Assembly: GCF_003261175.1 (NCBI RefSeq)
Contig: NZ_QLNP01000102.1
Span: 26,503 to 90,502 of the forward strand
Direction of reading: 5' to 3'
DNA: 64,000 nt
Source: Arthrobacter globiformis
Lineage (GTDB): Bacteria > Actinomycetota > Actinomycetes > Actinomycetales > Micrococcaceae
Shown: positions 1-64,000 of the stretch, piece after piece
Layout: each line of letters opens with the position of its first letter
How positions within the stretch are numbered: position 1 is the first letter of the stretch
Notes under the pieces: model-generated
What the model saw: only the letters and a program-made list of their open reading frames with translations
Database searches by the model: none
Told to the model about the DNA's origin: nothing
Made by a program: the position numbers and the translations under genes

Positions 1-1
1 G

Positions 2-859
2 CCGATTGCCACCCGGCTGGACTCGGCCGAGCGGATGGTTGCGGCGTGCGAGGAGGCCGGTGTGCAGTTCGGGGCGCTGTTCCAGCGCCGCTTCTGGCCT
101 GCAGCCCAGAAAATCCGGAATGCGATCGACGACGGAACGCTGGGCCGGCCGCTCATGGCCCAGTGTTCCGTGATGCTGCACCGCGCGCCGGAATACTACA
201 ACCGGGACGCGTGGCGCGGCACCTGGGAGAACGACGGCGGCGGCGTGCTCATGACGCAGGCCATCCACCAGATCGACCTCCTGCAGTGGTACCTCGGCGA
301 CGTGGCGGAGGTCTACGGGAAGGTCAACACGTACCGGCACGGCGACTACATCGAGGTGGAGGACTCCGCCACGGCGGTCATCACGTTCACCTCCGGCGCC
401 ATGGCAACGCTGGAAGCGTCAACGGCGGTGTCGCCCAACCTGGGCATCCAGCTCCGGATCACGGGCGAAACGGGCGCCTCGGCATCGCTCACGGAGTTCC
501 CCGAGGGCAGCGACGGCCGGCTGGACCTGTGGGCCGTGGGGGAAAAGATCACTGTGGAACCCGTCCATCCAGAGGGCGTGGAACCGAATATCGACCTTTC
601 CACTATCAACGGCCAGCTGATTCCGCACCACACCAGCCAGGTCCGCGATTTCGTGCAGGCCCTGGACGCCGGCACCGAGCCCGCCATCACCGGCAAGGAC
701 GCCCTGAAATCGCTCCGCATCCTGCTGGCGGTCTACGAATCCGCGCGCACCGGACGCCCCGTCTGCTTCGCTGACGTTGAGGCTTCGGGCCGCGTCCAGG
801 TGCCGGCCGACGTCGAGGTCTCAGCCGGAACCCGTGTTCCTGCGGAAGCGGCAGGCTAG
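2..859 (+). CDS. Gfo/Idh/MocA family oxidoreductase (5' end cut by window)
   Basis: The reading frame is open from base 2, so the start and the N-terminal Rossmann strand lie outside the window. It begins within the family's 'PIA' stretch that follows the conserved EKP motif of NAD(P)-dependent sugar or cyclitol dehydrogenases. The visible part is the C-terminal alpha/beta domain, with GGGVLMTQAIHQIDLLQWY (the family's G-x-x-x-D/N-x-x-x-H-x-x-D region) about 75 residues in, and a family-typical end 'RILLAVYESARTGRPV'. The last roughly 25 residues are a low-complexity tail. The stop lies 2 bases before the flavoprotein start, so both are probably one transcript. A sugar or polyol dehydrogenase is likely; the substrate cannot be read from the sequence. 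Confidence 0.9.
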   Translation, partial: PIATRLDSAERMVAACEEAGVQFGALFQRRFWPAAQKIRNAIDDGTLGRPLMAQCSVMLHRAPEYYNRDAWRGTWENDGGGVLMTQAIHQIDLLQWYLGDVAEVYGKVNTYRHGDYIEVEDSATAVITFTSGAMATLEASTAVSPNLGIQLRITGETGASASLTEFPEGSDGRLDLWAVGEKITVEPVHPEGVEPNIDLSTINGQLIPHHTSQVRDFVQALDAGTEPAITGKDALKSLRILLAVYESARTGRPVCFADVEASGRVQVPADVEVSAGTRVPAEAAG

Positions 860-861
860 CC

Positions 862-2970
862 ATGACCCAACACGAAACCCGCCATGCCGCCCGCCCGCTC
901 ACCTTGGGCCGGAACGGCCGCACGCCGCGGACCCTCCGCAACCGGCTCGTCTCCGCTCCGATGGAACGCAACTACGGCACCACCGACGGGCACATCACCG
1001 AGCAGTACATCGACTACCTCGTCACCCGCGCCCGGGCAGGCCTGGGACTGGTCACTACCGAAGCCACGTACGTCCGGGCAGACGGCAAGGGCCGCACCCA
1101 CCAGCTGGGCCTGCACACGGACGGGATGATTCCCGGGCTGCGTCGGCTCACCGACGCGCTGCACGCTGAAGGTGCGCTGGCCGCCGTCGAACTTAACCAC
1201 GGCGGCCGGACTGCGCAGACAGCGGTTTCCGGGCACAAGAACGTGGCGCCGTCGCCGGTGCCGTGTGCGGTGGCCGGCGGGGAGATTCCGCGGGAACTCA
1301 CGGCCGGGGAATGCCACGACCTCGTGCAGTCCTACGCCGCGGCGGCCCGCCGGGCCATGGCAGCGGGCTTCGACGTGATCAACATCCACGGCGCCCACGG
1401 CTACCTGATCCACCAGTTCATGTCCCCCATCTCCAACCACCGCACGGATGAGTTCGCCGCGCCGGAGCACTTCCTGAACCTGGTCATCGACGCCGTCCGC
1501 GGGGCCGCACCGGACGCCATCCTCGGGGTGCGGGTGTCCGTCGTCGAGGGCCCGGCGGACGGTATCAGCGCCGAACGCCAGGTGGCCATCATGGCCAACG
1601 CACACCTGGACCAGCTTGACTTCCTCGACTTGTCCGCCGGCAGCTACGACGCCGGCGAATGGATCGTGCAGCCCGGCGAGTGGAAGCCCGGACTGCTCCG
1701 CGACTACGCCACGGCGTACCGGCAGTTCGGCCTTCCGCTGGGCATGGCCGGGCGGCTGAACTCGCCGGCCGTCATCGAAGAGGTCCTCGCCGGCGGTGCC
1801 TGTGATTTCGTCAGCCTGGCCCGCGCCATCCACGCTGACCCCGCCTTCGTGGGCGGCGTGCTCCGCGGCGAGGCTTACCGTCCCTGCATCGCGTGCAACG
1901 TCTGCATCGACACCCTCGGCCAGGGGCAGGTCACGTGCACGGTCAACCCCGCGGTGGGGCGCTCGCGGGTTCCCGTTCCGACGCCGGCCGTCCGGCCTGG
2001 CACCCGGGTGGCCGTCGTGGGCGCCGGACCGGCGGGCCTTACGGCCGCCCGGGAACTGGCGCAGTCGGGTGCGCAGGTGACCGTGTTCGACGGCGGTGTC
2101 CGGCTGGGTGGGCAGTTCGCCCTCGCGGAACGGATGAAGTCGACACCGGATTTCCACCGGTTCACCGACTGGTCCGCAGAGGAGAACGACAGGTTGGGTG
2201 TTGACGTCCGCCTGGGCGGGCGGGCGGACCTTGCCGATCTCGGCGGGCTGGTCCGGGAAACCGGGGCCGACGCCGTCGTGCTGGCCACCGGCGGGACCCG
2301 GCCGGGGGCAGGTTTCCTTGGCGCGGACCGTCCCGGCGTAGTGGACGTCCGGGACTGGCTCGCCGCCCACCCCGGGGTGCTCGGCTCCGACGGGCCGGCG
2401 GACGGTGTCGTCCCGGAAGCCGTGACCATCTGGGGTGCGGACTCCGTGGCGATGAGCCTGGCCGACACCCTCGCGGGCCGCGGCGCCGCCGTGCTGCTGG
2501 TGGGGCCGCAGGAGGTCCTCGCGCCGGAATCCGGGCGGCGGGCAAAGATCCTTGCCGTGCCGCGGCTCGAACAGAATCCGCGGGTCCGGATCCGGCTGGG
2601 TGCCACGATCGAGGAATACGACGGCGGCCGCGTCCGTATTGCCGGCCCGTTCCCGGACGGGGCCGAGGACGGGTCCGGCCCGGAATGGCTGGATGCTCCG
2701 GGCCCGCTGCTGGTTTCGCGCTCGGTGCTGCCGCTGGACGGTTCCGTTTCCGCGGCGGACCGCGAGGCGGACCTGGCCCGAGCGGCCGGTGTGCCGGTGG
2801 CGTTGGCCGGAACGGTTGTGGACCGGACCCCCGCCATCGCCTCCAACGCAGTGAAAAGCGGGTACGACGCCGCGCAGCGCATCGCCGCTGCTCTTGCGGC
2901 CGAACCCTTCGCACCAGCCGCCGAATCGGCCCGTCCCGTAGAACTCAGCATGAACGGAGCAGCATCATGA
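862..2970 (+). CDS. NADH:flavin oxidoreductase, 2,4-dienoyl-CoA reductase type (OYE + Fe-S + FAD/NAD domains)
   Basis: A 702-residue protein. Residues about 10-340 are an old-yellow-enzyme FMN barrel (SAPMERNYGT near the start, then LNHGGR, GAHGYL and QFMSP). A C-x2-C-x3-C-x11-C set at about residues 341-360 would bind a [4Fe-4S] cluster. Next comes a FAD-binding domain (VAVVGAGPAGL, about 384) and an NAD domain. This is the architecture of 2,4-dienoyl-CoA reductase and trimethylamine dehydrogenase, which reduce or oxidise a substrate at FMN and pass electrons through Fe-S to FAD. The stop overlaps the next start as ATGA, which suggests translational coupling. The neighbours point to a carbohydrate or cyclic ketone pathway rather than fatty acids; that is inference. 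Confidence 0.9.
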   Translation: MTQHETRHAARPLTLGRNGRTPRTLRNRLVSAPMERNYGTTDGHITEQYIDYLVTRARAGLGLVTTEATYVRADGKGRTHQLGLHTDGMIPGLRRLTDALHAEGALAAVELNHGGRTAQTAVSGHKNVAPSPVPCAVAGGEIPRELTAGECHDLVQSYAAAARRAMAAGFDVINIHGAHGYLIHQFMSPISNHRTDEFAAPEHFLNLVIDAVRGAAPDAILGVRVSVVEGPADGISAERQVAIMANAHLDQLDFLDLSAGSYDAGEWIVQPGEWKPGLLRDYATAYRQFGLPLGMAGRLNSPAVIEEVLAGGACDFVSLARAIHADPAFVGGVLRGEAYRPCIACNVCIDTLGQGQVTCTVNPAVGRSRVPVPTPAVRPGTRVAVVGAGPAGLTAARELAQSGAQVTVFDGGVRLGGQFALAERMKSTPDFHRFTDWSAEENDRLGVDVRLGGRADLADLGGLVRETGADAVVLATGGTRPGAGFLGADRPGVVDVRDWLAAHPGVLGSDGPADGVVPEAVTIWGADSVAMSLADTLAGRGAAVLLVGPQEVLAPESGRRAKILAVPRLEQNPRVRIRLGATIEEYDGGRVRIAGPFPDGAEDGSGPEWLDAPGPLLVSRSVLPLDGSVSAADREADLARAAGVPVALAGTVVDRTPAIASNAVKSGYDAAQRIAAALAAEPFAPAAESARPVELSMNGAAS

Positions 2971-3815
2971 GCGCACCGCGCCGCCCGCTGGGCCTGGCCC
3001 AGCTGTCCCTCCTTGACACCGCCCCGCCGCAGCTGGTGGCCATCGCCGCCGAAGCCCGCTTCGACTTCATCGGCGCCCGCGTCCGGCCGGTCACACCCAC
3101 TGAGCGGCCCTATGACCTGCAGCCCGGGTCGCCGATGCTGAAGGAGACCCTGGCCCGGATGGCCGACACCGGCGTCGCGGTCCGCGACATCGAGTTTCTG
3201 CTGCTGGACGGCACTGACCAGCGCGATGCCTGGCTTGCCATGATGGAGGCCGGGCAGGCCCTCGGCGCCGCATCCCTGACAGTGGCCGCGTCCGACCCCG
3301 ACACCGGACGCCTTGCCGACACACTGGCCCGCATAACCGAGGACGGCCGCAGCTACGGCATCGTCCCCACCTTAGAGCCCATCTCCTACCAGGCGGTGAA
3401 CTCCATTCCCGCCGCGGCGGCTCTGGCCCGGTCCTCGGGCTGCAACGTCGTGGTGGACGCGCTCCATCTGAACCGCTTCGGGGCGGTCACGGGGTCCGCG
3501 CAGTGGCAGGACCTCGAGGCGAACCTCGACCTGGTGCCGCTGCTGCAGCTGTGCGACGGGCCGGCACAACGTCCGGCCGACCGCGCGCAGCTGGTGGCGG
3601 AGTCGCGCTCGGAACGCGGCGTTCCGGGCGAGGGGGGGTTTGACCTTGCCGCCCTGGTCAACCTCTTTCCCGCTGATCATGCCGTGAGCGTCGAGGTGCC
3701 GTCGGACAGCACGGTGGCCCGCCTGGGAGAGCTGGGCTGGGCACGGAAGCTCAAGGAAGCTGCCGACACGGTGCTGCAGGTGGCAGGCAACCTCCAGAAA
3801 GCAGGAATCAAGTGA
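2967..3815 (+). CDS. Sugar phosphate isomerase/epimerase (xylose-isomerase-like TIM barrel)
   Basis: A 282-residue AP_endonuc_2-type TIM barrel. The start is the ATG of the ATGA overlap with the upstream gene; a longer reading in the same frame only runs through the coding shadow of the flavoprotein. Family features are the N-terminal 'LAQLSLLDTAPPQLVAIAAEARFDFIG' type strand, metal-region acids in 'PTLEPIS' and 'VVVDALHLNR', and 'EVPSD' near the end. Members isomerise or epimerise sugars and inosose-like compounds. The end overlaps the next start (GTGA). Substrate unknown. Confidence 0.85.
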   Translation: MSAPRRPLGLAQLSLLDTAPPQLVAIAAEARFDFIGARVRPVTPTERPYDLQPGSPMLKETLARMADTGVAVRDIEFLLLDGTDQRDAWLAMMEAGQALGAASLTVAASDPDTGRLADTLARITEDGRSYGIVPTLEPISYQAVNSIPAAAALARSSGCNVVVDALHLNRFGAVTGSAQWQDLEANLDLVPLLQLCDGPAQRPADRAQLVAESRSERGVPGEGGFDLAALVNLFPADHAVSVEVPSDSTVARLGELGWARKLKEAADTVLQVAGNLQKAGIK

Positions 3816-4651
3816 GCCAAAAAACAGAGGAAAACCCGACGGCGGAACTGGCACCCGGCGTCGTAATTCCCCTCATCGGGCTGGGCACCTGGCCGATGAC
3901 CGGCGAGGAAGCCGCCGATGCCGTGGCCCGGGCGATCGGCAACGGGTACCGGCATATCGATACGGCGGAAAATTACTGCAACGAGGAGGCCGTGGGGGAG
4001 GGGATCCGCCGCAGCGGCATTGCCCGCAGGGAGCTGTTCCTCACCACCAAGTTCAATAAGCAGTGGCACGGCACGACGGGCGTGCGCGAGGCCTTCGGCG
4101 CGGCAACCCGCCGGCTCGGCACCGAGTACCTGGACCTCTTCCTGATTCACTGGCCGAACCCTGCCCATGACCGGTTTGTCGAGGCAGCCGAGGGGCTCAC
4201 CCGGCTGGCCGAGGAGGGGCTGATCAGGTGCTGGGGTGTTTCCAACTTCAAGCCGGCCCACCTGCGGGAGCTGCAGTCGGCAGGCCTGGAAGCCCCGGTC
4301 AACCAGGTGCAGATCGATCCCGAACACCAGCAGCTCGACCAGCTGGCCTTCCACCGGGAACACAACATCGCCACCGCTGCCTACAGCCCGCTGGGCCGCA
4401 ACGGCGGCTTCCTCTCCGCCCCTGCCGTCACCGCTCCCGCTGCGCAATACGGCAAGACGCCGGCGCAGGTGGTGCTCCGCTGGCGGGTCCAGTCCGGCCG
4501 GGTGGCCATCCCCAAGTCCGCCGACGACCGGCGGCAGCGCGAAAACCTCGACGTCTTCGACTTTGCCCTCACCGAGGCGGAGATGGCCGGGATCGATGCC
4601 CTGGACACGGGCGCACCGCCGCGGCTCGACTCTGACGAATTCGGACACTGA
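3812..4651 (+). CDS. Aldo/keto reductase
   Basis: A 279-residue NADPH-dependent reductase of the AKR superfamily. The catalytic tetrad is visible: Asp and Tyr in HIDTAENYCNEE (about residues 49-60), Lys in TTKFNKQW and His in FLIHWPNP. NADPH-binding parts are 'SNF' and 'AIPKSADDRRQRENL'. It starts at a GTG that overlaps the TGA of the upstream isomerase by GTGA, the same coupling used elsewhere in the window. It most likely reduces or oxidises a carbonyl intermediate of the operon's pathway; the direction in vivo is unknown. Confidence 0.9.
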   Translation: MSQKTEENPTAELAPGVVIPLIGLGTWPMTGEEAADAVARAIGNGYRHIDTAENYCNEEAVGEGIRRSGIARRELFLTTKFNKQWHGTTGVREAFGAATRRLGTEYLDLFLIHWPNPAHDRFVEAAEGLTRLAEEGLIRCWGVSNFKPAHLRELQSAGLEAPVNQVQIDPEHQQLDQLAFHREHNIATAAYSPLGRNGGFLSAPAVTAPAAQYGKTPAQVVLRWRVQSGRVAIPKSADDRRQRENLDVFDFALTEAEMAGIDALDTGAPPRLDSDEFGH

Positions 4652-4671
4652 AAGAACAACTGGAGCAAGAG

Positions 4672-6519
4672 ATGACTTTCCCGACTGATGCAACAATCCA
4701 CTCCGCTGCCGGAGACAACCTGCGCACCCTGGACTGCGACGTCCTGGTGGTGGGCTCCGGCGCGGGCGGCCTGGCCGCAGCCGTGACGGCCGCATACCAC
4801 GGGCTGAAGGTTGTGGTGGTGGAAAAGGCGGACGTCTGCGGCGGTGCCACGGCCTGGTCCGGCGGCTGGGCCTGGGCGCCCGGCAATCCGCTGGCCCGGG
4901 CCGCCGGCGTCAGCGAGGACAAGGAGACCTTCCGAACCTACCTGCGCAGAGTCCTGGGGGCCGACTACCAGGCGGACAGGGTGGACGCGTTCCTGGAGGC
5001 CGTGCCCCACATGGTGGGCTTCTTCCACCAGAAGACGTCGCTGCAGTTCGTCCCGGGTGCCAAAATCAACGACGTCTATGGGGGGCTTCCCGGTGCCGGG
5101 ACCGGGCACCGCTCAGTTGGGCCCAAGCCCATGAACGCCCGCCGGATCCGTCCGGAGCTGCGCGCCAAATTACGGCACCAGCTGTATGAAACCTCGTTCC
5201 TGGGCATGGGCATCATGGCCGGACCGGACCTCACCAGATTCCTCTCGGCGTCGCGGGGCAATCCGCGCGGACTCCTCCATGCAGGCTGGCGATTCGGCCT
5301 GCACCTCCTGGATCTGCTGACGCACCGGCGCAACATGCAGCTGGTCAACGGGACGGCAATGACCGGCCGGCTGCTGCAGTCCGCAGACCGCTTCGGCGTC
5401 GACGTCCGCGTCTCCACGCCGGCCCGCCGGCTGCTGGCCGACGGCGCCGGCAAGGTGACGGGCGCCGTCGTCGGAACCCCCGAAGGGGAACTGCGGATCA
5501 ACGCCGCACGCGGAGTGGTCCTGGCGGCCGGCGGCTTCCCGCAGGACGTGCAGCGCCGGAAGGAACTGTTCCCGCACACCCCAACCGGCCGCGAACACTG
5601 GACGCTGGCGCCTGCGGAGGCCAGCGGCGACGGCATCAGCCTGGGCCAGTCGGTGGGCGCCCGTTTCAGGACCGGCGTGGAATCCGCAGCCGCATGGTGT
5701 CCGGTGTCGCTGGTGCCGTACCGCAGCGGCCGGACAGGCACGTTCCCGCACATCATGGACCGTGCCAAGCCCGGCAGCATCGGCGTCCTGCGCAGCGGGA
5801 AGCGGTTCGTCAACGAGGCCAACGGGTATTACGACTACGTGGCGGCGATGCTGGCGGCCACGCCGGCGGGGGAGCAGCCGGAGGCCTGGCAGATCGCCGA
5901 TTCCCGCTTCGTGCGGCGCTTCACGCTGGGCATGGCCAAACCGCTGCCCGTGCCGCTCTTCCCCTACCTGCGCTCCGGCTACCTGACGAAGGGCCGGACG
6001 CTGGAGGAACTCGCCGTCAAATGCGGGATCGATCCGGCCGGGCTGAAGGACACGGTGGAGCGCTTCAACCGCCATGCGGCGAGCGGCACGGACCCGGACT
6101 TCGGCCGCGGCTCCACGCCCTTCAACCGCTACGGCGGTGACGCGGCGGTGACGCCGAACCCGTCGCTGGGCCCCATCGAGAAGGGCCCGTTCTACGCCGT
6201 GCGCGTGCTACCGGGGAGCTTCGGCACGTTCGCCGGCCTGGACGTGGACGGTCGCTCCCGCGCCCTTGATGACGGCGGCCGGCCCATCGCGGGCCTGTAC
6301 GTCGCCGGCAACGACCAGGCCAGTGTGATGGGCGGGCACTACCCGGCCGGCGGCATCAACCTCGGCCCGGCTCTGGCGTTCGGATACGTCGCCGGCCGCG
6401 ATCTGGCCGGGGCGGTGGAGTACGAGGACGACGGGACAGTGCCCGCAAATGCAGTGCCCGCGAAAGCCGTGCCCTCGGAGTCCGGAGCCGCTGTGGGAGC
6501 TGAACGGGCTGCAGGCTAA
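4672..6519 (+). CDS. FAD-dependent dehydrogenase (fumarate reductase/3-ketosteroid dehydrogenase superfamily)
   Basis: A 615-residue flavoprotein with a good ribosome site (GGAGCAAGAG) just before the ATG. The N-terminal dinucleotide fold is VLVVGSGAGGLAAAV (about residues 24-38), followed by VVVEKADVCGGATAWSGG. The C-terminal FAD-binding end is GLYVAGNDQASVMGGHYPAGG. This matches the FAD_binding_2 group, which includes KstD, succinate dehydrogenase flavoproteins and cyclic-ketone dehydrogenases. Annotation pipelines often call such proteins 3-oxosteroid dehydrogenase, but no steroid genes lie nearby. The last about 35 residues are an Ala/Val/Pro-rich tail (repeated 'PANAVPAKAVP'). It ends the first operon. 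Confidence 0.88.
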   Translation: MTFPTDATIHSAAGDNLRTLDCDVLVVGSGAGGLAAAVTAAYHGLKVVVVEKADVCGGATAWSGGWAWAPGNPLARAAGVSEDKETFRTYLRRVLGADYQADRVDAFLEAVPHMVGFFHQKTSLQFVPGAKINDVYGGLPGAGTGHRSVGPKPMNARRIRPELRAKLRHQLYETSFLGMGIMAGPDLTRFLSASRGNPRGLLHAGWRFGLHLLDLLTHRRNMQLVNGTAMTGRLLQSADRFGVDVRVSTPARRLLADGAGKVTGAVVGTPEGELRINAARGVVLAAGGFPQDVQRRKELFPHTPTGREHWTLAPAEASGDGISLGQSVGARFRTGVESAAAWCPVSLVPYRSGRTGTFPHIMDRAKPGSIGVLRSGKRFVNEANGYYDYVAAMLAATPAGEQPEAWQIADSRFVRRFTLGMAKPLPVPLFPYLRSGYLTKGRTLEELAVKCGIDPAGLKDTVERFNRHAASGTDPDFGRGSTPFNRYGGDAAVTPNPSLGPIEKGPFYAVRVLPGSFGTFAGLDVDGRSRALDDGGRPIAGLYVAGNDQASVMGGHYPAGGINLGPALAFGYVAGRDLAGAVEYEDDGTVPANAVPAKAVPSESGAAVGAERAAG

Positions 6520-6527
6520 ACCGGATA

Positions 6528-6556
6528 TTGACACCCACCCGGGGTCGGAATATTCT
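6528..6556 (+). promoter_or_regulatory. Sigma-70-type promoter of the arsR-SRPBCC operon
   Basis: A perfect -35 TTGACA (6528-6533), a 17-base spacer and a -10 TATTCT (6551-6556). With the usual 6-8 base distance, transcription would begin within a few bases of the ATG at 6565, so the mRNA is probably leaderless. Confidence 0.85.
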
Positions 6557-6574
6557 ACAACCAAATGGTTGTAG
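6555..6574. promoter_or_regulatory. Palindromic operator over -10 and start codon of arsR
   Basis: CTACAACCA-AA-TGGTTGTAG has perfect 9-base arms. It overlaps the last bases of the -10 box and contains the ATG (6565-6567). Autorepression by the ArsR protein encoded here is the obvious inference: binding would cover both the promoter and the start. Confidence 0.8.
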
Positions 6575-6897
6575 ATCAGCTTAGCGATGCCGAACTGGAC
6601 CGCCTCTTCCAGGCGTTCGCGGACACCACCCGGCGGGACATCATGCGCCGGGTAGCGGTGGGGGAGTACTCGGTGACCGGCCTGGCGGCCCTCTACGCCA
6701 TGAGCTTTGCCGCCGTCCAGAAGCACGTGGCGGTGTTGGAGCGCGCCTCCCTGGTCACCAAGGAGAAGCGCGGAAGGGAGCAGATCGTGCGGGGCAATCA
6801 TGACGGCCTGAAGGAAGCCCGCCGGCTGCTTGACGAGTACGAGGCGATCTGGCGGCAGCGCGTCGCCCGGATCGCAGACATCCTGGCTGAAGAATAG
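6565..6897 (+). CDS. ArsR-family HTH regulator
   Basis: A 110-residue winged-helix protein. The region YSVTGLAALYAMSFAAVQKHVAVLERASLVT (about residues 32-62) is the helix-turn-helix; the wing follows (KEKRGREQIV). The ArsR metal-binding cysteine motif is absent, as expected for the subgroup that pairs with SRPBCC/AHSA1 proteins. The likely ligand is therefore organic or unknown. It starts essentially at the predicted transcription start and is followed by the SRPBCC gene after 13 bases. Self-regulation through the 6555-6574 palindrome is inferred. Confidence 0.9.
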   Translation: MVVDQLSDAELDRLFQAFADTTRRDIMRRVAVGEYSVTGLAALYAMSFAAVQKHVAVLERASLVTKEKRGREQIVRGNHDGLKEARRLLDEYEAIWRQRVARIADILAEE

Positions 6898-6910
6898 GAA
6901 GGGTCCGGCA

Positions 6911-7408
6911 ATGACGGTTATCAGTTCCACCAAGAACCCAGAGGCGCTCAGCTTCACCCTCGTGGCAGAATTCGACGCCGACGTGAAACGCGTCTGGCAG
7001 ATCTGGGAAGACCCGCGGCAGCTCGAGCGCTGGTGGGGACCGCCCACCTATCCGGCGACCTTCAGCCAGTACGAATTCACCCCCGGCGGCGAGGCTTCCT
7101 ATTACATGACGGGCCCGGACGGCGAGAAGCCCCGCGGCTGGTGGCGCATCACCGACATCCAGGCGCCGAACCACCTCGAGTTCGACGACGGGTTCGCCGA
7201 CGACGACGGCGCTCCGGTCGAGGCCATGGGCGCCGCGCACGCAACCGTCACGCTGGAGGACGTCGGCGGCCGGACCCGGATGACCGTCCAGTCCGTCTTC
7301 CAGTCCGAAGAGCAGATGAACCAGATGATGGAGATGGGCATGGAGGAGGGAATGAAGGAGGCCGCCGGACAGATCGACGCCCTCCTGGCCGAGCCCGCCC
7401 GTGCCTGA
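6911..7408 (+). CDS. SRPBCC/AHSA1 domain protein
   Basis: A 165-residue START-like barrel of the activator-of-Hsp90-ATPase-1 type. The start ATG has GGAAGGG 8-9 bases before it. The pattern is typical: F-x-A-D-V-K-R-V-W-Q-I-W-E-D-P, then LERWWGPPTYPA, GWWRITDIQAPNHLEF and a C-terminal helix GMEEGMKEAAGQIDALL. Such domains bind hydrophobic ligands, and with a partner ArsR they form a common two-gene unit. The ligand and enzymatic role are unknown. Confidence 0.9.
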   Translation: MTVISSTKNPEALSFTLVAEFDADVKRVWQIWEDPRQLERWWGPPTYPATFSQYEFTPGGEASYYMTGPDGEKPRGWWRITDIQAPNHLEFDDGFADDDGAPVEAMGAAHATVTLEDVGGRTRMTVQSVFQSEEQMNQMMEMGMEEGMKEAAGQIDALLAEPARA

Positions 7409-7457
7409 CGGGCTGCCCGGATAGTCGGTAAACTGCCCGGTTTATCCGGCGCAACGC

Positions 7458-7496
7458 AAGAGGACGACGGCGGGAATGTCCCGCCGTCGTCCTCTT
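7458..7496. terminator. Bidirectional hairpin terminator
   Basis: A perfect 18-base inverted repeat (AAGAGGACGACGGCGGGA, 3-base loop, reverse complement) between convergent genes ending at 7408 and 7518. The A/T ends give short A and T runs in both directions. It contains the CGACGGCGGG core seen in other hairpins of this window. Confidence 0.85.
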
Positions 7497-7517
7497 ACGT
7501 TCTGTCCGGGGTGCTGC

Positions 7518-7700
7518 CTAGAGGGCAGCGGTGTTCAGGCTGAGCGTGAAGGTGTTCGGGCCGCTAAGGGTGACGGCGACGTCGCTCTTCTTTGCGTTGG
7601 CCCGGCTCGAGAAATCGTGCACCAGCGTCTCCAGCGTGTGGTTCACTGCAGAACGGTCCCAGATCTTGATCGTCATTGATTCGGCGGTCTCAAAGGTCAT
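7518..7700 (-). CDS. Small hypothetical protein
   Basis: A 60-residue reading frame that reads as MTFETAESMTIKIWDRS and ends in TFTLSLNTAAL. Its composition is balanced and not GC-forced, and it converges on the bidirectional hairpin 21 bases beyond its stop, both arguing that it is a gene. An alternative ATG is at 7676. No strong ribosome site is visible and I do not recognise a domain. Confidence 0.6.
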   Translation of the reverse strand: MTFETAESMTIKIWDRSAVNHTLETLVHDFSSRANAKKSDVAVTLSGPNTFTLSLNTAAL

Positions 7701-7972
7701 TTTTCAGTGCTTTCGTGTCTGGGCATGGCGCCAATGCGATGCCGCGGAACAGGGCAGCCCAGGAACGCTCGGAGGCCTCAGGCAGCTCGACGAGCTCACC
7801 GGTTTGGCCTCATTGCGTCCACCAGGATTTTGTTGTGTTTGAACTTCTGAACCACTTGCAGAAAAGCGTATTCCTTCGTGGTTCCATTCCATGATGCACA
7901 GGCGCGGGAGGGCTTTTCAAACGGTTTGGCCCGAAACGGCGGGTGAGGTTTGCCACATACAGGGTTACAGTG

Positions 7973-8641
7973 CTACCCCTCGGTGAGGACGGCGATGGCG
8001 CGGCGGCCCAGGCTCCCCACCACGTGACGCTGCATGATTTCGCGGGCGCGGACGGCGTCGCCGGCCACCACCGCATCGGCGATCGCGATGTGTTCCTCGC
8101 GGACGCGCTTGCGGTCCTTCTCGGAGTCCTTCTGGCTCTGCAGGCCGATCTGGCGGTACCGGTCGGCCTTGTCCCATAGGCCCTCAAGGATTCCGATGAG
8201 CAGGGGGTTGTGCGAGGCCCGGTACACAGCCCGGTGGAATTCGCGGTGCGCCGTCATGGCGTCCAGGTCTGCGGCGTCGTGCAGCGGCGTCAGCTGCTTC
8301 AGCGCGGCCTGGATGTCCTCGATATCGGCAGGTGTCCGGCTCTCGGCCGCCAGCCCTGCGGCCAGCGGGTCCAGGTTCTCGCGGAGGACGTACAGGTCGC
8401 GGGCCTCGTCCGCGGTGAGGGACGCCACCCGGGCATCCCGGTGCGACTCCAGCTGCACCAGCCCCTCTGCGGCCAGCCGGCGCAGCGCCTCACGCAGGGG
8501 CGTGGTGCTGACGCCGATCTCGTGGGCGAGCTGCCCCTGGCTGAGCACGGAACCGTGGCCGATCTCCCCGGTCAGGATCCGGCGGCGCAGTTCCTCGTAG
8601 GCGTACGCGCTCTTGGTCAGTGCTACGGGCGGTTGGGCCAC
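7973..8641 (-). CDS. GntR-family regulator (FCD/FadR subgroup)
   Basis: About 222 residues. The N-terminal winged helix contains AYEELRRRILTGEIGHGSVLSQGQLAHEIGVSTTPLREALRRLAAEGLV in pieces: the GntR 'L-x-x-x-I-x-x-G-x-x' and 'VSTTPLREALRRL' signatures are clear. The C-terminal FCD domain has the metal-binding D/H pattern (for example HREFHRAVY). I chose a GTG at 8641 because AAGGGAG lies 6 bases before it; a GTG at 8665 is an alternative. It is divergent from the aconitase with only about 80 bases between, so it most likely controls both genes and senses a carboxylate. Confidence 0.88.
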   Translation of the reverse strand: MAQPPVALTKSAYAYEELRRRILTGEIGHGSVLSQGQLAHEIGVSTTPLREALRRLAAEGLVQLESHRDARVASLTADEARDLYVLRENLDPLAAGLAAESRTPADIEDIQAALKQLTPLHDAADLDAMTAHREFHRAVYRASHNPLLIGILEGLWDKADRYRQIGLQSQKDSEKDRKRVREEHIAIADAVVAGDAVRAREIMQRHVVGSLGRRAIAVLTEG

Positions 8642-8669
8642 CACTTGCTCCCTTCGGTTTGTCACAGTT

Positions 8670-8691
8670 GTTATAAGTTATAACCTATAAC
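8670..8691. promoter_or_regulatory. Operator between gntR and aconitase
   Basis: A 22-base cluster of overlapping half-sites: GTTATAA, then the 8-base palindrome GTTATAAC, then CTATAAC. The outer arms GTTATA/TATAAC are inverted. AT-rich symmetric DNA in an otherwise GC-rich divergent promoter fits a GntR/FCD operator. Confidence 0.7.
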
Positions 8692-8720
8692 AGCCACCTG
8701 CTCCTTGAGAAAGCAGAACC

Positions 8721-11372
8721 ATGAGTATCGACCCTGCTCCCAGCTTTAGCCCCGGCATCAGGAGCCTCTCCGTCAACGGCGAAGTTCTGCAGTCAGTGGA
8801 CATCGAGGGTGCCTTCGGCTCCGGGTATTCCCGGCTGCCCGTGGTGCTGCGGCTGCTGGCGGAGAACGTGCAGCGGAACATGGCCGGCCAGGAGCGCGAG
8901 CAGGCAATGGATGCCTTGCGGAACTGGCTGGCCACGGGCACCAGCACGGCTGAAATCGAGTTCCTGCCCACCCGGGTGCTGATGCACGACACCACCAGCA
9001 CGCCAGCCTTGGTGGACATCGCGGCCATGAGGGATACGCTCGCCGAGTCCGGGGCCGACCCCATGGCCCTGAACCCGCTGCTGCGCGTGGACGTGTCCAT
9101 CGACCACTCGTTGGCGGTGGAGGAGTACGGGCGCGCCGACGCTGCCGCCCGGAACATCAAGCACGAGATCCGCCGGAACCGGGAGCGGTACCAGTTCCTG
9201 AAGTGGGCGTCCAAGGCTATGAACGGTGTGCACATCAACCCGCCGGGCACGGGCATCATGCACACGATCAACCTCGAGCAGCTGGCCACCGTGGTGACCA
9301 CCATCGAGCGGGACGGCGTCCGGTGGGCGGTGCCGGACATGATGGTGGGCACCGACAGCCACACCCCGATGATCAACGGCCTCGGTGTCCTGGGCTGGGG
9401 CGTCGGCGGGCTGGAAGCGCAGACGGTGATGTTCGGGATGCCTGCCACGCTGCGCATCCCCGACGTCGTCGGCGTGCGCCTGACCGGTGAACTGGCGGCG
9501 GGTACCCTGGCCACCGACCTCGCGCTGGCCGTCACCCAGCGGCTGCGCCAGGTGGGCGTAACGGGGGAGTTCGTCGAGTTCTTCGGCCCCGGAGTCTCGA
9601 CGCTGACCGTCGGTGAGCGCGCCGTCGTCGCCAACATGGCGCCTGAATACGGTGCCACCACCGGCTACTTCCCGATCGACGCGCACGTCCTCGATTACCT
9701 TGCGAGCACCGGCCGCAGCTCGGAACAGACGCGGCTGGTCGAGGCGTATGCCCGGCAGACGTGCCTGTGGTTCGACCCCGAAGCAACGCCGGTCTACACG
9801 AGAATCGTCGACGTCGACCTGTCCGCCGTCGTCATGCACGCCGCCGGCCCGCGGCGTCCCCAGGACCTCCTGCCCTACGGCGGCATCCGCAAGGCACTGG
9901 AAAAGGAGGCCGGCCCGGCCCGCGCCGGCGAGGCAACTGCTGCTGTAGGCGATGACGGCGGACTGCCGGACTTTCCAGTCGCTCTCGCCGCCATCACCAG
10001 CTGCACCAACACCTCGGACCCGCGCCTGCTCATCGCGGCCGGGCTGCTCGCCCGCAATGCCCGCCGCCGCGGCCTGACCGTGCCGGACTGGGTCAAGACC
10101 TCGCTGGCGCCGGGCTCACCAGCGGCGGCCAGCTACCTCAAGCGTGCCGGGCTCGCCGACCACCTGGCCTCCGTGGGGTTCGACATTGTCGGGTTCGGCT
10201 GCACCACCTGCATCGGCAACCCGGGCCCGCTGACGCCGGTGATCGCCAAGGCCCAGGCCGACGGCGTGAGAGAACCGGTGGCGATCCTGTCCGGCAACCG
10301 CAATTTCCCGGGCCGGGTCCACCCGGACGTGGAACTCAGCTTCATCATGTCGCCCCCGCTGGTGGTGGCCTTCGCGCTTGCCGGCGACGCCAAGCGGGAC
10401 CTCAGCGAGGAGCCCGTGCAGCACGCCGCCGACGGCGCTCCGGTCTACCTCAGGGACCTGTGGCCGTCGCGCGACGAGATCGACGACTTCGTGGCCAAAG
10501 CCAACGACCCCGCCGACTTCCGGCGGGACTTCGCCATCGCCAGCCGCGATCCCCAGTGGAAGCGGGTGGAAGCACCGGACGGGTCGCAGTACCCGTGGGA
10601 TGACGGGTCCACCATCCTCCGCCGCCCCCCGTTCGCAGCCATGTCAGAAGGCAGCCTCCTCGGGAAGTTCAGCGCGCATCCGCTCCTGGTGCTCGGCGAC
10701 GACATCACCACCGACCACATTTCACCGGCCAGTGCCATCCCGCCCGCCAGCGGCGTCGCAGACTTCCTGGTGGACAGGGGCGAGGACCGGGGTGACCTCA
10801 ACGTCTTCGCCTCCCGCCGTGGCAACTGGGAGGTCATGGTCCGCGGCGCCTTCCACAACAAATCCGTCCGGAACCTTTTGCAGCCCGACGCGCCGGTGGC
10901 ACACACCATCCACTCGCCGTCGAACGAAACCCTGCCCATCTGGGATGCCGCCCAACGGTACCGGGACGCCGGCGACTCCGTGGTCATGGTGGCCGGCGAG
11001 CGCTACGGCATGGGTTCGTCCCGGGACTGGGCCGCGAAGGCCCAGCGGCTGCTGGGTGTCCGCGCGGTCATCGCCGCCAGCTTTGAACGGATCCACCGCT
11101 CCAACCTCATTGGCATGGGCATCCTCCCGCTGGTCATGCCGGCGGACATGAGGGAGAAGCTCCTCAGCCTCGCACCGGGCGACACGATTGAGCTCGACGC
11201 CCCCGCGGAGCGCCTCCGTCCCCGCTCCGGGATCGCCGCGGCAATTGTCCGCGCGGACGGCACCAGGGAGCCGTTCACGGCCACCACCGCCGTGGAGACG
11301 GGGCTGGAATGCGAGCTCCTCGGCGTCGGCGGCGTCATCCCCATGATCCTGCGGCGGACCTTGGCGGCCTAA
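8721..11372 (+). CDS. Aconitase-family hydratase (aconitate hydratase, AcnA-like)
   Basis: An 883-residue [4Fe-4S] hydro-lyase that follows AcnA along its whole length. Cluster cysteines are in ITSCTNTS and GCTTCIGN. The active-site region SRRGNWEVMVRGAF, the swivel-domain motif GSSRDWAAKAQRLLG and SFERIHRSNLIGMG are present. It would interconvert citrate and isocitrate or a related tricarboxylate. Oddities: the motif after the first metal-site region reads DSHTPM where AcnA usually has DSHTTM, and it sits alone with its own GntR regulator rather than in a TCA context. It could be a second aconitase or act on a different acid such as 2-methylaconitate; sequence alone does not settle it. Confidence 0.88.
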   Translation: MSIDPAPSFSPGIRSLSVNGEVLQSVDIEGAFGSGYSRLPVVLRLLAENVQRNMAGQEREQAMDALRNWLATGTSTAEIEFLPTRVLMHDTTSTPALVDIAAMRDTLAESGADPMALNPLLRVDVSIDHSLAVEEYGRADAAARNIKHEIRRNRERYQFLKWASKAMNGVHINPPGTGIMHTINLEQLATVVTTIERDGVRWAVPDMMVGTDSHTPMINGLGVLGWGVGGLEAQTVMFGMPATLRIPDVVGVRLTGELAAGTLATDLALAVTQRLRQVGVTGEFVEFFGPGVSTLTVGERAVVANMAPEYGATTGYFPIDAHVLDYLASTGRSSEQTRLVEAYARQTCLWFDPEATPVYTRIVDVDLSAVVMHAAGPRRPQDLLPYGGIRKALEKEAGPARAGEATAAVGDDGGLPDFPVALAAITSCTNTSDPRLLIAAGLLARNARRRGLTVPDWVKTSLAPGSPAAASYLKRAGLADHLASVGFDIVGFGCTTCIGNPGPLTPVIAKAQADGVREPVAILSGNRNFPGRVHPDVELSFIMSPPLVVAFALAGDAKRDLSEEPVQHAADGAPVYLRDLWPSRDEIDDFVAKANDPADFRRDFAIASRDPQWKRVEAPDGSQYPWDDGSTILRRPPFAAMSEGSLLGKFSAHPLLVLGDDITTDHISPASAIPPASGVADFLVDRGEDRGDLNVFASRRGNWEVMVRGAFHNKSVRNLLQPDAPVAHTIHSPSNETLPIWDAAQRYRDAGDSVVMVAGERYGMGSSRDWAAKAQRLLGVRAVIAASFERIHRSNLIGMGILPLVMPADMREKLLSLAPGDTIELDAPAERLRPRSGIAAAIVRADGTREPFTATTAVETGLECELLGVGGVIPMILRRTLAA

Positions 11373-11385
11373 GCCCAAAAGCAAG

Positions 11386-11417
11386 AGGACGACGGCGGGT
11401 GGTCCCGCCGTCGTCCT
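11386..11417. terminator. Hairpin between convergent aconitase and biotin carboxylase genes
   Basis: Perfect 14-base arms AGGACGACGGCGGG / CCCGCCGTCGTCCT around the loop TGGT, followed by a short pyrimidine run. It lies 13 bases after the aconitase stop and 41 bases beyond the stop of the opposite gene, so it can serve both. Confidence 0.8.
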
Positions 11418-11458
11418 TCCTTTGCCTTCGCCGTTAAGCGGGCGAGGCGCGGAGCCGG

Positions 11459-13222
11459 TTAGCCGATGAGCGCCAGGACCGAGCCGGCGGTGACCACCTG
11501 GCCGGGGCCGGCGGCGACGCCGGAGACGACGCCTCCGCGGTGGGCGGGAACGCTGGTCTCCATCTTCATCGCCTCCAGCACCACCACGGGATCACCCGCT
11601 GCCACATCGGCACCCGGCTCCACGAGCCACTTCACCACGGTGCCGCTCATGGCGGCGCGGAGTTCGGCCGGGTCGGAGGTGCCAGACCCGCCGTCGGGAG
11701 AGCCAGCGGCCGAAGAGGTGGCCAGGCCGCCCGGAAGTGCCTGGCCCGACCGGGCCCAGCCGTCCAGCAGATCCGCCGGAAGCCCGACGGCAAGCCGTCG
11801 GCCGTCCACGTCCACCGTGATGGTGCGCCGCCGGCCTTCGGGAGCGGTGGGGCTGAAGTCGGGATCTGCCGGAATCTGGCCGGCGAAGTCCGTCTCAATC
11901 CAGCGGGTGTGGACGTCCAGGCCGGTCCCGGACGTGAAGTCCGCGGCCTCCACCACGGCGCGGTGGAACGGCAGAACGGTGGCCACACCGGTGATGCTGA
12001 TCTCGGCCAGCGCGCGGCGGGCACGCCGCAGCGCCTGCTGGCGGTCGGCTCCGGTGACGATCAGCTTCGCCAGCAGCGAGTCGAACTGCGGTGCCACGAA
12101 GGAGCCGGAGCGGACGCCGGTGTCCAGCCGGATGCCGGGGCCGGTGGGTGCGGTGAATTCGGTGACGGTGCCGGGGGAGGGCAGGAAGCCGCGCCCCACG
12201 TCCTCGGCGTTGATCCTGAATTCAAAGGCGTGGCCGAGGGGAGCCGGGTCGTCTGTATGGGACAGCCGTTCCCCGGCGGCGATCCGGAACTGCTCCTGGA
12301 CCAGGTCGATCCCGGTGGTTTCCTCGGTGATGGGGTGTTCCACCTGCAGCCGTGTGTTCACCTCGAGGAAGGCGACGGTGCCATCGGCGGCGACCAGGAA
12401 CTCCACCGTCCCCGCACCCGAGTAGCCGGCTTCCCGGCAAACTGCCTTGGCCGCGTCGTAAATCTGGGCCCGCTGCCCGTCGCTGAGGAACGGCGCCGGG
12501 GCCTCCTCCACCAGCTTCTGGTGGCGGCGCTGGAGGGAGCAATCCCGGGTTCCGACGACGATGACGTTGCCGTGAGTATCGGCCAGCACCTGCGCTTCCA
12601 CGTGCCGCGGCCGGTCCAGGTAGCGCTCGACGAAACATTCGCCGCGGCCGAACGCAGCCACCGCCTCTCGAACGGCGGAGTCGAAGGCCTCCTCGACCTC
12701 GTCCATGTTCCGGACCACCTTAAGGCCGCGGCCGCCGCCGCCGAAGGCTGCCTTGATGGCGATGGGGAGCCCGTGCTCCTCCGCGAAGGCGCGGGCCTCG
12801 GCGGCGGATTCCACCGGCCCGTCGCTGCCTGCCACGAGCGGGGCGCCGGCCCGGACCGCGATCTCCCGGGCCGTGATCTTGTTGCCGAGCTGGCGGATGG
12901 CCTCCGGCGACGGGCCGATCCACGCGAGTCCGGCGTCGAGCACCGCCTGCGCAAAATCCGCGTTCTCGGACAGGAAGCCGTACCCGGGGTGGACCGCGTC
13001 CGCCCCCGCAGCGGCTGCCGCGCCGAGGAGCTTCTCGATGTTCAGGTAGGTGTCCGCGGGGGAGTTGCCGCCGAGGCTGAAGGCCTCGTCCGCGGCGGCG
13101 ACGTGCATGGCGTCAGCGTCGATGTCCGCGTACACAGCCACGGAGGCCAGCTGTGCGTCGTCGCAGGCCCGGGCGATCCGGACGGCGATTTCGCCGCGGT
13201 TGGCAATGAGGACCTTGTGCAT
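11459..13222 (-). CDS. Biotin carboxylase with C-terminal biotinyl carrier domain
   Basis: A 587-residue AccC-type protein. Residues 1-450 are the biotin carboxylase: [20 protein letters not shown] at the N-terminus, glycine-rich ATP loop AAFGGGGRG (158-166), and [14 protein letters not shown]. Residues about 515-587 are a BCCP lipoyl-like domain with EAMKMET at 550-556, so Lys553 is the expected biotinylated residue. It carboxylates biotin with ATP and bicarbonate. The start overlaps the stop of the PxpB-PxpC gene (TGATG), so the partner carboxyltransferase is probably the AHS1-AHS2 fusion next door rather than an acetyl-CoA carboxyltransferase; that is inference. Confidence 0.93.
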
Positions 13223-14997
13223 CAGTTGCTCGCTTTTCTTTGTGGAGTCTGTTCGGTGGCGATGCGGAAGCGGATGCTCCCGCCGATCGGGACCTGGGCG
13301 GCCAGGTCGAGCTGGTGGTCCACCACCACGCCGATCACCGGGTAGCCGCCCGTGATGGGATGGTCGGCCAGGAAGAGCACGGGCAGGCCTTCGGGCGGCA
13401 TCTGGATGGCCCCCGCCACTGTTCCTTCGCTGGGCAGTTCACCGGTGCGGCTGCGCTCCAGGGGTGTTCCCTGCAGCCTCATGCCCACGCGGTTGGACTC
13501 CGGCTTGACCGTCCAGTCCTGGGCGCAGAGGGAGTCGATCGCGGCCTGGTCGAACCAGTCAGCGCGCGGTCCGAGGATGATGTCCAGCACGGTGACGCCC
13601 TCGCCGGGGTAATCGGGTTGGATTTCGGGGCTGCCCACGACGCCGGATTCGGCGGCGCTGCCGGCTGGCAGCAGCTGGTTCGCTGCCAGCGGCTGGGGAC
13701 CGATTCCGGACATCGTGTCCGTGGAGCGGCTGCCCAGGACCGGCGGTGCGTCCACGCCGCCGCGGACAGCGACGTAGCTGCGGAAGCCGGCGTCGGGAAC
13801 ACCGATGGTGAGGATTTCGCCGTCGAGCAGGGCGAAGGGCGCGGCCGCCGGGACGGTGCGCTGCCGCTCGGGGACTGCCGGCTCAGCGCCGTCGGGGGAG
13901 GCCGACGGCGTCACAACGGTGAGTGCCGACGGCGCCCCCGCCACGGCCAGGACCTGGTCCCCAACGGCCTGGAGCCTCAGCCCGCCGGAGACGGTTTCGA
14001 TGGCGGCGGCCGACGGCGCGTTCCCGACAAGGCGGTTGGCCCGGCGGAGCGAGGCCCGGTCCAGCGCACCGGCGGCTGAGACGCCAAGGGCCGAATGCCC
14101 CTGCCGGCCTAGGTCCTGGATGAGGCTGTGGATCCCGGGTGACAGGACGCGGAGGCCGGAGGTGGTTTCAGGGACCGCCTGCTGGCTCCCTGTCTGTTGG
14201 CTGTCCGCTTCTGCTGCGCCTGACACTTCCGGTGCCAGCTGGATCACGTCGCGGACGGCACGGAACTGGACGCGGTGCCCGGGGCTGGCAAGCGCTGGTT
14301 CGGGGCGGTCGAGGTCCCACATCTTGGCTCCGGTCCGGCCAATAAGCTGCCAGCCACCCGGTGACTTGCGCGGGTAGACAGCCGAGTAGTTGCCGGCCAA
14401 CGCCACCGATCCCGCCGGGACCCCAGTGCGCGGGGAACTCCGGCGCGGAACTTCCAGGGCCTGGTTCTCGCCCACCATGTAGCCAAAGCCGGGCGCGAAA
14501 CCAGCGAAGGCAACGGTCCAGACCTGGCCGGTGTGGGCTGCGATCACGCCGTCGGCGCCGAGGCCGGTCAGCTGCCCCACCTCGGCGAGATCTTCGCCGT
14601 CGTACACGGTGTCGATGACCACCAAGCCGCCGGCCTGCTCCGCCGGTGCCATGAGGTCCAGCTCCAGGAGGGCCTGCCCGATCCGCCGTGCGGCTGCGGG
14701 GGATTCGGCCCTGACCATGACGGTCTCCGCGGCGGCCAAGACATCCTGTTGGCCCGGAAACGGGGCCTCAAGGAGGGCGGCCTGCAGGGCGAGGACATCC
14801 TGCGTTCCGGAGACCACGGCGAGGATCGTGCGTGTTCCCACCGGCCGCACCGCCCGCACCCGGCCCGGGCGGGCGACGCTCGAAGGCGGAGTGTTTGGGG
14901 GCAGAGTGTTTGGGATTGCCTCCGGCGCGGGCTGGCCTGACGCGGAGGGCACGTCAATGTTGGGGGTTGCCATCGGGTCCTGAATCCGTCGCTTCAT
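13222..14997 (-). CDS. pxpBC: 5-oxoprolinase subunits B and C fused (KipI-KipA / AHS1-AHS2)
   Basis: A 591-residue fusion. The first half is an AHS1/KipI domain ([21 protein letters not shown] in pieces, with '[23 protein letters not shown]'). The second half is an AHS2/KipA domain ('[32 protein letters not shown]', '[15 protein letters not shown]'). In E. coli and Bacillus these are separate proteins that work with PxpA in ATP-dependent 5-oxoproline cleavage. The same two domains form the carboxyltransferase of urea carboxylase. An alternative ATG at 14973 has AGGA before it. The gene is one base from pxpA and overlaps the biotin carboxylase start by one base. A Ser/Gln-rich linker joins the halves. 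Confidence 0.92.
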
Positions 14998-14998
14998 G

Positions 14999-15757
14999 CT
15001 AAACGAAGGCCTTGATGGTGATGCCGGCGGCGTCGAGCGCCTTCTTCACGGCGACAGCCATGGCCACTGCGCCGGGGGAATCCCCGTGGACGCAGACCGA
15101 TTCCGCATTGATCGTCAGCCCGGAGCCGTCGATCGCCGTGATGGCCTCCCCGGTGGTCATCTGCAGGACCCGGGCGGCAACCGCCTCGGGGTCCTCCAGG
15201 ACGGAACCGGGCTGGGAGCGCGACGTCAGCGTGCCGTCCGGGTTGTAGGCACGGTCAGCGAACGCCTCGGAGACTGCGCGGAGCCCGGCTTCCTCCGCGA
15301 GCCGCAGCACCTCGGATCCGGGCAGGCCAAGGATAGGGAGGCCGGGATCCACCGACTTCACTGCGTCCACCACGGCGCGTGCCTGCGCCGTGTTGTGGAC
15401 TATCGCGTTGTACAGGCCGCCGTGCGGCTTGACGTAGCGGACCCGGGTGCCGGCCGTCGCGGCCAGTGCCTGCAGCGCGCCGATCTGGTACACCACGTCG
15501 TCGGCCAGTTCGCGCGGGTCGACGTCCATGTACCGGCGGCCGAATCCGGCCAGATCGCGGTAGCCGACATGCGCCCCGACCACCACGCCGGACTTGGCGG
15601 CGGCCTCGCAGGTTGCCCGGATGACGCTGGGGTCCCCGGCGTGGAATCCGCAGGCCACGTTGGCGCTGGACACGGAAGCCATCATGGCCGCATCGTCGCC
15701 CAGGCTCCATCGCCCGAAGGATTCACCGACGTCACTGTTCAAATCAATTGCGTGCAT
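14999..15757 (-). CDS. pxpA: 5-oxoprolinase subunit A (LamB/YcsF family)
   Basis: A 252-residue protein beginning [17 protein letters not shown], the family's diagnostic start; an ATG four codons upstream (15769) also has a purine-rich site before it. Other conserved parts are [35 protein letters not shown] and [12 protein letters not shown]. The family binds and hydrolyses 5-oxoproline (pyroglutamate) together with PxpB and PxpC, returning glutamate. First gene of the operon pxpA-pxpBC-biotin carboxylase, reading away from the GntR gene at 15862. Confidence 0.93.
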
Positions 15758-15810
15758 TGTGACCCTCATCTCAACTCGTCCTTACACAAGGATGCACCCT
15801 CCCGCGAAAA

Positions 15811-15843
15811 TGTTCAACAATTCAACAATCCAATTGTGGTTGG
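15811..15843. promoter_or_regulatory. Putative GntR operator between pxpA and gntR
   Basis: The AT-rich stretch contains TGTTCAACAA (15811-15820), CAATCCAA (15826-15833) and the symmetric CCAATTGTGGTTGG (15830-15843). TGTTCAACAA and CAATCCAA also occur together before the transporter gene at 16680-16720, so they probably mark one regulator's sites. Confidence 0.6.
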
Positions 15844-15861
15844 TTCGTGTAAATTCGGTGT

Positions 15862-16536
15862 ATGGCCACAGTCAATCCGAGTTCAGGCGTATCCCGGTTG
15901 CGCGTCGCGGTGCCCGCGGTGGCCACCCGCGTTGCGAGTGAGCTGCGGCTCCAAATTGCCGAAGGTGCGCTTCTTCCCGGGGCGAAGCTGAAGGAAGAGG
16001 CACTCTCCGAGGAGCTCGGGGTTTCACGCAACACTGTGCGCGAGGCGTTTGCCGAGCTCGCCAGCGAGCGCCTGGTGGTCCGCCAGCCGAACCGCGGCGT
16101 CTTCGTCGCCAGCCTCGAGGTCAGTGACATCCATGACGTCTACGCCGTCCGGCGCGCCATCGAAGTCAGCGCCGTCCGCGGCGGCGGGAGTGCCGAAAGC
16201 ATCGCGGCCGTGCGCGCAGCCGTGGAGGAGGGGAAGCGCGCTGCCGCGGCCGGCGACAGCGAGGGGCTGGGCAGTGCGAACGCGCATTTCCACGGCGCCC
16301 TCGTGGCGATGGCCGGCAGTGAACGCCTGAATGTCATCATGTCGCAGGTGCTGGCTGAAATGCGGCTGTTCTTCCATAAGGCCTCCATAGACGGTGGCTT
16401 CTATCAGGACTACCTGGCTGACAACGACCAGATCTGCAGCGCCCTCGAAGCGGGGGACAATGACCTCGCGGCTGAGCGCCTCCTGTCTTACCTCGCCAGG
16501 TCCGAAGAGCATCAGGCCGCAGTCCACACGTCATAG
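15862..16536 (+). CDS. GntR-family regulator (FCD subgroup) of the pxp locus
   Basis: A 224-residue regulator. The winged helix occupies residues about 12-75 (ATRVASELRLQIAEG, LSEELGVSRNTVREAF, LVVRQPNRGVFVAS) and the FCD effector domain follows (VYAVRRAIEVSAVR, NAHFHGALVAMAG). It lies between the divergent pxp operon and the downstream transporter/hydro-lyase pair, all of which carry the same AT-rich motifs upstream. It is therefore the likely repressor of 5-oxoproline use. Confidence 0.9.
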   Translation: MATVNPSSGVSRLRVAVPAVATRVASELRLQIAEGALLPGAKLKEEALSEELGVSRNTVREAFAELASERLVVRQPNRGVFVASLEVSDIHDVYAVRRAIEVSAVRGGGSAESIAAVRAAVEEGKRAAAAGDSEGLGSANAHFHGALVAMAGSERLNVIMSQVLAEMRLFFHKASIDGGFYQDYLADNDQICSALEAGDNDLAAERLLSYLARSEEHQAAVHTS

Positions 16537-16561
16537 CTGATCCTCTCCGCAGCGCCCATAC

Positions 16562-16627
16562 AGCGCGAGCGGACACTTGTGGCCCCTGAGAAACGCTTCC
16601 CAGTGGCCACAAGTGTCCGTTCGCGCT
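16562..16627. repeat. 23-bp inverted-repeat element (REP/MITE-like)
   Basis: The left arm 16562-16584 and right arm 16605-16627 match at 22 of 23 bases, around a 20-base loop. The arm core is GCGGACACTTGTGGCC. It follows the GntR stop by 25 bases and can act as a terminator, but the long arms and loop are unlike the other terminators here. The outer 15 bases of the right arm (GTGTCCGTTCGCGCT) recur at 56081-56095. Confidence 0.75.
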
Positions 16628-16679
16628 TAACGGTGCAGCCCTTTGTGCCCCTTGACGGTGTGACGCAGGTCGCGTACAT

Positions 16680-16720
16680 TGTTCAACAAGTTCAGATTGT
16701 TCTACATTTCCACAATCCAA
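16680..16720. promoter_or_regulatory. Putative GntR operator before the MHS transporter
   Basis: TGTTCAACAA (16680-16689) and CCACAATCCAA (16710-16720) repeat elements seen in the pxpA-gntR intergenic region. They lie about 150-190 bases before the transporter start, in a 333-base stretch that otherwise holds only the inverted-repeat element. Confidence 0.55.
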
Positions 16721-16869
16721 CAGAACGCTCCGCATTCGGTGGCTCTCCCGGGGAAGCCGCCAACCAGCCTCAGTGCCCGCGCCTTGTCAACGTCGCAGGC
16801 CCGGGCGGGCTGTACACCAGCGCATCCGCAGCACGACGGATGGCATCCACACTCTTCATGGAGGAACAA

Positions 16870-18231
16870 ATGGCCAATCAATCCGCAATGGCCTCCGCAG
16901 GTTCGAGGCCCGCTGTCGGGCGCAAGGACATGTACAAAGCGTTCGCGGCCAGCCTCACCGGTACCGCGCTGGAGTTCTACGACTTCGCGGTCTACTCCGC
17001 CGCGGCCGCAATTGTTTTCCCGCTGATCTTCTTCCCGGCCTCGGACCCGGTGACGGGCACCCTGCTGGCGTTCTCGACCTACGCGGTGGGCTATATTTCC
17101 CGGCCCGTCGGCGGCATCATTTTCGGCCGGCTGGGCGACGAGATCGGCCGCAAGAAGATCCTGGTCATCACGCTGATGCTGATCGGCGTCGCCACCTTCC
17201 TCATCGGCCTGCTGCCTACCTATGGCAGCATCGGCATCCTGGCCCCGGCCATCCTCGTCTTCCTGCGGTTCGCGCAGGGCGTGGGCGTGGGCGGCGAGTG
17301 GGGCGGCGCTGTCCTGCTGTCCAGCGAATTCGGGGAACCCAGCAGGCGCGGCTTCTGGGCCTCCGCGGCGCAGATCGGCCCGCCCGCAGGCAACCTGCTG
17401 GCCAACGGCGCACTCGCCGTCCTCACGCTGGCCCTCTCCGAGGAGGCCTTCCTGGACTATGGCTGGCGCATAGCGTTCCTGATCTCGGCCGTGCTGGTGG
17501 CGTTCGGGCTGTGGATCCGCCTCAAGCTCGAGGACACCCCCATTTTCAAGGCCATGGAAGCCCGCGGCGACCAGCCCAAGGCCCCGATCAGGGAAGTCCT
17601 CACCACGCAGCGCCGTCCGCTCCTTGCTGCCATGCTCAGCCGCATCGGCCCGGACGTCACCTACGCATTGTGCACCGTCTTCACCCTGACGTACGGCATC
17701 CAGGAACTGGGCTTCGACCGTGGCCAGGTCCTCGTGGCGGTGCTGGTCGGTTCAGGCCTCCAGCTGTTCACGATGCCGCTTGCGGGTGCCATCTCCGACC
17801 GGATCAACCGGCGCCTTGTTTACGGCATCGCGGCAGTGGCTGCCGCTGTCTGGGCCTACCTGTTCTTCATCGTGCTTGAAGGCCGTTCCCCGGTGATGCT
17901 CGTGGTGGGAACCGTACTCGGCCTGCTCTGCCATTCCTTCATGTACGGCCCGCAGGCCGCGTTCGTCGTCGAGCAGTTCACGCCGCGGCTCCGCTCCACC
18001 GGAAGCTCGCTGGCCTACACCTTCGCGGGCATCATCGGCGGCGCCATCGCACCGTTCATGTTCACCCTGCTGCAGAGCACCTTCCACAGCTGGGTCCCGG
18101 TGGCCATCTACCTCAGCGTCGCCTGCCTGCTGACCATCGTGGGCCTGGCCATCGGCCGGGACTCCAATGTGGCGGAGGACGAGGAGTACCTGAACGGATC
18201 CACCGGAATAGTAGAGAGCGGCACACGATGA
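16870..18231 (+). CDS. MFS transporter, metabolite:H+ symporter (MHS) family
   Basis: A 453-residue, 12-helix transporter. I chose the ATG at 16870 because GGAGGAAC lies 5 bases before it. Family marks are '[20 protein letters not shown]' (helix 1), '[21 protein letters not shown]' (the MFS loop 2-3 motif) and '[19 protein letters not shown]'. MHS proteins import organic acids and betaines with protons. It overlaps the YcsI-like gene by ATGA, and its regulatory region shares motifs with the pxp operon, so 5-oxoproline or a related compound is a plausible substrate. Closely similar to the transporter at 20624-22003. Confidence 0.92.
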
Positions 18232-19043
18232 GCCAGGAAAACGCCATGAGCCAGTCGAACAAACTCGTCCCGCCGACCGAAGCCCGCCGGCAGTTCCGCA
18301 GCGGCCTGGTCACCCCCACCTCCGGCTGGAGCGATGGCTACACGCAGGCGAACCTGATAGCTGTGACGGCCGACTACGCCGAGGAATTCCTCGAATTCTG
18401 CCGGCTCAACCCCAAGGCCTGCCCTGTCATCGACGTCATTCCTGCCGGGACGTTCGAAAGTTCCCTCGCCACAGGTTCGGACATCCGCACCGACATCCCC
18501 GCCTACCGGGTGTGGGAGGACGGCGTCCTATCTGCCGAGGTCCCCGACGCCACCCCGCTCTGGCGGGATGACATGGTGGGCGTGCTGATCGGCTGCAGCT
18601 TCACCTTTGAAGCCGCACTGGCCAGCGCGGGCATCCCGCTTCGCCACACCGAAATGGGCCGCAACGTGCCCATGTACCGCACCAGCATCGAGTGCACCCC
18701 GGCAGGGCGGATCCACGGCCCCATGGTGGTCTCGATGCGTCCGATGCCGGCCGAGCTGGTGGAAACGGCAATCAGCGTGACCGCGGAGGTGCCGAAGGTC
18801 CACGGCGCACCGGTCCACGTCGGATCACCTGAGGACCTGGGCATTGCGGACATCTCCCGCCCCGACTTCGGCGATGCCGTGGACATCCGGCCCGGGGAAG
18901 TACCGGTCTTCTGGGCCTGCGGCGTCACACCGCAGAGCGCCGTGATGGCGTCCCGGCCGGCGTTCGCGATCAGCCACGCCCCGGGGCACATGTTCATCAC
19001 GGACATCCCGGAAAGCACGTACCGCGTGCCCGCAGGGAACTAG
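18228..19043 (+). CDS. Putative hydro-lyase, DUF1445 (YcsI/D-glutamate cyclase family)
   Basis: A 271-residue DUF1445 protein. Typical strings are [41 protein letters not shown]-like '[14 protein letters not shown]' and a terminal '[13 protein letters not shown]'. Family members include mitochondrial D-glutamate cyclase, which converts D-glutamate to 5-oxo-D-proline, so pairing with a 5-oxoprolinase locus makes chemical sense. In Bacillus ycsI is also beside ycsF and kipI/kipA. The start overlaps the transporter stop; an in-frame ATG 18 bases later is possible. Confidence 0.88.
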
Positions 19044-19054
19044 TCCAAGCGAAA

Positions 19055-19091
19055 GGCGGGGCGTGGACACCATTGGTGGCCGCGCCCCGCC
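19055..19091. terminator. Hairpin after the DUF1445 gene
   Basis: Arms GGCGGGGCG (19055-19063) and CGCCCCGCC (19083-19091) around a 19-base loop, followed by GTCGT. It lies between convergent genes (stops at 19043 and 19118). Confidence 0.65.
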
Positions 19092-19117
19092 GTCGTACTT
19101 CCCGGAAACGGTCCGGA

Positions 19118-19912
19118 CTAGAAACTCCGGGCGTTCGCCAGCACGGGCAGCTTTCTGCGCACATCCGCGATGACGGCCGGATCGATGTCCACCACAGCCA
19201 GTTCAGGCTCGCCGCCCAGCGCCATCAGCGGAGAACCCAGCGGGGAAACCACCGCGCTGTGGCCGATCCCGGTAGGAGCGGCGCCGGCGGACGGAAGCCC
19301 GAGGCTGGCCGGATCGCCCTGCCCGCAGGCCACCACAAACGTGGTGCTGTCCACGGCCCGGGCGCGGACGAGCAGGTTCCACTGCTCGGCTTTTCCTTCC
19401 CCGGCGCCCCAGGACGCGCAGACGATGTTGATGGCGGCCCCGGCCCTCGCGTTGGCCGTGAACAGCGCCGGGAAGCGCACGTCGTAGCAGGTGGCCAGGC
19501 CGATGGCGGTGCCGTTGAGCTCGAAGATCACCGGCGATGTCCCGGCGTCCACGGAATCGGATTCGGCAAAGCCGAACGCGTCGAAGAGGTGGATCTTGTC
19601 GTACGACGTGTCGATGCCCGGGCCGGTCACCAGCAGGGTGTTCCGCACCCTTCCGCCCTCCCCGGGCGTGAACATGCCAACGACGACGGCGATATCCAGT
19701 TCCCTGGCGATGGCCCGCACCGCCGTGGCCCACGGCCCGTCCAGCGGTTCGGCGATATCTGCCAGCGGATTGCCGAAGGCACACATGGAGGCCTCGGGGA
19801 ACACCACCAGTTCGGCGCCTGCCGCTTTTGCCCGGCTGGCGTAGTCTCGCACGAGCCCCAGATTGGCCGTGAGGTCGGCGCTGCTGACGATCTGGGCGAC
19901 TGCTAAACGCAT
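19118..19912 (-). CDS. Carbon-nitrogen hydrolase (nitrilase superfamily)
   Basis: A 264-residue amidase/nitrilase-fold enzyme. The Glu-Lys-Cys triad is Glu40 (VFPEASM), Lys106 (YDKIHLFD) and Cys142 (ATCYDVRFP). These residues attack C-N bonds of amides, omega-amides or carbamoyl compounds. The ATG is preceded by AGAAGAG. It is divergent from the GntR gene at 19945 with only 32 bases between, and downstream on the other side lie an MHS importer and DUF2848, so it may hydrolyse an imported amide. Confidence 0.92.
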   Translation of the reverse strand: MRLAVAQIVSSADLTANLGLVRDYASRAKAAGAELVVFPEASMCAFGNPLADIAEPLDGPWATAVRAIARELDIAVVVGMFTPGEGGRVRNTLLVTGPGIDTSYDKIHLFDAFGFAESDSVDAGTSPVIFELNGTAIGLATCYDVRFPALFTANARAGAAINIVCASWGAGEGKAEQWNLLVRARAVDSTTFVVACGQGDPASLGLPSAGAAPTGIGHSAVVSPLGSPLMALGGEPELAVVDIDPAVIADVRRKLPVLANARSF

Positions 19913-19930
19913 GAATTTGCTCTTCTCTGT

Positions 19931-19948
19931 TGTATACCTGATGTATGC
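19931..19948. promoter_or_regulatory. Shared GntR site and -10 region, nitrilase/gntR
   Basis: GTATAC (19932-19937) and GTATGC (19943-19948) are 5 bases apart and run into the ATG of the GntR gene (19945). The same two hexamers, again 5 bases apart, occur at 22058-22074 before the transporter and DUF2848 genes. TATACC can double as the -10 of a leaderless gntR mRNA. Confidence 0.6.
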
Positions 19949-20601
19949 GAAAAAGTTCGGGGACAGCGGCGTCCGGCCGGGAGAAGGCGTACGAGTACCT
20001 GCGCGAGAATATCCTGACCGACCCGGAGATGCAGGGGCGCTTCCTCAACGAGCAGGAGCTGGCCGCCCAAATCGGCGTCTCGCGTACCCCGGTCCGGGAG
20101 GCCCTCCTCCTGCTGGTTTCCGACGGGCTGGTGGAGCTGATTCCGCAGCGCGGTGCTTATGTTCCGCCGGTCACCGGCCGCGAAATCGCGGAACTGATGG
20201 AGCTGCGCGGCGTCCTGGAAAGCCACGCCGCCCGCCTTGTCATTGAGCACCGGAGCGTGCCGGCCGCCAAGATGCGGGACACCCTCGACCAGCAGGCCAA
20301 ACTGCCGGAAGACCAGGGGGCCGAGGCTGCGCAGGAGTTCATCCGCCTCGACACGCTCTTCCACCAGCAGCTCATTGACGCGGCGGGCAACGAGCTGATT
20401 TCCCGGACCTACAGCAAGCTGCACGTCCGGCAGATCGTCGTCGGGGTTTCCGCCCTGTTCCGGACCGGCGGCCGGCGCGAGCAGGTGTGCTCCGAACACC
20501 AGGACATCCTCGATGCCCTGGTGTCCGGAGATGCCGCGAAGGCGCAGGAGGCCATCGACCATCACCTGGCCGTCACCCGCGAAATCCTGCTCCGCACCTG
20601 A
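19945..20601 (+). CDS. GntR-family regulator (FCD subgroup)
   Basis: A 218-residue regulator with winged helix KAYEYLRENILTDPEMQG, QELAAQIGVSRTPVREALLLL and LVELIPQRGAYVPP (residues about 12-75), then an FCD domain (MELRGVLESHAARLV, LDTLFHQQLIDAAGN). It sits between divergent and convergent genes of the nitrilase/MHS/DUF2848 locus and is the likely controller of all three through the GTATAC sites. Confidence 0.9.
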   Translation: MRKSSGTAASGREKAYEYLRENILTDPEMQGRFLNEQELAAQIGVSRTPVREALLLLVSDGLVELIPQRGAYVPPVTGREIAELMELRGVLESHAARLVIEHRSVPAAKMRDTLDQQAKLPEDQGAEAAQEFIRLDTLFHQQLIDAAGNELISRTYSKLHVRQIVVGVSALFRTGGRREQVCSEHQDILDALVSGDAAKAQEAIDHHLAVTREILLRT

Positions 20602-20623
20602 TGGAGTTTTAGACCGCGCCGGA

Positions 20624-22003
20624 CTACTGGCGCGCCGAGGCCGAGCCTTCCAGGAGCAGCCGGTAGTCCAGGTCCTCGATGGTGTCGTTGTCGCGGCCGA
20701 GTGCCAGTCCCACCAGCGTCACGACTGCTGCCACCGCCACGTAGATGGCCACCGGAATCCAGGTTCCGAACTCGGCGAGCAGCAGGGTGAACAGCAAGGG
20801 CGCGACAGCTCCGCCAATGACGCCGGCGAAGGTGTACGCCAGCGAGCTGCCCGTGGACCGGAGCCGCGGGGAGAACTGCTCCACAATGAAGGCCGCCTGC
20901 GGGCCGTACATGAAGGAGTGCGCCATGAGGCCGAGGACGATGCCGATGACGAGCATCGGCTGGTTGTTGCCGCCGAGGACGCCGAAGAAGATGAACGTCC
21001 AGACCGCGCCCACGACAGCGCCGACACCGTAGACGAGGCGGCGGTTGAAGCGGTCGGAGACGTAGCCGGCCAGCGGGATCATGAACAGCTGGAACGCGGA
21101 ACCGATCAGGACGGCGGTGAGCACCTGGTTGCGCTCGTAGCCCAGGACCTGGATGCCGTAGGTGAGCGTGAAGACCGTGAACAAGGCGTACAGCACGTCC
21201 GGGCCCACGCGGCAGAGAATGGCGGCGATGAGCGGGCGGAGCTCCTTGCTGAAGACCTCACGGACGGGCGCGTTGGGCTGCTCGCCGTGGGCCGCGATGG
21301 CCTTGAAAATCGGGGTGTCCTCCAGCCGCAGCCGGATCCAGAGGCCAAAGCCAACCAGCACTGCGGAGACCAGGAACGCGATGCGCCAGCCGAAGCTCAG
21401 GAACTGTTCCTCGGTGAGCGAAACAGTCAGGACGGCGAGGGCGCCGTTGGCCAGCAGGTTGCCGGCGGGAGGTCCCACCTGGGCGGCGGAAGCCCAGAAT
21501 CCGCGGCGGTGCGGATCGCCGTACTCGCTGGAGAGCAGGACGGCGCCGCCCCATTCGCCGCCCACACCCACGCCCTGCGCGAACCGCAGCAGGACCAGGA
21601 GGATTCCTGCGGTGGCGCCGATGTTTGCGTAGCCGGGCAGCACGCCGATCAGCACCGTCGCCACGCCGATGATCATCAGCGTGGTCACCAGGACCTTCTT
21701 GCGGCCGATGCGGTCCCCGAGCCGGCCGAAAATAATTCCGCCGACCGGGCGGGACACGTAGCCGACGGCGTACGTGGAGAAGGCGAGGACGGTTCCGGTC
21801 AGTGGATCGGTCGCCGGGAAAAAGACGACAGGAAATACAACCGCGGCTGCGGCCGAGTAGACGGCGAAGTCGTACCACTCGAGTGCTGTGCCGGTGAGGC
21901 TGGCGGCAAAGGCCTTGTACAGGCCCTTCGGGTGCACCGTGGGGTGCGGGGTGGCGTGTGGGTGCGGCGCTGTGCCGGGATCCGGAACTGGAGCGTTGGC
22001 CAT
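20624..22003 (-). CDS. MFS transporter, metabolite:H+ symporter (MHS) family
   Basis: A 459-residue transporter. The ATG at 22003 follows GGAGGACA; a GTG five codons upstream is less likely. A His/Pro-rich N-terminus (HPHATPHPTVHPKG) precedes 12 helices with the same marks as the paralogue at 16870 ('[20 protein letters not shown]', '[18 protein letters not shown]', '[16 protein letters not shown]'). The two are so alike that recent duplication is likely, with the substrates diverging alongside separate regulators. It converges on gntR, leaving a 22-base gap. Confidence 0.92.
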   Translation of the reverse strand: MANAPVPDPGTAPHPHATPHPTVHPKGLYKAFAASLTGTALEWYDFAVYSAAAAVVFPVVFFPATDPLTGTVLAFSTYAVGYVSRPVGGIIFGRLGDRIGRKKVLVTTLMIIGVATVLIGVLPGYANIGATAGILLVLLRFAQGVGVGGEWGGAVLLSSEYGDPHRRGFWASAAQVGPPAGNLLANGALAVLTVSLTEEQFLSFGWRIAFLVSAVLVGFGLWIRLRLEDTPIFKAIAAHGEQPNAPVREVFSKELRPLIAAILCRVGPDVLYALFTVFTLTYGIQVLGYERNQVLTAVLIGSAFQLFMIPLAGYVSDRFNRRLVYGVGAVVGAVWTFIFFGVLGGNNQPMLVIGIVLGLMAHSFMYGPQAAFIVEQFSPRLRSTGSSLAYTFAGVIGGAVAPLLFTLLLAEFGTWIPVAIYVAVAAVVTLVGLALGRDNDTIEDLDYRLLLEGSASARQ

Positions 22004-22055
22004 GGTGTTGTCCTCCACGAGGTTTTTATAGTGACGCCTGTCACGCTGGCGTTAA

Positions 22056-22086
22056 ATGTATACATTACGCATACTGGATGTACATT
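22056..22086. promoter_or_regulatory. GntR operator cluster between MHS transporter and DUF2848
   Basis: The perfect palindrome ATGTATACAT (22056-22065) is followed 3 bases later by GCATAC (22069-22074) and then ATGTACAT (22079-22086). GTATAC and GCATAC/GTATGC, 5 bases apart, match the site at the nitrilase-gntR junction. Confidence 0.65.
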
Positions 22087-22151
22087 GGCGACCGTTTCCG
22101 GTTTCCGATCTGTAAATTTCCGCAGCAGCACATGCAAAGGATGGATCCACG

Positions 22152-22838
22152 ATGACGACTCTGAGCTTTGAACTACCCGATGGCCGCACGCAGGACGTGG
22201 AGGTCAAGCACCTCCTGAATGCCGGCTACGCGGGGCGTGAGCAGGATGAGGTCCAGGCCCACATTGCTGAGCTGGCTGAACTCGGTGTTCCGGGTCCCAC
22301 CACCACTCCCGCCCTGTATCCAGTGTCCCCCTATCTGGCCCAGCAGGTATCGGAAGTTCGGGTCCAGCATGGACGGACTTCCGGCGAGGCGGAATGGGCA
22401 TTGGTCATCACCGAGGACGGTGTGCTGCTCACCGTCGCCTGCGACCATACGGACCGGGCGCTGGAGGTGCACGGCGTGGCCTGGAGCAAGAACGCCAGCC
22501 CGGACGTGCTGGGGCGCAGGGCATGGAAGCTGGACGACGTGCGGGAGCACCTGGACCAGATCACGCTCAAGGCCTGGGTGGGGGAGGGGGATACCCCCGA
22601 CACCCTCATCCAGGACAGCTCCCTCGAGGCCCTGCTGACCCCGGACTACTGGCTGGACGTCCTCACCGAACGCGGCCTGAATGCACCCGGGACCGTCCTC
22701 ATCTCCGGCACCGTGGCCATGACCGGCGGCGTGGACCAGTTTGCCCGCAGCTGGAAGGTGGAAATGTCCGATCCCGCGACCGGAAACTCCGTCGACGTCC
22801 AGTATGTTGTGGAACAGATGGCGGAACCGATCGGCTAA
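22152..22838 (+). CDS. DUF2848 family protein
   Basis: A 228-residue protein of the DUF2848 family, related in fold to fumarylacetoacetate hydrolases. Visible marks are 'NAGYAGREQDEVQAHIAEL' near the N-terminus, 'PALYPVSPYL', 'SGEAEWALV', 'ACDHTDRALE', 'SKNASPDVLGRRAW' and 'PGTVLISGTVAMTGG'. Function not established. It has a good ribosome site (AAAGGA) and shares a 130-base divergent control region with the MHS importer, so it likely acts on the imported compound or its breakdown product. Confidence 0.88.
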   Translation: MTTLSFELPDGRTQDVEVKHLLNAGYAGREQDEVQAHIAELAELGVPGPTTTPALYPVSPYLAQQVSEVRVQHGRTSGEAEWALVITEDGVLLTVACDHTDRALEVHGVAWSKNASPDVLGRRAWKLDDVREHLDQITLKAWVGEGDTPDTLIQDSSLEALLTPDYWLDVLTERGLNAPGTVLISGTVAMTGGVDQFARSWKVEMSDPATGNSVDVQYVVEQMAEPIG

Positions 22839-22857
22839 CGCTTCCTCAGCAAGAGAC

Positions 22858-22894
22858 GAACGACGACGGCGGGAGCCTCCCGCCGTCGTCGTTC
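22858..22894. terminator. Bidirectional hairpin terminator
   Basis: Perfect 17-base arms GAACGACGACGGCGGGA and its complement around the loop GCC, between convergent genes ending at 22838 and 22914. It has the same CGACGGCGGG core as other hairpins here. Confidence 0.85.
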
Positions 22895-22913
22895 TGCTTG
22901 TGGTTTGGGGTAC

Positions 22914-23909
22914 TTAGGCGTGCTCGGCCTTAGGAGCACCTGCCCCGGGCGCCGTTCCCGCCGGAGCCTCACCGCGTGCCCGCCGCTTCCGCACTGTCAG
23001 GTAGAGGCGGTGGGCGGTGATCACGAGGGCCAGCCAGGCCGCGCCGAGTGCCCACGCGGCGAGGACGTCGGTGAGCCAGTGGTGGCCGAGGTACACCCTG
23101 CTCAACCCCATGGCCGCGGCGAAGACCGCCGCGGCCGCCCCGGCGAGAACGCGGCTGCGCGCCGTCTTCAGCCGCAGGATGATCAGGTAGGCGACGATTC
23201 CCGCGATCACCACCGCATTCAGGGAATGGCCGCTGGGGAACGAGGCCGAGTGTTCGTAGGGCGGAACGGCATCGCTCAGATCGGGGCGGGTGCGGCCGAT
23301 CAGCCGCTTGCCCGCGATGGTCATCAGCAGGGAGCCCAGGCCCGCGGTCACAATGAGGATGACGGGGGTCCAGGACCGCCGCCGGTAGGCCAGGACGCCC
23401 ATGACCGCCAGGGCCAGGATGGGCATGCCGACGGTACCGCCCACATCGGTGAAGGCCGTGATGGCGACGTCCAGGCCGGGGGAGCGCAGGCTCTTGCCTG
23501 CCGCCAGCACCGGATGGTCGAGGCCCGCCACCCCGTCGGCTTCAACTACTGACTCGTACACCTCGGCAAAGGCTGCGGTGAGGGCCGCGGCGATGGCCGC
23601 CCCCAGCATCAGCGTCAGGACCAGGGCGCCGTGCGGGCCCAGGAACTGGCTGATGCGCTGGACGGCGCCGACCAAAAGGCGGCCGAAGCGGCTATGCCAG
23701 CGGGTGAGGTCCTTGCCGCCCACCGTGGTGTCCTGGCGGAGTTCGCCGCGCACGCCCGTCTGTGGCGTTCCCTGTCGATCGGTCAAGGGGCTGCCTGCCA
23801 AGGGTTTGTCCGTCAACGGCTTGTCAGTCAGCGGTTCGATGGGTAACGGTTTGTCAGGCAAGGGGCGGGTCCTGTCTCTCGTCGATGGCAGCGCGCGCAG
23901 CCAGGGCAT
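22914..23909 (-). CDS. PAP2-family membrane phosphatase
   Basis: A 331-residue membrane protein with the three acid-phosphatase motifs: KRLIGRTRP, SFPSGHS and SRVYLGHHWLTDV. It probably dephosphorylates a lipid or undecaprenyl pyrophosphate-type substrate at the membrane outer face. Six helices are visible from about residue 88. The first roughly 75 residues are polar, with imperfect DKPLT/DKPLA repeats; no ribosome site precedes the ATG, so the true start may be further in (for example a GTG encoding the VRGELRQ stretch). Confidence 0.9.
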   Translation of the reverse strand: MPWLRALPSTRDRTRPLPDKPLPIEPLTDKPLTDKPLAGSPLTDRQGTPQTGVRGELRQDTTVGGKDLTRWHSRFGRLLVGAVQRISQFLGPHGALVLTLMLGAAIAAALTAAFAEVYESVVEADGVAGLDHPVLAAGKSLRSPGLDVAITAFTDVGGTVGMPILALAVMGVLAYRRRSWTPVILIVTAGLGSLLMTIAGKRLIGRTRPDLSDAVPPYEHSASFPSGHSLNAVVIAGIVAYLIILRLKTARSRVLAGAAAAVFAAAMGLSRVYLGHHWLTDVLAAWALGAAWLALVITAHRLYLTVRKRRARGEAPAGTAPGAGAPKAEHA

Positions 23910-23992
23910 TTAGTAAGCAACCTTACTGGTTGCCGCCCAGGCAGTCCACGAGAACAGTCGTCCGCTTTCCTGGGCCGCTGTGGCGGCGGTGC

Positions 23993-25261
23993 TCAGGCGC
24001 TCAGTTCGTCCGTACCGTGGTGGGCGTTGCCGGACATGGCGCGGGCACGGCCCGCTTTGGCCCGGTACGAGGACAGGAAGGTGGCGATGCGCCGTACGGC
24101 CTCGCGGATGTCGTCCACGGCGGGCAGGATGACGAACCTGAAGTGGTCCGTGGCGTGCCAGTGGAACGCTGTCCCGTGCGAGACGAGAATTTTCTGGTCC
24201 TGCAGGAGGTCCAGGACGAATTGCTCGTCGTCCACGAAGGGGTACATCTCCGGATCCAGCTTCGGGAACAGGTACATCGCGCCCGCCGCCGGCACGCAGC
24301 TAACGCCGGGAATCTCGTTGAGCAACCGGCAGGCGAGGTCGCGCTGCTCCCGCAGCCGGCCGCCGGGCCGGATCAGGTCCGTGATGCTCTGGTAGCCGCC
24401 CAGCGACGTCTGGATCGCATGCTGCGCGGGAACATTGGGGCAGAGCCGCAGCGAGGCCAGCAGCTCCAGCGACTCGCGGTAGGCGGCGGTGGCCCATCGC
24501 GGCCCGCTCACGGCCACCCAGCCGGCCCGGTACCCGGGCATCCGGTACGCCTTGGACAGGCCGGAGAACGTCAGCACCGGGATGTCCCGGGCCACGGAAG
24601 CCGTGTGGATGTGGACTTTGTCCTCGAACAGGATCTTCTCGTAGATCTCATCGGAAAACAGCACCAGGTCATGGCGCCGGGCAAGATCGGCGAACCCCTC
24701 CAGGATGTGCCGGGGATAGACGGCCCCGGTCGGGTTATTGGGGTTGATGAGCACGATGGCACGCGTGCGGTCGGTGATCTTTGCCTCGACGTCGGCCATG
24801 TCCGGCCACCAGTTGTTCTCCTCATCGCACATGTAGTGCACGGCGCTGCCGCCGCAGAGCACGGTGGCTGCCGTCCACAGCGGGTAGTCCGGTGACGGGA
24901 TGAGGACCTCGTCGCCGTCTTCCAGGAAGGCCTGCAGCGTCATGGAAATGAGCTCGCTGACCCCGTTGCCGATGAAGATGTCCTCGACGCCGATCTCCAT
25001 CAGGCCCTTGGTCTGGTAGTACTGCGAGATGGCGGTCCGGGCGGAGAAGATGCCCTTCGAGTCGCTGTAGCCCTGGGCCTCGCGCAGGTGGTGGATCATG
25101 TCCACCACGATGGACTCGGGCGCATGCAGGCCGAACGGCGCCGGATCCCCGAGGTTCATGCGCAGAATGCTGTGGCCTTCCGCCTCCATCTTCTTCGCCG
25201 CGTGCTGCACCGGACCCCTGAGGTCGTACCGGACATCTTGCAATCGGCTGGAATTCTGCAT
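23993..25261 (-). CDS. Pyridoxal-phosphate aminotransferase (AlaA-like)
   Basis: A 422-residue class I/II aminotransferase. I chose the ATG at 25261 (MQNSSRLQDVRYDLRGP), the usual AlaA-type start; an upstream ATG at 25285 adds eight residues. The PLP lysine lies in FSGLSKAYRMPGYRAGW, with NPNNPTGAVYP before it and the C-terminal phosphate-binding Arg in HFRFVILPA. Alanine or related amino-acid transamination is likely. The gene stands alone between a PAP2 gene and a divergent membrane-protein pair. Confidence 0.92.
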   Translation of the reverse strand: MQNSSRLQDVRYDLRGPVQHAAKKMEAEGHSILRMNLGDPAPFGLHAPESIVVDMIHHLREAQGYSDSKGIFSARTAISQYYQTKGLMEIGVEDIFIGNGVSELISMTLQAFLEDGDEVLIPSPDYPLWTAATVLCGGSAVHYMCDEENNWWPDMADVEAKITDRTRAIVLINPNNPTGAVYPRHILEGFADLARRHDLVLFSDEIYEKILFEDKVHIHTASVARDIPVLTFSGLSKAYRMPGYRAGWVAVSGPRWATAAYRESLELLASLRLCPNVPAQHAIQTSLGGYQSITDLIRPGGRLREQRDLACRLLNEIPGVSCVPAAGAMYLFPKLDPEMYPFVDDEQFVLDLLQDQKILVSHGTAFHWHATDHFRFVILPAVDDIREAVRRIATFLSSYRAKAGRARAMSGNAHHGTDELSA

Positions 25262-25401
25262 GGCGCGCATGAGGCATGTTTTCACAGCCGCGCTGCTCCG
25301 GACAACGTGAAGCTCTGAAGGCCGGCGTTGCCGCGATCAGGGGGCACCACGTAAGTTTCAGCATAGGAGTGCCCAGCACACGGCCAGAAGGAGAGTTGAG
25401 G

Positions 25402-25869
25402 ATGTCCCTGTTCAAAGGACTCGTGAACGGAGCGCTCGCCGGCGCGGCAGGAACCACGGCGCTGAACGCCGTCAGCTACCTGGACATGGTGTGGCGGGGC
25501 CGGGCGGCGAGCACGACGCCCAGCGACTCAGTGGAGCGGCTGGCGGAACGGGCGGGCGTGACGATCCCGGGATCCGAACCCCAGCGCGGGAACCGGGTGG
25601 AAGCCCTTGGCCCGCTGCTCGGGATCGCCACCGGCATGGGCCTCGGCGCTGTGCTGGGGGTGGCCGGGTCACTGGGGGTGCGCACCGGGCCAGTCCGGTC
25701 GGTGGCTGTGGCCTCGGTGGCCGCCCTGCTCGTCTCGAACGTTCCCATGACCGCCCTGGGCGTGACTGATCCGCGGACCTGGAGTGCCGCGGACTGGGTC
25801 AGCGACATAGTGCCGCACGTCGCGTATGGAGCGGTCACGGGGCACCTGCTGGAGCACCTGCCCAAGTAG
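25402..25869 (+). CDS. Small membrane protein of unknown function
   Basis: A 155-residue protein with GAAGGAGAG before the ATG. It has glycine/alanine-rich hydrophobic stretches at about residues 8-28, 70-90 and 97-118, and ends with a short amphipathic part. No domain recognised. Its stop codon is followed directly by the GTG start of the LssY-C gene with no base between, so the two are almost surely translated together. Confidence 0.82.
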   Translation: MSLFKGLVNGALAGAAGTTALNAVSYLDMVWRGRAASTTPSDSVERLAERAGVTIPGSEPQRGNRVEALGPLLGIATGMGLGAVLGVAGSLGVRTGPVRSVAVASVAALLVSNVPMTALGVTDPRTWSAADWVSDIVPHVAYGAVTGHLLEHLPK

Positions 25870-26757
25870 GTGGCCAGCCAAACGATTCAGGAGCCGGAGC
25901 ACTCCCGGCCGGACAGCCGGAAGGCGCGCTGGGGCACCCGCTGGGCCACCGTCGTCGCCGTCCTCCAGCGCCTGCTGTACGTGGCCATCACCGGCGCCGT
26001 GGGCTGGGCCGTCTATGTCTTCCTGCTCGCCCGGCTGGCCAGGGGGCCGGAGCAGGTGTGGGTGTTCCTCCCCGTCTGGCTCATTGCCGCGTACGCCTTC
26101 CTGCCCCGAGTCCACAAGATCCTCAGCAGCCTGTACCTCCCGAACTACTTCATCGGACGTGCCCGCACCGGCGACGGCGTGCTGGGCGACCCGGTCAACC
26201 TCGCAGTCATCGGCCCGGCGGACGAGCTCCGCACCGCGATGCTCACGGCTGGGTGGATTGAGGCCGACCCCGTCACCCCGGCCACCGCCTGGCGCACCCT
26301 CACCGCGACGCTTCTGGGCCGGAGCTATCCGCAGTCGCCGGTCAGTGCCCTGTTCGTCTTCGGCAACAAGCAGGACATGGCGTTCCAGCGGGAGATTGAG
26401 GGCAACCCGCGCAAGCGGCACCATGTACGGTTCTGGAAATGCCCGGACGGCTGGATGCTTCCCGGCGGGTTCGCCGTCGACTGGGTGGGCGCCGGAACAT
26501 ACGACAAAAGCGTTGGCCTCTCGCTCTTCACGTTCCAGATCACACACAAGATCGCCGACGGGACCGACGAGGAGCGCGACTTCATCATCGGCACGCTGCA
26601 AGCGGCACATGCTGTGGAATCCGTCCACGTGATCCGGCATTTCTCCTCCGGGTACCACCACCGCAACGGCGGCGGAGACAGCATCCGCACGGACGGGCAC
26701 CTTCCGATCATCGACCTCCGGCCGCCCGGGCAGACGGACAGACCGCTGCCATTTTGA
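25870..26757 (+). CDS. LssY C-terminal domain membrane protein
   Basis: A 295-residue protein starting at GTG. Two membrane helices (about residues 32-52 and 62-80) precede an LssY-C domain: 'DPVNLAVIGPADELRTAMLTAGW', 'SPVSALFVFGNKQDMAFQRE', 'RHHVRFWKC' and 'GAGTYDKSVGLS'. LssY-C domains are common in bacteria next to PAP2 domains, and a PAP2 gene lies 3 kb away, but the role is unknown. The last residues are a Pro-rich tail. Confidence 0.88.
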   Translation: MASQTIQEPEHSRPDSRKARWGTRWATVVAVLQRLLYVAITGAVGWAVYVFLLARLARGPEQVWVFLPVWLIAAYAFLPRVHKILSSLYLPNYFIGRARTGDGVLGDPVNLAVIGPADELRTAMLTAGWIEADPVTPATAWRTLTATLLGRSYPQSPVSALFVFGNKQDMAFQREIEGNPRKRHHVRFWKCPDGWMLPGGFAVDWVGAGTYDKSVGLSLFTFQITHKIADGTDEERDFIIGTLQAAHAVESVHVIRHFSSGYHHRNGGGDSIRTDGHLPIIDLRPPGQTDRPLPF

Positions 26758-26790
26758 CCGCGTGCCGGCGCCTGTTTCCGGACCGCCGGC

Positions 26791-27073
26791 CCTGACTACA
26801 CTGTGGAGCGCTTCGGGGATTCCGCGGCCCTGGCCGATGAGTTGCTGCGGGCAGTGACGGACGGGCCCAAGCGGGCCACCTCCGAACTCGCGGATGTATT
26901 CTTCGCGGCCGGGGACAGCCTGCCCCGCATTGCTAGCAAACTGGCAGGCGGAGCACCGTAAGTACTGGACCCCGCGCCGCGCCCGCCGGGGCCTGGAATG
27001 GACGGCATCCGACGAGATTGTTTTCGAGCGGTTCCGGGTGGTCTGGCCGGCTGAACTGGCGGACCCCGACTAG
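26791..27073 (+). pseudogene. ASCH-domain protein, decayed (N-terminus lost, internal deletion, frameshift)
   Basis: One frame from 26791 reads PDYTVERFGDSAALADELL and then GPKRATSELAD...DSLPRIA before a stop at 26959. From 26942 the next frame reads AEHRKYWTPRRARRGLEW and then ASDEIVFERFRVVWP, stopping at 27071. Together these match the first third and the C-terminal end of ASCH-domain proteins (family end 'FERFRVVYP'). The first methionine region and about 40 central residues are missing and the halves are out of frame, so no full protein can be made. Confidence 0.75.
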
Positions 27074-27397
27074 GGGCCGCTGGCCGGCGAGTGCCCAAGT
27101 AGCGGCTGCCGCGTAAATTCGAGTACCTGCTACCGGTGCCGTTCCGCGTGCCAGCCCATAGGGTTGGAGTATTGGGTGGTGGAAAGTGTGCCGGTACAAC
27201 CAAAATCGCCGGCACACTCTGGGCTGGGACGGCCGCCACGGTTGTTGTCGGACCGGCCGGTCCTCCCGGCTGATTCGGCACGTCAGTGATCGCCGCACAT
27301 TTAGCCAAGGGCCCGGAAAGCCCCGGCTGAGGGCCGGCAATCACGGTTGCGTACCCGATCCGGCCTAAAGTTGCCGCCTCACCTGCGAGGGCCCACC
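27074..27397. other. Gene-free stretch with one strong stem-loop
   Basis: No convincing gene. The main structure is a stem with arms GTGTGCCGG / CCGGCACAC near 27187-27219. It may be a terminator or part of the decayed ASCH region; base composition is mixed compared with its neighbours. Confidence 0.4.
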
Positions 27398-27649
27398 ATG
27401 AAGATTCCGAGGTCTGAACTTCCCGTCATCACGGCGGCTGCGAACACGGCACCTGTGAAGGCGGTCCCCGACCAACCATCCGGGCCGGCCGCGGCGGCCG
27501 GTCCCCGCAGCACTGCGACAATTCCGGCCCCGCCTGTGCAAGGGTCGGCTGCCGCCGCCTCCATCGGTGCCGGCGGGCGGGACCAAGGCGACGAGGTCGC
27601 CGCCGTTCCGGCGCGTGCGAATATCGGCAACTGGCCCGATCCCATGTGA
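27398..27649 (+). CDS. Small Ala/Pro-rich hypothetical protein
   Basis: An 83-residue frame (MKIPRSELPVITAAANTAPV at the start, NIGNWPDPM at the end). It is followed 29 bases later by a terminator-type hairpin, which supports expression. Composition is low-complexity Ala/Pro/Gly and no ribosome site of strength is visible, so it may be a chance frame in GC-rich DNA. Confidence 0.35.
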   Translation: MKIPRSELPVITAAANTAPVKAVPDQPSGPAAAAGPRSTATIPAPPVQGSAAAASIGAGGRDQGDEVAAVPARANIGNWPDPM

Positions 27650-27678
27650 GCCGGGTCGGGGCATGCACTGCACGCGCA

Positions 27679-27702
27679 CGACGGCGGGGGGTCCCGCCGT
27701 CG
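27679..27702. terminator. Hairpin terminator
   Basis: Perfect arms CGACGGCGGG (27679-27688) and CCCGCCGTCG (27693-27702) with a 4-base loop, followed by TTGTTCT. Member of the hairpin family described in the findings. Confidence 0.75.
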
Positions 27703-27838
27703 TTGTTCTGGCCGGTGCCAGCCCGTAGTGCTGCCGGTCCGGAAGCGGCATCCCTGGACGCATCGCTCCGTTGAAGAGTCCGGCACGGGCCGGAATACTG
27801 GAAACGGGACAACGTCCGGCGGCAGAGGCGGTGAAAAG

Positions 27839-28441
27839 GTGACGAGTTCAGCAGCAGGCGGCGGCTTCAGGCGGAAGGTGGAGCGCGCTGCCGAACTCCG
27901 CGCCCTCCGGTCCTCCGGCGGGACAGCCGAGGAGGACGCGGAACTGTCCGCCGCAGAGGCGGAACTGCGCGACAAGCGCCGGAAGGTCGGTAATGCCGCC
28001 CGGGCCGATTACCTGATTCGGGACGCGATGGCGCAGGGAAAGTTCGACAACCTGAAATACTCCGGCAAACCGATTCCGGGGCTGGGGGAGGGCTACGACC
28101 CCGACTGGTGGGTCAAGGGCCTCATTGAGCGCGAGCACCTTAGCGGCCTGGGACCCGCTGCGATCCTGCTGCGCACCGAGGACGCGGAGCTCGATGCCAG
28201 GCTGGACGCCCAGTTCACGGAAAAGCAGGTGCGTGACATGGTGGAGGACTTCAACGCCCGCGTCATCAACGCCCGCCGGCAGCTGCAGGGAGGGCCGCCC
28301 GTTGTCACCAAGACACGCGACGCCGACGCCGAAGTGCAGCGGTGGCGCGAGCGCCGGGCGGTGGCGGCCGCGGCAGAACCGGAGCCTGCCACGGAACCCA
28401 AATCCCCGTGGTGGCGGCGCCTGCGCAACCGCTCCTCCTAA
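27839..28441 (+). CDS. DnaJ-homologue-like DUF1992 protein
   Basis: About 200 residues starting at a GTG; an ATG-like start 111 bases upstream would add an unrelated-looking Arg/Gly-rich leader. The DUF1992 core is DYLIRDAMAQGKFDNLKYSGKPIPGL followed by PDWWVKGLIEREHLSGLGP (I split the motif here). The domain is shared with eukaryotic DNAJC28; its function in bacteria is not known. A charged, Pro-rich C-terminus ends in Trp/Arg-rich residues. No obvious operon partner. Confidence 0.85.
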   Translation: MTSSAAGGGFRRKVERAAELRALRSSGGTAEEDAELSAAEAELRDKRRKVGNAARADYLIRDAMAQGKFDNLKYSGKPIPGLGEGYDPDWWVKGLIEREHLSGLGPAAILLRTEDAELDARLDAQFTEKQVRDMVEDFNARVINARRQLQGGPPVVTKTRDADAEVQRWRERRAVAAAAEPEPATEPKSPWWRRLRNRSS

Positions 28442-28469
28442 AAGCCATATCGGGTGGCACGATAAGGGA

Positions 28470-29312
28470 ATGGTGGCTGTATTGCTGGGCTGGAACCCGG
28501 GTGTAGGCGATACCTGGCCGGGCTATTCGCGGGTGGTGGATGAGCTGGGCGCATCCGGCGTGCACCGCCGGGTGTGGCCCGTTGTAATCGGTGCCGAGCC
28601 GGCTCCGGGAGCGGACGCGTGGCTCTTTTTGCATGGAAAGACAGGCAGCGGGCTCATTGGCCACGGCGTTGTCGCCTCCGCACCGTATCCTGCTGGGGCC
28701 GCAACCAGCGTTGACGTGGACTTCGACGTGCTGCTGCCGCTCGGAGACCAGATTCCGGTGGACACCCTGGCCGACCGTGCGCCGCTGACGGATTGGTCCG
28801 CTGCCGCGACGGACGCGTGCCAACCGGTTCCGGAGGAGCAGGCACGCGCCATTCGGGAGCTCTGGGCAGAGTGCCGGCCGGCCGACGAGATCGATCCGGT
28901 TCTCCCCGTGCCCGGCACGCTGCCGCAGGACGCCCTGGCCCGGGTATGCGTGAACCGGTACGAACGTAACCCGCACGCGCGGCGCATCTGCCTGGCGCAC
29001 TACGGAACCTCATGTGCCGTTTGCGGGTTTTCCTTCGAGGCCGCGTACGGCCCGGAGGGCGAGGGCTTCATCCATGTCCATCACCTGGTGCCGGCGGTGC
29101 AGCTGGGGCCGGGCTACGAGCTGGATCCTGTGGGGGACCTGGTTCCGCTGTGCCCCAACTGCCATGCCATGGCGCACCGGCGCCGGATCCCCTACACCGT
29201 AGCGGAACTCCGGGCCATGCGGTCCCGCGCGGGGTACATCAGCGGATCGGTCGTGTCCCAGCAGGAGCAGGACGCCCAGGCCGATGCGCGCCGGATTCTG
29301 GGCAGCACCTGA
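28470..29312 (+). CDS. HNH endonuclease-domain protein
   Basis: A 280-residue protein. Its N-terminal 160 residues match no domain I know (MVAVLLGWNPGVGDTWPGY). The C-terminus carries an HNH zinc/metal motif: CAVCGFSF, then FIHVHHLVP and DLVPLCPNCHAMAHRR, with the two CxxC pairs and the His-His-Asn set intact. This resembles restriction-type HNH nucleases such as those of McrA-like systems. It stands alone, so defence or DNA repair are both possible. Confidence 0.85.
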   Translation: MVAVLLGWNPGVGDTWPGYSRVVDELGASGVHRRVWPVVIGAEPAPGADAWLFLHGKTGSGLIGHGVVASAPYPAGAATSVDVDFDVLLPLGDQIPVDTLADRAPLTDWSAAATDACQPVPEEQARAIRELWAECRPADEIDPVLPVPGTLPQDALARVCVNRYERNPHARRICLAHYGTSCAVCGFSFEAAYGPEGEGFIHVHHLVPAVQLGPGYELDPVGDLVPLCPNCHAMAHRRRIPYTVAELRAMRSRAGYISGSVVSQQEQDAQADARRILGST

Positions 29313-29348
29313 ACCGCGCCCTGTCTGCGTTCTGCCTGCGGCATTTGC

Positions 29349-29672
29349 CTACGGGGACCAGAGCCAGTCCGGGTTGAAGTCGGGATGGTCACTGTACGGG
29401 ACTGCCAGCGCATTGAGTGACAGGGTGGTCCACTCCAGGGCCTGCGGAATCCACTCGGTCTCGTCGCCGAAGGGATCGCTGACGAGCGTGGCCAGGGCGG
29501 TCTGCCTGGCCGCCTCGACGATGCCGATCAGGCGCCGCTTGGCTTCACACTCCAGCAGCAGGCGGCGTTCGTACCACTTGCCCGATTCGGACGTCGTGCG
29601 GTCACCGAGCAGCTTGCGCGCCACGGCCTCATCTTCGGCAATGCGCGCGGACAGGAACTCCACAATGTCCAC
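29349..29672 (-). CDS. DUF6221 family protein
   Basis: About 107 residues starting at a GTG that reads as VDIVEFLSARIAEDEAVARK, the usual DUF6221 N-terminus; another GTG at 29705 would add 11 residues. The protein contains WYERRLLLECEAKRRLIGIVE and ends in Trp-rich residues. The family is common in actinobacteria and their phages, with no known function. It follows the Nudix gene on the same strand. Confidence 0.75.
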   Translation of the reverse strand: MDIVEFLSARIAEDEAVARKLLGDRTTSESGKWYERRLLLECEAKRRLIGIVEAARQTALATLVSDPFGDETEWIPQALEWTTLSLNALAVPYSDHPDFNPDWLWSP

Positions 29673-29711
29673 TGTCTGAGCGTACGCCCGCCGTAATGCC
29701 GGCACACGGCG

Positions 29712-30667
29712 CTAGACAGCGGTGCGCAGGTCCGCAGCGGGGCTGAGGTCCAATGCCGTGCTGAGGTCTGCCGGGGACAGCGGCAGGTAGTAGGCGGAAC
29801 GGTAGCGGGTGCGGTCGCCGGTCACCACCCAGGCCGATCCCTTCCGGACGCGAAAGCGCTTGGTCAGGACCGTCCGGTCGTGATGGATGAGGTGGGTCAG
29901 GACATTTGCCATGACATCCTCATGCGTGCACAGGACCGTTCCTGTCCCTCGGGCCTGGGCCACGAGGTCCAGCGTTGCCGCCAGCCCGCCGCCGCTCAGG
30001 TGGTCTGAACGCTCCACTTCGAGGGATTCCTGCCGCGCTAGTTGCGCCACGGTTTCGACACAGCGGTCCGAAGGTGCGGCGAGAATGCGTTCGATTGCGA
30101 ACATGGCTCCCAGCGAGGCCAGCGACCTGGCGGCCTGCTCGCCGGCCGGCGCCAGCGGCCGGCTGCCGGCTGCCGGATCCCACTGGTCCCGCTTCGTCAT
30201 TTCGGCCCCGCGGACCAGCAGCAGCATTTTTTCCCGCTTGGGCGCCGGACGGACGCCCAGCTCAAGCTGGAGCCGGCTGCCCAGGGCAATGATGGCCGGC
30301 CTGTCCCGCGGCTCGGTCACCGTGCGCAAGGCCTCCGGCAGCGAAAGCCACCGGACGGCGTCGACCTCCTCATTCGCGGTGAAGCGGCCTGACTCCGCCG
30401 CGGCAGCCCAGTAACGGATGGTCTTGATCCTCTGCTTGCTGTCCTCGTAGCGGATGCTGGGCAGTTCCGCGCCCAGGCGGCAGTGCAGCCCCGTTTCCTC
30501 CCGCACCTCACGTTCCGCGCATTCGCGGCCGGTTTCCCCGGGATCCGCCTTGCCTTTGGGGATGGACCAGTCGCCGTGGGCCGGCCGGTGGATCAGGAGC
30601 ACCTCAAGGGCTCCCTTATTTCCGATCCGCCAGGGCAGTGCACCGTACGTGGGGGCCTTCGTCTTGC

Positions 30668-30671
<4 letters not shown>
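29712..30671 (-). CDS. Nudix hydrolase fused to a histidine-phosphatase (MutT1-like) domain
   Basis: A 319-residue protein. The Nudix box is complete: Gly40, Glu46, Arg54-Glu55, Glu58-Glu59, Gly61. It follows '[14 protein letters not shown]'. A second domain from about residue 148 has the phosphoglycerate-mutase fold expected in mycobacterial MutT1, which hydrolyses 8-oxo-dGTP, diadenosine polyphosphates and similar nucleotides. Here the catalytic RHG/RHA motif reads Arg154-Gly155-Ala156, so the phospho-acceptor His is missing, while the second His (THED, His250) remains. The start overlaps the ABC exporter stop by 4 bases. Confidence 0.9.
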
Positions 30672-32509
<1,838 letters not shown>

Positions 32510-32616
32510 CTCTCCCCCTCAGAACCGGCGGCCGCGGGCACCGCCGAACGCTTGCGTTGGGCGATGCTCTGAGACCGGCCAGGGTTAATCCCTGGTCCGG
32601 CCCACTATTGCCTAGA

Positions 32617-32659
32617 GAGCTTTGGGAAAACCTGCCGGAGCTTGGGGAAAACCTGCTGG
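32617..32659. repeat. 21-bp direct repeat, two copies
   Basis: GAGCTTTGGGAAAACCTGCC (from 32617) and GAGCTTGGGGAAAACCTGCT (from 32638) are spaced by exactly 21 bases, two helical turns, in the intergenic region between the ABC exporter and the gene at 32774. A possible pair of regulator sites. Confidence 0.6.
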
Positions 32660-32773
32660 CAGTTTGGAGCCCGACGGCGGTCGCACCGTTTGGGGGGCTT
32701 ACATCCGGGCTTTCACGGACTACCGTTTGCAAGTAGAGGCAATTCAAGCCTGCCCGGCAGCAAAGGAGACCCG

Positions 32774-33133
32774 ATGGGTGACGTGTGGATCCGCACGATC
32801 AGCCATAGCCTGGTGCGGGCCGACAAGGTAACGGAGATCGCCTCGTCCCGCGGTTCGGTTCATGAAGAGCGTGGGTACTCGATCAAAGCGGTGGCCGAGG
32901 GCAAGGCCTATATCCTCGTCGACAACAGCGACTTCGAGGGCACGGTGAACTCAAGGTTCGGTCATGCCAGCCGCATGCAGGCGGCACTGCTGCTCGCCAT
33001 TGACGCGGCAAGCACTGCCGCCGCGGCCATGGTGATCAGTTACGAAGAAAACGGGGAACGCTGGATCCTCACCCCGGCGTCGGACATTGCAGGCGTGTCC
33101 GTGCCGGCCGCGCCGATGGCGGCCAGCACCTAG
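32774..33133 (+). CDS. Conserved small hypothetical protein
   Basis: A 119-residue protein with an excellent ribosome site (AAAGGAG) before the ATG. It begins MGDVWIRTISHSLVRADKVTE and contains a hydrophobic Ala-rich helix (ALLLAIDAASTAAAAMVIS). No domain recognised. No partner genes on this strand. Confidence 0.78.
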   Translation: MGDVWIRTISHSLVRADKVTEIASSRGSVHEERGYSIKAVAEGKAYILVDNSDFEGTVNSRFGHASRMQAALLLAIDAASTAAAAMVISYEENGERWILTPASDIAGVSVPAAPMAAST

Positions 33134-33171
33134 ACGGATACCGCGGGGTCGAACTCCGCGCCGACGGCGGC

Positions 33172-35037
33172 CTAGCCGAGCAGGTCGTCCTCGTAGCACC
33201 ACCGCCAGTCCTCGCCCGGTTCGATGCTGCGCATGACCGGGTGTCCGCTTGCCTTGAAATGCCGGGAGGCGTGGGTGGCGGGCGAGGAGTCGCAGCAGGC
33301 CACATTCCCGCACTCCAGGCACATCCGCAGATGGACAGTGACAGTGCCTTCGCGGACACACGCGTCACAGCGTGCGTCGCGGGGAACCTCGGGATCGGGC
33401 GCGGCCTCCAGATGCGCGCAGTCACCTCCCGGCCTGGCGACCGCGCGGGAGCCGGACACATCGGCCTCCTCGATGACGGCGTCAAGCATCGACTCTTCGA
33501 CGTCGAGCCTCTCCAGGACGTTGCTCAGCACATCGTGGGCGTAGTTTCCGCCGCTCCTGAGTTCGAGGACCTTCGCCCGCTCCGCCTCGAGCATGGCGAG
33601 CCGCAGCTGGGCATAGCGCTGGCTGGGAGTGGCGGCTTCCGCCGTCGGCCTGCCCAAGCGTTCCCACGCTGCCAGCCCGCGTTCCAGTGTCCGCCGTTTG
33701 AGCATGGCCACCACCTCCGGAGGGTCATCGTCGGTCCGCAATTCGTACAGCCGCTCGACACCGGCCGCCGTGGCCTGCTGAGTCAGCGAGGCCTGGGCCA
33801 GCGCGTCCTCGCCCGCGTCCGGTCCCTGTACGCGGAGCAGGCGGACCAATGCCGGCAGCGTGAGCCCCTGCAGCGCCAGGGTGCCGGCCACCACTACCAT
33901 CGCCGCAAGGATCAGCACGGTGCGGTGCTCCAGGTCCTTGGGCAGCGTGAGGGCTGCGGCGAGCGTCACCACGCCGCGCATGCCGGCCCACGAGATGATG
34001 GCTGGGTACTGCCAGGGCGGCGCAGGGTCCTTCCGGGCCACGGCCGGAATAAGCCTGGGCAGGTAGGTTGCCGGAAACACCCAGACCGGCCGCAGCAGCA
34101 GCACGGCCAGCAGGATCACCGCGCAGCCCGCCCAGATCCTGGCAGCGCCCAGGGAGTCGTCCTGTACACCCTCGATGATGGTCCGCACCTGCAGGCCGAT
34201 GAGGAGGAACACCGAGTTTTCCAGCAGGAACTGCACCGTCTCCCAGTTGCTCCGCTGGCTCTGCCGGGCGGCCCCGTTGGGCATGGAAGGCGCCTTGGTT
34301 CCCATGATCAGGCCGGCGACCACCACGGCCAGGACACCCGACGCGTGGATGGCCTCCGCGGGCAGGTACGCCACAAAGGGCGCCATCAGCGACGTTGAGG
34401 TGTTGATGGCAACGCTGCGGATCCGCAGGCGCAACTGGGTGAGGACGTAGGCTGCAGCCAGGCCCACCACCAGCCCGCCGCCGGCGGCCAGCAGGAAGTC
34501 GGCGCCGATCTCCACCACGGACACGGATCCGGCGAGGGCGGCGACGGCCGCACGCAGGCACACCAGGGCGGTTGCGTCGTTGACCAGCGATTCGCCTTCC
34601 AGGATGCTGACAATCCTGCGCGGCATCCCGACCTTGCGGGCTATGGCCGTGGCGGCCACGGCATCCGGCGGCGCCACCACGGCGGCGAGTGCGATGGCCG
34701 CAGCCAGCGGTATCTCCGGGAACAGCCACCAGACCACCAGGCCGACGGCGACGGTCCCGAAGATGACGTAGCCCACCGAGAGCAGCCCGATGGCCCGCTT
34801 GTTGGAGCGGAAGTCGTACAGCGAGGTCCGGAGGGCGGCGGCGTAAAGGAGGGGCGGCAGCAGTCCCACGAGGACGAGCTCAGGGTTGAGGTCGACGCGG
34901 GGCACGAACGGGAGGAAGGAGCCGGCCATCCCGGCGAGCACCAGGAGCAGCGGGACCGACACGTCAAGCTTGCGGCCCAGCGCGCTGACCGCGCAGACCA
35001 CCGCGGCGAGCGCCAGCAACCCCAAGGCGACTTCCAT
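33172..35037 (-). CDS. CPA1 Na+/H+ antiporter with C-terminal UBP-type zinc finger
   Basis: A 621-residue protein. About 12 helices form the cation:proton antiporter, with the ion-binding region AVVAPPDAVAATAIA and SLVNDATALV, and 'SWAGMRGVVTLAAALTLP'. A cytoplasmic helical part follows, then a ZnF-UBP domain (about residues 545-618) with CAHLE, CDACV, CLECGNVACC and three His (HASRHFKASGHP). Eukaryotic ZnF-UBP domains bind free C-terminal ubiquitin tails; a bacterial partner is unknown. It probably exports Na+ for pH or salt control. Confidence 0.92.
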   Translation of the reverse strand: MEVALGLLALAAVVCAVSALGRKLDVSVPLLLVLAGMAGSFLPFVPRVDLNPELVLVGLLPPLLYAAALRTSLYDFRSNKRAIGLLSVGYVIFGTVAVGLVVWWLFPEIPLAAAIALAAVVAPPDAVAATAIARKVGMPRRIVSILEGESLVNDATALVCLRAAVAALAGSVSVVEIGADFLLAAGGGLVVGLAAAYVLTQLRLRIRSVAINTSTSLMAPFVAYLPAEAIHASGVLAVVVAGLIMGTKAPSMPNGAARQSQRSNWETVQFLLENSVFLLIGLQVRTIIEGVQDDSLGAARIWAGCAVILLAVLLLRPVWVFPATYLPRLIPAVARKDPAPPWQYPAIISWAGMRGVVTLAAALTLPKDLEHRTVLILAAMVVVAGTLALQGLTLPALVRLLRVQGPDAGEDALAQASLTQQATAAGVERLYELRTDDDPPEVVAMLKRRTLERGLAAWERLGRPTAEAATPSQRYAQLRLAMLEAERAKVLELRSGGNYAHDVLSNVLERLDVEESMLDAVIEEADVSGSRAVARPGGDCAHLEAAPDPEVPRDARCDACVREGTVTVHLRMCLECGNVACCDSSPATHASRHFKASGHPVMRSIEPGEDWRWCYEDDLLG

Positions 35038-35103
35038 GCGGCTATTCTCTCAACCAATTCTCATGACCGACGCAGGCTGCCCGACGGCGGGCGGGGACTT
35101 CCG

Positions 35104-35265
35104 TCAGGATGTCTCGGCCCGCTTGGGCGCAGGTTCTGCGACATCGTCAGCACCTTCCGCCGGATCCTGCGAATGCATGCGGATGTCGGTGGGGTCTGCC
35201 GTTTCATCCCCTTCGGCAGGGGCCTCGCTGTGGATGCGCTGCCGCGACTCCGGGATCTCGCTCAT
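35104..35265 (-). CDS. Small acidic hypothetical protein (53 residues)
   Basis: An ATG at 35265 with GAGGAGCGGCAG before it opens a 53-residue frame (MSEIPESRQRIHSEAPAEGD..., ending KRAETS). It is rich in Glu, Asp, Pro and Ala and has no hydrophobic core, so it is probably disordered. It is too short for many gene callers, but the ribosome site is strong. No family recognised. Confidence 0.6.
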   Translation of the reverse strand: MSEIPESRQRIHSEAPAEGDETADPTDIRMHSQDPAEGADDVAEPAPKRAETS

Positions 35266-35386
35266 GACTGCCGCTCCTCTGCTGCGGTTGTGTGCTGTGG
35301 GCCATCGCTTACGTTCATCTAGCTACCGCGCCAGTCAGCCTGTCAAGGACTGGCGCCCCGCACTCTGGCCGGGGATGGTGTTCTGT

Positions 35387-35470
35387 GTTGAACTGTGGGG
35401 ATCGCCCTGGTTGAACTGTGGGGACCGCCCCGGTTGAACTGTGGGGATCGCCCCGGTTGAACTGCTGGGG
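35387..35470. repeat. 23-bp tandem repeat, three full copies plus a partial fourth
   Basis: Copies begin at 35387, 35410, 35433 and 35456. The unit begins GTTGAACTGTGGGGATCGCC and ends C[T/C]G. Copy 2 differs by T>C, and the fourth copy carries an extra base and diverges after about 15 bases. It ends about 95 bases before the FMN reductase ATG. The 23-base period (about two helical turns) suggests side-by-side protein sites rather than coding sequence. Confidence 0.9.
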
Positions 35471-35565
35471 CTGCACCCGAAATGCCCCCGCGGCTGCCAG
35501 CCGCAGCACTGCCCTTTGCACCGTCTACCCAGCCGGTCCGCCGGCTGTTGGGAAGGAACACCACT

Positions 35566-36177
35566 ATGGCAACGCACAAGATCGGCTATTTCGTAGGAAG
35601 CCTGGCCAGCGGTTCCATCAACCGGACACTCTCCCAGGCACTTATCAAGCTCGCCCCCGGGGACCTGGAATTCACCGAGATCCCCATCAAGGACCTCCCG
35701 CTTTACAGCTATGACTACGACGCCGATTTCCCGCCCGAAGGCCGTGCGCTCAAGGAGGCCATTGAAGGCTCCGACGGTATCCTCTTTGTCTCCCCGGAAT
35801 ACAACCGCTCCATCCCCGGTGCGCTGAAGAACGCCATCGACTGGGGCTCCCGTCCCTGGGGCACCAACTCGTTCGCCCGCAAGCCCACCGGCATCATCGG
35901 CGCCTCGCCCGGGAGTATCGGCACAGCGGTGATGCAATCCTCCATGCGCGCCGTGCTGAGCTTCCTCGACGCCCCCCAGCTCAATGCCCCCGAGGCCTAC
36001 GTGAAGTTCAACCCGGACGTGTTCGGCAGCGACGGCGACGTCAAGGACGAATCCACCGCAGCCTTCCTGCGCCACTACATGGAGGAGTACTGCGCCTTCG
36101 TCCAGCGTGTCCTGGCGGCCAACGCACCGGGCCACATCGGCGATCCGGAACCCGACACCCAGAAGCTTTCCCGCTGA
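35566..36177 (+). CDS. NADPH-dependent FMN reductase (flavodoxin-like)
   Basis: A 203-residue quinone/azo/chromate-reductase-type flavoprotein. The flavin P-loop is YFVGSLASGSINRTL; other marks are DGILFVSPEYNRSIPGALKNAIDW and IIGASPGSIG. It reduces FMN or quinones with NAD(P)H and is often induced by oxidative or electrophile stress. GGAAGGAA precedes the ATG. The tandem 23-base repeats lie upstream and may regulate it. Confidence 0.92.
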   Translation: MATHKIGYFVGSLASGSINRTLSQALIKLAPGDLEFTEIPIKDLPLYSYDYDADFPPEGRALKEAIEGSDGILFVSPEYNRSIPGALKNAIDWGSRPWGTNSFARKPTGIIGASPGSIGTAVMQSSMRAVLSFLDAPQLNAPEAYVKFNPDVFGSDGDVKDESTAAFLRHYMEEYCAFVQRVLAANAPGHIGDPEPDTQKLSR

Positions 36178-36187
36178 GTCCCGAGTC

Positions 36188-37729
36188 TTAGAGGGGGAGG
36201 GGGACGAGGCCGCCGAGGTGGCGGTATTTTTCGAGCCGCTGGGGGAGGAGTTCGCCCATCCCGGACGCCGAGAGCGCCGCCAGTTCGTACTCGATCGCCT
36301 GCCCCAGCCGGTGGCAGAACGCCCGGCCTTCGTGGGCGGCGTCGGGGCGTTCGTCCACGATGTGCTCCACCATGCCATGGGCGTGGAGTGAGGCGACGTT
36401 GACGCCCTGTGCCTCAGACATCGCCGGTGCGAACTCGGTGCTGCGGTGCATGATGGCGCTCGCACCCTCGGGCGGCAGCGGTGACAGCCAGGCATGCTGG
36501 GCCGCGATGGTGCGGTCGGCCGGGAACAGAGCCAGCGCCCCGCCGCCGGTGCCCTGGCCCATCAGGACGGACACGGTGGGTGAGTTCAGGCCGATGAGGT
36601 CGTGGAGCGACCTGGCGATTTCGCCGGCCAGCCCGCCTTCTTCGGCTTCCTTTGACAGGGCCGCGCCGCCGGTGTCGATGACCGTCACCAGGGGCAGCCC
36701 AAGTTCCTCGGCCAGCCGCATGCCGCGGCGGGCTTCACGCAGCGATGCCGGACCCATGGCGGTCTGCTGGGAGGGCCGGGGCCGGGTGTGTCCGATGACC
36801 ACGCAGGATTTCTGGCCGAAGCGGGCCAGTGCCAGCAGCAGCCCGGGGTCCTTTTCGCCCTGGCCGGTGCCGTTGAGCGGAAGCACGTCGCGGGCCCCGT
36901 AGGCCAGCAGCTGCCGCAGGTCAGGGCGGCGCGGGTTCCGGGAGATTTCGATCGATTCCCAGGCTCCGGCGTCGGACGGTTTCACGGACAGCGTCCGGGG
37001 CGGCCGGATCTGCGCGGGCGGTCCGGCGACCAGGATGCTCAGGGCGCGGTCGACGACGTCTGACAGCTGCCACGGCGGGACCACCGCGTCCACGAGCCCC
37101 TTGTCGAAGAGGTTCTCGGCCACCTGGACGTTCTCCGGAAACGGTGCACCGTACAGCGCCTCGTAGACCCGCGGCCCGAGGAACCCGAGGAGGGAGCCGG
37201 GTTCGGCCACCGTGATGTGCCCGAGGGAGCCCCAGGAGGCCATGACGCCGCCGGTGGTGGGGTGCCGGAGGTAGACCAGGTACGGCAGGCCGGCCTGCCG
37301 GTGCGCCCGGACCGCCGCGCTGATCTTCACCATGGACAGGAACGCGATAGTGCCTTCCTGCATGCGGGTGCCCCCCGACGCCGGACCGGCCAGAAGCGGA
37401 AGCCCTTCCCGGGTGGCGCGTTCGACGGCGTTCACGATGCGTTCGGCTGCGGCGAGGCCGATGGAGCCGGCCAGGAACCGGAACTCGCTGACGATGACGG
37501 CCACACGGCGGCCGCGGATGAGGCCCTCGCCGGTGAGGACTGATTCGTCGACGCCGGACTTCTCCCGGGCCGCTGCCAGCTCCTGCCGGTATTCCGGGCT
37601 GGGTTCCGGGTCCACCACCGGGGAGTCCCAGGATTGGTAGGAGCCGGGATCGAGCACGGCGGCGATGAGTTCGGCAGCATCAAGGTGCCGGACCTTCTGA
37701 CCTCTGCCCATATTCTGACCTGAGCCCAT
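36188..37729 (-). CDS. Acyl-CoA carboxyltransferase (AccD-AccA fused type)
   Basis: A 513-residue protein with both crotonase-like halves: an AccD part (ASGGTRMQEGTIAFL, PTTGGVMASWGSLG) and an AccA part (GHTRPRP, VTVIDTGGAALSKEAEEGG, MGQGTGGGALAL). The zinc-ribbon cysteines of E. coli AccD are absent. I chose the ATG at 37729, just after the CoA-transferase stop. It would move CO2 between biotin and an acyl-CoA. Beside a CoA-transferase and a MatC carrier, it may run backwards to decarboxylate malonyl-CoA; that is inference. No biotin carboxylase gene lies in this cluster. Confidence 0.88.
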   Translation of the reverse strand: MGSGQNMGRGQKVRHLDAAELIAAVLDPGSYQSWDSPVVDPEPSPEYRQELAAAREKSGVDESVLTGEGLIRGRRVAVIVSEFRFLAGSIGLAAAERIVNAVERATREGLPLLAGPASGGTRMQEGTIAFLSMVKISAAVRAHRQAGLPYLVYLRHPTTGGVMASWGSLGHITVAEPGSLLGFLGPRVYEALYGAPFPENVQVAENLFDKGLVDAVVPPWQLSDVVDRALSILVAGPPAQIRPPRTLSVKPSDAGAWESIEISRNPRRPDLRQLLAYGARDVLPLNGTGQGEKDPGLLLALARFGQKSCVVIGHTRPRPSQQTAMGPASLREARRGMRLAEELGLPLVTVIDTGGAALSKEAEEGGLAGEIARSLHDLIGLNSPTVSVLMGQGTGGGALALFPADRTIAAQHAWLSPLPPEGASAIMHRSTEFAPAMSEAQGVNVASLHAHGMVEHIVDERPDAAHEGRAFCHRLGQAIEYELAALSASGMGELLPQRLEKYRHLGGLVPLPL

Positions 37730-37731
37730 AT

Positions 37732-38967
37732 TCAGCGGCCTTCCCCGGCGGCGGCAGCAGCGGCGTCGGCCGGGACAAGCCCCAGCCATTGCCGGATCTG
37801 CTCGCCGTCCTGGTCCAGCAGCGGCGGCGCAGTGTGGGCCTTCAGCGTGGTTTCCGCGGTGTCCGCGGCGCTGAAAAAGCGCAGCGGCGGGCCGGGCAGG
37901 GTGACGTTGCCGAGGATCTTATGGTCGACGTCGATCACCAGGCCCTGGGAGTGGACCTGCTCCCACTCATAGACCTCGTCCAGGGTGCGGACCTTGCCGG
38001 CCGGGATCCCGGCGTCGTTCAGCTTTGCGAGCAGCGGCTCCGCCTCGAACTCGGCGAACGCGCGCTCCACCTCCTCGATGACCTTTTCCCGGTTCCGGAC
38101 GCGCTCCGCGTTGGACGCGAACTCCGGACGGTCCGCGTCGATGCCGAACGTGGACGCGAACGTGCGCCACAGCTTCTCGCTGCCCACGCTGATCTGGACG
38201 CGGCCCTGCCGGCAATGGAACAGTCCGTACGGCGCGATGGAGGGGTGGTGGTTGCCCTGCGCCTTGGGGACCTCACCGGCAACGGTGGCCCGGGTGCCCT
38301 GGAACGCGTGCACGCCGATGAGGGCGGCGAGCAGCGAGGTGCGCACGATCTGCCCCTGGCCCGTCCGCTCGCGCTGCAGCAGCGCCGCGAGCGTGCCGAA
38401 CGCCCCGTACATGCCGGAGAGCAGGTCCGCGATGGGCACGCCCACCCGCTGCGGATCGTCCGGGCCGGAACCGGTCAGGGACATCAGCCCGGCCTCACCC
38501 TGCAGGATCTGGTCGTAGCCGCTCCGGCGTGATTCGGGGCCGTCGTGGCCGAAACCGGTGATGGACAGGACCACCAGGGCAGGGTTCAGCGCGTGCATCT
38601 CCGCGGCGGAGAAGCCGAGCCGGTCCAGCACGCCGGGGCGGAAGTTTTCGATGACGACGTCGGCGCGTTCCAGCAGTTCACGCAGCACCGTCCGCCCGTC
38701 GTCGCTCTTCAGGTCCAGGGCGATGGATTCCTTGTTGCGGTTGCAGGAGAGGAAGTACGTGGCCTGGGGATCATCCTCGGGGCCGACGAACGGCGGTCCC
38801 CAGCCGCGCGTGTCGTCTCCCGTGCCGGGGTTCTCAACCTTGATGACCCGTGCGCCGAGGTCCGCGAGCATCATGCCGGCGTGGGGTCCGGCCAGCGCAC
38901 GGCTCAGGTCCACTACAAGGTAGCCGGCGAGGGGCCCTTCGGGCTGAGGCGTGGATTCATGGCTCAT
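37732..38967 (-). CDS. CaiB/BaiF family III CoA-transferase
   Basis: A 411-residue enzyme. The start MSHESTPQPEGPLAGY is preceded by AGAAGGAAC; a longer frame upstream is not protein-like. Family marks are 'LVVDLSRALAGPHAGMMLADLGARVIKVE', 'RNKESIALDLKS', 'ENFRPGVLDRLG', and the region VPIADLLSGMYGAF, in which Asp181 aligns with the catalytic Asp. It transfers CoA between carboxylic acids (for example succinyl-CoA or acetyl-CoA to a dicarboxylate). Between a MatC carrier and a carboxyltransferase, malonate is the likely acceptor. Confidence 0.92.
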   Translation of the reverse strand: MSHESTPQPEGPLAGYLVVDLSRALAGPHAGMMLADLGARVIKVENPGTGDDTRGWGPPFVGPEDDPQATYFLSCNRNKESIALDLKSDDGRTVLRELLERADVVIENFRPGVLDRLGFSAAEMHALNPALVVLSITGFGHDGPESRRSGYDQILQGEAGLMSLTGSGPDDPQRVGVPIADLLSGMYGAFGTLAALLQRERTGQGQIVRTSLLAALIGVHAFQGTRATVAGEVPKAQGNHHPSIAPYGLFHCRQGRVQISVGSEKLWRTFASTFGIDADRPEFASNAERVRNREKVIEEVERAFAEFEAEPLLAKLNDAGIPAGKVRTLDEVYEWEQVHSQGLVIDVDHKILGNVTLPGPPLRFFSAADTAETTLKAHTAPPLLDQDGEQIRQWLGLVPADAAAAAAGEGR

Positions 38968-39034
38968 GCTGGGTGTTCCTTCTCTTGCTTGGAGGGGCTG
39001 CTGGTGCTGGTCCCGGGCATTTACGTGGGGCCGG

Positions 39035-40423
39035 CTACATCCAGCCGGGGAGGACCATGACCAGCCAGGCGATGGCGGGGCCGGCGACGACGACGATGCC
39101 GCTGTAGGCCAGGATCTGCTTGTAGAACTTGTCCTTGTCCACGTCCTCGGGGGCGTTGGCGAGTACCAGTGCACCGTTGGTGGAGAACGGCGAGACGTCC
39201 ACGATGGTGGCGGCGACGGCCAATGCTGCGATCACGCCGACGGCTCCGATTTCGCCGCTGGACAGGAACGGGACGGCCAGCGGGATGAGGGCGGCCAGGA
39301 TGGCCGTGGAAGAGGCGAAGGCCGAGACAATTGCGCCGATGTAGCAGATCAGCAGGGCCGCGAGCAGGGGCATCCCGAGATGGGCGACGCCGTCCGAAAC
39401 GAACTTGATGGTGCCGGCTTCCTCGAGGACGCCCACGAAGGTGAGCATGCCGCAGATGAGGAGGACGGTGGACCAGCTGATTTTGTTGATGGCGCCCTTC
39501 TGGGCGGCCGGTGAGACGAGGGCGAGGACCATGGCGATGGTGATGGACACGAAGCCGACGTCCACTTTGAAGCCCAGTGAGATGACGGCCAGGGCGATCA
39601 GGCCGGCGATGGTGACCAGCTGCGGAACGGTGGCGCGGGCACCGACGGCGTCGGCGGACTTGGCGGCAGCAGAGGAACCGGACGTGCCTTTGGCTGCGAC
39701 GCCGGATGAGGAGATGTCGGTGCCGGAGCCCCGAAGAGTGGCGCCGGCGGCGCGGGCGCCGACGCTGACGGCCATCCTGGACTCGGCAGCCTGTTCAACG
39801 AGCCGGCCGGTCTTGGTGGAGAGCAGTTTGCTGCCACCCAGGACGATGAAGAGCACCACAGCGATGGCGAGGTTGAAGATGAAGCTGGCGAGGAAGATCG
39901 CCATCGGGCTGGCTGCCAGATCCGTCTTCGCGATGATGCCGTTGACCGTGACGCCGTAGACGGCGATCGGGGAGAAACCGCCGGCCTGCGCGCCGTGGAT
40001 GACCATCATGCCCATCATCAGGGGGTTGATCTTGTGCTTGGCGGCGAAGCTGAGTGCGATCGGGGCGATGATCGCGACGGCGGCGGGGGACAGGGCACCA
40101 ACGGCGGTGATGACGGCCGTGATGGCGAACATGACCCAGGGGATGAGCGCCACCTTGCTGCCCACCATTCGGACCGCGCCGCGGACCAGCAGGTCGATGG
40201 TGCCGTTGTTCTGGGCGATCGCGAAGAGATAGGTGACCCCGACAATCGTCAGGAACAGGCCGCCGGGGAAGTTGGCGAGAATGTCGCTGGTGGACATTCC
40301 GAGCACCACCGAGCCCAGCAGGAACGCGCCTACAAAAGCCAGGGCGCCCATGTTGAGGGGCAGCACCGTGGCCAGCAGGAACATCACCGCCAGGATGATG
40401 ATGGAGAGGACGGGAGCGGACAT
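39035..40423 (-). CDS. matC: MatC-type dicarboxylate/malonate carrier (SLC13/ArsB superfamily)
   Basis: A 462-residue membrane transporter with about 12 helices. The MatC N-terminal domain is clear (PLNMGALAFVGAFLLGSVVLGMS, split here; 'GGLFLTIVGVTYLFAIAQNNGT'), and the C-terminal half has 'ASSTAILAALIPLAVPFL' and 'VDVSPFSTNGALVLANAP'. A Ser/Ala-rich cytoplasmic loop (about residues 222-260) separates the halves. It takes up malonate or a similar dicarboxylate. First gene of the leftward operon with the CoA-transferase and carboxyltransferase. Confidence 0.88.
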   Translation of the reverse strand: MSAPVLSIIILAVMFLLATVLPLNMGALAFVGAFLLGSVVLGMSTSDILANFPGGLFLTIVGVTYLFAIAQNNGTIDLLVRGAVRMVGSKVALIPWVMFAITAVITAVGALSPAAVAIIAPIALSFAAKHKINPLMMGMMVIHGAQAGGFSPIAVYGVTVNGIIAKTDLAASPMAIFLASFIFNLAIAVVLFIVLGGSKLLSTKTGRLVEQAAESRMAVSVGARAAGATLRGSGTDISSSGVAAKGTSGSSAAAKSADAVGARATVPQLVTIAGLIALAVISLGFKVDVGFVSITIAMVLALVSPAAQKGAINKISWSTVLLICGMLTFVGVLEEAGTIKFVSDGVAHLGMPLLAALLICYIGAIVSAFASSTAILAALIPLAVPFLSSGEIGAVGVIAALAVAATIVDVSPFSTNGALVLANAPEDVDKDKFYKQILAYSGIVVVAGPAIAWLVMVLPGWM

Positions 40424-40483
40424 CGTTGTGCCTCCGGGGTGAGAGTTGATGTGATGTGGCTTACAAGCTCACTGGCCTAGCCT

Positions 40484-40496
40484 CCTAGACACTAGG
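40484..40496. promoter_or_regulatory. Palindromic operator between matC and gntR
   Basis: CCTAG-ACA-CTAGG is a perfect 5-3-5 palindrome in the 128-base divergent region, in a TAG-rich context (another GCCTAGCC lies 8 bases away). CTAG is rare in such genomes, which makes the site stand out. Likely bound by the adjacent GntR protein. Confidence 0.65.
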
Positions 40497-40551
40497 TGAC
40501 TTTGTCAATACTCCTCCGCTAAGCTGGACCCAGATCGCCGGAAGGACGCGC

Positions 40552-41253
40552 ATGCCCAGGAAGACAGCAACGCAACAGATTTCCCGTGTCGCCCGGCCCC
40601 GGCTGTACGAACAGCTCGTGGAGCAGCTCATGGATTTCATCGAGTCCGCGCAGCTGGGGCCCGGAGACACCCTTCCCGCCGAGCGGGACCTGGCTGAGCG
40701 GCTAGGCGTTTCCCGGGCCACGCTTGCCCAGGCGCTGGTGGCGCTGGAAGTCCTGGGCGTGATCGATGTTCAGCACGGGACCGGTGCTGTGCTTGTCTAC
40801 CGGCCCAACGTTCCCTCCGTGCTCAAGGGGCTGCGCGAGCACCGCAGCCGCCTTCCCGAAATTGTCGAGGCCCGCAGCACGCTCGAGGTCAAGCTGGCCG
40901 AGCTTGCTGCCGAGCGCCGCACCGAGGCGGACATGAAGGCGATCGACAAAGCCCTGGACGTCATGGCGGAAGAGGTGGCGTCGGGCGCTAAAGGGGCCCA
41001 CGGCGACGAGCTGTTCCACCAGGCCATCACCGCCGCCGCCCACTCCGGCGTGCTCGCCCAGCTCATGACCTTCATCGCCGAGATGATCCTCGAAACGCGG
41101 CTCGAATCGCTGGGACAGCCCGGCCGGCCGGAGCAGTCGCTGGCATCCCACCGCAAAATCGCGGACGCCATCAGGGTCCGCGATGCGGGGGCCGCCGCGG
41201 CGGCGATGCTGGACCACATTACCCTCGTGTCCGACGTCGCCCTGCTGAAGTAA
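40552..41253 (+). CDS. GntR-family regulator (FadR/FCD), MatR-like
   Basis: A 233-residue regulator with winged helix (LYEQLVEQLMDFIES, LAERLGVSRATLAQALVAL) and FCD domain (EARSTLEVKLAELAAE, ELFHQAITAAAHSG). It is divergent from matC, as MatR is in malonate operons, and is probably the malonate-responsive repressor. Only 4 bases separate its stop from the GTG of the amidotransferase. Confidence 0.9.
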   Translation: MPRKTATQQISRVARPRLYEQLVEQLMDFIESAQLGPGDTLPAERDLAERLGVSRATLAQALVALEVLGVIDVQHGTGAVLVYRPNVPSVLKGLREHRSRLPEIVEARSTLEVKLAELAAERRTEADMKAIDKALDVMAEEVASGAKGAHGDELFHQAITAAAHSGVLAQLMTFIAEMILETRLESLGQPGRPEQSLASHRKIADAIRVRDAGAAAAAMLDHITLVSDVALLK

Positions 41254-41257
41254 GCAC

Positions 41258-41989
41258 GTGAAGCCGTTTCTGCTGCTCGCCTCGCGGGCCGAGGACGTCG
41301 CCGCGGACGATGAATACGAGTCGTATCTGCGCTTTTGCGGTCTGGAACTGCACCAGCTGACGCGGATCCGGATGGAGCGCGCGCCCCTGCCGGAACTGGA
41401 CCTGGACGACTATTCAGGCATCATCGTGGGCGGCAGCCCGTTCACCTCGAGCGACCCTCCCGAAAAGAAGACCGAAGTCCAGCACCGCGTGGAGCGCGAA
41501 CTGTCCGGGCTGCTGGACCGGATCGTGGCGGAGGACTTCCCGTTCCTCGGCGCCTGCTACGGCGTCGGTACCCTTGGCCTGCACCAGGGCGCCGTGATCG
41601 ACCGGACCTACGGCGAGCAGTTGGGCGGCGTGACCATCAGCCTGAGCCCGGAGGGCCTTCAGGATCCGCTGCTCACCGGCCTTCCCGCGCAGTTCACCGC
41701 GTTCACGGGCCACAAGGAAGGGTGCACGGTGCTGCCCGCGCACGCGGTGCTGCTGGCGAGCTCCGCCGCATGCCCCGTGCACATGTTCCGGATCAAGCAG
41801 AACCTGTATGCCACGCAGTTCCACCCGGAGCTCGACGCCGAAGGCCTGGTGACCAGGATCGACATCTACCGCCACGCCGGATACTTCCCGCCCGAAAGCG
41901 CCGGGGAGCTGATGGCGGAAGCCCGGACGTACACGGCCACCGAACCCATGAAGATCCTGCGGAATTTCGTGAAACTCTACGGCCGGTAG
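41258..41989 (+). CDS. Class I glutamine amidotransferase-like protein
   Basis: A 243-residue protein starting at GTG. The catalytic triad of a glutaminase is present: Cys100 (FLGACYGVG), His189 and Glu191 (TQFHPEL). Members of this free-standing group include GuaA-like and gamma-glutamyl hydrolase-like enzymes. It has no synthetase partner here. The 4-base gap to the GntR gene suggests co-transcription, though no link with malonate is evident. Confidence 0.88.
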   Translation: MKPFLLLASRAEDVAADDEYESYLRFCGLELHQLTRIRMERAPLPELDLDDYSGIIVGGSPFTSSDPPEKKTEVQHRVERELSGLLDRIVAEDFPFLGACYGVGTLGLHQGAVIDRTYGEQLGGVTISLSPEGLQDPLLTGLPAQFTAFTGHKEGCTVLPAHAVLLASSAACPVHMFRIKQNLYATQFHPELDAEGLVTRIDIYRHAGYFPPESAGELMAEARTYTATEPMKILRNFVKLYGR

Positions 41990-42049
41990 CCTCGGGCGGG
42001 GCCGTGTTCACGGGAACCGCATGTCCCGGGAACCGCCGTCGAATTCCCA

Positions 42050-42091
42050 TTGACTTCGGCCCGCAGAGGTCTACCGTTGAACTACGTCAAC
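42050..42091 (+). promoter_or_regulatory. Putative promoter and palindromic operator of the cupin gene
   Basis: TTGACT at 42050-42055 could be a -35, with TACCGT (42072-42077) as a weak -10. GTTGA-ACTACG-TCAAC (42076-42091) is a palindrome overlapping it. About 165 bases of leader would follow before the cupin ATG. Confidence 0.4.
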
Positions 42092-42254
42092 ATCTGATCT
42101 GTTGCGTGCGCGTGTGTGGCGAGGGGAAGCCACACCAAAAAGATGCGGCTGCAGAACCGTCACGTTCGGCGGCAGCCAGCACCTCGCCGGCATGGCGTTT
42201 CGCCCGGAAACCGCCTTCAAATTTCAGGTCTCAACCAATCTGCAGGTAACCTAC

Positions 42255-42653
42255 ATGACCGCCAATTTCATTACTGCCCTTGCCGTCAAATCCTTCGATG
42301 AACCGGACAAGAAAAGGTGCCCAGACAAAGCCGAGGTGGACTTGGTCAGCGTCAACGACTTCTCCGTTGCCCGGCTGATCCTCGCCCCCGGCTGGCGCTG
42401 GTCCGAATGCACCAAGCCCACGGAGCAAACGCCCTTCTGCCAGCACAACCACCTCGGGTTCTGCCTCTCCGGTGTCATGGAGGTGGAGTCACCTGAGGGT
42501 GCCCGCTCCTTCATCCGCGCCAATGACACATATGCGATTCCTCCGGGGCACGATGAGTGGGTGGTGGGTTCCGAGCCGTTCGTGGCCGTTGAGTTCCTCG
42601 GCGCGGCATCGTTCGGGCGCCCGGTCAGCCGCGGCCTCCACGCCCGAATCTGA
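42255..42653 (+). CDS. Cupin-domain protein
   Basis: A 132-residue single-cupin barrel starting MTANFITALAVKSFDEPDKK. It has the metal-site pattern CQHNHLGFCLSG (His-x-His) and a second motif PPGHDEWVVG. Such small cupins bind a metal and a ligand or have dioxygenase/isomerase activity. It stands alone with its own leader; there is no ribosome site of note. Function not assignable. Confidence 0.85.
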   Translation: MTANFITALAVKSFDEPDKKRCPDKAEVDLVSVNDFSVARLILAPGWRWSECTKPTEQTPFCQHNHLGFCLSGVMEVESPEGARSFIRANDTYAIPPGHDEWVVGSEPFVAVEFLGAASFGRPVSRGLHARI

Positions 42654-42757
42654 GTAGGACACGCGGCGGCTTGGCCCAGCGCCCCTTATTGGCATCGCGT
42701 TCTGCACGGGATAACGTCACTGCCATGGGATGCCGTTCCAGCTGAGGAGGCGCCGCC

Positions 42758-43774
42758 GTGGCCATCATCGACAACGCAGTGTACGTGGATGGGCACCGGA
42801 CGGCGGATCCCGAAGGACTGGAGGAAACATACTTCCTGCTGCGGCAACGCGAGGGCATGGCCTGGATCGGGCTCTACCGGCCGGACCCGCGCGAACTGCG
42901 GTCAGTGGCGGACGAATTCGAGCTGAGCCCCCTTGCGGTTGAAGACGCGCTGACCGGGCACCAGCGTGCCAAGCTTGAGTATTACGGTGAAACGCTCTTC
43001 CTTGTCCTGCGCCCGGCGCGGTATCTCGACGACGTCGAAAAGGTGGAGTTCGGCGAGATCCACGTTTTTGCCGGACCGGACTTCGTGGTTACGGTCCGCC
43101 GCGCGGAGTCCCCGGACCTGGCGCGGGTACGCCGCCGGATGGAATCGCAGCCGGAATTCCTTGCCCTGGGTCCCGACGCCGTGCTGTACGCCATCCTGGA
43201 CCAGGTGGTTGACGAGTACGAGCCCGTTGCGGCAGGTCTGGAAAACGACATCGACGAGATCGAGGACGAACTGTTCGGCGCGGACCCAGAGGTGTCCCGC
43301 CGCATCTATGAACTGTCCCGCCAAGTCATCACCGTGCAGCGAGCCACCGGGCCGTTGGCCGGAATCCTGCAGGCACTGGTCACCGGAACGCCGGACCACC
43401 ACCCTGGCCTCGAACTCCAGGACCACCTCCGCGATGTGCTGGACCACGTCCTGCGGCTCAATGACCGGATCGCGTCCTTCCGGGCACTGCTGCAGAACGC
43501 GCTCGCGGTCAATGCGGCCCTCGTTGCCCAGCGCCAGAACGACGAGATGCGCCGCCTCACGGAATCCAGCTTCGCGCAGAGCGAGCAGGTCAAGAGGATC
43601 TCTTCCTGGGCGGCCATTCTCTTCGCACCCACGCTCATTGGCACCATCTACGGGATGAACTTCCATACGATGCCTGAACTGGACTGGATCTTCGGCTATC
43701 CCATGGCGCTGGGGCTGATGATCGGCATGGGGCTGGTCCTGTACGCCACGTTCAAGCACAACAACTGGATCTAG
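42758..43774 (+). CDS. corA: Magnesium/cobalt transport protein CorA
   Basis: A 338-residue CorA channel subunit starting at GTG, with GAGGAG upstream. A large cytoplasmic alpha/beta domain (ALTGHQRAKLEYYGETLFLVL in part) is followed by long helices and two C-terminal membrane helices with the selectivity motif GMN (IYGMNFHTMPEL). It forms pentamers that take up Mg2+ and some divalent metals. Confidence 0.95.
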   Translation: MAIIDNAVYVDGHRTADPEGLEETYFLLRQREGMAWIGLYRPDPRELRSVADEFELSPLAVEDALTGHQRAKLEYYGETLFLVLRPARYLDDVEKVEFGEIHVFAGPDFVVTVRRAESPDLARVRRRMESQPEFLALGPDAVLYAILDQVVDEYEPVAAGLENDIDEIEDELFGADPEVSRRIYELSRQVITVQRATGPLAGILQALVTGTPDHHPGLELQDHLRDVLDHVLRLNDRIASFRALLQNALAVNAALVAQRQNDEMRRLTESSFAQSEQVKRISSWAAILFAPTLIGTIYGMNFHTMPELDWIFGYPMALGLMIGMGLVLYATFKHNNWI

Positions 43775-43895
43775 AACCGACGGCGCACCCGTCGACACCC
43801 CAATTGGGTGGAAACAGCGCAGGCGGGGCAACTTTCCCAAGGTTTCCAGAAGCAGCCGGCCCAACAATTGTGGTGTTCCACTCCCCTGGGGATCA

Positions 43896-43932
43896 GCAGA
43901 CCTGCGGCTCCGGCCGCAGGTCTGCCTTTTTT
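43896..43932 (+). terminator. Strong intrinsic terminator, after corA and before the subtilase
   Basis: Perfect 13-base arms GCAGACCTGCGGC / GCCGCAGGTCTGC around TCCG, then C and six T. This is the only hairpin in the window with a full U-tract. It lies 122 bases after the corA stop and about 160 bases before the subtilase, so it can end corA or act in a leader. Confidence 0.9.
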
Positions 43933-44091
43933 CCCAGGCAAGCGCAGGATCTTGCCGGTTTTAGCGCAGCTTTCGAAGCTTCCCCGAAGCTTCGGGCCAG
44001 CATCGGGGCTCCGGCGCTCCGCGGAAAATACACTGGAATCAGCTTCCTCTGGCTTTCCCGCCGGCCCTCAGTTCGTTCGAAGGAACCCACA

Positions 44092-46245
<2,154 letters not shown>

Positions 46246-46279
46246 GCCGCGACAAAATCTGAGCGACAACAAAACAGAG

Positions 46280-46311
46280 GCCGACGGCGGCACCAAAGTG
46301 CCGCCGTCGGC
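46280..46311. terminator. Bidirectional hairpin terminator
   Basis: Perfect arms GCCGACGGCGGCAC / GTGCCGCCGTCGGC around CAAA, then GTTATTG. It lies between convergent genes (subtilase stop 46245, secreted protein stop 46359). Confidence 0.85.
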
Positions 46312-46358
46312 GTTATTGAGTTGCTAGAACTTATGCAAATGGACTACTCGCCACTCTG

Positions 46359-46892
46359 CTAGTACTTCCTGTCGAGATCAATGCGTGCGTAGGCGCGGTC
46401 AGAGTCTGACTTCCATGTCCAGTGGTTGTAGCGGTCCTTGTCCTTGAACTGGATCTTGACGGTGTGGGACACCTTGACGTCCTTGTCGCCACGGTCGGCG
46501 TGTACTTTCGCCTTATCGTTGAAGTACTTGTCTCCGTGCACCCAGACCCAGCCGTGGTCACGCTTGAGGACGTCTTCCCCTCTTCCGTGGCCCTGGAACA
46601 TCTTGTGGTCGAAGTAGACCATGGTGCGCTTGTCGCAGTGGATCTTGAACTTGAACTCGACCTTGACGGACTTGCCGTAGTCCTTATCCCTGTTGCCGTA
46701 GTCAGCCTTCTTTGGCGTGTAGGCCGTGACTGAACAGTTTTTGTCGTTCCTGCCGTGGTCATACGACGGCGCTGCATTGGCGGCGCCGGCGAAGGCCAGG
46801 GGGCCACCTAACAGTCCCATAGAAACAGTCGAAGCCAAAGCGAGTCTGGCTACCAATGGGCGGCGCTGCCGTGTTGGTGAGATGATGGTCAT
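46359..46892 (-). CDS. Secreted Lys/Asp/His-rich protein of unknown function
   Basis: A 177-residue protein with AGGAGC before the ATG at 46892. A signal peptide (LALASTVSMGLLGGPLAFAG...ANAA) is followed by a mature part rich in Asp, Lys, His, Tyr and Trp, with a single Cys pair (NCSVTAY and IHCDKR) that may form a disulfide. No domain recognised. The AT-rich, Lys-rich coding sequence differs from its neighbours, which may indicate transfer. Confidence 0.8.
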   Translation of the reverse strand: MTIISPTRQRRPLVARLALASTVSMGLLGGPLAFAGAANAAPSYDHGRNDKNCSVTAYTPKKADYGNRDKDYGKSVKVEFKFKIHCDKRTMVYFDHKMFQGHGRGEDVLKRDHGWVWVHGDKYFNDKAKVHADRGDKDVKVSHTVKIQFKDKDRYNHWTWKSDSDRAYARIDLDRKY

Positions 46893-47147
46893 TGTTTTTT
46901 GCTCCTGCCTAGGGATGCACATTCATATAGGTTCGGGCAGGACTAGCCGATCACGGGGCGCGTGGAGACCTATCAACCACTCTTGCCACTTTATGATCGT
47001 CCACCGGCAATGACCGGCGGGCTGGGAGCCGGGTTCCCTCAAGGGAAGTGTCCGGATCCGGTATTCCAAAGTGTACCTCCGTAAGTGCGTGTCAACACTG
47101 ATTTACGGAAACTGTCAACCATGAGCGGTTGTATCCGGCAATGAAGG
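46893..47147. other. Intergenic promoter region, no gene seen
   Basis: The region before the secreted-protein gene is AT-richer than the rest of the window (for example ATTTACGGAAACTGTCAACC). It probably holds that gene's promoter. I see no further coding sequence. Confidence 0.4.
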
Positions 47148-47181
47148 GCAGCCGACGGCGGGCGGTCCCGGCGTCGGCTGC
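47148..47181 (-). terminator. Hairpin terminator after the alpha/beta hydrolase
   Basis: Arms GCAGCCGACGGCGGG and CCCGGCGTCGGCTGC (one mismatch) around CGGT, 18 bases beyond the hydrolase stop at 47200. Confidence 0.75.
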
Positions 47182-47199
47182 CCCTCCTTTTGCGGCGCG

Positions 47200-49213
<2,014 letters not shown>

Positions 49214-49253
49214 TCTACTGGCACCGGACGGTTCCTTCCGAAGGGCGACTGCC

Positions 49254-49844
49254 ATGGACACGCATCACGTTCCTGCGGGCCAAAATCACGACGGCGGCCA
49301 GAATCACGACGGCGGCCAGAATCACGACGGCGGCCGGAGCCCCCGGCGGCTGGCCGCGGTCCTGCTCGTGGCCGGGGTTGTAATGTCCTTCGCCGCCGGC
49401 GCCCTGCACCCAGAAGGGGCGAATGCCAACGACCACGCTGCAGCGTTCGCCGAGTACGCCCGCAGCAATCTGTGGATCGGCGTGCACCTGGGGCAGTTTG
49501 CGGGAATGGCAGCCCTGGTTGCCGGACTGCTGGTGCTGGGGTCCGTGGCTGGCGGCGCGCCCGGGCGCTCATACTGGACGGCGCGGCTCGGCAGCTGGGC
49601 CGCGGCCGCCGCGCTTGCCCTCTATGGTGCACTTCAGGCAGTGGACGGTGTGGCTTTGAAGCATTCCGTAGATGCCTGGGCTGCCGCCGAAGGGGCAGAG
49701 AAGGCCGTTCGCTTTGCGGCCGCGGAAGACATGCGCTGGCTCGAGTGGGGGATGCGCAGCAACACCGTGCCCACGCTGGCGGGCATTGCGCTCATCCTCG
49801 TCTGGACGCTCGGGCTCCTGGCAAGCTCGCTGCGGCGATCCTGA
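49254..49844 (+). CDS. Membrane protein with three QNHDGG repeats
   Basis: A 196-residue protein. The cytoplasmic N-terminus holds three perfect-type repeats QNHDGG encoded by 18-base repeats (49281-49334). Four hydrophobic segments follow (for example LAAVLLVAGVVMSFAAGAL and AGMAALVAGLLVLGSVAGG). No domain recognised, although the layout resembles DUF4386-like membrane proteins. It follows the LLM oxidoreductase by 40 bases. Confidence 0.8.
   Translation: MDTHHVPAGQNHDGGQNHDGGQNHDGGRSPRRLAAVLLVAGVVMSFAAGALHPEGANANDHAAAFAEYARSNLWIGVHLGQFAGMAALVAGLLVLGSVAGGAPGRSYWTARLGSWAAAAALALYGALQAVDGVALKHSVDAWAAAEGAEKAVRFAAAEDMRWLEWGMRSNTVPTLAGIALILVWTLGLLASSLRRS
49281..49334 (+). repeat. 18-bp coding tandem repeat (three copies)
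   Basis: CAGAATCACGACGGCGGC repeated three times in frame (the first copy has CAAAAT), encoding QNHDGG each time. Such units expand or contract by slippage. Confidence 0.9.
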
Positions 49845-49911
49845 GCACTAGGGGCCGGCACCGGTGCCTAGACTGGGACGGGACCGGCATTTCCCAGTGA
49901 GAGGCAGTGGC

Positions 49912-50157
49912 ATGACCGACAGCAAGCGCAATGCGGAAGAGCCAAGCGACCGTCGGGGCCCCGGCGACCCCGACGCCGTCGAACAGGAGCAGCCCCATCC
50001 CGAGGCAGGCACGGCACGCAACATCCGCGAGGAACAGATGACACAGCCGGGCGGAACAGTGCCCGCCAGCTACGTGGGCAGCGGAGCGCCGGAGGGCGAA
50101 CACAAGCCGGAAGAGGCCGCGGACGACTCCGGGCTGTGGGACGCCGAGGACAGGTAA
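49912..50157 (+). CDS. Small acidic, probably disordered protein
   Basis: An 81-residue frame (MTDSKRNAEEPSDRRGPGDP..., ending GLWDAEDR), with GAGAGG 7-8 bases before the ATG. It is rich in Glu, Asp, Pro and Gly and lacks a hydrophobic core. Short acidic proteins of this kind are common in Arthrobacter relatives. It converges on the kinase gene with no gap. No function known. Confidence 0.7.
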   Translation: MTDSKRNAEEPSDRRGPGDPDAVEQEQPHPEAGTARNIREEQMTQPGGTVPASYVGSGAPEGEHKPEEAADDSGLWDAEDR

Positions 50158-50823
50158 TTAGAACCAGGGAATGATCCTGTCGGCACGGGAACGTGTGGCT
50201 TCGATCAGGCGCGCATTGGCCGCGTCCGGCCCGTTTGCCCAGGCCTCGGCCGCAGCGCGGTCCATGCCAAAGAGCATGTGCCGTTCAACCAGCCGGGCAA
50301 GGCGCAGTTCATGCGGGGTGTCGATGAACCACACCTCGTCCAGCTGCGCCCGCACCTGCTGCCAGCGCGGATCGTCGCTGAGCAGGTAGTTGCCCTCGGT
50401 GATGATGACGGGCAGGGCAGCCGGAACGGCCAGCGATGCGGCCACGGGCTCATCGATAGTCCGCCGGAAGTCCGGCGCATAAACGACGTCCTCGTCCCGG
50501 CGCGCAAGCCGCTGCAGGAGCGAAAGGTAACCCCCGACGTCGAACGTGTCCGGTGCGCCCTTGCGCTGCCGCAGCGGCGTGCCGTCAATGATGGCGTTGC
50601 CCAGGTGAAAACCGTCCATGGGGACCACCAGGGCGGATTCGGGGCCGAGGGCGTCGGCCAGGCAGGCCGAGAAGGTGGATTTGCCGGACCCCGGAGAACC
50701 AGCCACGCCGAGGAGAATCCGCCTTCCGGTGCTCAGCCGGCTGCGCAGCGCGGCGACGGCCTGCTGGATTTCGACGGATTCGAAAGCCCGGACTGCGCGG
50801 GGTTCAACGTTCGGCAGGGTCAT
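50158..50823 (-). CDS. Nucleoside/sugar kinase-like P-loop protein (uridine kinase/fructose kinase type)
   Basis: A 221-residue kinase. Start MTLPNVEPRAV (ATG 50823) has AGGA 8 bases before it; an in-frame ATG three codons upstream is possible. The P-loop is GSPGSGKST, followed by VVPMDGFHLGN (the DGFH motif of the PanK/uridine-kinase group), then 'RKGAPDTFDV' and 'ITEGNYLL'. It phosphorylates a small hydroxyl substrate with ATP. The substrate is unknown. Confidence 0.88.
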   Translation of the reverse strand: MTLPNVEPRAVRAFESVEIQQAVAALRSRLSTGRRILLGVAGSPGSGKSTFSACLADALGPESALVVPMDGFHLGNAIIDGTPLRQRKGAPDTFDVGGYLSLLQRLARRDEDVVYAPDFRRTIDEPVAASLAVPAALPVIITEGNYLLSDDPRWQQVRAQLDEVWFIDTPHELRLARLVERHMLFGMDRAAAEAWANGPDAANARLIEATRSRADRIIPWF

Positions 50824-50876
50824 GTACAGCATCCTAAGCGAGGCCCGGGATGCCGGCGCGCGGCGGTGCGCGCGGT

Positions 50877-51350
50877 TCAGTCGAGCGGAATGGTGATGGT
50901 GATGGCCGTACCGGTGCCCGGAGCCGAGATGATGTCCACGGTCCCGCCCGCTTCCTCAACCGCCTGGGAGATGGTCCTGAGTCCGTGGCCGCTGCCGTGT
51001 CCCGCTGCCGGTGGAACCGATTCGAAGCCTGTGCCGTTGTCGGCGACCATGAGGCGGATGCCGTGGAAAACGGCGGCAAGCCGGACAGTGACATCGGTGG
51101 CGTGCGCGTGCTTGAACGTGTTGCTCAGCGCCTCCTGGGCGGACTGGTACAGCAGGGACGCGGAACCAGACGAGATCTCAACGCCGTGGTGGGGAGTCTC
51201 CCAGCGGACGCACGTGCCCTGGCGGCGCAGGGGGACTGTGAGCCTGTCGATGCAGCCGGCGAGCCCCAGCCGGTAAAAGTCCAGCGGCTGACGGTCGGTG
51301 ATGACACCGCCGACTTCGACGACTTCCTCGAGAGTTGCTGTCTGGTTCAT
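50877..51350 (-). CDS. Orphan histidine-kinase-like ATPase domain protein
   Basis: A 157-residue protein holding the HATPase_c domain of a NarL-type (HPK7) kinase: N-box QEALSNTFKHAHAT, G1 DNGTGFE and G2 GHGLRTI. The upstream sequence is only a remnant of the dimerisation region and has no obvious phosphorylated His motif, sensor or membrane part. It may be a truncated kinase, a stand-alone anti-regulator or an ATP-binding partner. No response regulator is adjacent. Confidence 0.85.
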   Translation of the reverse strand: MNQTATLEEVVEVGGVITDRQPLDFYRLGLAGCIDRLTVPLRRQGTCVRWETPHHGVEISSGSASLLYQSAQEALSNTFKHAHATDVTVRLAAVFHGIRLMVADNGTGFESVPPAAGHGSGHGLRTISQAVEEAGGTVDIISAPGTGTAITITIPLD

Positions 51351-51502
51351 GGCGCCCCCGCTTCCTAGCGGTCCTTGTTGCATGCTTTCCCTGGAAAGAT
51401 TTCTCTTCCAGGGGCTGATGCTTAAGGGTGGCGCGGGCCAATCAGGGTTCCCGCAGGTTTATCCGGGGATCCAATCAAGTTTCCGCGAGGTCTTGCGCGC
51501 AG

Positions 51503-51739
51503 CTACGGGGCCAGCATCCAGGGCTGCATCGCCTGCTGCGGGTACGTGACGGCATCGGCTGCGTCGAGAACCTCCAGCGCAGTCATGTGCGCAGCCGCTG
51601 CTACTTCGCGGATCGGCTTGCCGTGGGTTACGGCCGCAGCGACGGCAGTTTGCAGGGTTGCAGCCGCGGGGTCATGCTCTACTAGTGCGGACTCCAGCGT
51701 CGCCACGGCCTCTTCCACCGCGCGCATATCTTCGTCCAT
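51503..51739 (-). CDS. Small hypothetical protein (78 residues)
   Basis: MDEDMRAVEEAVATLESALVE at the start, with AGGAGGG before the ATG. The predicted helices are Ala-rich (LQTAVAAAVTHGKPIREVAAAA). No domain recognised. It lies upstream of the ATPase-domain gene on the same strand, with a 152-base gap. Confidence 0.72.
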   Translation of the reverse strand: MDEDMRAVEEAVATLESALVEHDPAAATLQTAVAAAVTHGKPIREVAAAAHMTALEVLDAADAVTYPQQAMQPWMLAP

Positions 51740-51847
51740 CGGTACCCTCCTGTTTCTGCCCCATTGCAGTGACGCCTACGGCCCGGGATCCGGCGCCGTT
51801 GCCGGGACGCCGTTGCCAAGACGAAGAGTCATGTTCCTAAAACAATA

Positions 51848-51884
51848 AGACAGACAGGTCTGTCTCTACCAGTACCAAGGTACA
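51848..51884. promoter_or_regulatory. Two palindromes in the tetR promoter
   Basis: AGACAGAC-AG-GTCTGTCT (51848-51865) has perfect 8-base arms, a typical TetR operator. GTACC-AA-GGTAC (51873-51884) is a second palindrome running into the TACACT box. Both lie within 50 bases of the tetR start. Confidence 0.8.
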
Positions 51885-51887
51885 CTG
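51882..51887 (+). promoter_or_regulatory. -10 box of a probably leaderless tetR transcript
   Basis: TACACT lies 8 bases before the ATG at 51896, and there is no ribosome site between. Transcription from it would start at or next to the ATG. Confidence 0.6.
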
Positions 51888-51895
51888 ATTCTCTG

Positions 51896-52510
51896 ATGAG
51901 TGCTCCTGATGCAACCGGGGATACCTTGCTGCCTCAAGAGGTGCGTACCGGCCATAGCGAACCAGTGGACCGGATCCTTGCCACCGCCTACGAACTTTTT
52001 TCCCACCGCGGTGTCCGCGACGTCGGAATCAATGAGCTGATCGAACGGTCCGGGGTGGCCAAGTCCACGTTCTACCGTCACTTCCCCTCCAAGGATGCGC
52101 TGGTCCTGGCATTCCTGGCACTCCGTGACCAGGTCTGGACGGTGGACCTGATTGTCTCCGAGGCAAGGCGCAGGGGGACCACCCCCGAAGGGCGCCTGCT
52201 TGCCATTTTTGACGTCTTCGGGGACTGGTTCCAGCGCGACGATTTCGAGGCGTGCACCTTCATCAATGTCCTCCTGGAGATGGGCCCGGAGCATCCGCTG
52301 GGCGAGGCCAGCATCGGTTACCTCGCCAGAATCCGCGGCCACATCCAGGCGCTCGCTGAGGAAGCGGGACTCGAACGCCCTGACGAATTCGCCCGCTCCT
52401 GGCACATCCTGATGAAGGGCTCCATCATCTCCGCGACGGAAGGTGACTTCCTCGCTTCAAAGCGCGCGCAGCAGATGGCCGGCTGGCTGATCGGGCACCA
52501 CCGGAGCTGA
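51896..52510 (+). CDS. TetR/AcrR-family regulator
   Basis: A 204-residue repressor. The N-terminal helix-turn-helix is AYELFSHRGVRDVGINELIERSGVAKSTFYRHFPSKDALVLAF (shown as a run of shorter motifs: GINELIER, SGVAKSTFYRHFPSK). The C-terminal ligand domain resembles the TetR_C_16/33 type. It probably represses its own promoter through the flanking palindromes. Its target genes beyond itself are not evident, since the next gene is on the opposite strand. Confidence 0.92.
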   Translation: MSAPDATGDTLLPQEVRTGHSEPVDRILATAYELFSHRGVRDVGINELIERSGVAKSTFYRHFPSKDALVLAFLALRDQVWTVDLIVSEARRRGTTPEGRLLAIFDVFGDWFQRDDFEACTFINVLLEMGPEHPLGEASIGYLARIRGHIQALAEEAGLERPDEFARSWHILMKGSIISATEGDFLASKRAQQMAGWLIGHHRS

Positions 52511-52585
52511 CGCGCCGTTGGCCGGCCGCCGTCGGTCCTCTTCAGCGCCCCGCCCTCCTCGGCGGCCGGTCCAAACCAGTCGCGA

Positions 52586-53071
52586 TCAGTCGCGCCACAA
52601 CAGGTTCCGCAGTGGGGCCGGCAGCCACCTCGACTTCGATCCTTCACCAAGGTCCCCGCTGCCTTGCGCCGGCCGGTCCGCCGGCCCAGCTGTGAAGTAG
52701 TCACCCCCAGCCGGGAGGATGCCGCCCGACGGGAGGCTGTCGGCGCCCGCGGCCAGGCTGTCGCCGCCCGCAACCGGCGGAAGGCAGGCGTTCTCGCTCA
52801 GGTGGCACAGCAGCGCCTGTTCGGGGGACCCCGGATGCAAGGCCAAGTGCTGCAGCAGTCGGTGCCTGGCTTCCGATTCCATATCCGTGGTGGCGAGGAT
52901 GTCCAGGATGAGTTCGATGACCTGGGCGCGCATCACGGTCTTGTCGATCGACCGCAGCGATTCGCTGCAGAAGTCATCCAACTCATCCGCTGCATCCTCG
53001 GAGCTCCTCCGACGTACGGAGGGGACGTTTAGCCGATTGGGCTCGCCAGGGGTGGCAGTGTCAGCGTCCAT
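52586..53071 (-). CDS. Hypothetical protein
   Basis: A 161-residue protein starting MDADTATPGEPNRLNVPSVR, with GGAGGTCC before the ATG. A helical acidic part (DDFCSESLRSIDKTVMRAQVIELILDILA in pieces) is followed by a Gly/Ala-rich linker and a Trp/Arg C-terminus. Its start overlaps the end of the small secreted-protein gene upstream by 11 bases, suggesting coupling. No domain recognised. Confidence 0.72.
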   Translation of the reverse strand: MDADTATPGEPNRLNVPSVRRRSSEDAADELDDFCSESLRSIDKTVMRAQVIELILDILATTDMESEARHRLLQHLALHPGSPEQALLCHLSENACLPPVAGGDSLAAGADSLPSGGILPAGGDYFTAGPADRPAQGSGDLGEGSKSRWLPAPLRNLLWRD

Positions 53072-53249
53072 CAGGACCTCCGTGAATGGTCGCGTTTCCC
53101 TCTAAGAATTCTGCATCGGCTGATGTGGAGACCTCCGCGACCACTATGCCGGGCCCCTGAAGGGGCGCGGGCTCCGCAACGGCCTGGTTCCAGACATTGA
53201 GGGCTGCGAAAGTAACCACCGGAATGCACAGCAGTAACAGCGTCTTCAC
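53061..53249 (-). CDS. Small membrane-anchored or secreted peptide
   Basis: A 62-residue frame from a GTG with AAAGGAGG before it. One hydrophobic N-terminal segment (TLLLLCIPVVTFAALNV) precedes a short polar tail. It is the first gene of the two-gene unit with the 161-residue protein. No family recognised. Confidence 0.7.
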   Translation of the reverse strand: MKTLLLLCIPVVTFAALNVWNQAVAEPAPLQGPGIVVAEVSTSADAEFLEGNATIHGGPDGR

Positions 53250-53629
53250 TGGTGCGCCTCCTTTGGCTGCCTGATCCCTTGCATGACGCCAATGTGCAGC
53301 ATGCCTCCTGTGAAAAGCTCGGTGCCCGCACCCCTCGATAGGAGGTCCCGCGCGGATTTTTGGGGGGTTCGCGCGGCAAAAACGTGCGCATTAACGCAGG
53401 GGCCGGAGCTGCCGCCGGAAACTTCCCGGGTTTTCACAAGGAAACTCTCAGGATCGGTGCCGGACCCGGTGTCCTGATGGCGGGGCCGGAGGCTGCATGG
53501 GCGGTCGTGGCACCGGCCCCTGCTGCGCCTTAACAAGCGCTCCGCAAGGGCGTAGTTTTGTGGTGTTGGGACCCGTTCCGGTCCTCCGCATCCTGCATTG
53601 GGGCCGGAAGCTGACAGGAGGTAACAGCG
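53250..53629. other. Divergent promoter region, small-peptide gene/hsp20
   Basis: 380 bases without a convincing gene. It must hold the divergent promoters. I saw neither a HAIR-type (HspR) nor a CIRCE-type inverted repeat. ACAGGAGGTAACAGCG is the strong ribosome site of hsp20. Confidence 0.5.
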
Positions 53630-54133
53630 ATGAACAACATATTCAGGCGGGCCGGCGTGGATATCCCGGAACCCTTCCGCCGTTTTCTGGAGGGAGATCT
53701 GGACGAGTGGCTCCGGGTGGAGGAATACCGGGAGGCCGGGTCCCTGGTGGTAAAGGCCGAAGCGCCGGGCATCGATCCTGACAATGATGTCGACATCACC
53801 CTCGCTGGCAGCCAGCTGCAGATCACAGTCCGCCGTGAAGAAAAATCGGACCACAAGGACAAGGAAGGGTACCGCTCGGAATTCCGCTTCGGCACGTTTT
53901 CGCGAACAGTAAGCCTTCCCGCCCCGGTGAACCAGCAGGACATCCGCGCCTCGTACACCGACGGCGTTCTGGAAGTTCGCGTTCCGCTGCCCGAGGAGCC
54001 CGCTGCCGGAGGCCGGAAGGTCCGCGTCTCCCGCGGTGCCGGAAGTGGCGACTTCGGAACTGGCGGTGCCGGAACCGGCGACTCTTCACGGGACATGGGG
54101 CAAGAGCCCGAGGGCCGTTTCGGCGGCCCCTAG
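53630..54133 (+). CDS. Hsp20/alpha-crystallin small heat-shock protein
   Basis: A 167-residue chaperone. The alpha-crystallin domain occupies residues about 30-128 (VKAEAPGIDPDNDVDITLAGSQLQITVRREE in pieces, then FSRTVSLPAPV and ASYTDGVLEVRVPLP), with the signature G-V-L-x-V-x-V-P. The C-terminal tail is Gly/Ser-rich (GSGDFGTGGAGTGDSS). It holds unfolding proteins without ATP. Confidence 0.95.
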   Translation: MNNIFRRAGVDIPEPFRRFLEGDLDEWLRVEEYREAGSLVVKAEAPGIDPDNDVDITLAGSQLQITVRREEKSDHKDKEGYRSEFRFGTFSRTVSLPAPVNQQDIRASYTDGVLEVRVPLPEEPAAGGRKVRVSRGAGSGDFGTGGAGTGDSSRDMGQEPEGRFGGP

Positions 54134-54142
54134 GCTGGCAGC

Positions 54143-54886
54143 TCAGCCCTGGTAGTGGGTCTTCGCCGGGCCCTGGCCGAGCGAGTCAACGATCGACGTC
54201 GCGACGCTGTGCAGCTTGATGTTGCGGGTGCTCGACGCTGCCTTGAGCAGCTCGAAGGCTTCCTCTTGGCTGCACCTGTTCTGCGCCATGATCACACCGA
54301 CGGCGACGTCGATCACCGTCCGGGTTTCCAGCGTTGCCTTGAGGTTGGCGGCGGCGTCGCTGAAGTGGGCGAAGCGCACGGCCAGCCGGAGGGCCATGGA
54401 GGTCTGGCTGACGAAGTCCTGCGCCAGTTCCAGCACCCGGCCCTCGAATCGGCCAGGACGGTGAGAATAGAGGTTCAGCGCGGCCCGGGTCTCGCCCTCG
54501 AGCACGAACGGGAGGGCGAGGATGGAACGGACGCCCTGCCCCAGCACCGTCTCGGCATAGCTTTTCCAGCGGTCGTGCTTTTCGAGGTCCGTGATGTGGA
54601 TGGTGACCTGCTCGCGCGAGGCCGTCATGCAGGGACCGTCGCCGAAATCGTACTGGATCTCGTCCATGGCCTGCGCCTCGGGGCTGCTGCTTGCCACAGT
54701 TGCTGCCTTGCGGTGCCGCAGCAGGGTCACGCCGCAGAGGACCTCGTCGCCGGGCTCAGACAGGCTGCGTGCAGAGATCCGGGCAAGCTCATGGAGGAAT
54801 TCGCCCACGTCGGAGCTCGTGAGCACAAGCTCGTTGAGGTGCTCCGTGATTGAGGTTTCAGGTTTTGCGGTCGACTCGCTGGCCAC
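54143..54886 (-). CDS. GAF-ANTAR domain antiterminator
   Basis: A 247-residue protein starting at GTG. A GAF domain (about 20-165: CGVTLLRHRKAATVA, YDFGDGPCMTA, SILALPFVLEG) is followed by an ANTAR RNA-binding domain (about 180-235: RTVIDVAVGVIMAQNRCSQEEAFELLKAASS in two runs). ANTAR proteins bind paired hairpins in nascent RNA and stop termination after a signal is sensed by GAF. No kinase partner lies next to it. Targets are unknown; the hairpin family of this window could be tested. Confidence 0.92.
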   Translation of the reverse strand: MASESTAKPETSITEHLNELVLTSSDVGEFLHELARISARSLSEPGDEVLCGVTLLRHRKAATVASSSPEAQAMDEIQYDFGDGPCMTASREQVTIHITDLEKHDRWKSYAETVLGQGVRSILALPFVLEGETRAALNLYSHRPGRFEGRVLELAQDFVSQTSMALRLAVRFAHFSDAAANLKATLETRTVIDVAVGVIMAQNRCSQEEAFELLKAASSTRNIKLHSVATSIVDSLGQGPAKTHYQG

Positions 54887-55174
54887 GATTTTTCGGTACC
54901 GTTTCGCTCAGGTCAAGACGAACCGGCGGGCGCAGCGCGGGGGACCCCGTGGCCGGGGCGGTAGCAGCAAGCAAGGTGCCGGATCGAACAACAATCCAAC
55001 GGCCTTCTGCTAAACCGTACCGAGAAAATATACACCAGTTCTTCACGAGCCATGGCAGCGGTTACAGCCGCGGGCCCTAGGCTGGGGGAAAGGTGCCGGG
55101 CGGCGACAGCCGCTGCGGCCATCGGAGCACGGCCGCCCGGGCCAGGGCTGGCCAGCGAACAGGAGGAAGCCGCA

Positions 55175-56047
55175 ATGAGAATTGCCGTAACGGGAGGCAG
55201 CGGAAAGCTCGGACGGAACGTGGTCCGCAGGCTTGTGGCGGACGGGCATTCGGTCCTGAACCTGGACCGGACGGGCAGCCGGAGTCCACAGTTCGCCGCC
55301 GTGGATCTGCGTAACTACGGGCAGGTAGTTGACGTCATCATGGGCCTGGATGACCGGCACGAGGGCTTGGACGCGATAGTCCATCTGGGCGCCATCCCGG
55401 CTCCGGGCCTGGTGCCGGACGCCGCCACCTTCGAAAACAACATGCTGTCCACCTACAACGTGTTCCAGGCGGCGCGCAGGGCCGGCATCAGGAAAATCGT
55501 ATACGCCTCCAGTGAGACGGTGCTGGGACTGCCGTTCGACGTCGACCCTCCCTACATCCCGGTGGACGAGGAGTATCCGGCCCGGCCGGAAAGCACCTAC
55601 TCGCTGGTCAAGCACCTGGAGGAGCAGATGGCCATCGAAATGACGCGGTGGGACCCGGAGCTGAGCATCGTGGCCCTCCGGTTCTCCAACGTCATGGATC
55701 CGGAGGACTACGAGGAGTTTCCGTCTTTTGACGCGGACGCCGCCCTGCGCAAGTGGAACCTCTGGGGTTACATCGACGCGCGCGACGGTGCGCAGGCGGT
55801 GGCGCGCGCGCTGGAATACCGCACGCCGGGGTTCGAGGCCTTCATCGTCGCGAACGAGGACACCGTCATGAGCCGCTCCAGTGCCAGCCTGGCGGCGGAA
55901 GTGTTCCCTCGGGTGAAGGTGACCAAGGAGCTGGGCGAGCACGAGACCCTGCTGTCCATCGACAAGGCCAAGCGGCTCCTGGGCTACGCGCCCGAGCACA
56001 GCTGGCGGAACTACCACTCCACCCGCACGACGCCCACTGAGGACTGA
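55175..56047 (+). CDS. NAD-dependent epimerase/dehydratase (extended SDR)
   Basis: A 290-residue SDR with AGGAGGAAG before the ATG. The NAD-binding motif is TGGSGKLG, the catalytic Tyr-Lys pair is TYSLVKHLEEQ, and VYASSETVLG holds the Ser. Its full length and the end 'GYAPEHSWRNY' match sugar-nucleotide or uronate dehydrogenase-like proteins. It converges on the GntR gene, with the repeat element between. Substrate unknown. Confidence 0.9.
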   Translation: MRIAVTGGSGKLGRNVVRRLVADGHSVLNLDRTGSRSPQFAAVDLRNYGQVVDVIMGLDDRHEGLDAIVHLGAIPAPGLVPDAATFENNMLSTYNVFQAARRAGIRKIVYASSETVLGLPFDVDPPYIPVDEEYPARPESTYSLVKHLEEQMAIEMTRWDPELSIVALRFSNVMDPEDYEEFPSFDADAALRKWNLWGYIDARDGAQAVARALEYRTPGFEAFIVANEDTVMSRSSASLAAEVFPRVKVTKELGEHETLLSIDKAKRLLGYAPEHSWRNYHSTRTTPTED

Positions 56048-56060
56048 GCATCGAGGGCCG

Positions 56061-56095
56061 AGCGCGGTCCCGGGACTTAGGTGTCCGTTCGCGCT
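56061..56095. repeat. Degenerate copy of the 16562-16627 inverted-repeat element
   Basis: GTGTCCGTTCGCGCT (56081-56095) is identical to the outer right arm at 16613-16627. The left arm is reduced to AGCGCG (56061-56066). On the minus strand it encodes the last residues (RKARTDT) of the GntR protein ending at 56077. Confidence 0.65.
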
Positions 56096-56844
56096 TTCCT
56101 GGAAGACGGTGAAGCGGGGCCCCCTTGGTGCCGGGACCAGATGTCGCCCATTTCCTGGGTGGACTGCTCAACGATCCTGCTCATTGCCGCGTGTGCCGCC
56201 TCGGCTTCACCGCGCTGGATGGCGCTGGCCACGTCCACATGCAGCTGCAGGGCCTCGTGGTGCGGAAGGTGCGGCATCAGGCCGTGCTCGGTGCGGCCGG
56301 AGAGAACTTCCCGGACGAGGTTGTGCAGCTGGGAGAACATGGGATTGCCCGAGGTCCTGAGCACCGCAGCGTGAAATTCTATATCCAGGGTGAGGAACTG
56401 TTCCTGTTTGTCGCCCTGCCCGGCCGCCCACAGCCGGGCTGCGAGGGACACCAGTTCGCTGCCGTCCTCCAGCGAGATGCGTTCCGCGGCGAGCCGTGCC
56501 GCTTGCGGCTCTATCGCGCCACGGAGTTCGTTCAGCGCGCGCAGCTGGTCAAGCCGTCCCGGGGAGGCCAGGCGCCAGCGGATGACCTGGGGATCGTAGA
56601 GATTCCAGCATTCTTCTTCCTGGACAACAGTTCCAAGCCGTCGCCTGGACTCCAGCATGCCCATGGAACAAAGCACTTTCGTTGCTTCCCGGACCACTGA
56701 CCGGGCCACCTTGTGCTCGGCTTCCAGCTCATCGATCCGGAGGACGGTGCGCGGCGCGAGCGTGCCGTCGGCAATCGCCAGGCCCAGCCGTTCCAGAAAC
56801 GACCCGGGCGAGTCTTTCGAGTGCTCCGCCTTTGGAGTTTGCAT
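56077..56844 (-). CDS. GntR-family regulator (FadR/FCD) of the sugar-acid operon
   Basis: A 255-residue regulator. The winged helix (about 18-82) contains LRIDELEAEHKVARSVVREATKVL in pieces (LEAEHKVARSVVREA), and the FCD domain has NELRGAIEPQAARLAAER and LDIEFHAAVLRTSGNPM. It is divergent from the binding-protein gene, as DgoR is relative to galactonate genes, and probably responds to the same sugar acid. The C-terminal tail ends within a repeat element, so the last residues may be secondary. Confidence 0.9.
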   Translation of the reverse strand: MQTPKAEHSKDSPGSFLERLGLAIADGTLAPRTVLRIDELEAEHKVARSVVREATKVLCSMGMLESRRRLGTVVQEEECWNLYDPQVIRWRLASPGRLDQLRALNELRGAIEPQAARLAAERISLEDGSELVSLAARLWAAGQGDKQEQFLTLDIEFHAAVLRTSGNPMFSQLHNLVREVLSGRTEHGLMPHLPHHEALQLHVDVASAIQRGEAEAAHAAMSRIVEQSTQEMGDIWSRHQGGPASPSSRKARTDT

Positions 56845-56863
56845 GAATAAAGCATACGGGAAT

Positions 56864-56877
56864 CAAGCAAAGGCTTG
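56864..56877. promoter_or_regulatory. Putative operator, sugar-acid operon
   Basis: CAAGC-AAAG-GCTTG is a palindrome 20 bases upstream of the GntR start, in an AT-rich stretch between the divergent genes. A GntR binding site is likely. Confidence 0.55.
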
Positions 56878-56975
56878 TTTAAGTCCGCCTTATTTGCCAT
56901 GATCGCAGCCTGAGCAAGTGCAATGATGCGTTTGGTGCGGCCGGAGGATCTCCGGTCCTGAGTCAAGGAGTCGTA

Positions 56976-58262
56976 ATGAAGCGACGTTCAGTAGTGAAGT
57001 ACGCGGCCATGGCCGCGGCCCTCTCGATGGGGCTGACCGCCTGCGGCGGGGGCGGAGGCAGCGACTCGAAGGGGTCGGACACGGTCCGGGTCACCCTCGC
57101 CAACCATGTCTGGACCGAAGGGATCAAGGCGGCGATCCCCGAATTCGAAAAATCCACCGGGCTGAAGGTGGAGCTGACCCAGCTCGGTGAAGACCAGCTG
57201 TCCGACCAGTACAACGTCAAGCTCAACGCGGGCAGCGACGAAATCGACGTCATGATGTATCGACCTCTCCAGGAGGGCAAGGCCTTCGGCAAGAACGGCT
57301 ATCTGGCCGACCTGACGAGCAAGGTCGCAGAGGACGCGGACTGGAACTGGAAGGACTACCAGGACGGCCCCGTCAAGGCTTCGACCTATGAAGACAAAGT
57401 CATGGGCATTCCGATCATCACCGAACGCGAGGTGCTCTACTACCGCAAGGACCTGCTGAAGGCAGCCGGTCTTGAGGTGCCCAAGACCATGGAGGAACTG
57501 GAGGCGGCAGCCAAGAAGATCGCCTCCGCGGACACCGCCGGCTTCGTTGCCCGCACCGGCAAGTCCACCGCGGTCACCCAGTTCTCCAGCTTCCTGTACA
57601 GCTTCGGCGGCGACTTCACCGACGAAAGTGGCAAGTCCGCCGTCGGCAGCGAGGAAGCCAAGAAAGCCTATGCCTTCTACGGCGGGCTCATCAAGAACTA
57701 CGGTCCCAAGAACGTCAGCACCGACATGAGCTGGCCGGAAGCCATGGCGATCTTCACCCAGGGCAAGGCCGCCTTCTACACGGAGGCCGACTCCCTCTAC
57801 AAGAACGCCACCGACCCCGCTAAGTCCAAGGTGGCCGAAACGGTTGGCTTCGCGCCGCTTCCGGCCGGACCGGCGGGCTCCAAGCCGTACAACATCCCGT
57901 CGTGGGGCCTCGCGATCAACCAGTCCTCGGGCAACCAGGACAACGCCTGGAAGTTCATCAAGTGGGCCACCAGCAAGGACCGGACGCTCGAAGCACAAAA
58001 GGCCGGCGTCCCCGGGCCCCGGGCTTCTGTCTGGTCTGATCCGGCCGGCACTTCCACTTACCCGAAGGACCTTGCGGCCGCCATCGCAGTCAGTGCTGAA
58101 AAGGGCGTAGGCCACGACCGTCCGCTGGTCATCACCGTCGGCAAGGCCCGCGAAATCGTGGGTGAGCCCATCGTCGCTTCCATCACCGGCGCTGACGCTT
58201 CCGCCGCGGCCGACCAGGCCAACACCGCCTTCCAGAAGTTCCTGGACGACGAAAACAAGTAA
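56976..58262 (+). CDS. ABC transporter sugar(-acid) binding lipoprotein
   Basis: A 428-residue extracellular binding protein. The lipobox LTAC (residues about 21-24) follows a short signal, then a Gly/Ser linker. The two-lobed family 1 pattern follows (KVELTQLGEDQLSDQYNVKL, TEREVLYYRKDLLKAAGLEVP in pieces, FSSFLYSFGGDF, SWGLAINQSS). AAGGAG precedes the ATG. With DgoD and related enzymes downstream, an aldonate such as galactonate is the likely ligand. Confidence 0.94.
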   Translation: MKRRSVVKYAAMAAALSMGLTACGGGGGSDSKGSDTVRVTLANHVWTEGIKAAIPEFEKSTGLKVELTQLGEDQLSDQYNVKLNAGSDEIDVMMYRPLQEGKAFGKNGYLADLTSKVAEDADWNWKDYQDGPVKASTYEDKVMGIPIITEREVLYYRKDLLKAAGLEVPKTMEELEAAAKKIASADTAGFVARTGKSTAVTQFSSFLYSFGGDFTDESGKSAVGSEEAKKAYAFYGGLIKNYGPKNVSTDMSWPEAMAIFTQGKAAFYTEADSLYKNATDPAKSKVAETVGFAPLPAGPAGSKPYNIPSWGLAINQSSGNQDNAWKFIKWATSKDRTLEAQKAGVPGPRASVWSDPAGTSTYPKDLAAAIAVSAEKGVGHDRPLVITVGKAREIVGEPIVASITGADASAAADQANTAFQKFLDDENK

Positions 58263-58269
58263 GTAAAGC

Positions 58270-58310
58270 GCGACGGCGGGACAACAGCCCCGCTGCTGTC
58301 CCGCCGTCGC
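58270..58310 (+). terminator. Partial-terminator hairpin between binding protein and permeases
   Basis: Perfect arms GCGACGGCGGGACA / TGTCCCGCCGTCGC with an inner CAGC/GCTG stem, 8 bases after the binding-protein stop. Its place inside the operon fits a partial terminator or mRNA stabiliser that keeps the binding protein in excess over the permeases. Confidence 0.8.
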
Positions 58311-58347
58311 ACTCGAAATGCCTTCACCCCCAACTCTTAGGTGAACC

Positions 58348-59286
58348 ATGTCTGTACTGACCCCTGCCCGGACCTCTGGACAATCTGCGCGCAGCCGGGA
58401 TAATTTCTCCGCCTGGGCGAACCGCCACCGGAAATGGCTGTTTGCAGCGCCCGCGATGATCTTCGTCGGCCTCCTGATCGTTTTTCCGCTTGCCTGGACC
58501 CTCTACCTGAGCCTGACCGACTCCCAGGGATCGGTCCGCGCGGCCTCCGATTTCGTGGGGTTCGAAAACTACCTCACCGTGCTGACGGACACCGAAAGGT
58601 TCTGGCCGGCCGTAGGCCGCACGGTGTCCTTCACGCTGGTGGCCCTGGTGTGCGAAGTCGTCCTCGGCATGTGCATCGCCCTGCTCCTGTGGCGTCCGTT
58701 CCGCGGCGAGAAGTGGGTCCGCGTGGCCATTCTGCTGCCGCTCGTTGCCACCCCCGTGGCAGTGGGCATGATGTGGCGCCTGATCTTTGACCCGAACATC
58801 GGCTTCGCCAACCAGTTGCTGGGGCTCGTTGGCATTCCACCCCAGCCGTGGCTCTCCGGCCAGGATTCGGCCCTGCCCACCACCATCTTCATGGACGTTT
58901 GGCAGTGGACTCCCATGGTGGTGCTCATCCTCCTTGCGGGCCTGACCTCGCTGTCCGAGGAGCCGGATGAGGCCGCACGCATGGACGGCGCCAACGCCTT
59001 CCAGCGCTTCTTCTTCGTCACCCTGCCCCTCATGATGCCCACCGTGATCGTGGCCATCCTGCTGCGCGGCATCGACGCGCTCAAGACGTTCGACATCCTC
59101 TACGCCACCAAGGGCAAGGGCGGCGGTTCATTCCACGAGGTGGAAACACTGAATGTGTACGCCTACGGGCTCAGCTTCGACTACAACCAGTACGGGCTCT
59201 CCTCCGCCGTGTTGATCCTGTTCTTCATGATCATCATTGGCTCCATGTGGTTGCTGACCATGCGCAAGAAAGCGGTAAGCAAATGA
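58348..59286 (+). CDS. ABC sugar permease 1 (MalF-type)
   Basis: A 312-residue permease with six helices. The EAA loop for ATPase contact is EEPDEAARMDGANAFQRFFFVTLP (visible as EAARMDGANAFQRF). A charged N-terminus precedes the first helix. It ends in ATGA overlap with permease 2. Confidence 0.93.
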   Translation: MSVLTPARTSGQSARSRDNFSAWANRHRKWLFAAPAMIFVGLLIVFPLAWTLYLSLTDSQGSVRAASDFVGFENYLTVLTDTERFWPAVGRTVSFTLVALVCEVVLGMCIALLLWRPFRGEKWVRVAILLPLVATPVAVGMMWRLIFDPNIGFANQLLGLVGIPPQPWLSGQDSALPTTIFMDVWQWTPMVVLILLAGLTSLSEEPDEAARMDGANAFQRFFFVTLPLMMPTVIVAILLRGIDALKTFDILYATKGKGGGSFHEVETLNVYAYGLSFDYNQYGLSSAVLILFFMIIIGSMWLLTMRKKAVSK

Positions 59287-60173
59287 CCGTACTGCACGAA
59301 AACACCGAATCCCAGACGCCGGCAAGCCAGCGGCGAGGAACGGCCCGCCGCAGGAAGCCGTTGCGCAGCAACGGGTACAAGGTGTTCCGTTTCGCGGCAC
59401 TGGTGGCGGTGGTGCTGTTCCTGATCGCGCCGCTGTTCTGGATGCTGCTCGCTTCCTTCAAGACCAACGTGGACATCTACGATGCGGGGAAGTCGTTCCT
59501 GTTCACGCCGACCGCCGAGAACTACGCCAACGTCCTGCAGCGCAACAACTACTTCGTCTTCATCTTCAACAGCTTCTGGGTGGCTTTCGTCTCCACCGCG
59601 CTGTCACTGGTCCTGGGCGTCCCGGCCGCCTACGCCATGAGCCGGTTCACCATGCACCGCTCGGCGCTTGTGGTGCTCATGGCCCGCGTCATCCCGGGCG
59701 TTTCGCTGCTGGTGCCCTGGTACTACGTCTTCTCCAACCTGAAGATGGTGGGCGGCTTCGAAGTCCTGATCCTCAGCCACATGTTCGTCGCCCTGCCGCT
59801 GATCGTGTACATCATGATGAGCTACTTCGACTCGCTGCCGATCGAACTGGAGGAATCGGCGCAGGTGGACGGGCTCACCCCGATCGGCGCCTTCCGCCAC
59901 ATCACCCTCCCGCTATCCGTGGCCGGCATGGCCACCGCGGGCATCCTGGCCTTCATCTTCTCGTGGAACAACTTCATGTTCGCCCTGGTCCTGTCCGGCT
60001 CGAAGACGAAGACGCTGCCCGTGGCCATCTTCGACTTCGTCTCCTACGCCAGCATCGACTGGGGCGGGCTGATGGCGGCCGCCACCGTGGTGACCATCCC
60101 GATCATGATCATTGCGTTGTTCACGCAGAAGTACATCGTCTCCGGTCTGACCGCTGGCGCCACCAAGGGCTAG
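59283..60173 (+). CDS. ABC sugar permease 2 (MalG-type)
   Basis: A 296-residue permease with six helices. The start is the ATG of the ATGA overlap with permease 1. The EAA loop is ELEESAQVDGLTPIGAFRHITLP. No ATPase gene is in the operon, so a shared MsiK-type ATPase elsewhere in the genome probably energises it, as in other actinobacterial sugar importers (inference). Confidence 0.93.
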   Translation: MTVLHENTESQTPASQRRGTARRRKPLRSNGYKVFRFAALVAVVLFLIAPLFWMLLASFKTNVDIYDAGKSFLFTPTAENYANVLQRNNYFVFIFNSFWVAFVSTALSLVLGVPAAYAMSRFTMHRSALVVLMARVIPGVSLLVPWYYVFSNLKMVGGFEVLILSHMFVALPLIVYIMMSYFDSLPIELEESAQVDGLTPIGAFRHITLPLSVAGMATAGILAFIFSWNNFMFALVLSGSKTKTLPVAIFDFVSYASIDWGGLMAAATVVTIPIMIIALFTQKYIVSGLTAGATKG

Positions 60174-60184
60174 GGGCCTCGGAA

Positions 60185-61333
60185 ATGACACGAATCAGCA
60201 GGATAGAAACCTTCCTGGTGCCGCCGCGCTGGCTGTTTGTCCGCATCGAGACCGACAGCGGGATTGTGGGCTGGGGCGAGGCGAGCTGCGAAGGCCGCAG
60301 CGAGACCGTGCGCACCGCAGTCGACCAGCTCGCCGAGCTGCTCCTCGGCCAGGACGCCCTCCGGATCGAAGACCACTGGCAGGTCATGACCAAGGGGTCG
60401 TTCTACCGGGGCGGCCCCATCCTGGCAAGCGCCGTGTCTGGGCTTGACCAGGCACTGTGGGACATCGCCGGCAAGCACTTTAACGCCCCGGTGCACCAGC
60501 TGCTGGGCGGCCCCGTCCGTGACCGGATCCGCATGTACGGCTGGGTGGGCGGCGACGAACCCAGCGAGGTTGCTGACCAGATCAGCGCCCAGCTGGAAGT
60601 CGGGCTTACCGCCGTCAAGATGAACGCCAGCGGCAGGATGAGCCCGGTGGCCTCCGTCGCTGAGCTCGACGGCGTGGTCCGCCGGGTTGCGGCCGCCCGC
60701 GAAGTCCTGGGCGACCACCGGGACGTCGCCGTCGACTTCCATGGCCGCTTCAGCCTGGCCAACGCCCGGCGGGTGGCGCCGCTGCTGGAACCGTTCCGGC
60801 CCTTCTTCCTGGAGGAACCCGTCGTTCCTGAGAACACCCACCTGCTGCGGGAATTCACCTCCTCCACCACCACGCCGGTGTCCACCGGTGAGCGGCTTTA
60901 CAGCAGGCAGGAGTTCCTGCCCGCACTGCAGGCCGGGATCGCCGTGGCGCAGCCGGACCTCTCCCATGCGGGCGGCATCACCGAGACACGCAAGATCGCC
61001 TCGCTGGCCGAGATCTATGAAGTGCAGCTCGCCCCGCACTGCCCGCTGGGGCCGCTCGCGCTCGCGGCATGCCTGCAGGTTGGCTTCGCGACGCCCAACT
61101 TCCTCATCCAGGAACAAAGCATCGGCATCCATTACAACCAGGGCGCCGAGGTCCTGGACTACGTGGTGGACAAAACCCCGCTCAGGTTCGTGGACGGGTA
61201 CATCGAGCGGCTGACCGGGCCGGGCCTGGGCATCGAGATCGACGAAGCCGTGGTCCGCGCCGCCGACAAGCAGGGCCACGCCTGGCGCGGACCGGTCTGG
61301 CGGCACCCCGACGGCTCCTTCGCGGAATGGTGA
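60185..61333 (+). CDS. dgoD: D-galactonate dehydratase
   Basis: A 382-residue enolase-superfamily enzyme, the same length as E. coli DgoD and alike in whole segments (GWGE...EG, FYRGGPIL, QPDLSHAGGITE, LAPHCPLGP, QEQSIGIHYN). Metal ligands are Asp184, Glu210 and Glu236, and the catalytic His residues are His186 (DFHGR) and His285. It dehydrates galactonate to 2-keto-3-deoxygalactonate. It lies 11 bases after the permease. Confidence 0.93.
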   Translation: MTRISRIETFLVPPRWLFVRIETDSGIVGWGEASCEGRSETVRTAVDQLAELLLGQDALRIEDHWQVMTKGSFYRGGPILASAVSGLDQALWDIAGKHFNAPVHQLLGGPVRDRIRMYGWVGGDEPSEVADQISAQLEVGLTAVKMNASGRMSPVASVAELDGVVRRVAAAREVLGDHRDVAVDFHGRFSLANARRVAPLLEPFRPFFLEEPVVPENTHLLREFTSSTTTPVSTGERLYSRQEFLPALQAGIAVAQPDLSHAGGITETRKIASLAEIYEVQLAPHCPLGPLALAACLQVGFATPNFLIQEQSIGIHYNQGAEVLDYVVDKTPLRFVDGYIERLTGPGLGIEIDEAVVRAADKQGHAWRGPVWRHPDGSFAEW

Positions 61334-62019
61334 CGGACAGAATGGAAAACACAGGAACCGGGAACCCGGAACTGCTGCTCAACGGGATCAGGGACAGCCG
61401 ACTGGTGGCCATCGTGCGCGGCTCGGACGGACAGGCCGCCGCGAAGGCAGCCCTCGTTGCCATGGAGGAGGGATTCCGTTACGTCGAAATCGCCCTCACC
61501 ACCCCCGGCGCGCTGCAGGCCATCAGCGAAGTGCGCGCGGCTGCCCCGGCCGGCTGTTTCGTGGGGGCGGGAACAGTCCTGACCGTGCGGGACGTGGACA
61601 ACGTCCTTGAGGCCGGCGGGCAGTTCACCGTGACCCCCGCGCTGGCCGAATCGGTGGACGAGTCCGCCCGGCAGGGGATACCGGTCCTGGCCGGTGCGAT
61701 GACGCCCAGCGAGGCCTACGAGGCCATGAACCGGGGGGCGACTGCCGTCAAGCTTTTCCCGGCCTCCATCGGCGGACCGCCGTACCTCAAGGCGTTGCGT
61801 GACCCATTTCCGGACATTCCCTTCATCGCGGTGGGAGGCGTCGGCCTCGAACAGGCCGCGGCGTACTGGGATGCGGGTGCCATTGCGGTGGGCCTCGGCG
61901 GGCCGCTCTTCGGGGACGTCGGCTCCGGCGGGGACCTGGCGCCGGTACGGTCGCGGGCACGCAGCTTCGTGGACCTGGCCGCCGGTTTCGGGCGCACTGC
62001 CGTGGAGAGCCAGCGGTGA
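61330..62019 (+). CDS. 2-keto-3-deoxy-6-phosphogalactonate/gluconate aldolase (class I)
   Basis: A 229-residue KDPG-family aldolase. The start is a GTG overlapping the dgoD stop (GTGA); an ATG 12 bases later is possible. Glu53 (VEIALTTPG) and Schiff-base Lys141 (TAVKLFPAS) are present, with VAIVRG near the N-terminus. It splits KDPGal or KDPG into pyruvate and glyceraldehyde-3-phosphate. The context with dgoD makes KDPGal likely. Confidence 0.9.
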   Translation: MTDRMENTGTGNPELLLNGIRDSRLVAIVRGSDGQAAAKAALVAMEEGFRYVEIALTTPGALQAISEVRAAAPAGCFVGAGTVLTVRDVDNVLEAGGQFTVTPALAESVDESARQGIPVLAGAMTPSEAYEAMNRGATAVKLFPASIGGPPYLKALRDPFPDIPFIAVGGVGLEQAAAYWDAGAIAVGLGGPLFGDVGSGGDLAPVRSRARSFVDLAAGFGRTAVESQR

Positions 62020-63008
62020 CTCCCGCCGTCGACCTCCTTACACTGGGCGAATCCATGGTCTCGCTCAGGACCGGCGGGCCGATCTCTGCCGGCGGTTGCC
62101 TGTCGATGCACGTGGCCGGGGCCGAATCGAACGTCGCCGTTGGGGCCGCCCGGCTGGGGCACCGGGTGCGCTGGGCCGGCGTCATCGGCAGCGACCCGCA
62201 CGGTGAGTTCATCCTGCGCCAGTTGCGCGGGGAAGGCATCGACGTGCTTCACCGGGAGGATACGGTCCGCAGCACGGGCGTGATGTTTCTGGAACAGCGC
62301 ACGGCCGATGTCACCCGCGCCTACTACTACCGCTCCGCGTCCGCCGGATCCACGCTCAATCGCGACGACGTCGACGGGGCCCTCACCGGCGGCGCCCGGG
62401 TGCTGCACCTGACCGGAATCACCGCCGCCCTCAGCCCGCAGGCGCAGGAGGCAGTCGAATACGCCGCCAGCCGGGCCAAACGCGCGGGGATCCTCGTCTC
62501 ACTGGACGTCAACTACCGCAGCAAGCTCTGGTCCCGTGACGAGGCCAGGGCTGCGTTGGCCCGCGTAGTGCCGTATGCCAGCATCCTGATCGCGTCCGAC
62601 GACGAGCTCAAGCTGGTGGCGCCGGACCTGGAACGAGCAGATCCTGAAGCGGAGCGGGATTCCTCGGAGGCCGCCGAGGCCCTCGCTGCCAAGCAGCTCC
62701 TTGACCTGGGCGTGCAGGAAGTGGTGGTCAAACGCGGCGCCGCCGGCGCCGGCGTCCACACCGCCGCCGGACGCCATGAGTCGCCGGCTGTGCCGGTGAC
62801 GAGCATCGACACTGTCGGTGCCGGAGATGCCTTCACCGCCGGATACCTGTCGGCCCTGCTCGACGGCGAGAACGTGGCCGGACGCCTCAGCCGCGGCGCG
62901 CTTGCGGGCGCCTTCGCCGTCAGTACGGCGGGGGACTGGGAAGGCCTGCCGCGGACCCGTGAACTCGCACTGCTGGGCAACCACGTTGCCGGCAGTACCC
63001 AGCGCTGA
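62016..63008 (+). CDS. PfkB-type sugar kinase (2-keto-3-deoxygalactonate/gluconate kinase)
   Basis: A 330-residue ribokinase-family kinase. The start overlaps the aldolase stop as GTGA. Signature motifs are TLGESMVSL, GAESNVAVGAARLG, DVNYRSKLW and the ATP/anion site DTVGAGDAFTAGYL. It phosphorylates KDG or KDGal at C6, supplying the aldolase. A non-homologous route to E. coli DgoK, which is of another fold. Confidence 0.9.
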   Translation: MTPAVDLLTLGESMVSLRTGGPISAGGCLSMHVAGAESNVAVGAARLGHRVRWAGVIGSDPHGEFILRQLRGEGIDVLHREDTVRSTGVMFLEQRTADVTRAYYYRSASAGSTLNRDDVDGALTGGARVLHLTGITAALSPQAQEAVEYAASRAKRAGILVSLDVNYRSKLWSRDEARAALARVVPYASILIASDDELKLVAPDLERADPEAERDSSEAAEALAAKQLLDLGVQEVVVKRGAAGAGVHTAAGRHESPAVPVTSIDTVGAGDAFTAGYLSALLDGENVAGRLSRGALAGAFAVSTAGDWEGLPRTRELALLGNHVAGSTQR

Positions 63009-63080
63009 CGACTGCAACGCCATCGGGCCGCCCGGCCCGGAATCTTGAAATCTTGCTGATGTGAAGGAAGGCCTGGACCT

Positions 63081-64000
63081 GTGAAAATTATTGCCGCGGA
63101 AGTCTTCGTGACAAGCCCCTCCCGTAACTTCGTGACGCTGCGGATCACCACCGAGGACGGTGTGACCGGCATTGGTGACGCCACCCTGAACGGGCGTGAG
63201 CTTGCCGTTGCTGCCTATTTGAAGGAGCACGTCGCGCAGCTGCTGATCGGGAAGGACCCGCACCGGATCGAGGACACCTGGCAGTTCCTGTACCGGTCCT
63301 CGTACTGGCGCCGGGGCCCGGTGACGATGGCCGCGATCGCCGCGGTGGACATGGCGTTGTGGGACATCAAGGGCAAGCTGGCCGGCATGCCGGTGTACCA
63401 GCTGCTCGGCGGGGCGTCCCGGAACGGGCTGCGGGCGTACGGGCACGCGTCCGGTTCGGACATCCCCTCGCTGTTTGACTCGGTCCGGGAGCACCTGGAG
63501 CTCGGGTACAAGTCGGTGCGGATCCAGACCGCGGTGCCCGGGATCAAGGCCGTGTACGGGGTGGCCGCGCAGGCCCAGGCGTCGGGGGAGCGGTACGACT
63601 ACGAACCGGCCGGGCGCGGTGCGTTCCCGGTGGAGGAGGACTGGGACACCCGGGCCTACCTGCGCCACCTGCCGTCGGTGTTCGAGGCGGTCCGGAACGA
63701 GTTCGGACCGGAACTGCCTTTGCTGCATGACGGGCACCACCGGATGACGCCGATCCAGGCCGCGAAGCTGGGCAAGGCCCTGGAGCCGTATGACCTGTTC
63801 TGGCTGGAGGACTGCACCCCGGCGGAGAACCAGGAGGCGCTGCGCCTGGTCCGCCAGCACACCACCACCCCGCTGGCCATCGGTGAAATCTTCAACACCG
63901 TGTACGACTACCAGACCATCATCAAGGAACAGCTGATCGACTACGTCCGGGCAGCCTCCACGCACTTCGGCGGGATCAGCCCTTTGAAGAAGGTCATGGA
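63081..64000 (+). CDS. manD: D-mannonate dehydratase-like enolase-superfamily enzyme (3' end cut by window)
   Basis: 306 residues are visible, starting at a GTG with GAAGGAAG about 12 bases before it. [22 protein letters not shown], then [31 protein letters not shown] (in pieces), the metal-site segments [11 protein letters not shown] and [12 protein letters not shown], and LAIGEIFNT are all typical of ManD. ManD dehydrates mannonate, and in some members gluconate, to 2-keto-3-deoxygluconate. It is the next gene in the operon, 72 bases after the kinase. Confidence 0.88.

Follow-up and report, generated by a model that had tools for sequence, protein, structure and literature searches.

The pxp operon of this Arthrobacter globiformis window (the whole 64,000-nucleotide stretch that we analysed; Table 1) probably encodes a biotin-dependent 5-oxoprolinase, composed of a biotin carboxylase joined to a BCCP (BC-BCCP), a PxpB-PxpC fusion (PxpBC), and PxpA. 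The pairing of PxpBC with BC-BCCP is strongly supported, and we infer that the pair N-carboxylates the lactam of 5-oxoproline. Conserved adjacency, the varied lineages of the BCs involved, the carboxyltransferase (CT) fold common to urea carboxylase, and the M. smegmatis complex 9yx5 support a pairing of the two proteins like that expected of a carboxyltransferase and its BC-BCCP, while a PxpR-type operator and a D-glutamate cyclase neighbour point to 5-oxoproline as the substrate; the biotin step would then be the way in which the 5-oxoprolinase spends ATP. The original prediction had placed a biotin-dependent step "rather than, or besides" 5-oxoprolinase activity: the pairing favours such a step, and the operator and cyclase neighbour make "rather than" probably wrong.

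Table 1. Features of the pxp region, in positions of the window
Feature	Positions	Strand	Basis and remarks
BC-BCCP fusion	11459..13222	-	587 aa, 60.9 kDa; Pfam, motif check, BC tree
PxpB-PxpC (AHS1-AHS2) fusion, presumed carboxyltransferase	13222..14997	-	591 aa, 60.7 kDa; Pfam, AlphaFold2
PxpA (LamB/YcsF), presumed ring-opening hydrolase	14999..15769	-	256 aa; Pfam, NCBIfam
PxpR-type operator-like site ATGTTCAACAA	15810..15820	+	divergent pxpA/gntR promoter; one mismatch to TTGTTCAACAA
GntR/FCD regulator, presumed PxpR-like 5-oxoproline sensor	15862..16536	+	Pfam; operator and position suggest the ligand
MFS metabolite/H+ symporter family protein	16579..18231	+	Pfam/NCBIfam; would take up 5-oxoproline or a relative
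Second operator-like site, exact TTGTTCAACAA	16679..16689	+	precedes the MFS transporter domain
D-glutamate cyclase family protein (name in Pfam; putative hydro-lyase in NCBIfam)	18228..19043	+	PF07286, PRK05463
Nitrilase-family gene	19118-19912		Pfam

Pfam confirms the predicted layout, in which the urea-carboxylase modules (BC, AHS1, AHS2, and BCCP) are spread over two polypeptides with PxpA ahead of them. BC-BCCP contains Biotin_carb_N, CPSase_L_D2, Biotin_carb_C, and Biotin_lipoyl, each above its Pfam cut-off; a motif check finds the ATP-grasp and substrate motifs of the BC domain, and Lys553, correctly predicted in the BCCP, is the biotin acceptor inside an intact EAMKM. PxpBC matches CT_C_D (177 bits) followed by CT_A_B (259 bits), and PxpA matches LamB_YcsF (PF03746, 343 bits) and NCBIfam PRK05406.1-3 (376.5 bits over a cut-off of 226). 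The tight junctions also stand as predicted, with one base between pxpA and pxpBC and, within TGATG, one base common to the pxpBC stop and the BC start; an in-frame ATG at 15757, four codons downstream of the 15769 start, is an alternative start for pxpA. Against the curated PxpB/PxpC models, PxpBC stays below the NCBIfam equivalog cut-offs (TIGR00370, 109.6 of 145.55 bits; NF045499, 171.9 of 500) and passes only the broader domain model TIGR00724 (238.4 over 230.2). The same genome holds a second, divergent PxpABC set, with no BC within the 16 kb read there, a point against the biotin-dependent reading.

The AlphaFold2 model of PxpBC (mean pLDDT 86) matches the folds of M. smegmatis MSMEG_0435-0436, TTHA0988, E. 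coli YbgJK, and K. lactis urea carboxylase. The window shares with urea carboxylase (K. lactis 3va7/5i8i; the bacterial one-chain type, e.g., L109) the BC, AHS1, AHS2, and BCCP modules and the CT fold; urea carboxylase, however, is one chain rather than two polypeptides and carries the order AHS2-AHS1 instead of AHS1-AHS2, and the window has PxpA in place of allophanate hydrolase. The two window chains score 524.6 and 140.6 bits with TIGR02712, below its cut-off of 1303.85. The general base K1605 of K. lactis urea amidolyase, located by counting along the alignment, aligns with Arg185 of PxpBC, and Arg occupies this position in all 48 loci that combine a fused PxpBC with a BC, in a comparison that includes three urea-carboxylase-type rows only. 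Nine separate sets carry the urea-carboxylase-type Lys in PxpB; eight of them have a BC nearby, and the ninth (L095) has a BCCP at the contig end and no BC in the stretch examined, a distribution that favours the biotin-dependent reading. Module order, curated scores, and the change from Lys to Arg lead us to reject a strict split urea carboxylase. Replacement of K1605 also means that the substrate may differ from that of urea carboxylase, and, together with the shared CT fold and the nitrilase-family gene, it favours a reading in which PxpBC and BC-BCCP carboxylate another amide or lactam (or urea) and PxpA hydrolyses the product. We regard this as improbable: the PxpR-type operator and the cyclase neighbour indicate 5-oxoproline, and a one-chain urea carboxylase is separately present in some of the sampled genomes.

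In 80 loci gathered with an AHS1 query, BC-BCCP follows PxpBC in 37 of 46 fused genes vs. none of 34 separate pairs, so that the co-occurrence proposed as a check across genomes is found; the linkage in these loci belongs mostly to one inherited clade, and an independent-pairs test of fusion against BC linkage, with two pairs on supported branches and none in the same direction, gives no support beyond shared ancestry. The order PxpA-PxpBC-BC-BCCP is conserved in Actinomycetota and in Alpha-, Beta-, and Gammaproteobacteria, and, in other gene orders, BCs from three other tree groups adjoin PxpB/PxpC. Of the PxpB/PxpC pairs, 13 of 56 in an Actinomycetota draw and 13 of 33 in a Pseudomonadota draw have a BC no more than 6.5 kb away. 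Chance as the cause is rejected, as these counts far exceed the rate of about 2% assumed, deliberately generously, from 5 BC genes, 13 kb, and 3 Mb. Fused PxpBC has a linked BC in 23/23 Pseudomonadota loci vs. 24/37 Actinomycetota loci, a comparison that ignores ancestry, as do the Fisher tests, of which the genus-level one has Nocardioides in two classes; the more frequent lack of a linked BC in Actinomycetota is as expected if AccA3 can substitute. Among 296 Actinomycetota genomes, any BC (PF02785) is absent from 2 of 72 that match PxpBC and from 22 of 224 others (p 0.08, with the PxpBC state of 4 of the 24 BC-less genomes inferred from the tally). The two BC-less genomes with a match are G064, which is 62% complete, and G103, whose match (L108) has the urea-carboxylase module order.

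The locus comparison took in 60 of the 71 other PxpBC-matching Actinomycetota genomes, and at least seven of the 11 left out (G163, G098, G184, G227, G152, G248, and G270) have a BC a few kb from PxpBC on the same contig. Some class assignments are less clear-cut: L110, with broken frames in pxpA and pxpC, counts as fused with BC in one tally and separate with BC in another; L161, which ends inside its BC, counts as fused with BC; the linked BC of L073 falls on the AccA3 side of the window's clade and may be there by chance or be an AccA gene; and frames above 1,100 codons had 15 of 48 places set aside as urea-carboxylase-like. In L244, the operon is of type A but PxpB and PxpC are unfused.

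No nearby BC was found for 95 of 115 separate PxpB/PxpC sets. To our knowledge, Thermococcales hold PxpBC but no BC. That sets without a nearby BC are this common speaks for a plain ATP-driven, phosphorylating PxpABC 5-oxoprolinase in which BC-BCCP, as the alpha subunit of an acyl-CoA carboxylase, hitchhikes, as does the 59-60% identity of the window BC to the AccA3-type protein of its own genome. In the BC tree, window-type pxp BC-BCCPs and the AccA3-type proteins of this actinobacterium and others fall together in a single clade with 100/100 support; M. smegmatis AccA3 itself is outside the tree. The two BC trees cover 31 and 19 of the 48 fused loci with BC, L199 being omitted because it duplicates the gene of L170/L241, and an AU test does not reject a clade of its own for the 19 type-A BC rows, apart from the AccA3-type rows (p-AU 0.25). 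Although it groups with AccA3-type proteins, the window BC-BCCP falls below the curated AccC cut-offs (TIGR00514, 545.7 of 626.5; PRK08591, 568.1 of 597) and lacks a co-located AccD: a whole-genome PF01039 search found no AccD-type carboxyltransferase in the operon, and three of its four matches have another BC (C58, C15, and C42) no more than 10 kb away, while the fourth, a weak one at window positions 36188-37789, is more than 20 kb away. The absence of AccD, the binding seen in 9yx5, the recurrence of the linkage across BC lineages and gene orders, and the absence of any ATP-binding Pfam family from PxpA and PxpBC, BC being the only one of the three operon proteins to have one, count against this reading. 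Phosphorylation of 5-oxoproline by PxpB and PxpC is nonetheless the mechanism assumed in the literature, as PMC13274462 states; PMC8453981 quotes, from another paper, ATP hydrolysis by co-purified PxpB and PxpC and, from earlier oxoprolinase work, no bicarbonate requirement. On balance, we consider the phosphorylating reading unlikely.

The title of PDB 9yx5 describes an LCC complex with MSMEG_0435-0436 bound and is silent on the role of this binding; its AHS1 and AHS2 chains from M. smegmatis stand beside the BC-BCCP AccA3. In structural alignment, MSMEG_0435-0436 (also 3mml) is 43% (AHS2, 3mml_G) and 48% (AHS1, 9yx5_W) identical to the window protein but is encoded by separate AHS genes, and its partner BC-BCCP is AccA3 inside the long-chain acyl-CoA carboxylase. 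Such binding, and the match of the KipI C-terminal domain to the PxpB part of the window fusion, would also suit an AHS1-AHS2 protein that is a KipI-like inhibitor or regulator of acyl-CoA carboxylases, acting via BC-BCCP, rather than a carboxyltransferase. We give this very little credence, as it leaves unexplained both PxpA with a 5-oxoproline-type operator in the same operon and a BC-BCCP without AccD.

The divergent side of the locus bears on the substrate. According to PMC13274462, TTGTTCAACAA is the core of the operator of C. glutamicum PxpR, which senses 5-oxoproline. With at most one mismatch, this core has three matches in the window (the second site being counted on both strands) against 0.15 expected, and the full 17-mer operator fits the second site with 3 mismatches (0.03 expected). 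The matches of the MFS transporter to its families start only at about residue 110-130, which makes a true start downstream of the listed GTG probable. Upstream of pxpA, the core recurs in 20 of 48 fused loci with BC (0.01 expected from shuffles that preserve base composition only), 18 of them in related Actinomycetota and two in Pseudomonadota (L190 and L234); the sets scored numbered 48, 71, 18, and 10, and 28 without a same-strand PxpA or with fewer than 200 bases upstream fell outside the scoring. The D-glutamate cyclase family protein matches PF07286 with 228 bits and PRK05463 with 402.5 bits over a cut-off of 324. Homologues lie near 22/48 fused loci with BC and also near 21/95 separate sets without BC, and we thus read this gene as a marker of pxp loci and not of the biotin type.

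In the biotin-dependent 5-oxoprolinase that we favour, the BC domain would use ATP and bicarbonate to form carboxybiotin on Lys553, as expected from family chemistry and intact motifs, and PxpBC, as a urea-carboxylase-type carboxyltransferase, would hand the biotin-bound carboxyl group on to the nitrogen of the 5-oxoproline lactam. PxpA would then hydrolyse the activated ring, and the N-carboxyglutamate product would lose CO2 to give glutamate. The net reaction would be 5-oxoproline + ATP + water -> glutamate + ADP + Pi, with CO2/bicarbonate recycled, a scheme that parallels the succession of urea carboxylase and allophanate hydrolase. We expect induction by the GntR regulator, uptake by the MFS transporter, and a D-glutamate source provided by the D-glutamate cyclase family protein.

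Known PxpABC systems (B. subtilis, C. glutamicum, and E. coli YbgL/YbgJ/YbgK) share with the window the PxpA, PxpB, and PxpC families, a GntR-type regulator, the C. glutamicum PxpR operator core, and a transporter nearby; the window differs in its fused PxpB/PxpC and in the BC-BCCP gene that overlaps the fusion by one base. A search for a biotin-dependent 5-oxoprolinase, a lactam or 5-oxoproline carboxylase, and 9YX5, in literature outside most subscription papers and bioRxiv, found no paper. If true, the biotin mechanism would bring lactams into the substrate range of biotin carboxylases and account for the presence of AHS1-AHS2 on an acyl-CoA carboxylase of mycobacteria (9yx5). It would also put right annotations such as "extra acetyl-CoA carboxylase" and point to lactam opening under mild conditions. 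More tentatively, and with some doubt on our part, all PxpABC sets may be biotin-dependent lactam carboxylase-hydrolases that, where unlinked, borrow a housekeeping BC-BCCP (AccA3 in mycobacteria; AccB/AccC in E. coli and B. subtilis), in which case component A of Meister's P. putida enzyme would be BC-BCCP plus PxpBC, component B would be PxpA, and actinobacterial AccA3 would have a common origin with the lactam-carboxylase subunit. The passage on this enzyme in PMC8453981, which names no genes and does not mention biotin, gives component A as polypeptides of 64 and 51 kDa with 5-oxoproline-dependent ATPase activity and component B as an 82 kDa protein that opens the ring. These sizes are near those in Pseudomonas of BC-BCCP (60.5-60.6 kDa), PxpBC (~56-57 kDa), and a trimer (~80 kDa) of the 26.8 kDa PxpA, a likeness that also counts in favour of the biotin-dependent reading of the window's operon.

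The original prediction placed PxpA, an AHS1-AHS2 (PxpB-PxpC) fusion and a biotin carboxylase (BC) joined to a biotin carboxyl carrier (BCCP) in one tightly coupled operon, and all of this was found by coordinates, Pfam matches and a motif check that locates Lys553 within EAMKM of the BC-BCCP. The genes follow one another in the order PxpA, PxpBC, BC-BCCP, with one base between the first two and a one-base overlap between the last two; the fusion falls below the curated PxpB and PxpC equivalog cut-offs of the NCBIfam models. The genes running in the opposite direction encode, by their Pfam matches, a regulator of the GntR family, an MFS transporter and a member of the D-glutamate cyclase family. 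An inverted repeat at 16562-16627 (31-base arms, 90% complementary, 4-base gap), between gntR and the MFS domain, is a probable terminator or other hairpin.

Genes of the pxp operon and their Pfam domains (window positions)
Feature	Position	Strand	Pfam
PxpA	14999-15769	-	LamB_YcsF
PxpB-PxpC fusion	13222-14997	-	CT_C_D plus CT_A_B
BC-BCCP	11459-13222	-	Biotin_carb_N, CPSase_L_D2, Biotin_carb_C plus Biotin_lipoyl

We think it probable that this operon, whose modules, coupling, conservation, predicted fold and operator-like sites are shown by this analysis, is best accounted for as a biotin-dependent 5-oxoprolinase. Carboxybiotin would be formed on the BC-BCCP, PxpBC would transfer the carboxyl group to the lactam nitrogen (we infer both the transfer and its site), and PxpA would then open the ring with loss of CO2, in an order of steps that is likewise our proposal. 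Carboxybiotin formation, N-carboxylation and ring opening would together be the simplest account.

The co-occurrence of BC-BCCP with pxpBC fusions across genomes, which the original prediction had named as a check, was borne out. Among the best 80 of a larger set of loci from an AHS1-alignment scan of genome contigs, 46 have PxpB and PxpC as a fusion and 37 of these carry BC-BCCP directly downstream, whereas none of the 34 separate pairs has a BC nearby in the stretches examined (Fisher p = 2e-14, ancestry ignored); an independent-pairs test of the same association came out empty. The association is, judging by the PxpC tree, mostly one inherited operon, because 57 loci form a single supported set there (48 fused with BC, eight fused but lacking BC, and one relative with unfused genes). 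The operon extends over Actinomycetota and Alpha-, Beta- and Gammaproteobacteria, and among the matches listed its nearest named relatives belong to Arthrobacter-group genera. PxpA, PxpBC and BC are adjacent in the annotation of plasmids from Shinella, Neorhizobium and Sinorhizobium, and an unannotated Arthrobacter plasmid carries the operon's domains; a Tsukamurella plasmid has the fusion and lacks BC. In Arthrobacter sp. Leaf69 (locus L110, 5914-8729), the pxpA and pxpC frames are broken, possibly by sequencing errors or decay.

Linkage to BC is not confined to this gene order. When PxpB/PxpC pairs were drawn without regard to BC, a BC lay within 6.5 kb of 13 of 56 pairs in Actinomycetota and 13 of 33 in Pseudomonadota, against an assumed and generously set chance rate of ~2%. 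These BC-linked loci include the window's type (L050; L231, L234, L238, L241, L243, L244, L246) and the orders PxpB-PxpC-BCCP-BC-cyclase, with PxpA mostly further on (L061, L091, L093, L097-L099), PxpA-BCCP-BC-PxpB-PxpC (L254, L256, L257) and BCCP-BC-PxpB-PxpC-PxpA (L227, L247), as well as a BC divergent from PxpB-PxpC-PxpA-BCCP (L088, L090, L094, L096). In BC trees, the BCs of these other orders fall into two supported groups outside the window's clade and a third set, one member of which is an AccC-like protein from Pseudomonas; the BC of locus L073 falls on the side of AccA3, the BC-BCCP of mycobacterial acyl-CoA carboxylase. On the PxpC tree, BC linkage requires 14 changes, and no CoA carboxyltransferase was found among ten flanking proteins of L061, L227, L256 and L257. 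A 2025 paper reports that Lactiplantibacillus pentosus has an extra BCCP and BC, as well as pxpB and pxpC, that L. plantarum and L. paraplantarum lack, and interprets the extra BCCP and BC as an additional acetyl-CoA carboxylase (PMC12427679). In M. smegmatis, the pairing of AHS1-AHS2 with AccA3 is taken from the database entry (PDB 9yx5). We regard the PxpBC/BC-BCCP operon as real and widespread and the partnership as well supported.

A phosphorylating PxpABC 5-oxoprolinase that works independently of BC, with the BC-BCCP as a hitchhiker, would agree with the absence of a nearby BC from 95 of 115 separate sets and with the published view, in which PxpB and PxpC are assumed to phosphorylate 5-oxoproline (PMC13274462, in the passages available) and the co-purified pair hydrolyses ATP, with no bicarbonate need reported in the available portion of PMC8453981. 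We consider it unlikely, since Pfam finds no known ATP-binding family in PxpA or PxpBC but does find one in BC, and since BC linkage recurs in several gene orders and BC tree groups. The fusion's scores below the PxpB and PxpC equivalog cut-offs also count against the biotin-dependent reading, and a test based on the presence of any BC in the genome gave a weak result.

The own genome encodes several further BC proteins, with identities to the window BC-BCCP of 60% (contig C58), 49% (C42), 47% (C36) and 45% (C15), and the C58 protein scores higher against mycobacterial AccA3 than the window BC-BCCP does (835.9 versus 785.7 bits). The latter looks like an extra copy without its own CoA carboxyltransferase (AccD), because three of the genome's four PF01039 matches have the BC of C58, C15 or C42 at most 10 kb away. 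The fourth, a carboxyltransferase beta-alpha fusion (36188-37789), adjoins a CoA-transferase more than 20 kb from the operon. The fusion and this CoA-transferase, of family III, span 36188-39174; along with a DASS-like transporter at 39035-40423, they may be a cluster of their own for an acyl-CoA carboxylase or decarboxylase. A second PxpABC set (L015, contig C73, 5081-7771) lacks a BC within the 16 kb read; its PxpB is divergent, with GAPAGSPMMDG replacing the corresponding 11-residue stretch, and its neighbours are SDR genes and an MFS-like transporter. On contig C32 a PxpA stands alone, neither PxpB nor PxpC being present in the 13 kb read there.

The operator core and the D-glutamate cyclase neighbours suggest that the substrate is 5-oxoproline or its D form. 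The C. glutamicum GntR repressor PxpR binds 5-oxoproline, and its proposed site is AGATTGTTCAACAATCT according to the accessible part of PMC13274462. In the window, TTGTTCAACAA has an exact copy at 16679 and a copy differing by one base at 15810 (0.15 matches expected), both in upstream regions of the pxp cluster. The 350 bases ahead of the PxpA domain contain the 11-base core at 20 of 48 fused loci with BC, the window counted (~0.01 expected for that class), 18 of the 20 being Actinomycetota and some of them close kin. Elsewhere it occurs at 1/71 separate loci without BC, 0/10 fused loci without BC and 1/18 separate loci with BC, the last being L110, a broken locus of the window's type. A D-glutamate cyclase homologue lies nearby in 22/48 fused and 8/20 separate loci with BC, and in 0/13 fused and 21/95 separate loci without.

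K1605, described as the base of urea carboxylase in the part of PMC5770610 available, aligns with Arg185 of the window PxpBC, its position being counted along the alignment. Arg occupies this position in all 48 fused loci with BC, all 13 fused loci lacking it and 94 of the 95 separate loci that lack BC; Lys is found in two of three urea carboxylase rows and in eight of 20 separate loci with BC (L088, L090, L094, L096, L104, L254, L256, L257). The single Lys among sets without BC belongs to L095, which has a BCCP beside the contig end, so PxpB sets with the urea carboxylase-type Lys invariably adjoin BC or BCCP in this sample; these nine may represent another substrate group. The main type carries Arg with or without a linked BC, which agrees with a single mechanism shared by both, whatever its nature, and shows that its chemistry does not simply reproduce that of urea carboxylase. 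Locus L108 (6763-8943) encodes a 727-residue AHS2-AHS1 protein in urea carboxylase order without BC, and its genome (94% complete) has no PF02785 match.

Older enzymology, as given in part of PMC8453981, describes a P. putida 5-oxoprolinase with a component A of 64 and 51 kDa polypeptides, a 5-oxoproline-dependent ATPase, and a component B of 82 kDa. In two surveyed Pseudomonas loci, BC-BCCP is 60.5-60.6 kDa, PxpBC, a 537-codon frame, ~56-57 kDa as judged by sized relatives, and PxpA 26.8-26.9 kDa (three copies ~80). The components are thus close in size to BC-BCCP, PxpBC and a PxpA trimer, a likeness that is suggestive only. The PxpB-PxpC fusion is present in six of the 13 Pseudomonas genomes searched.
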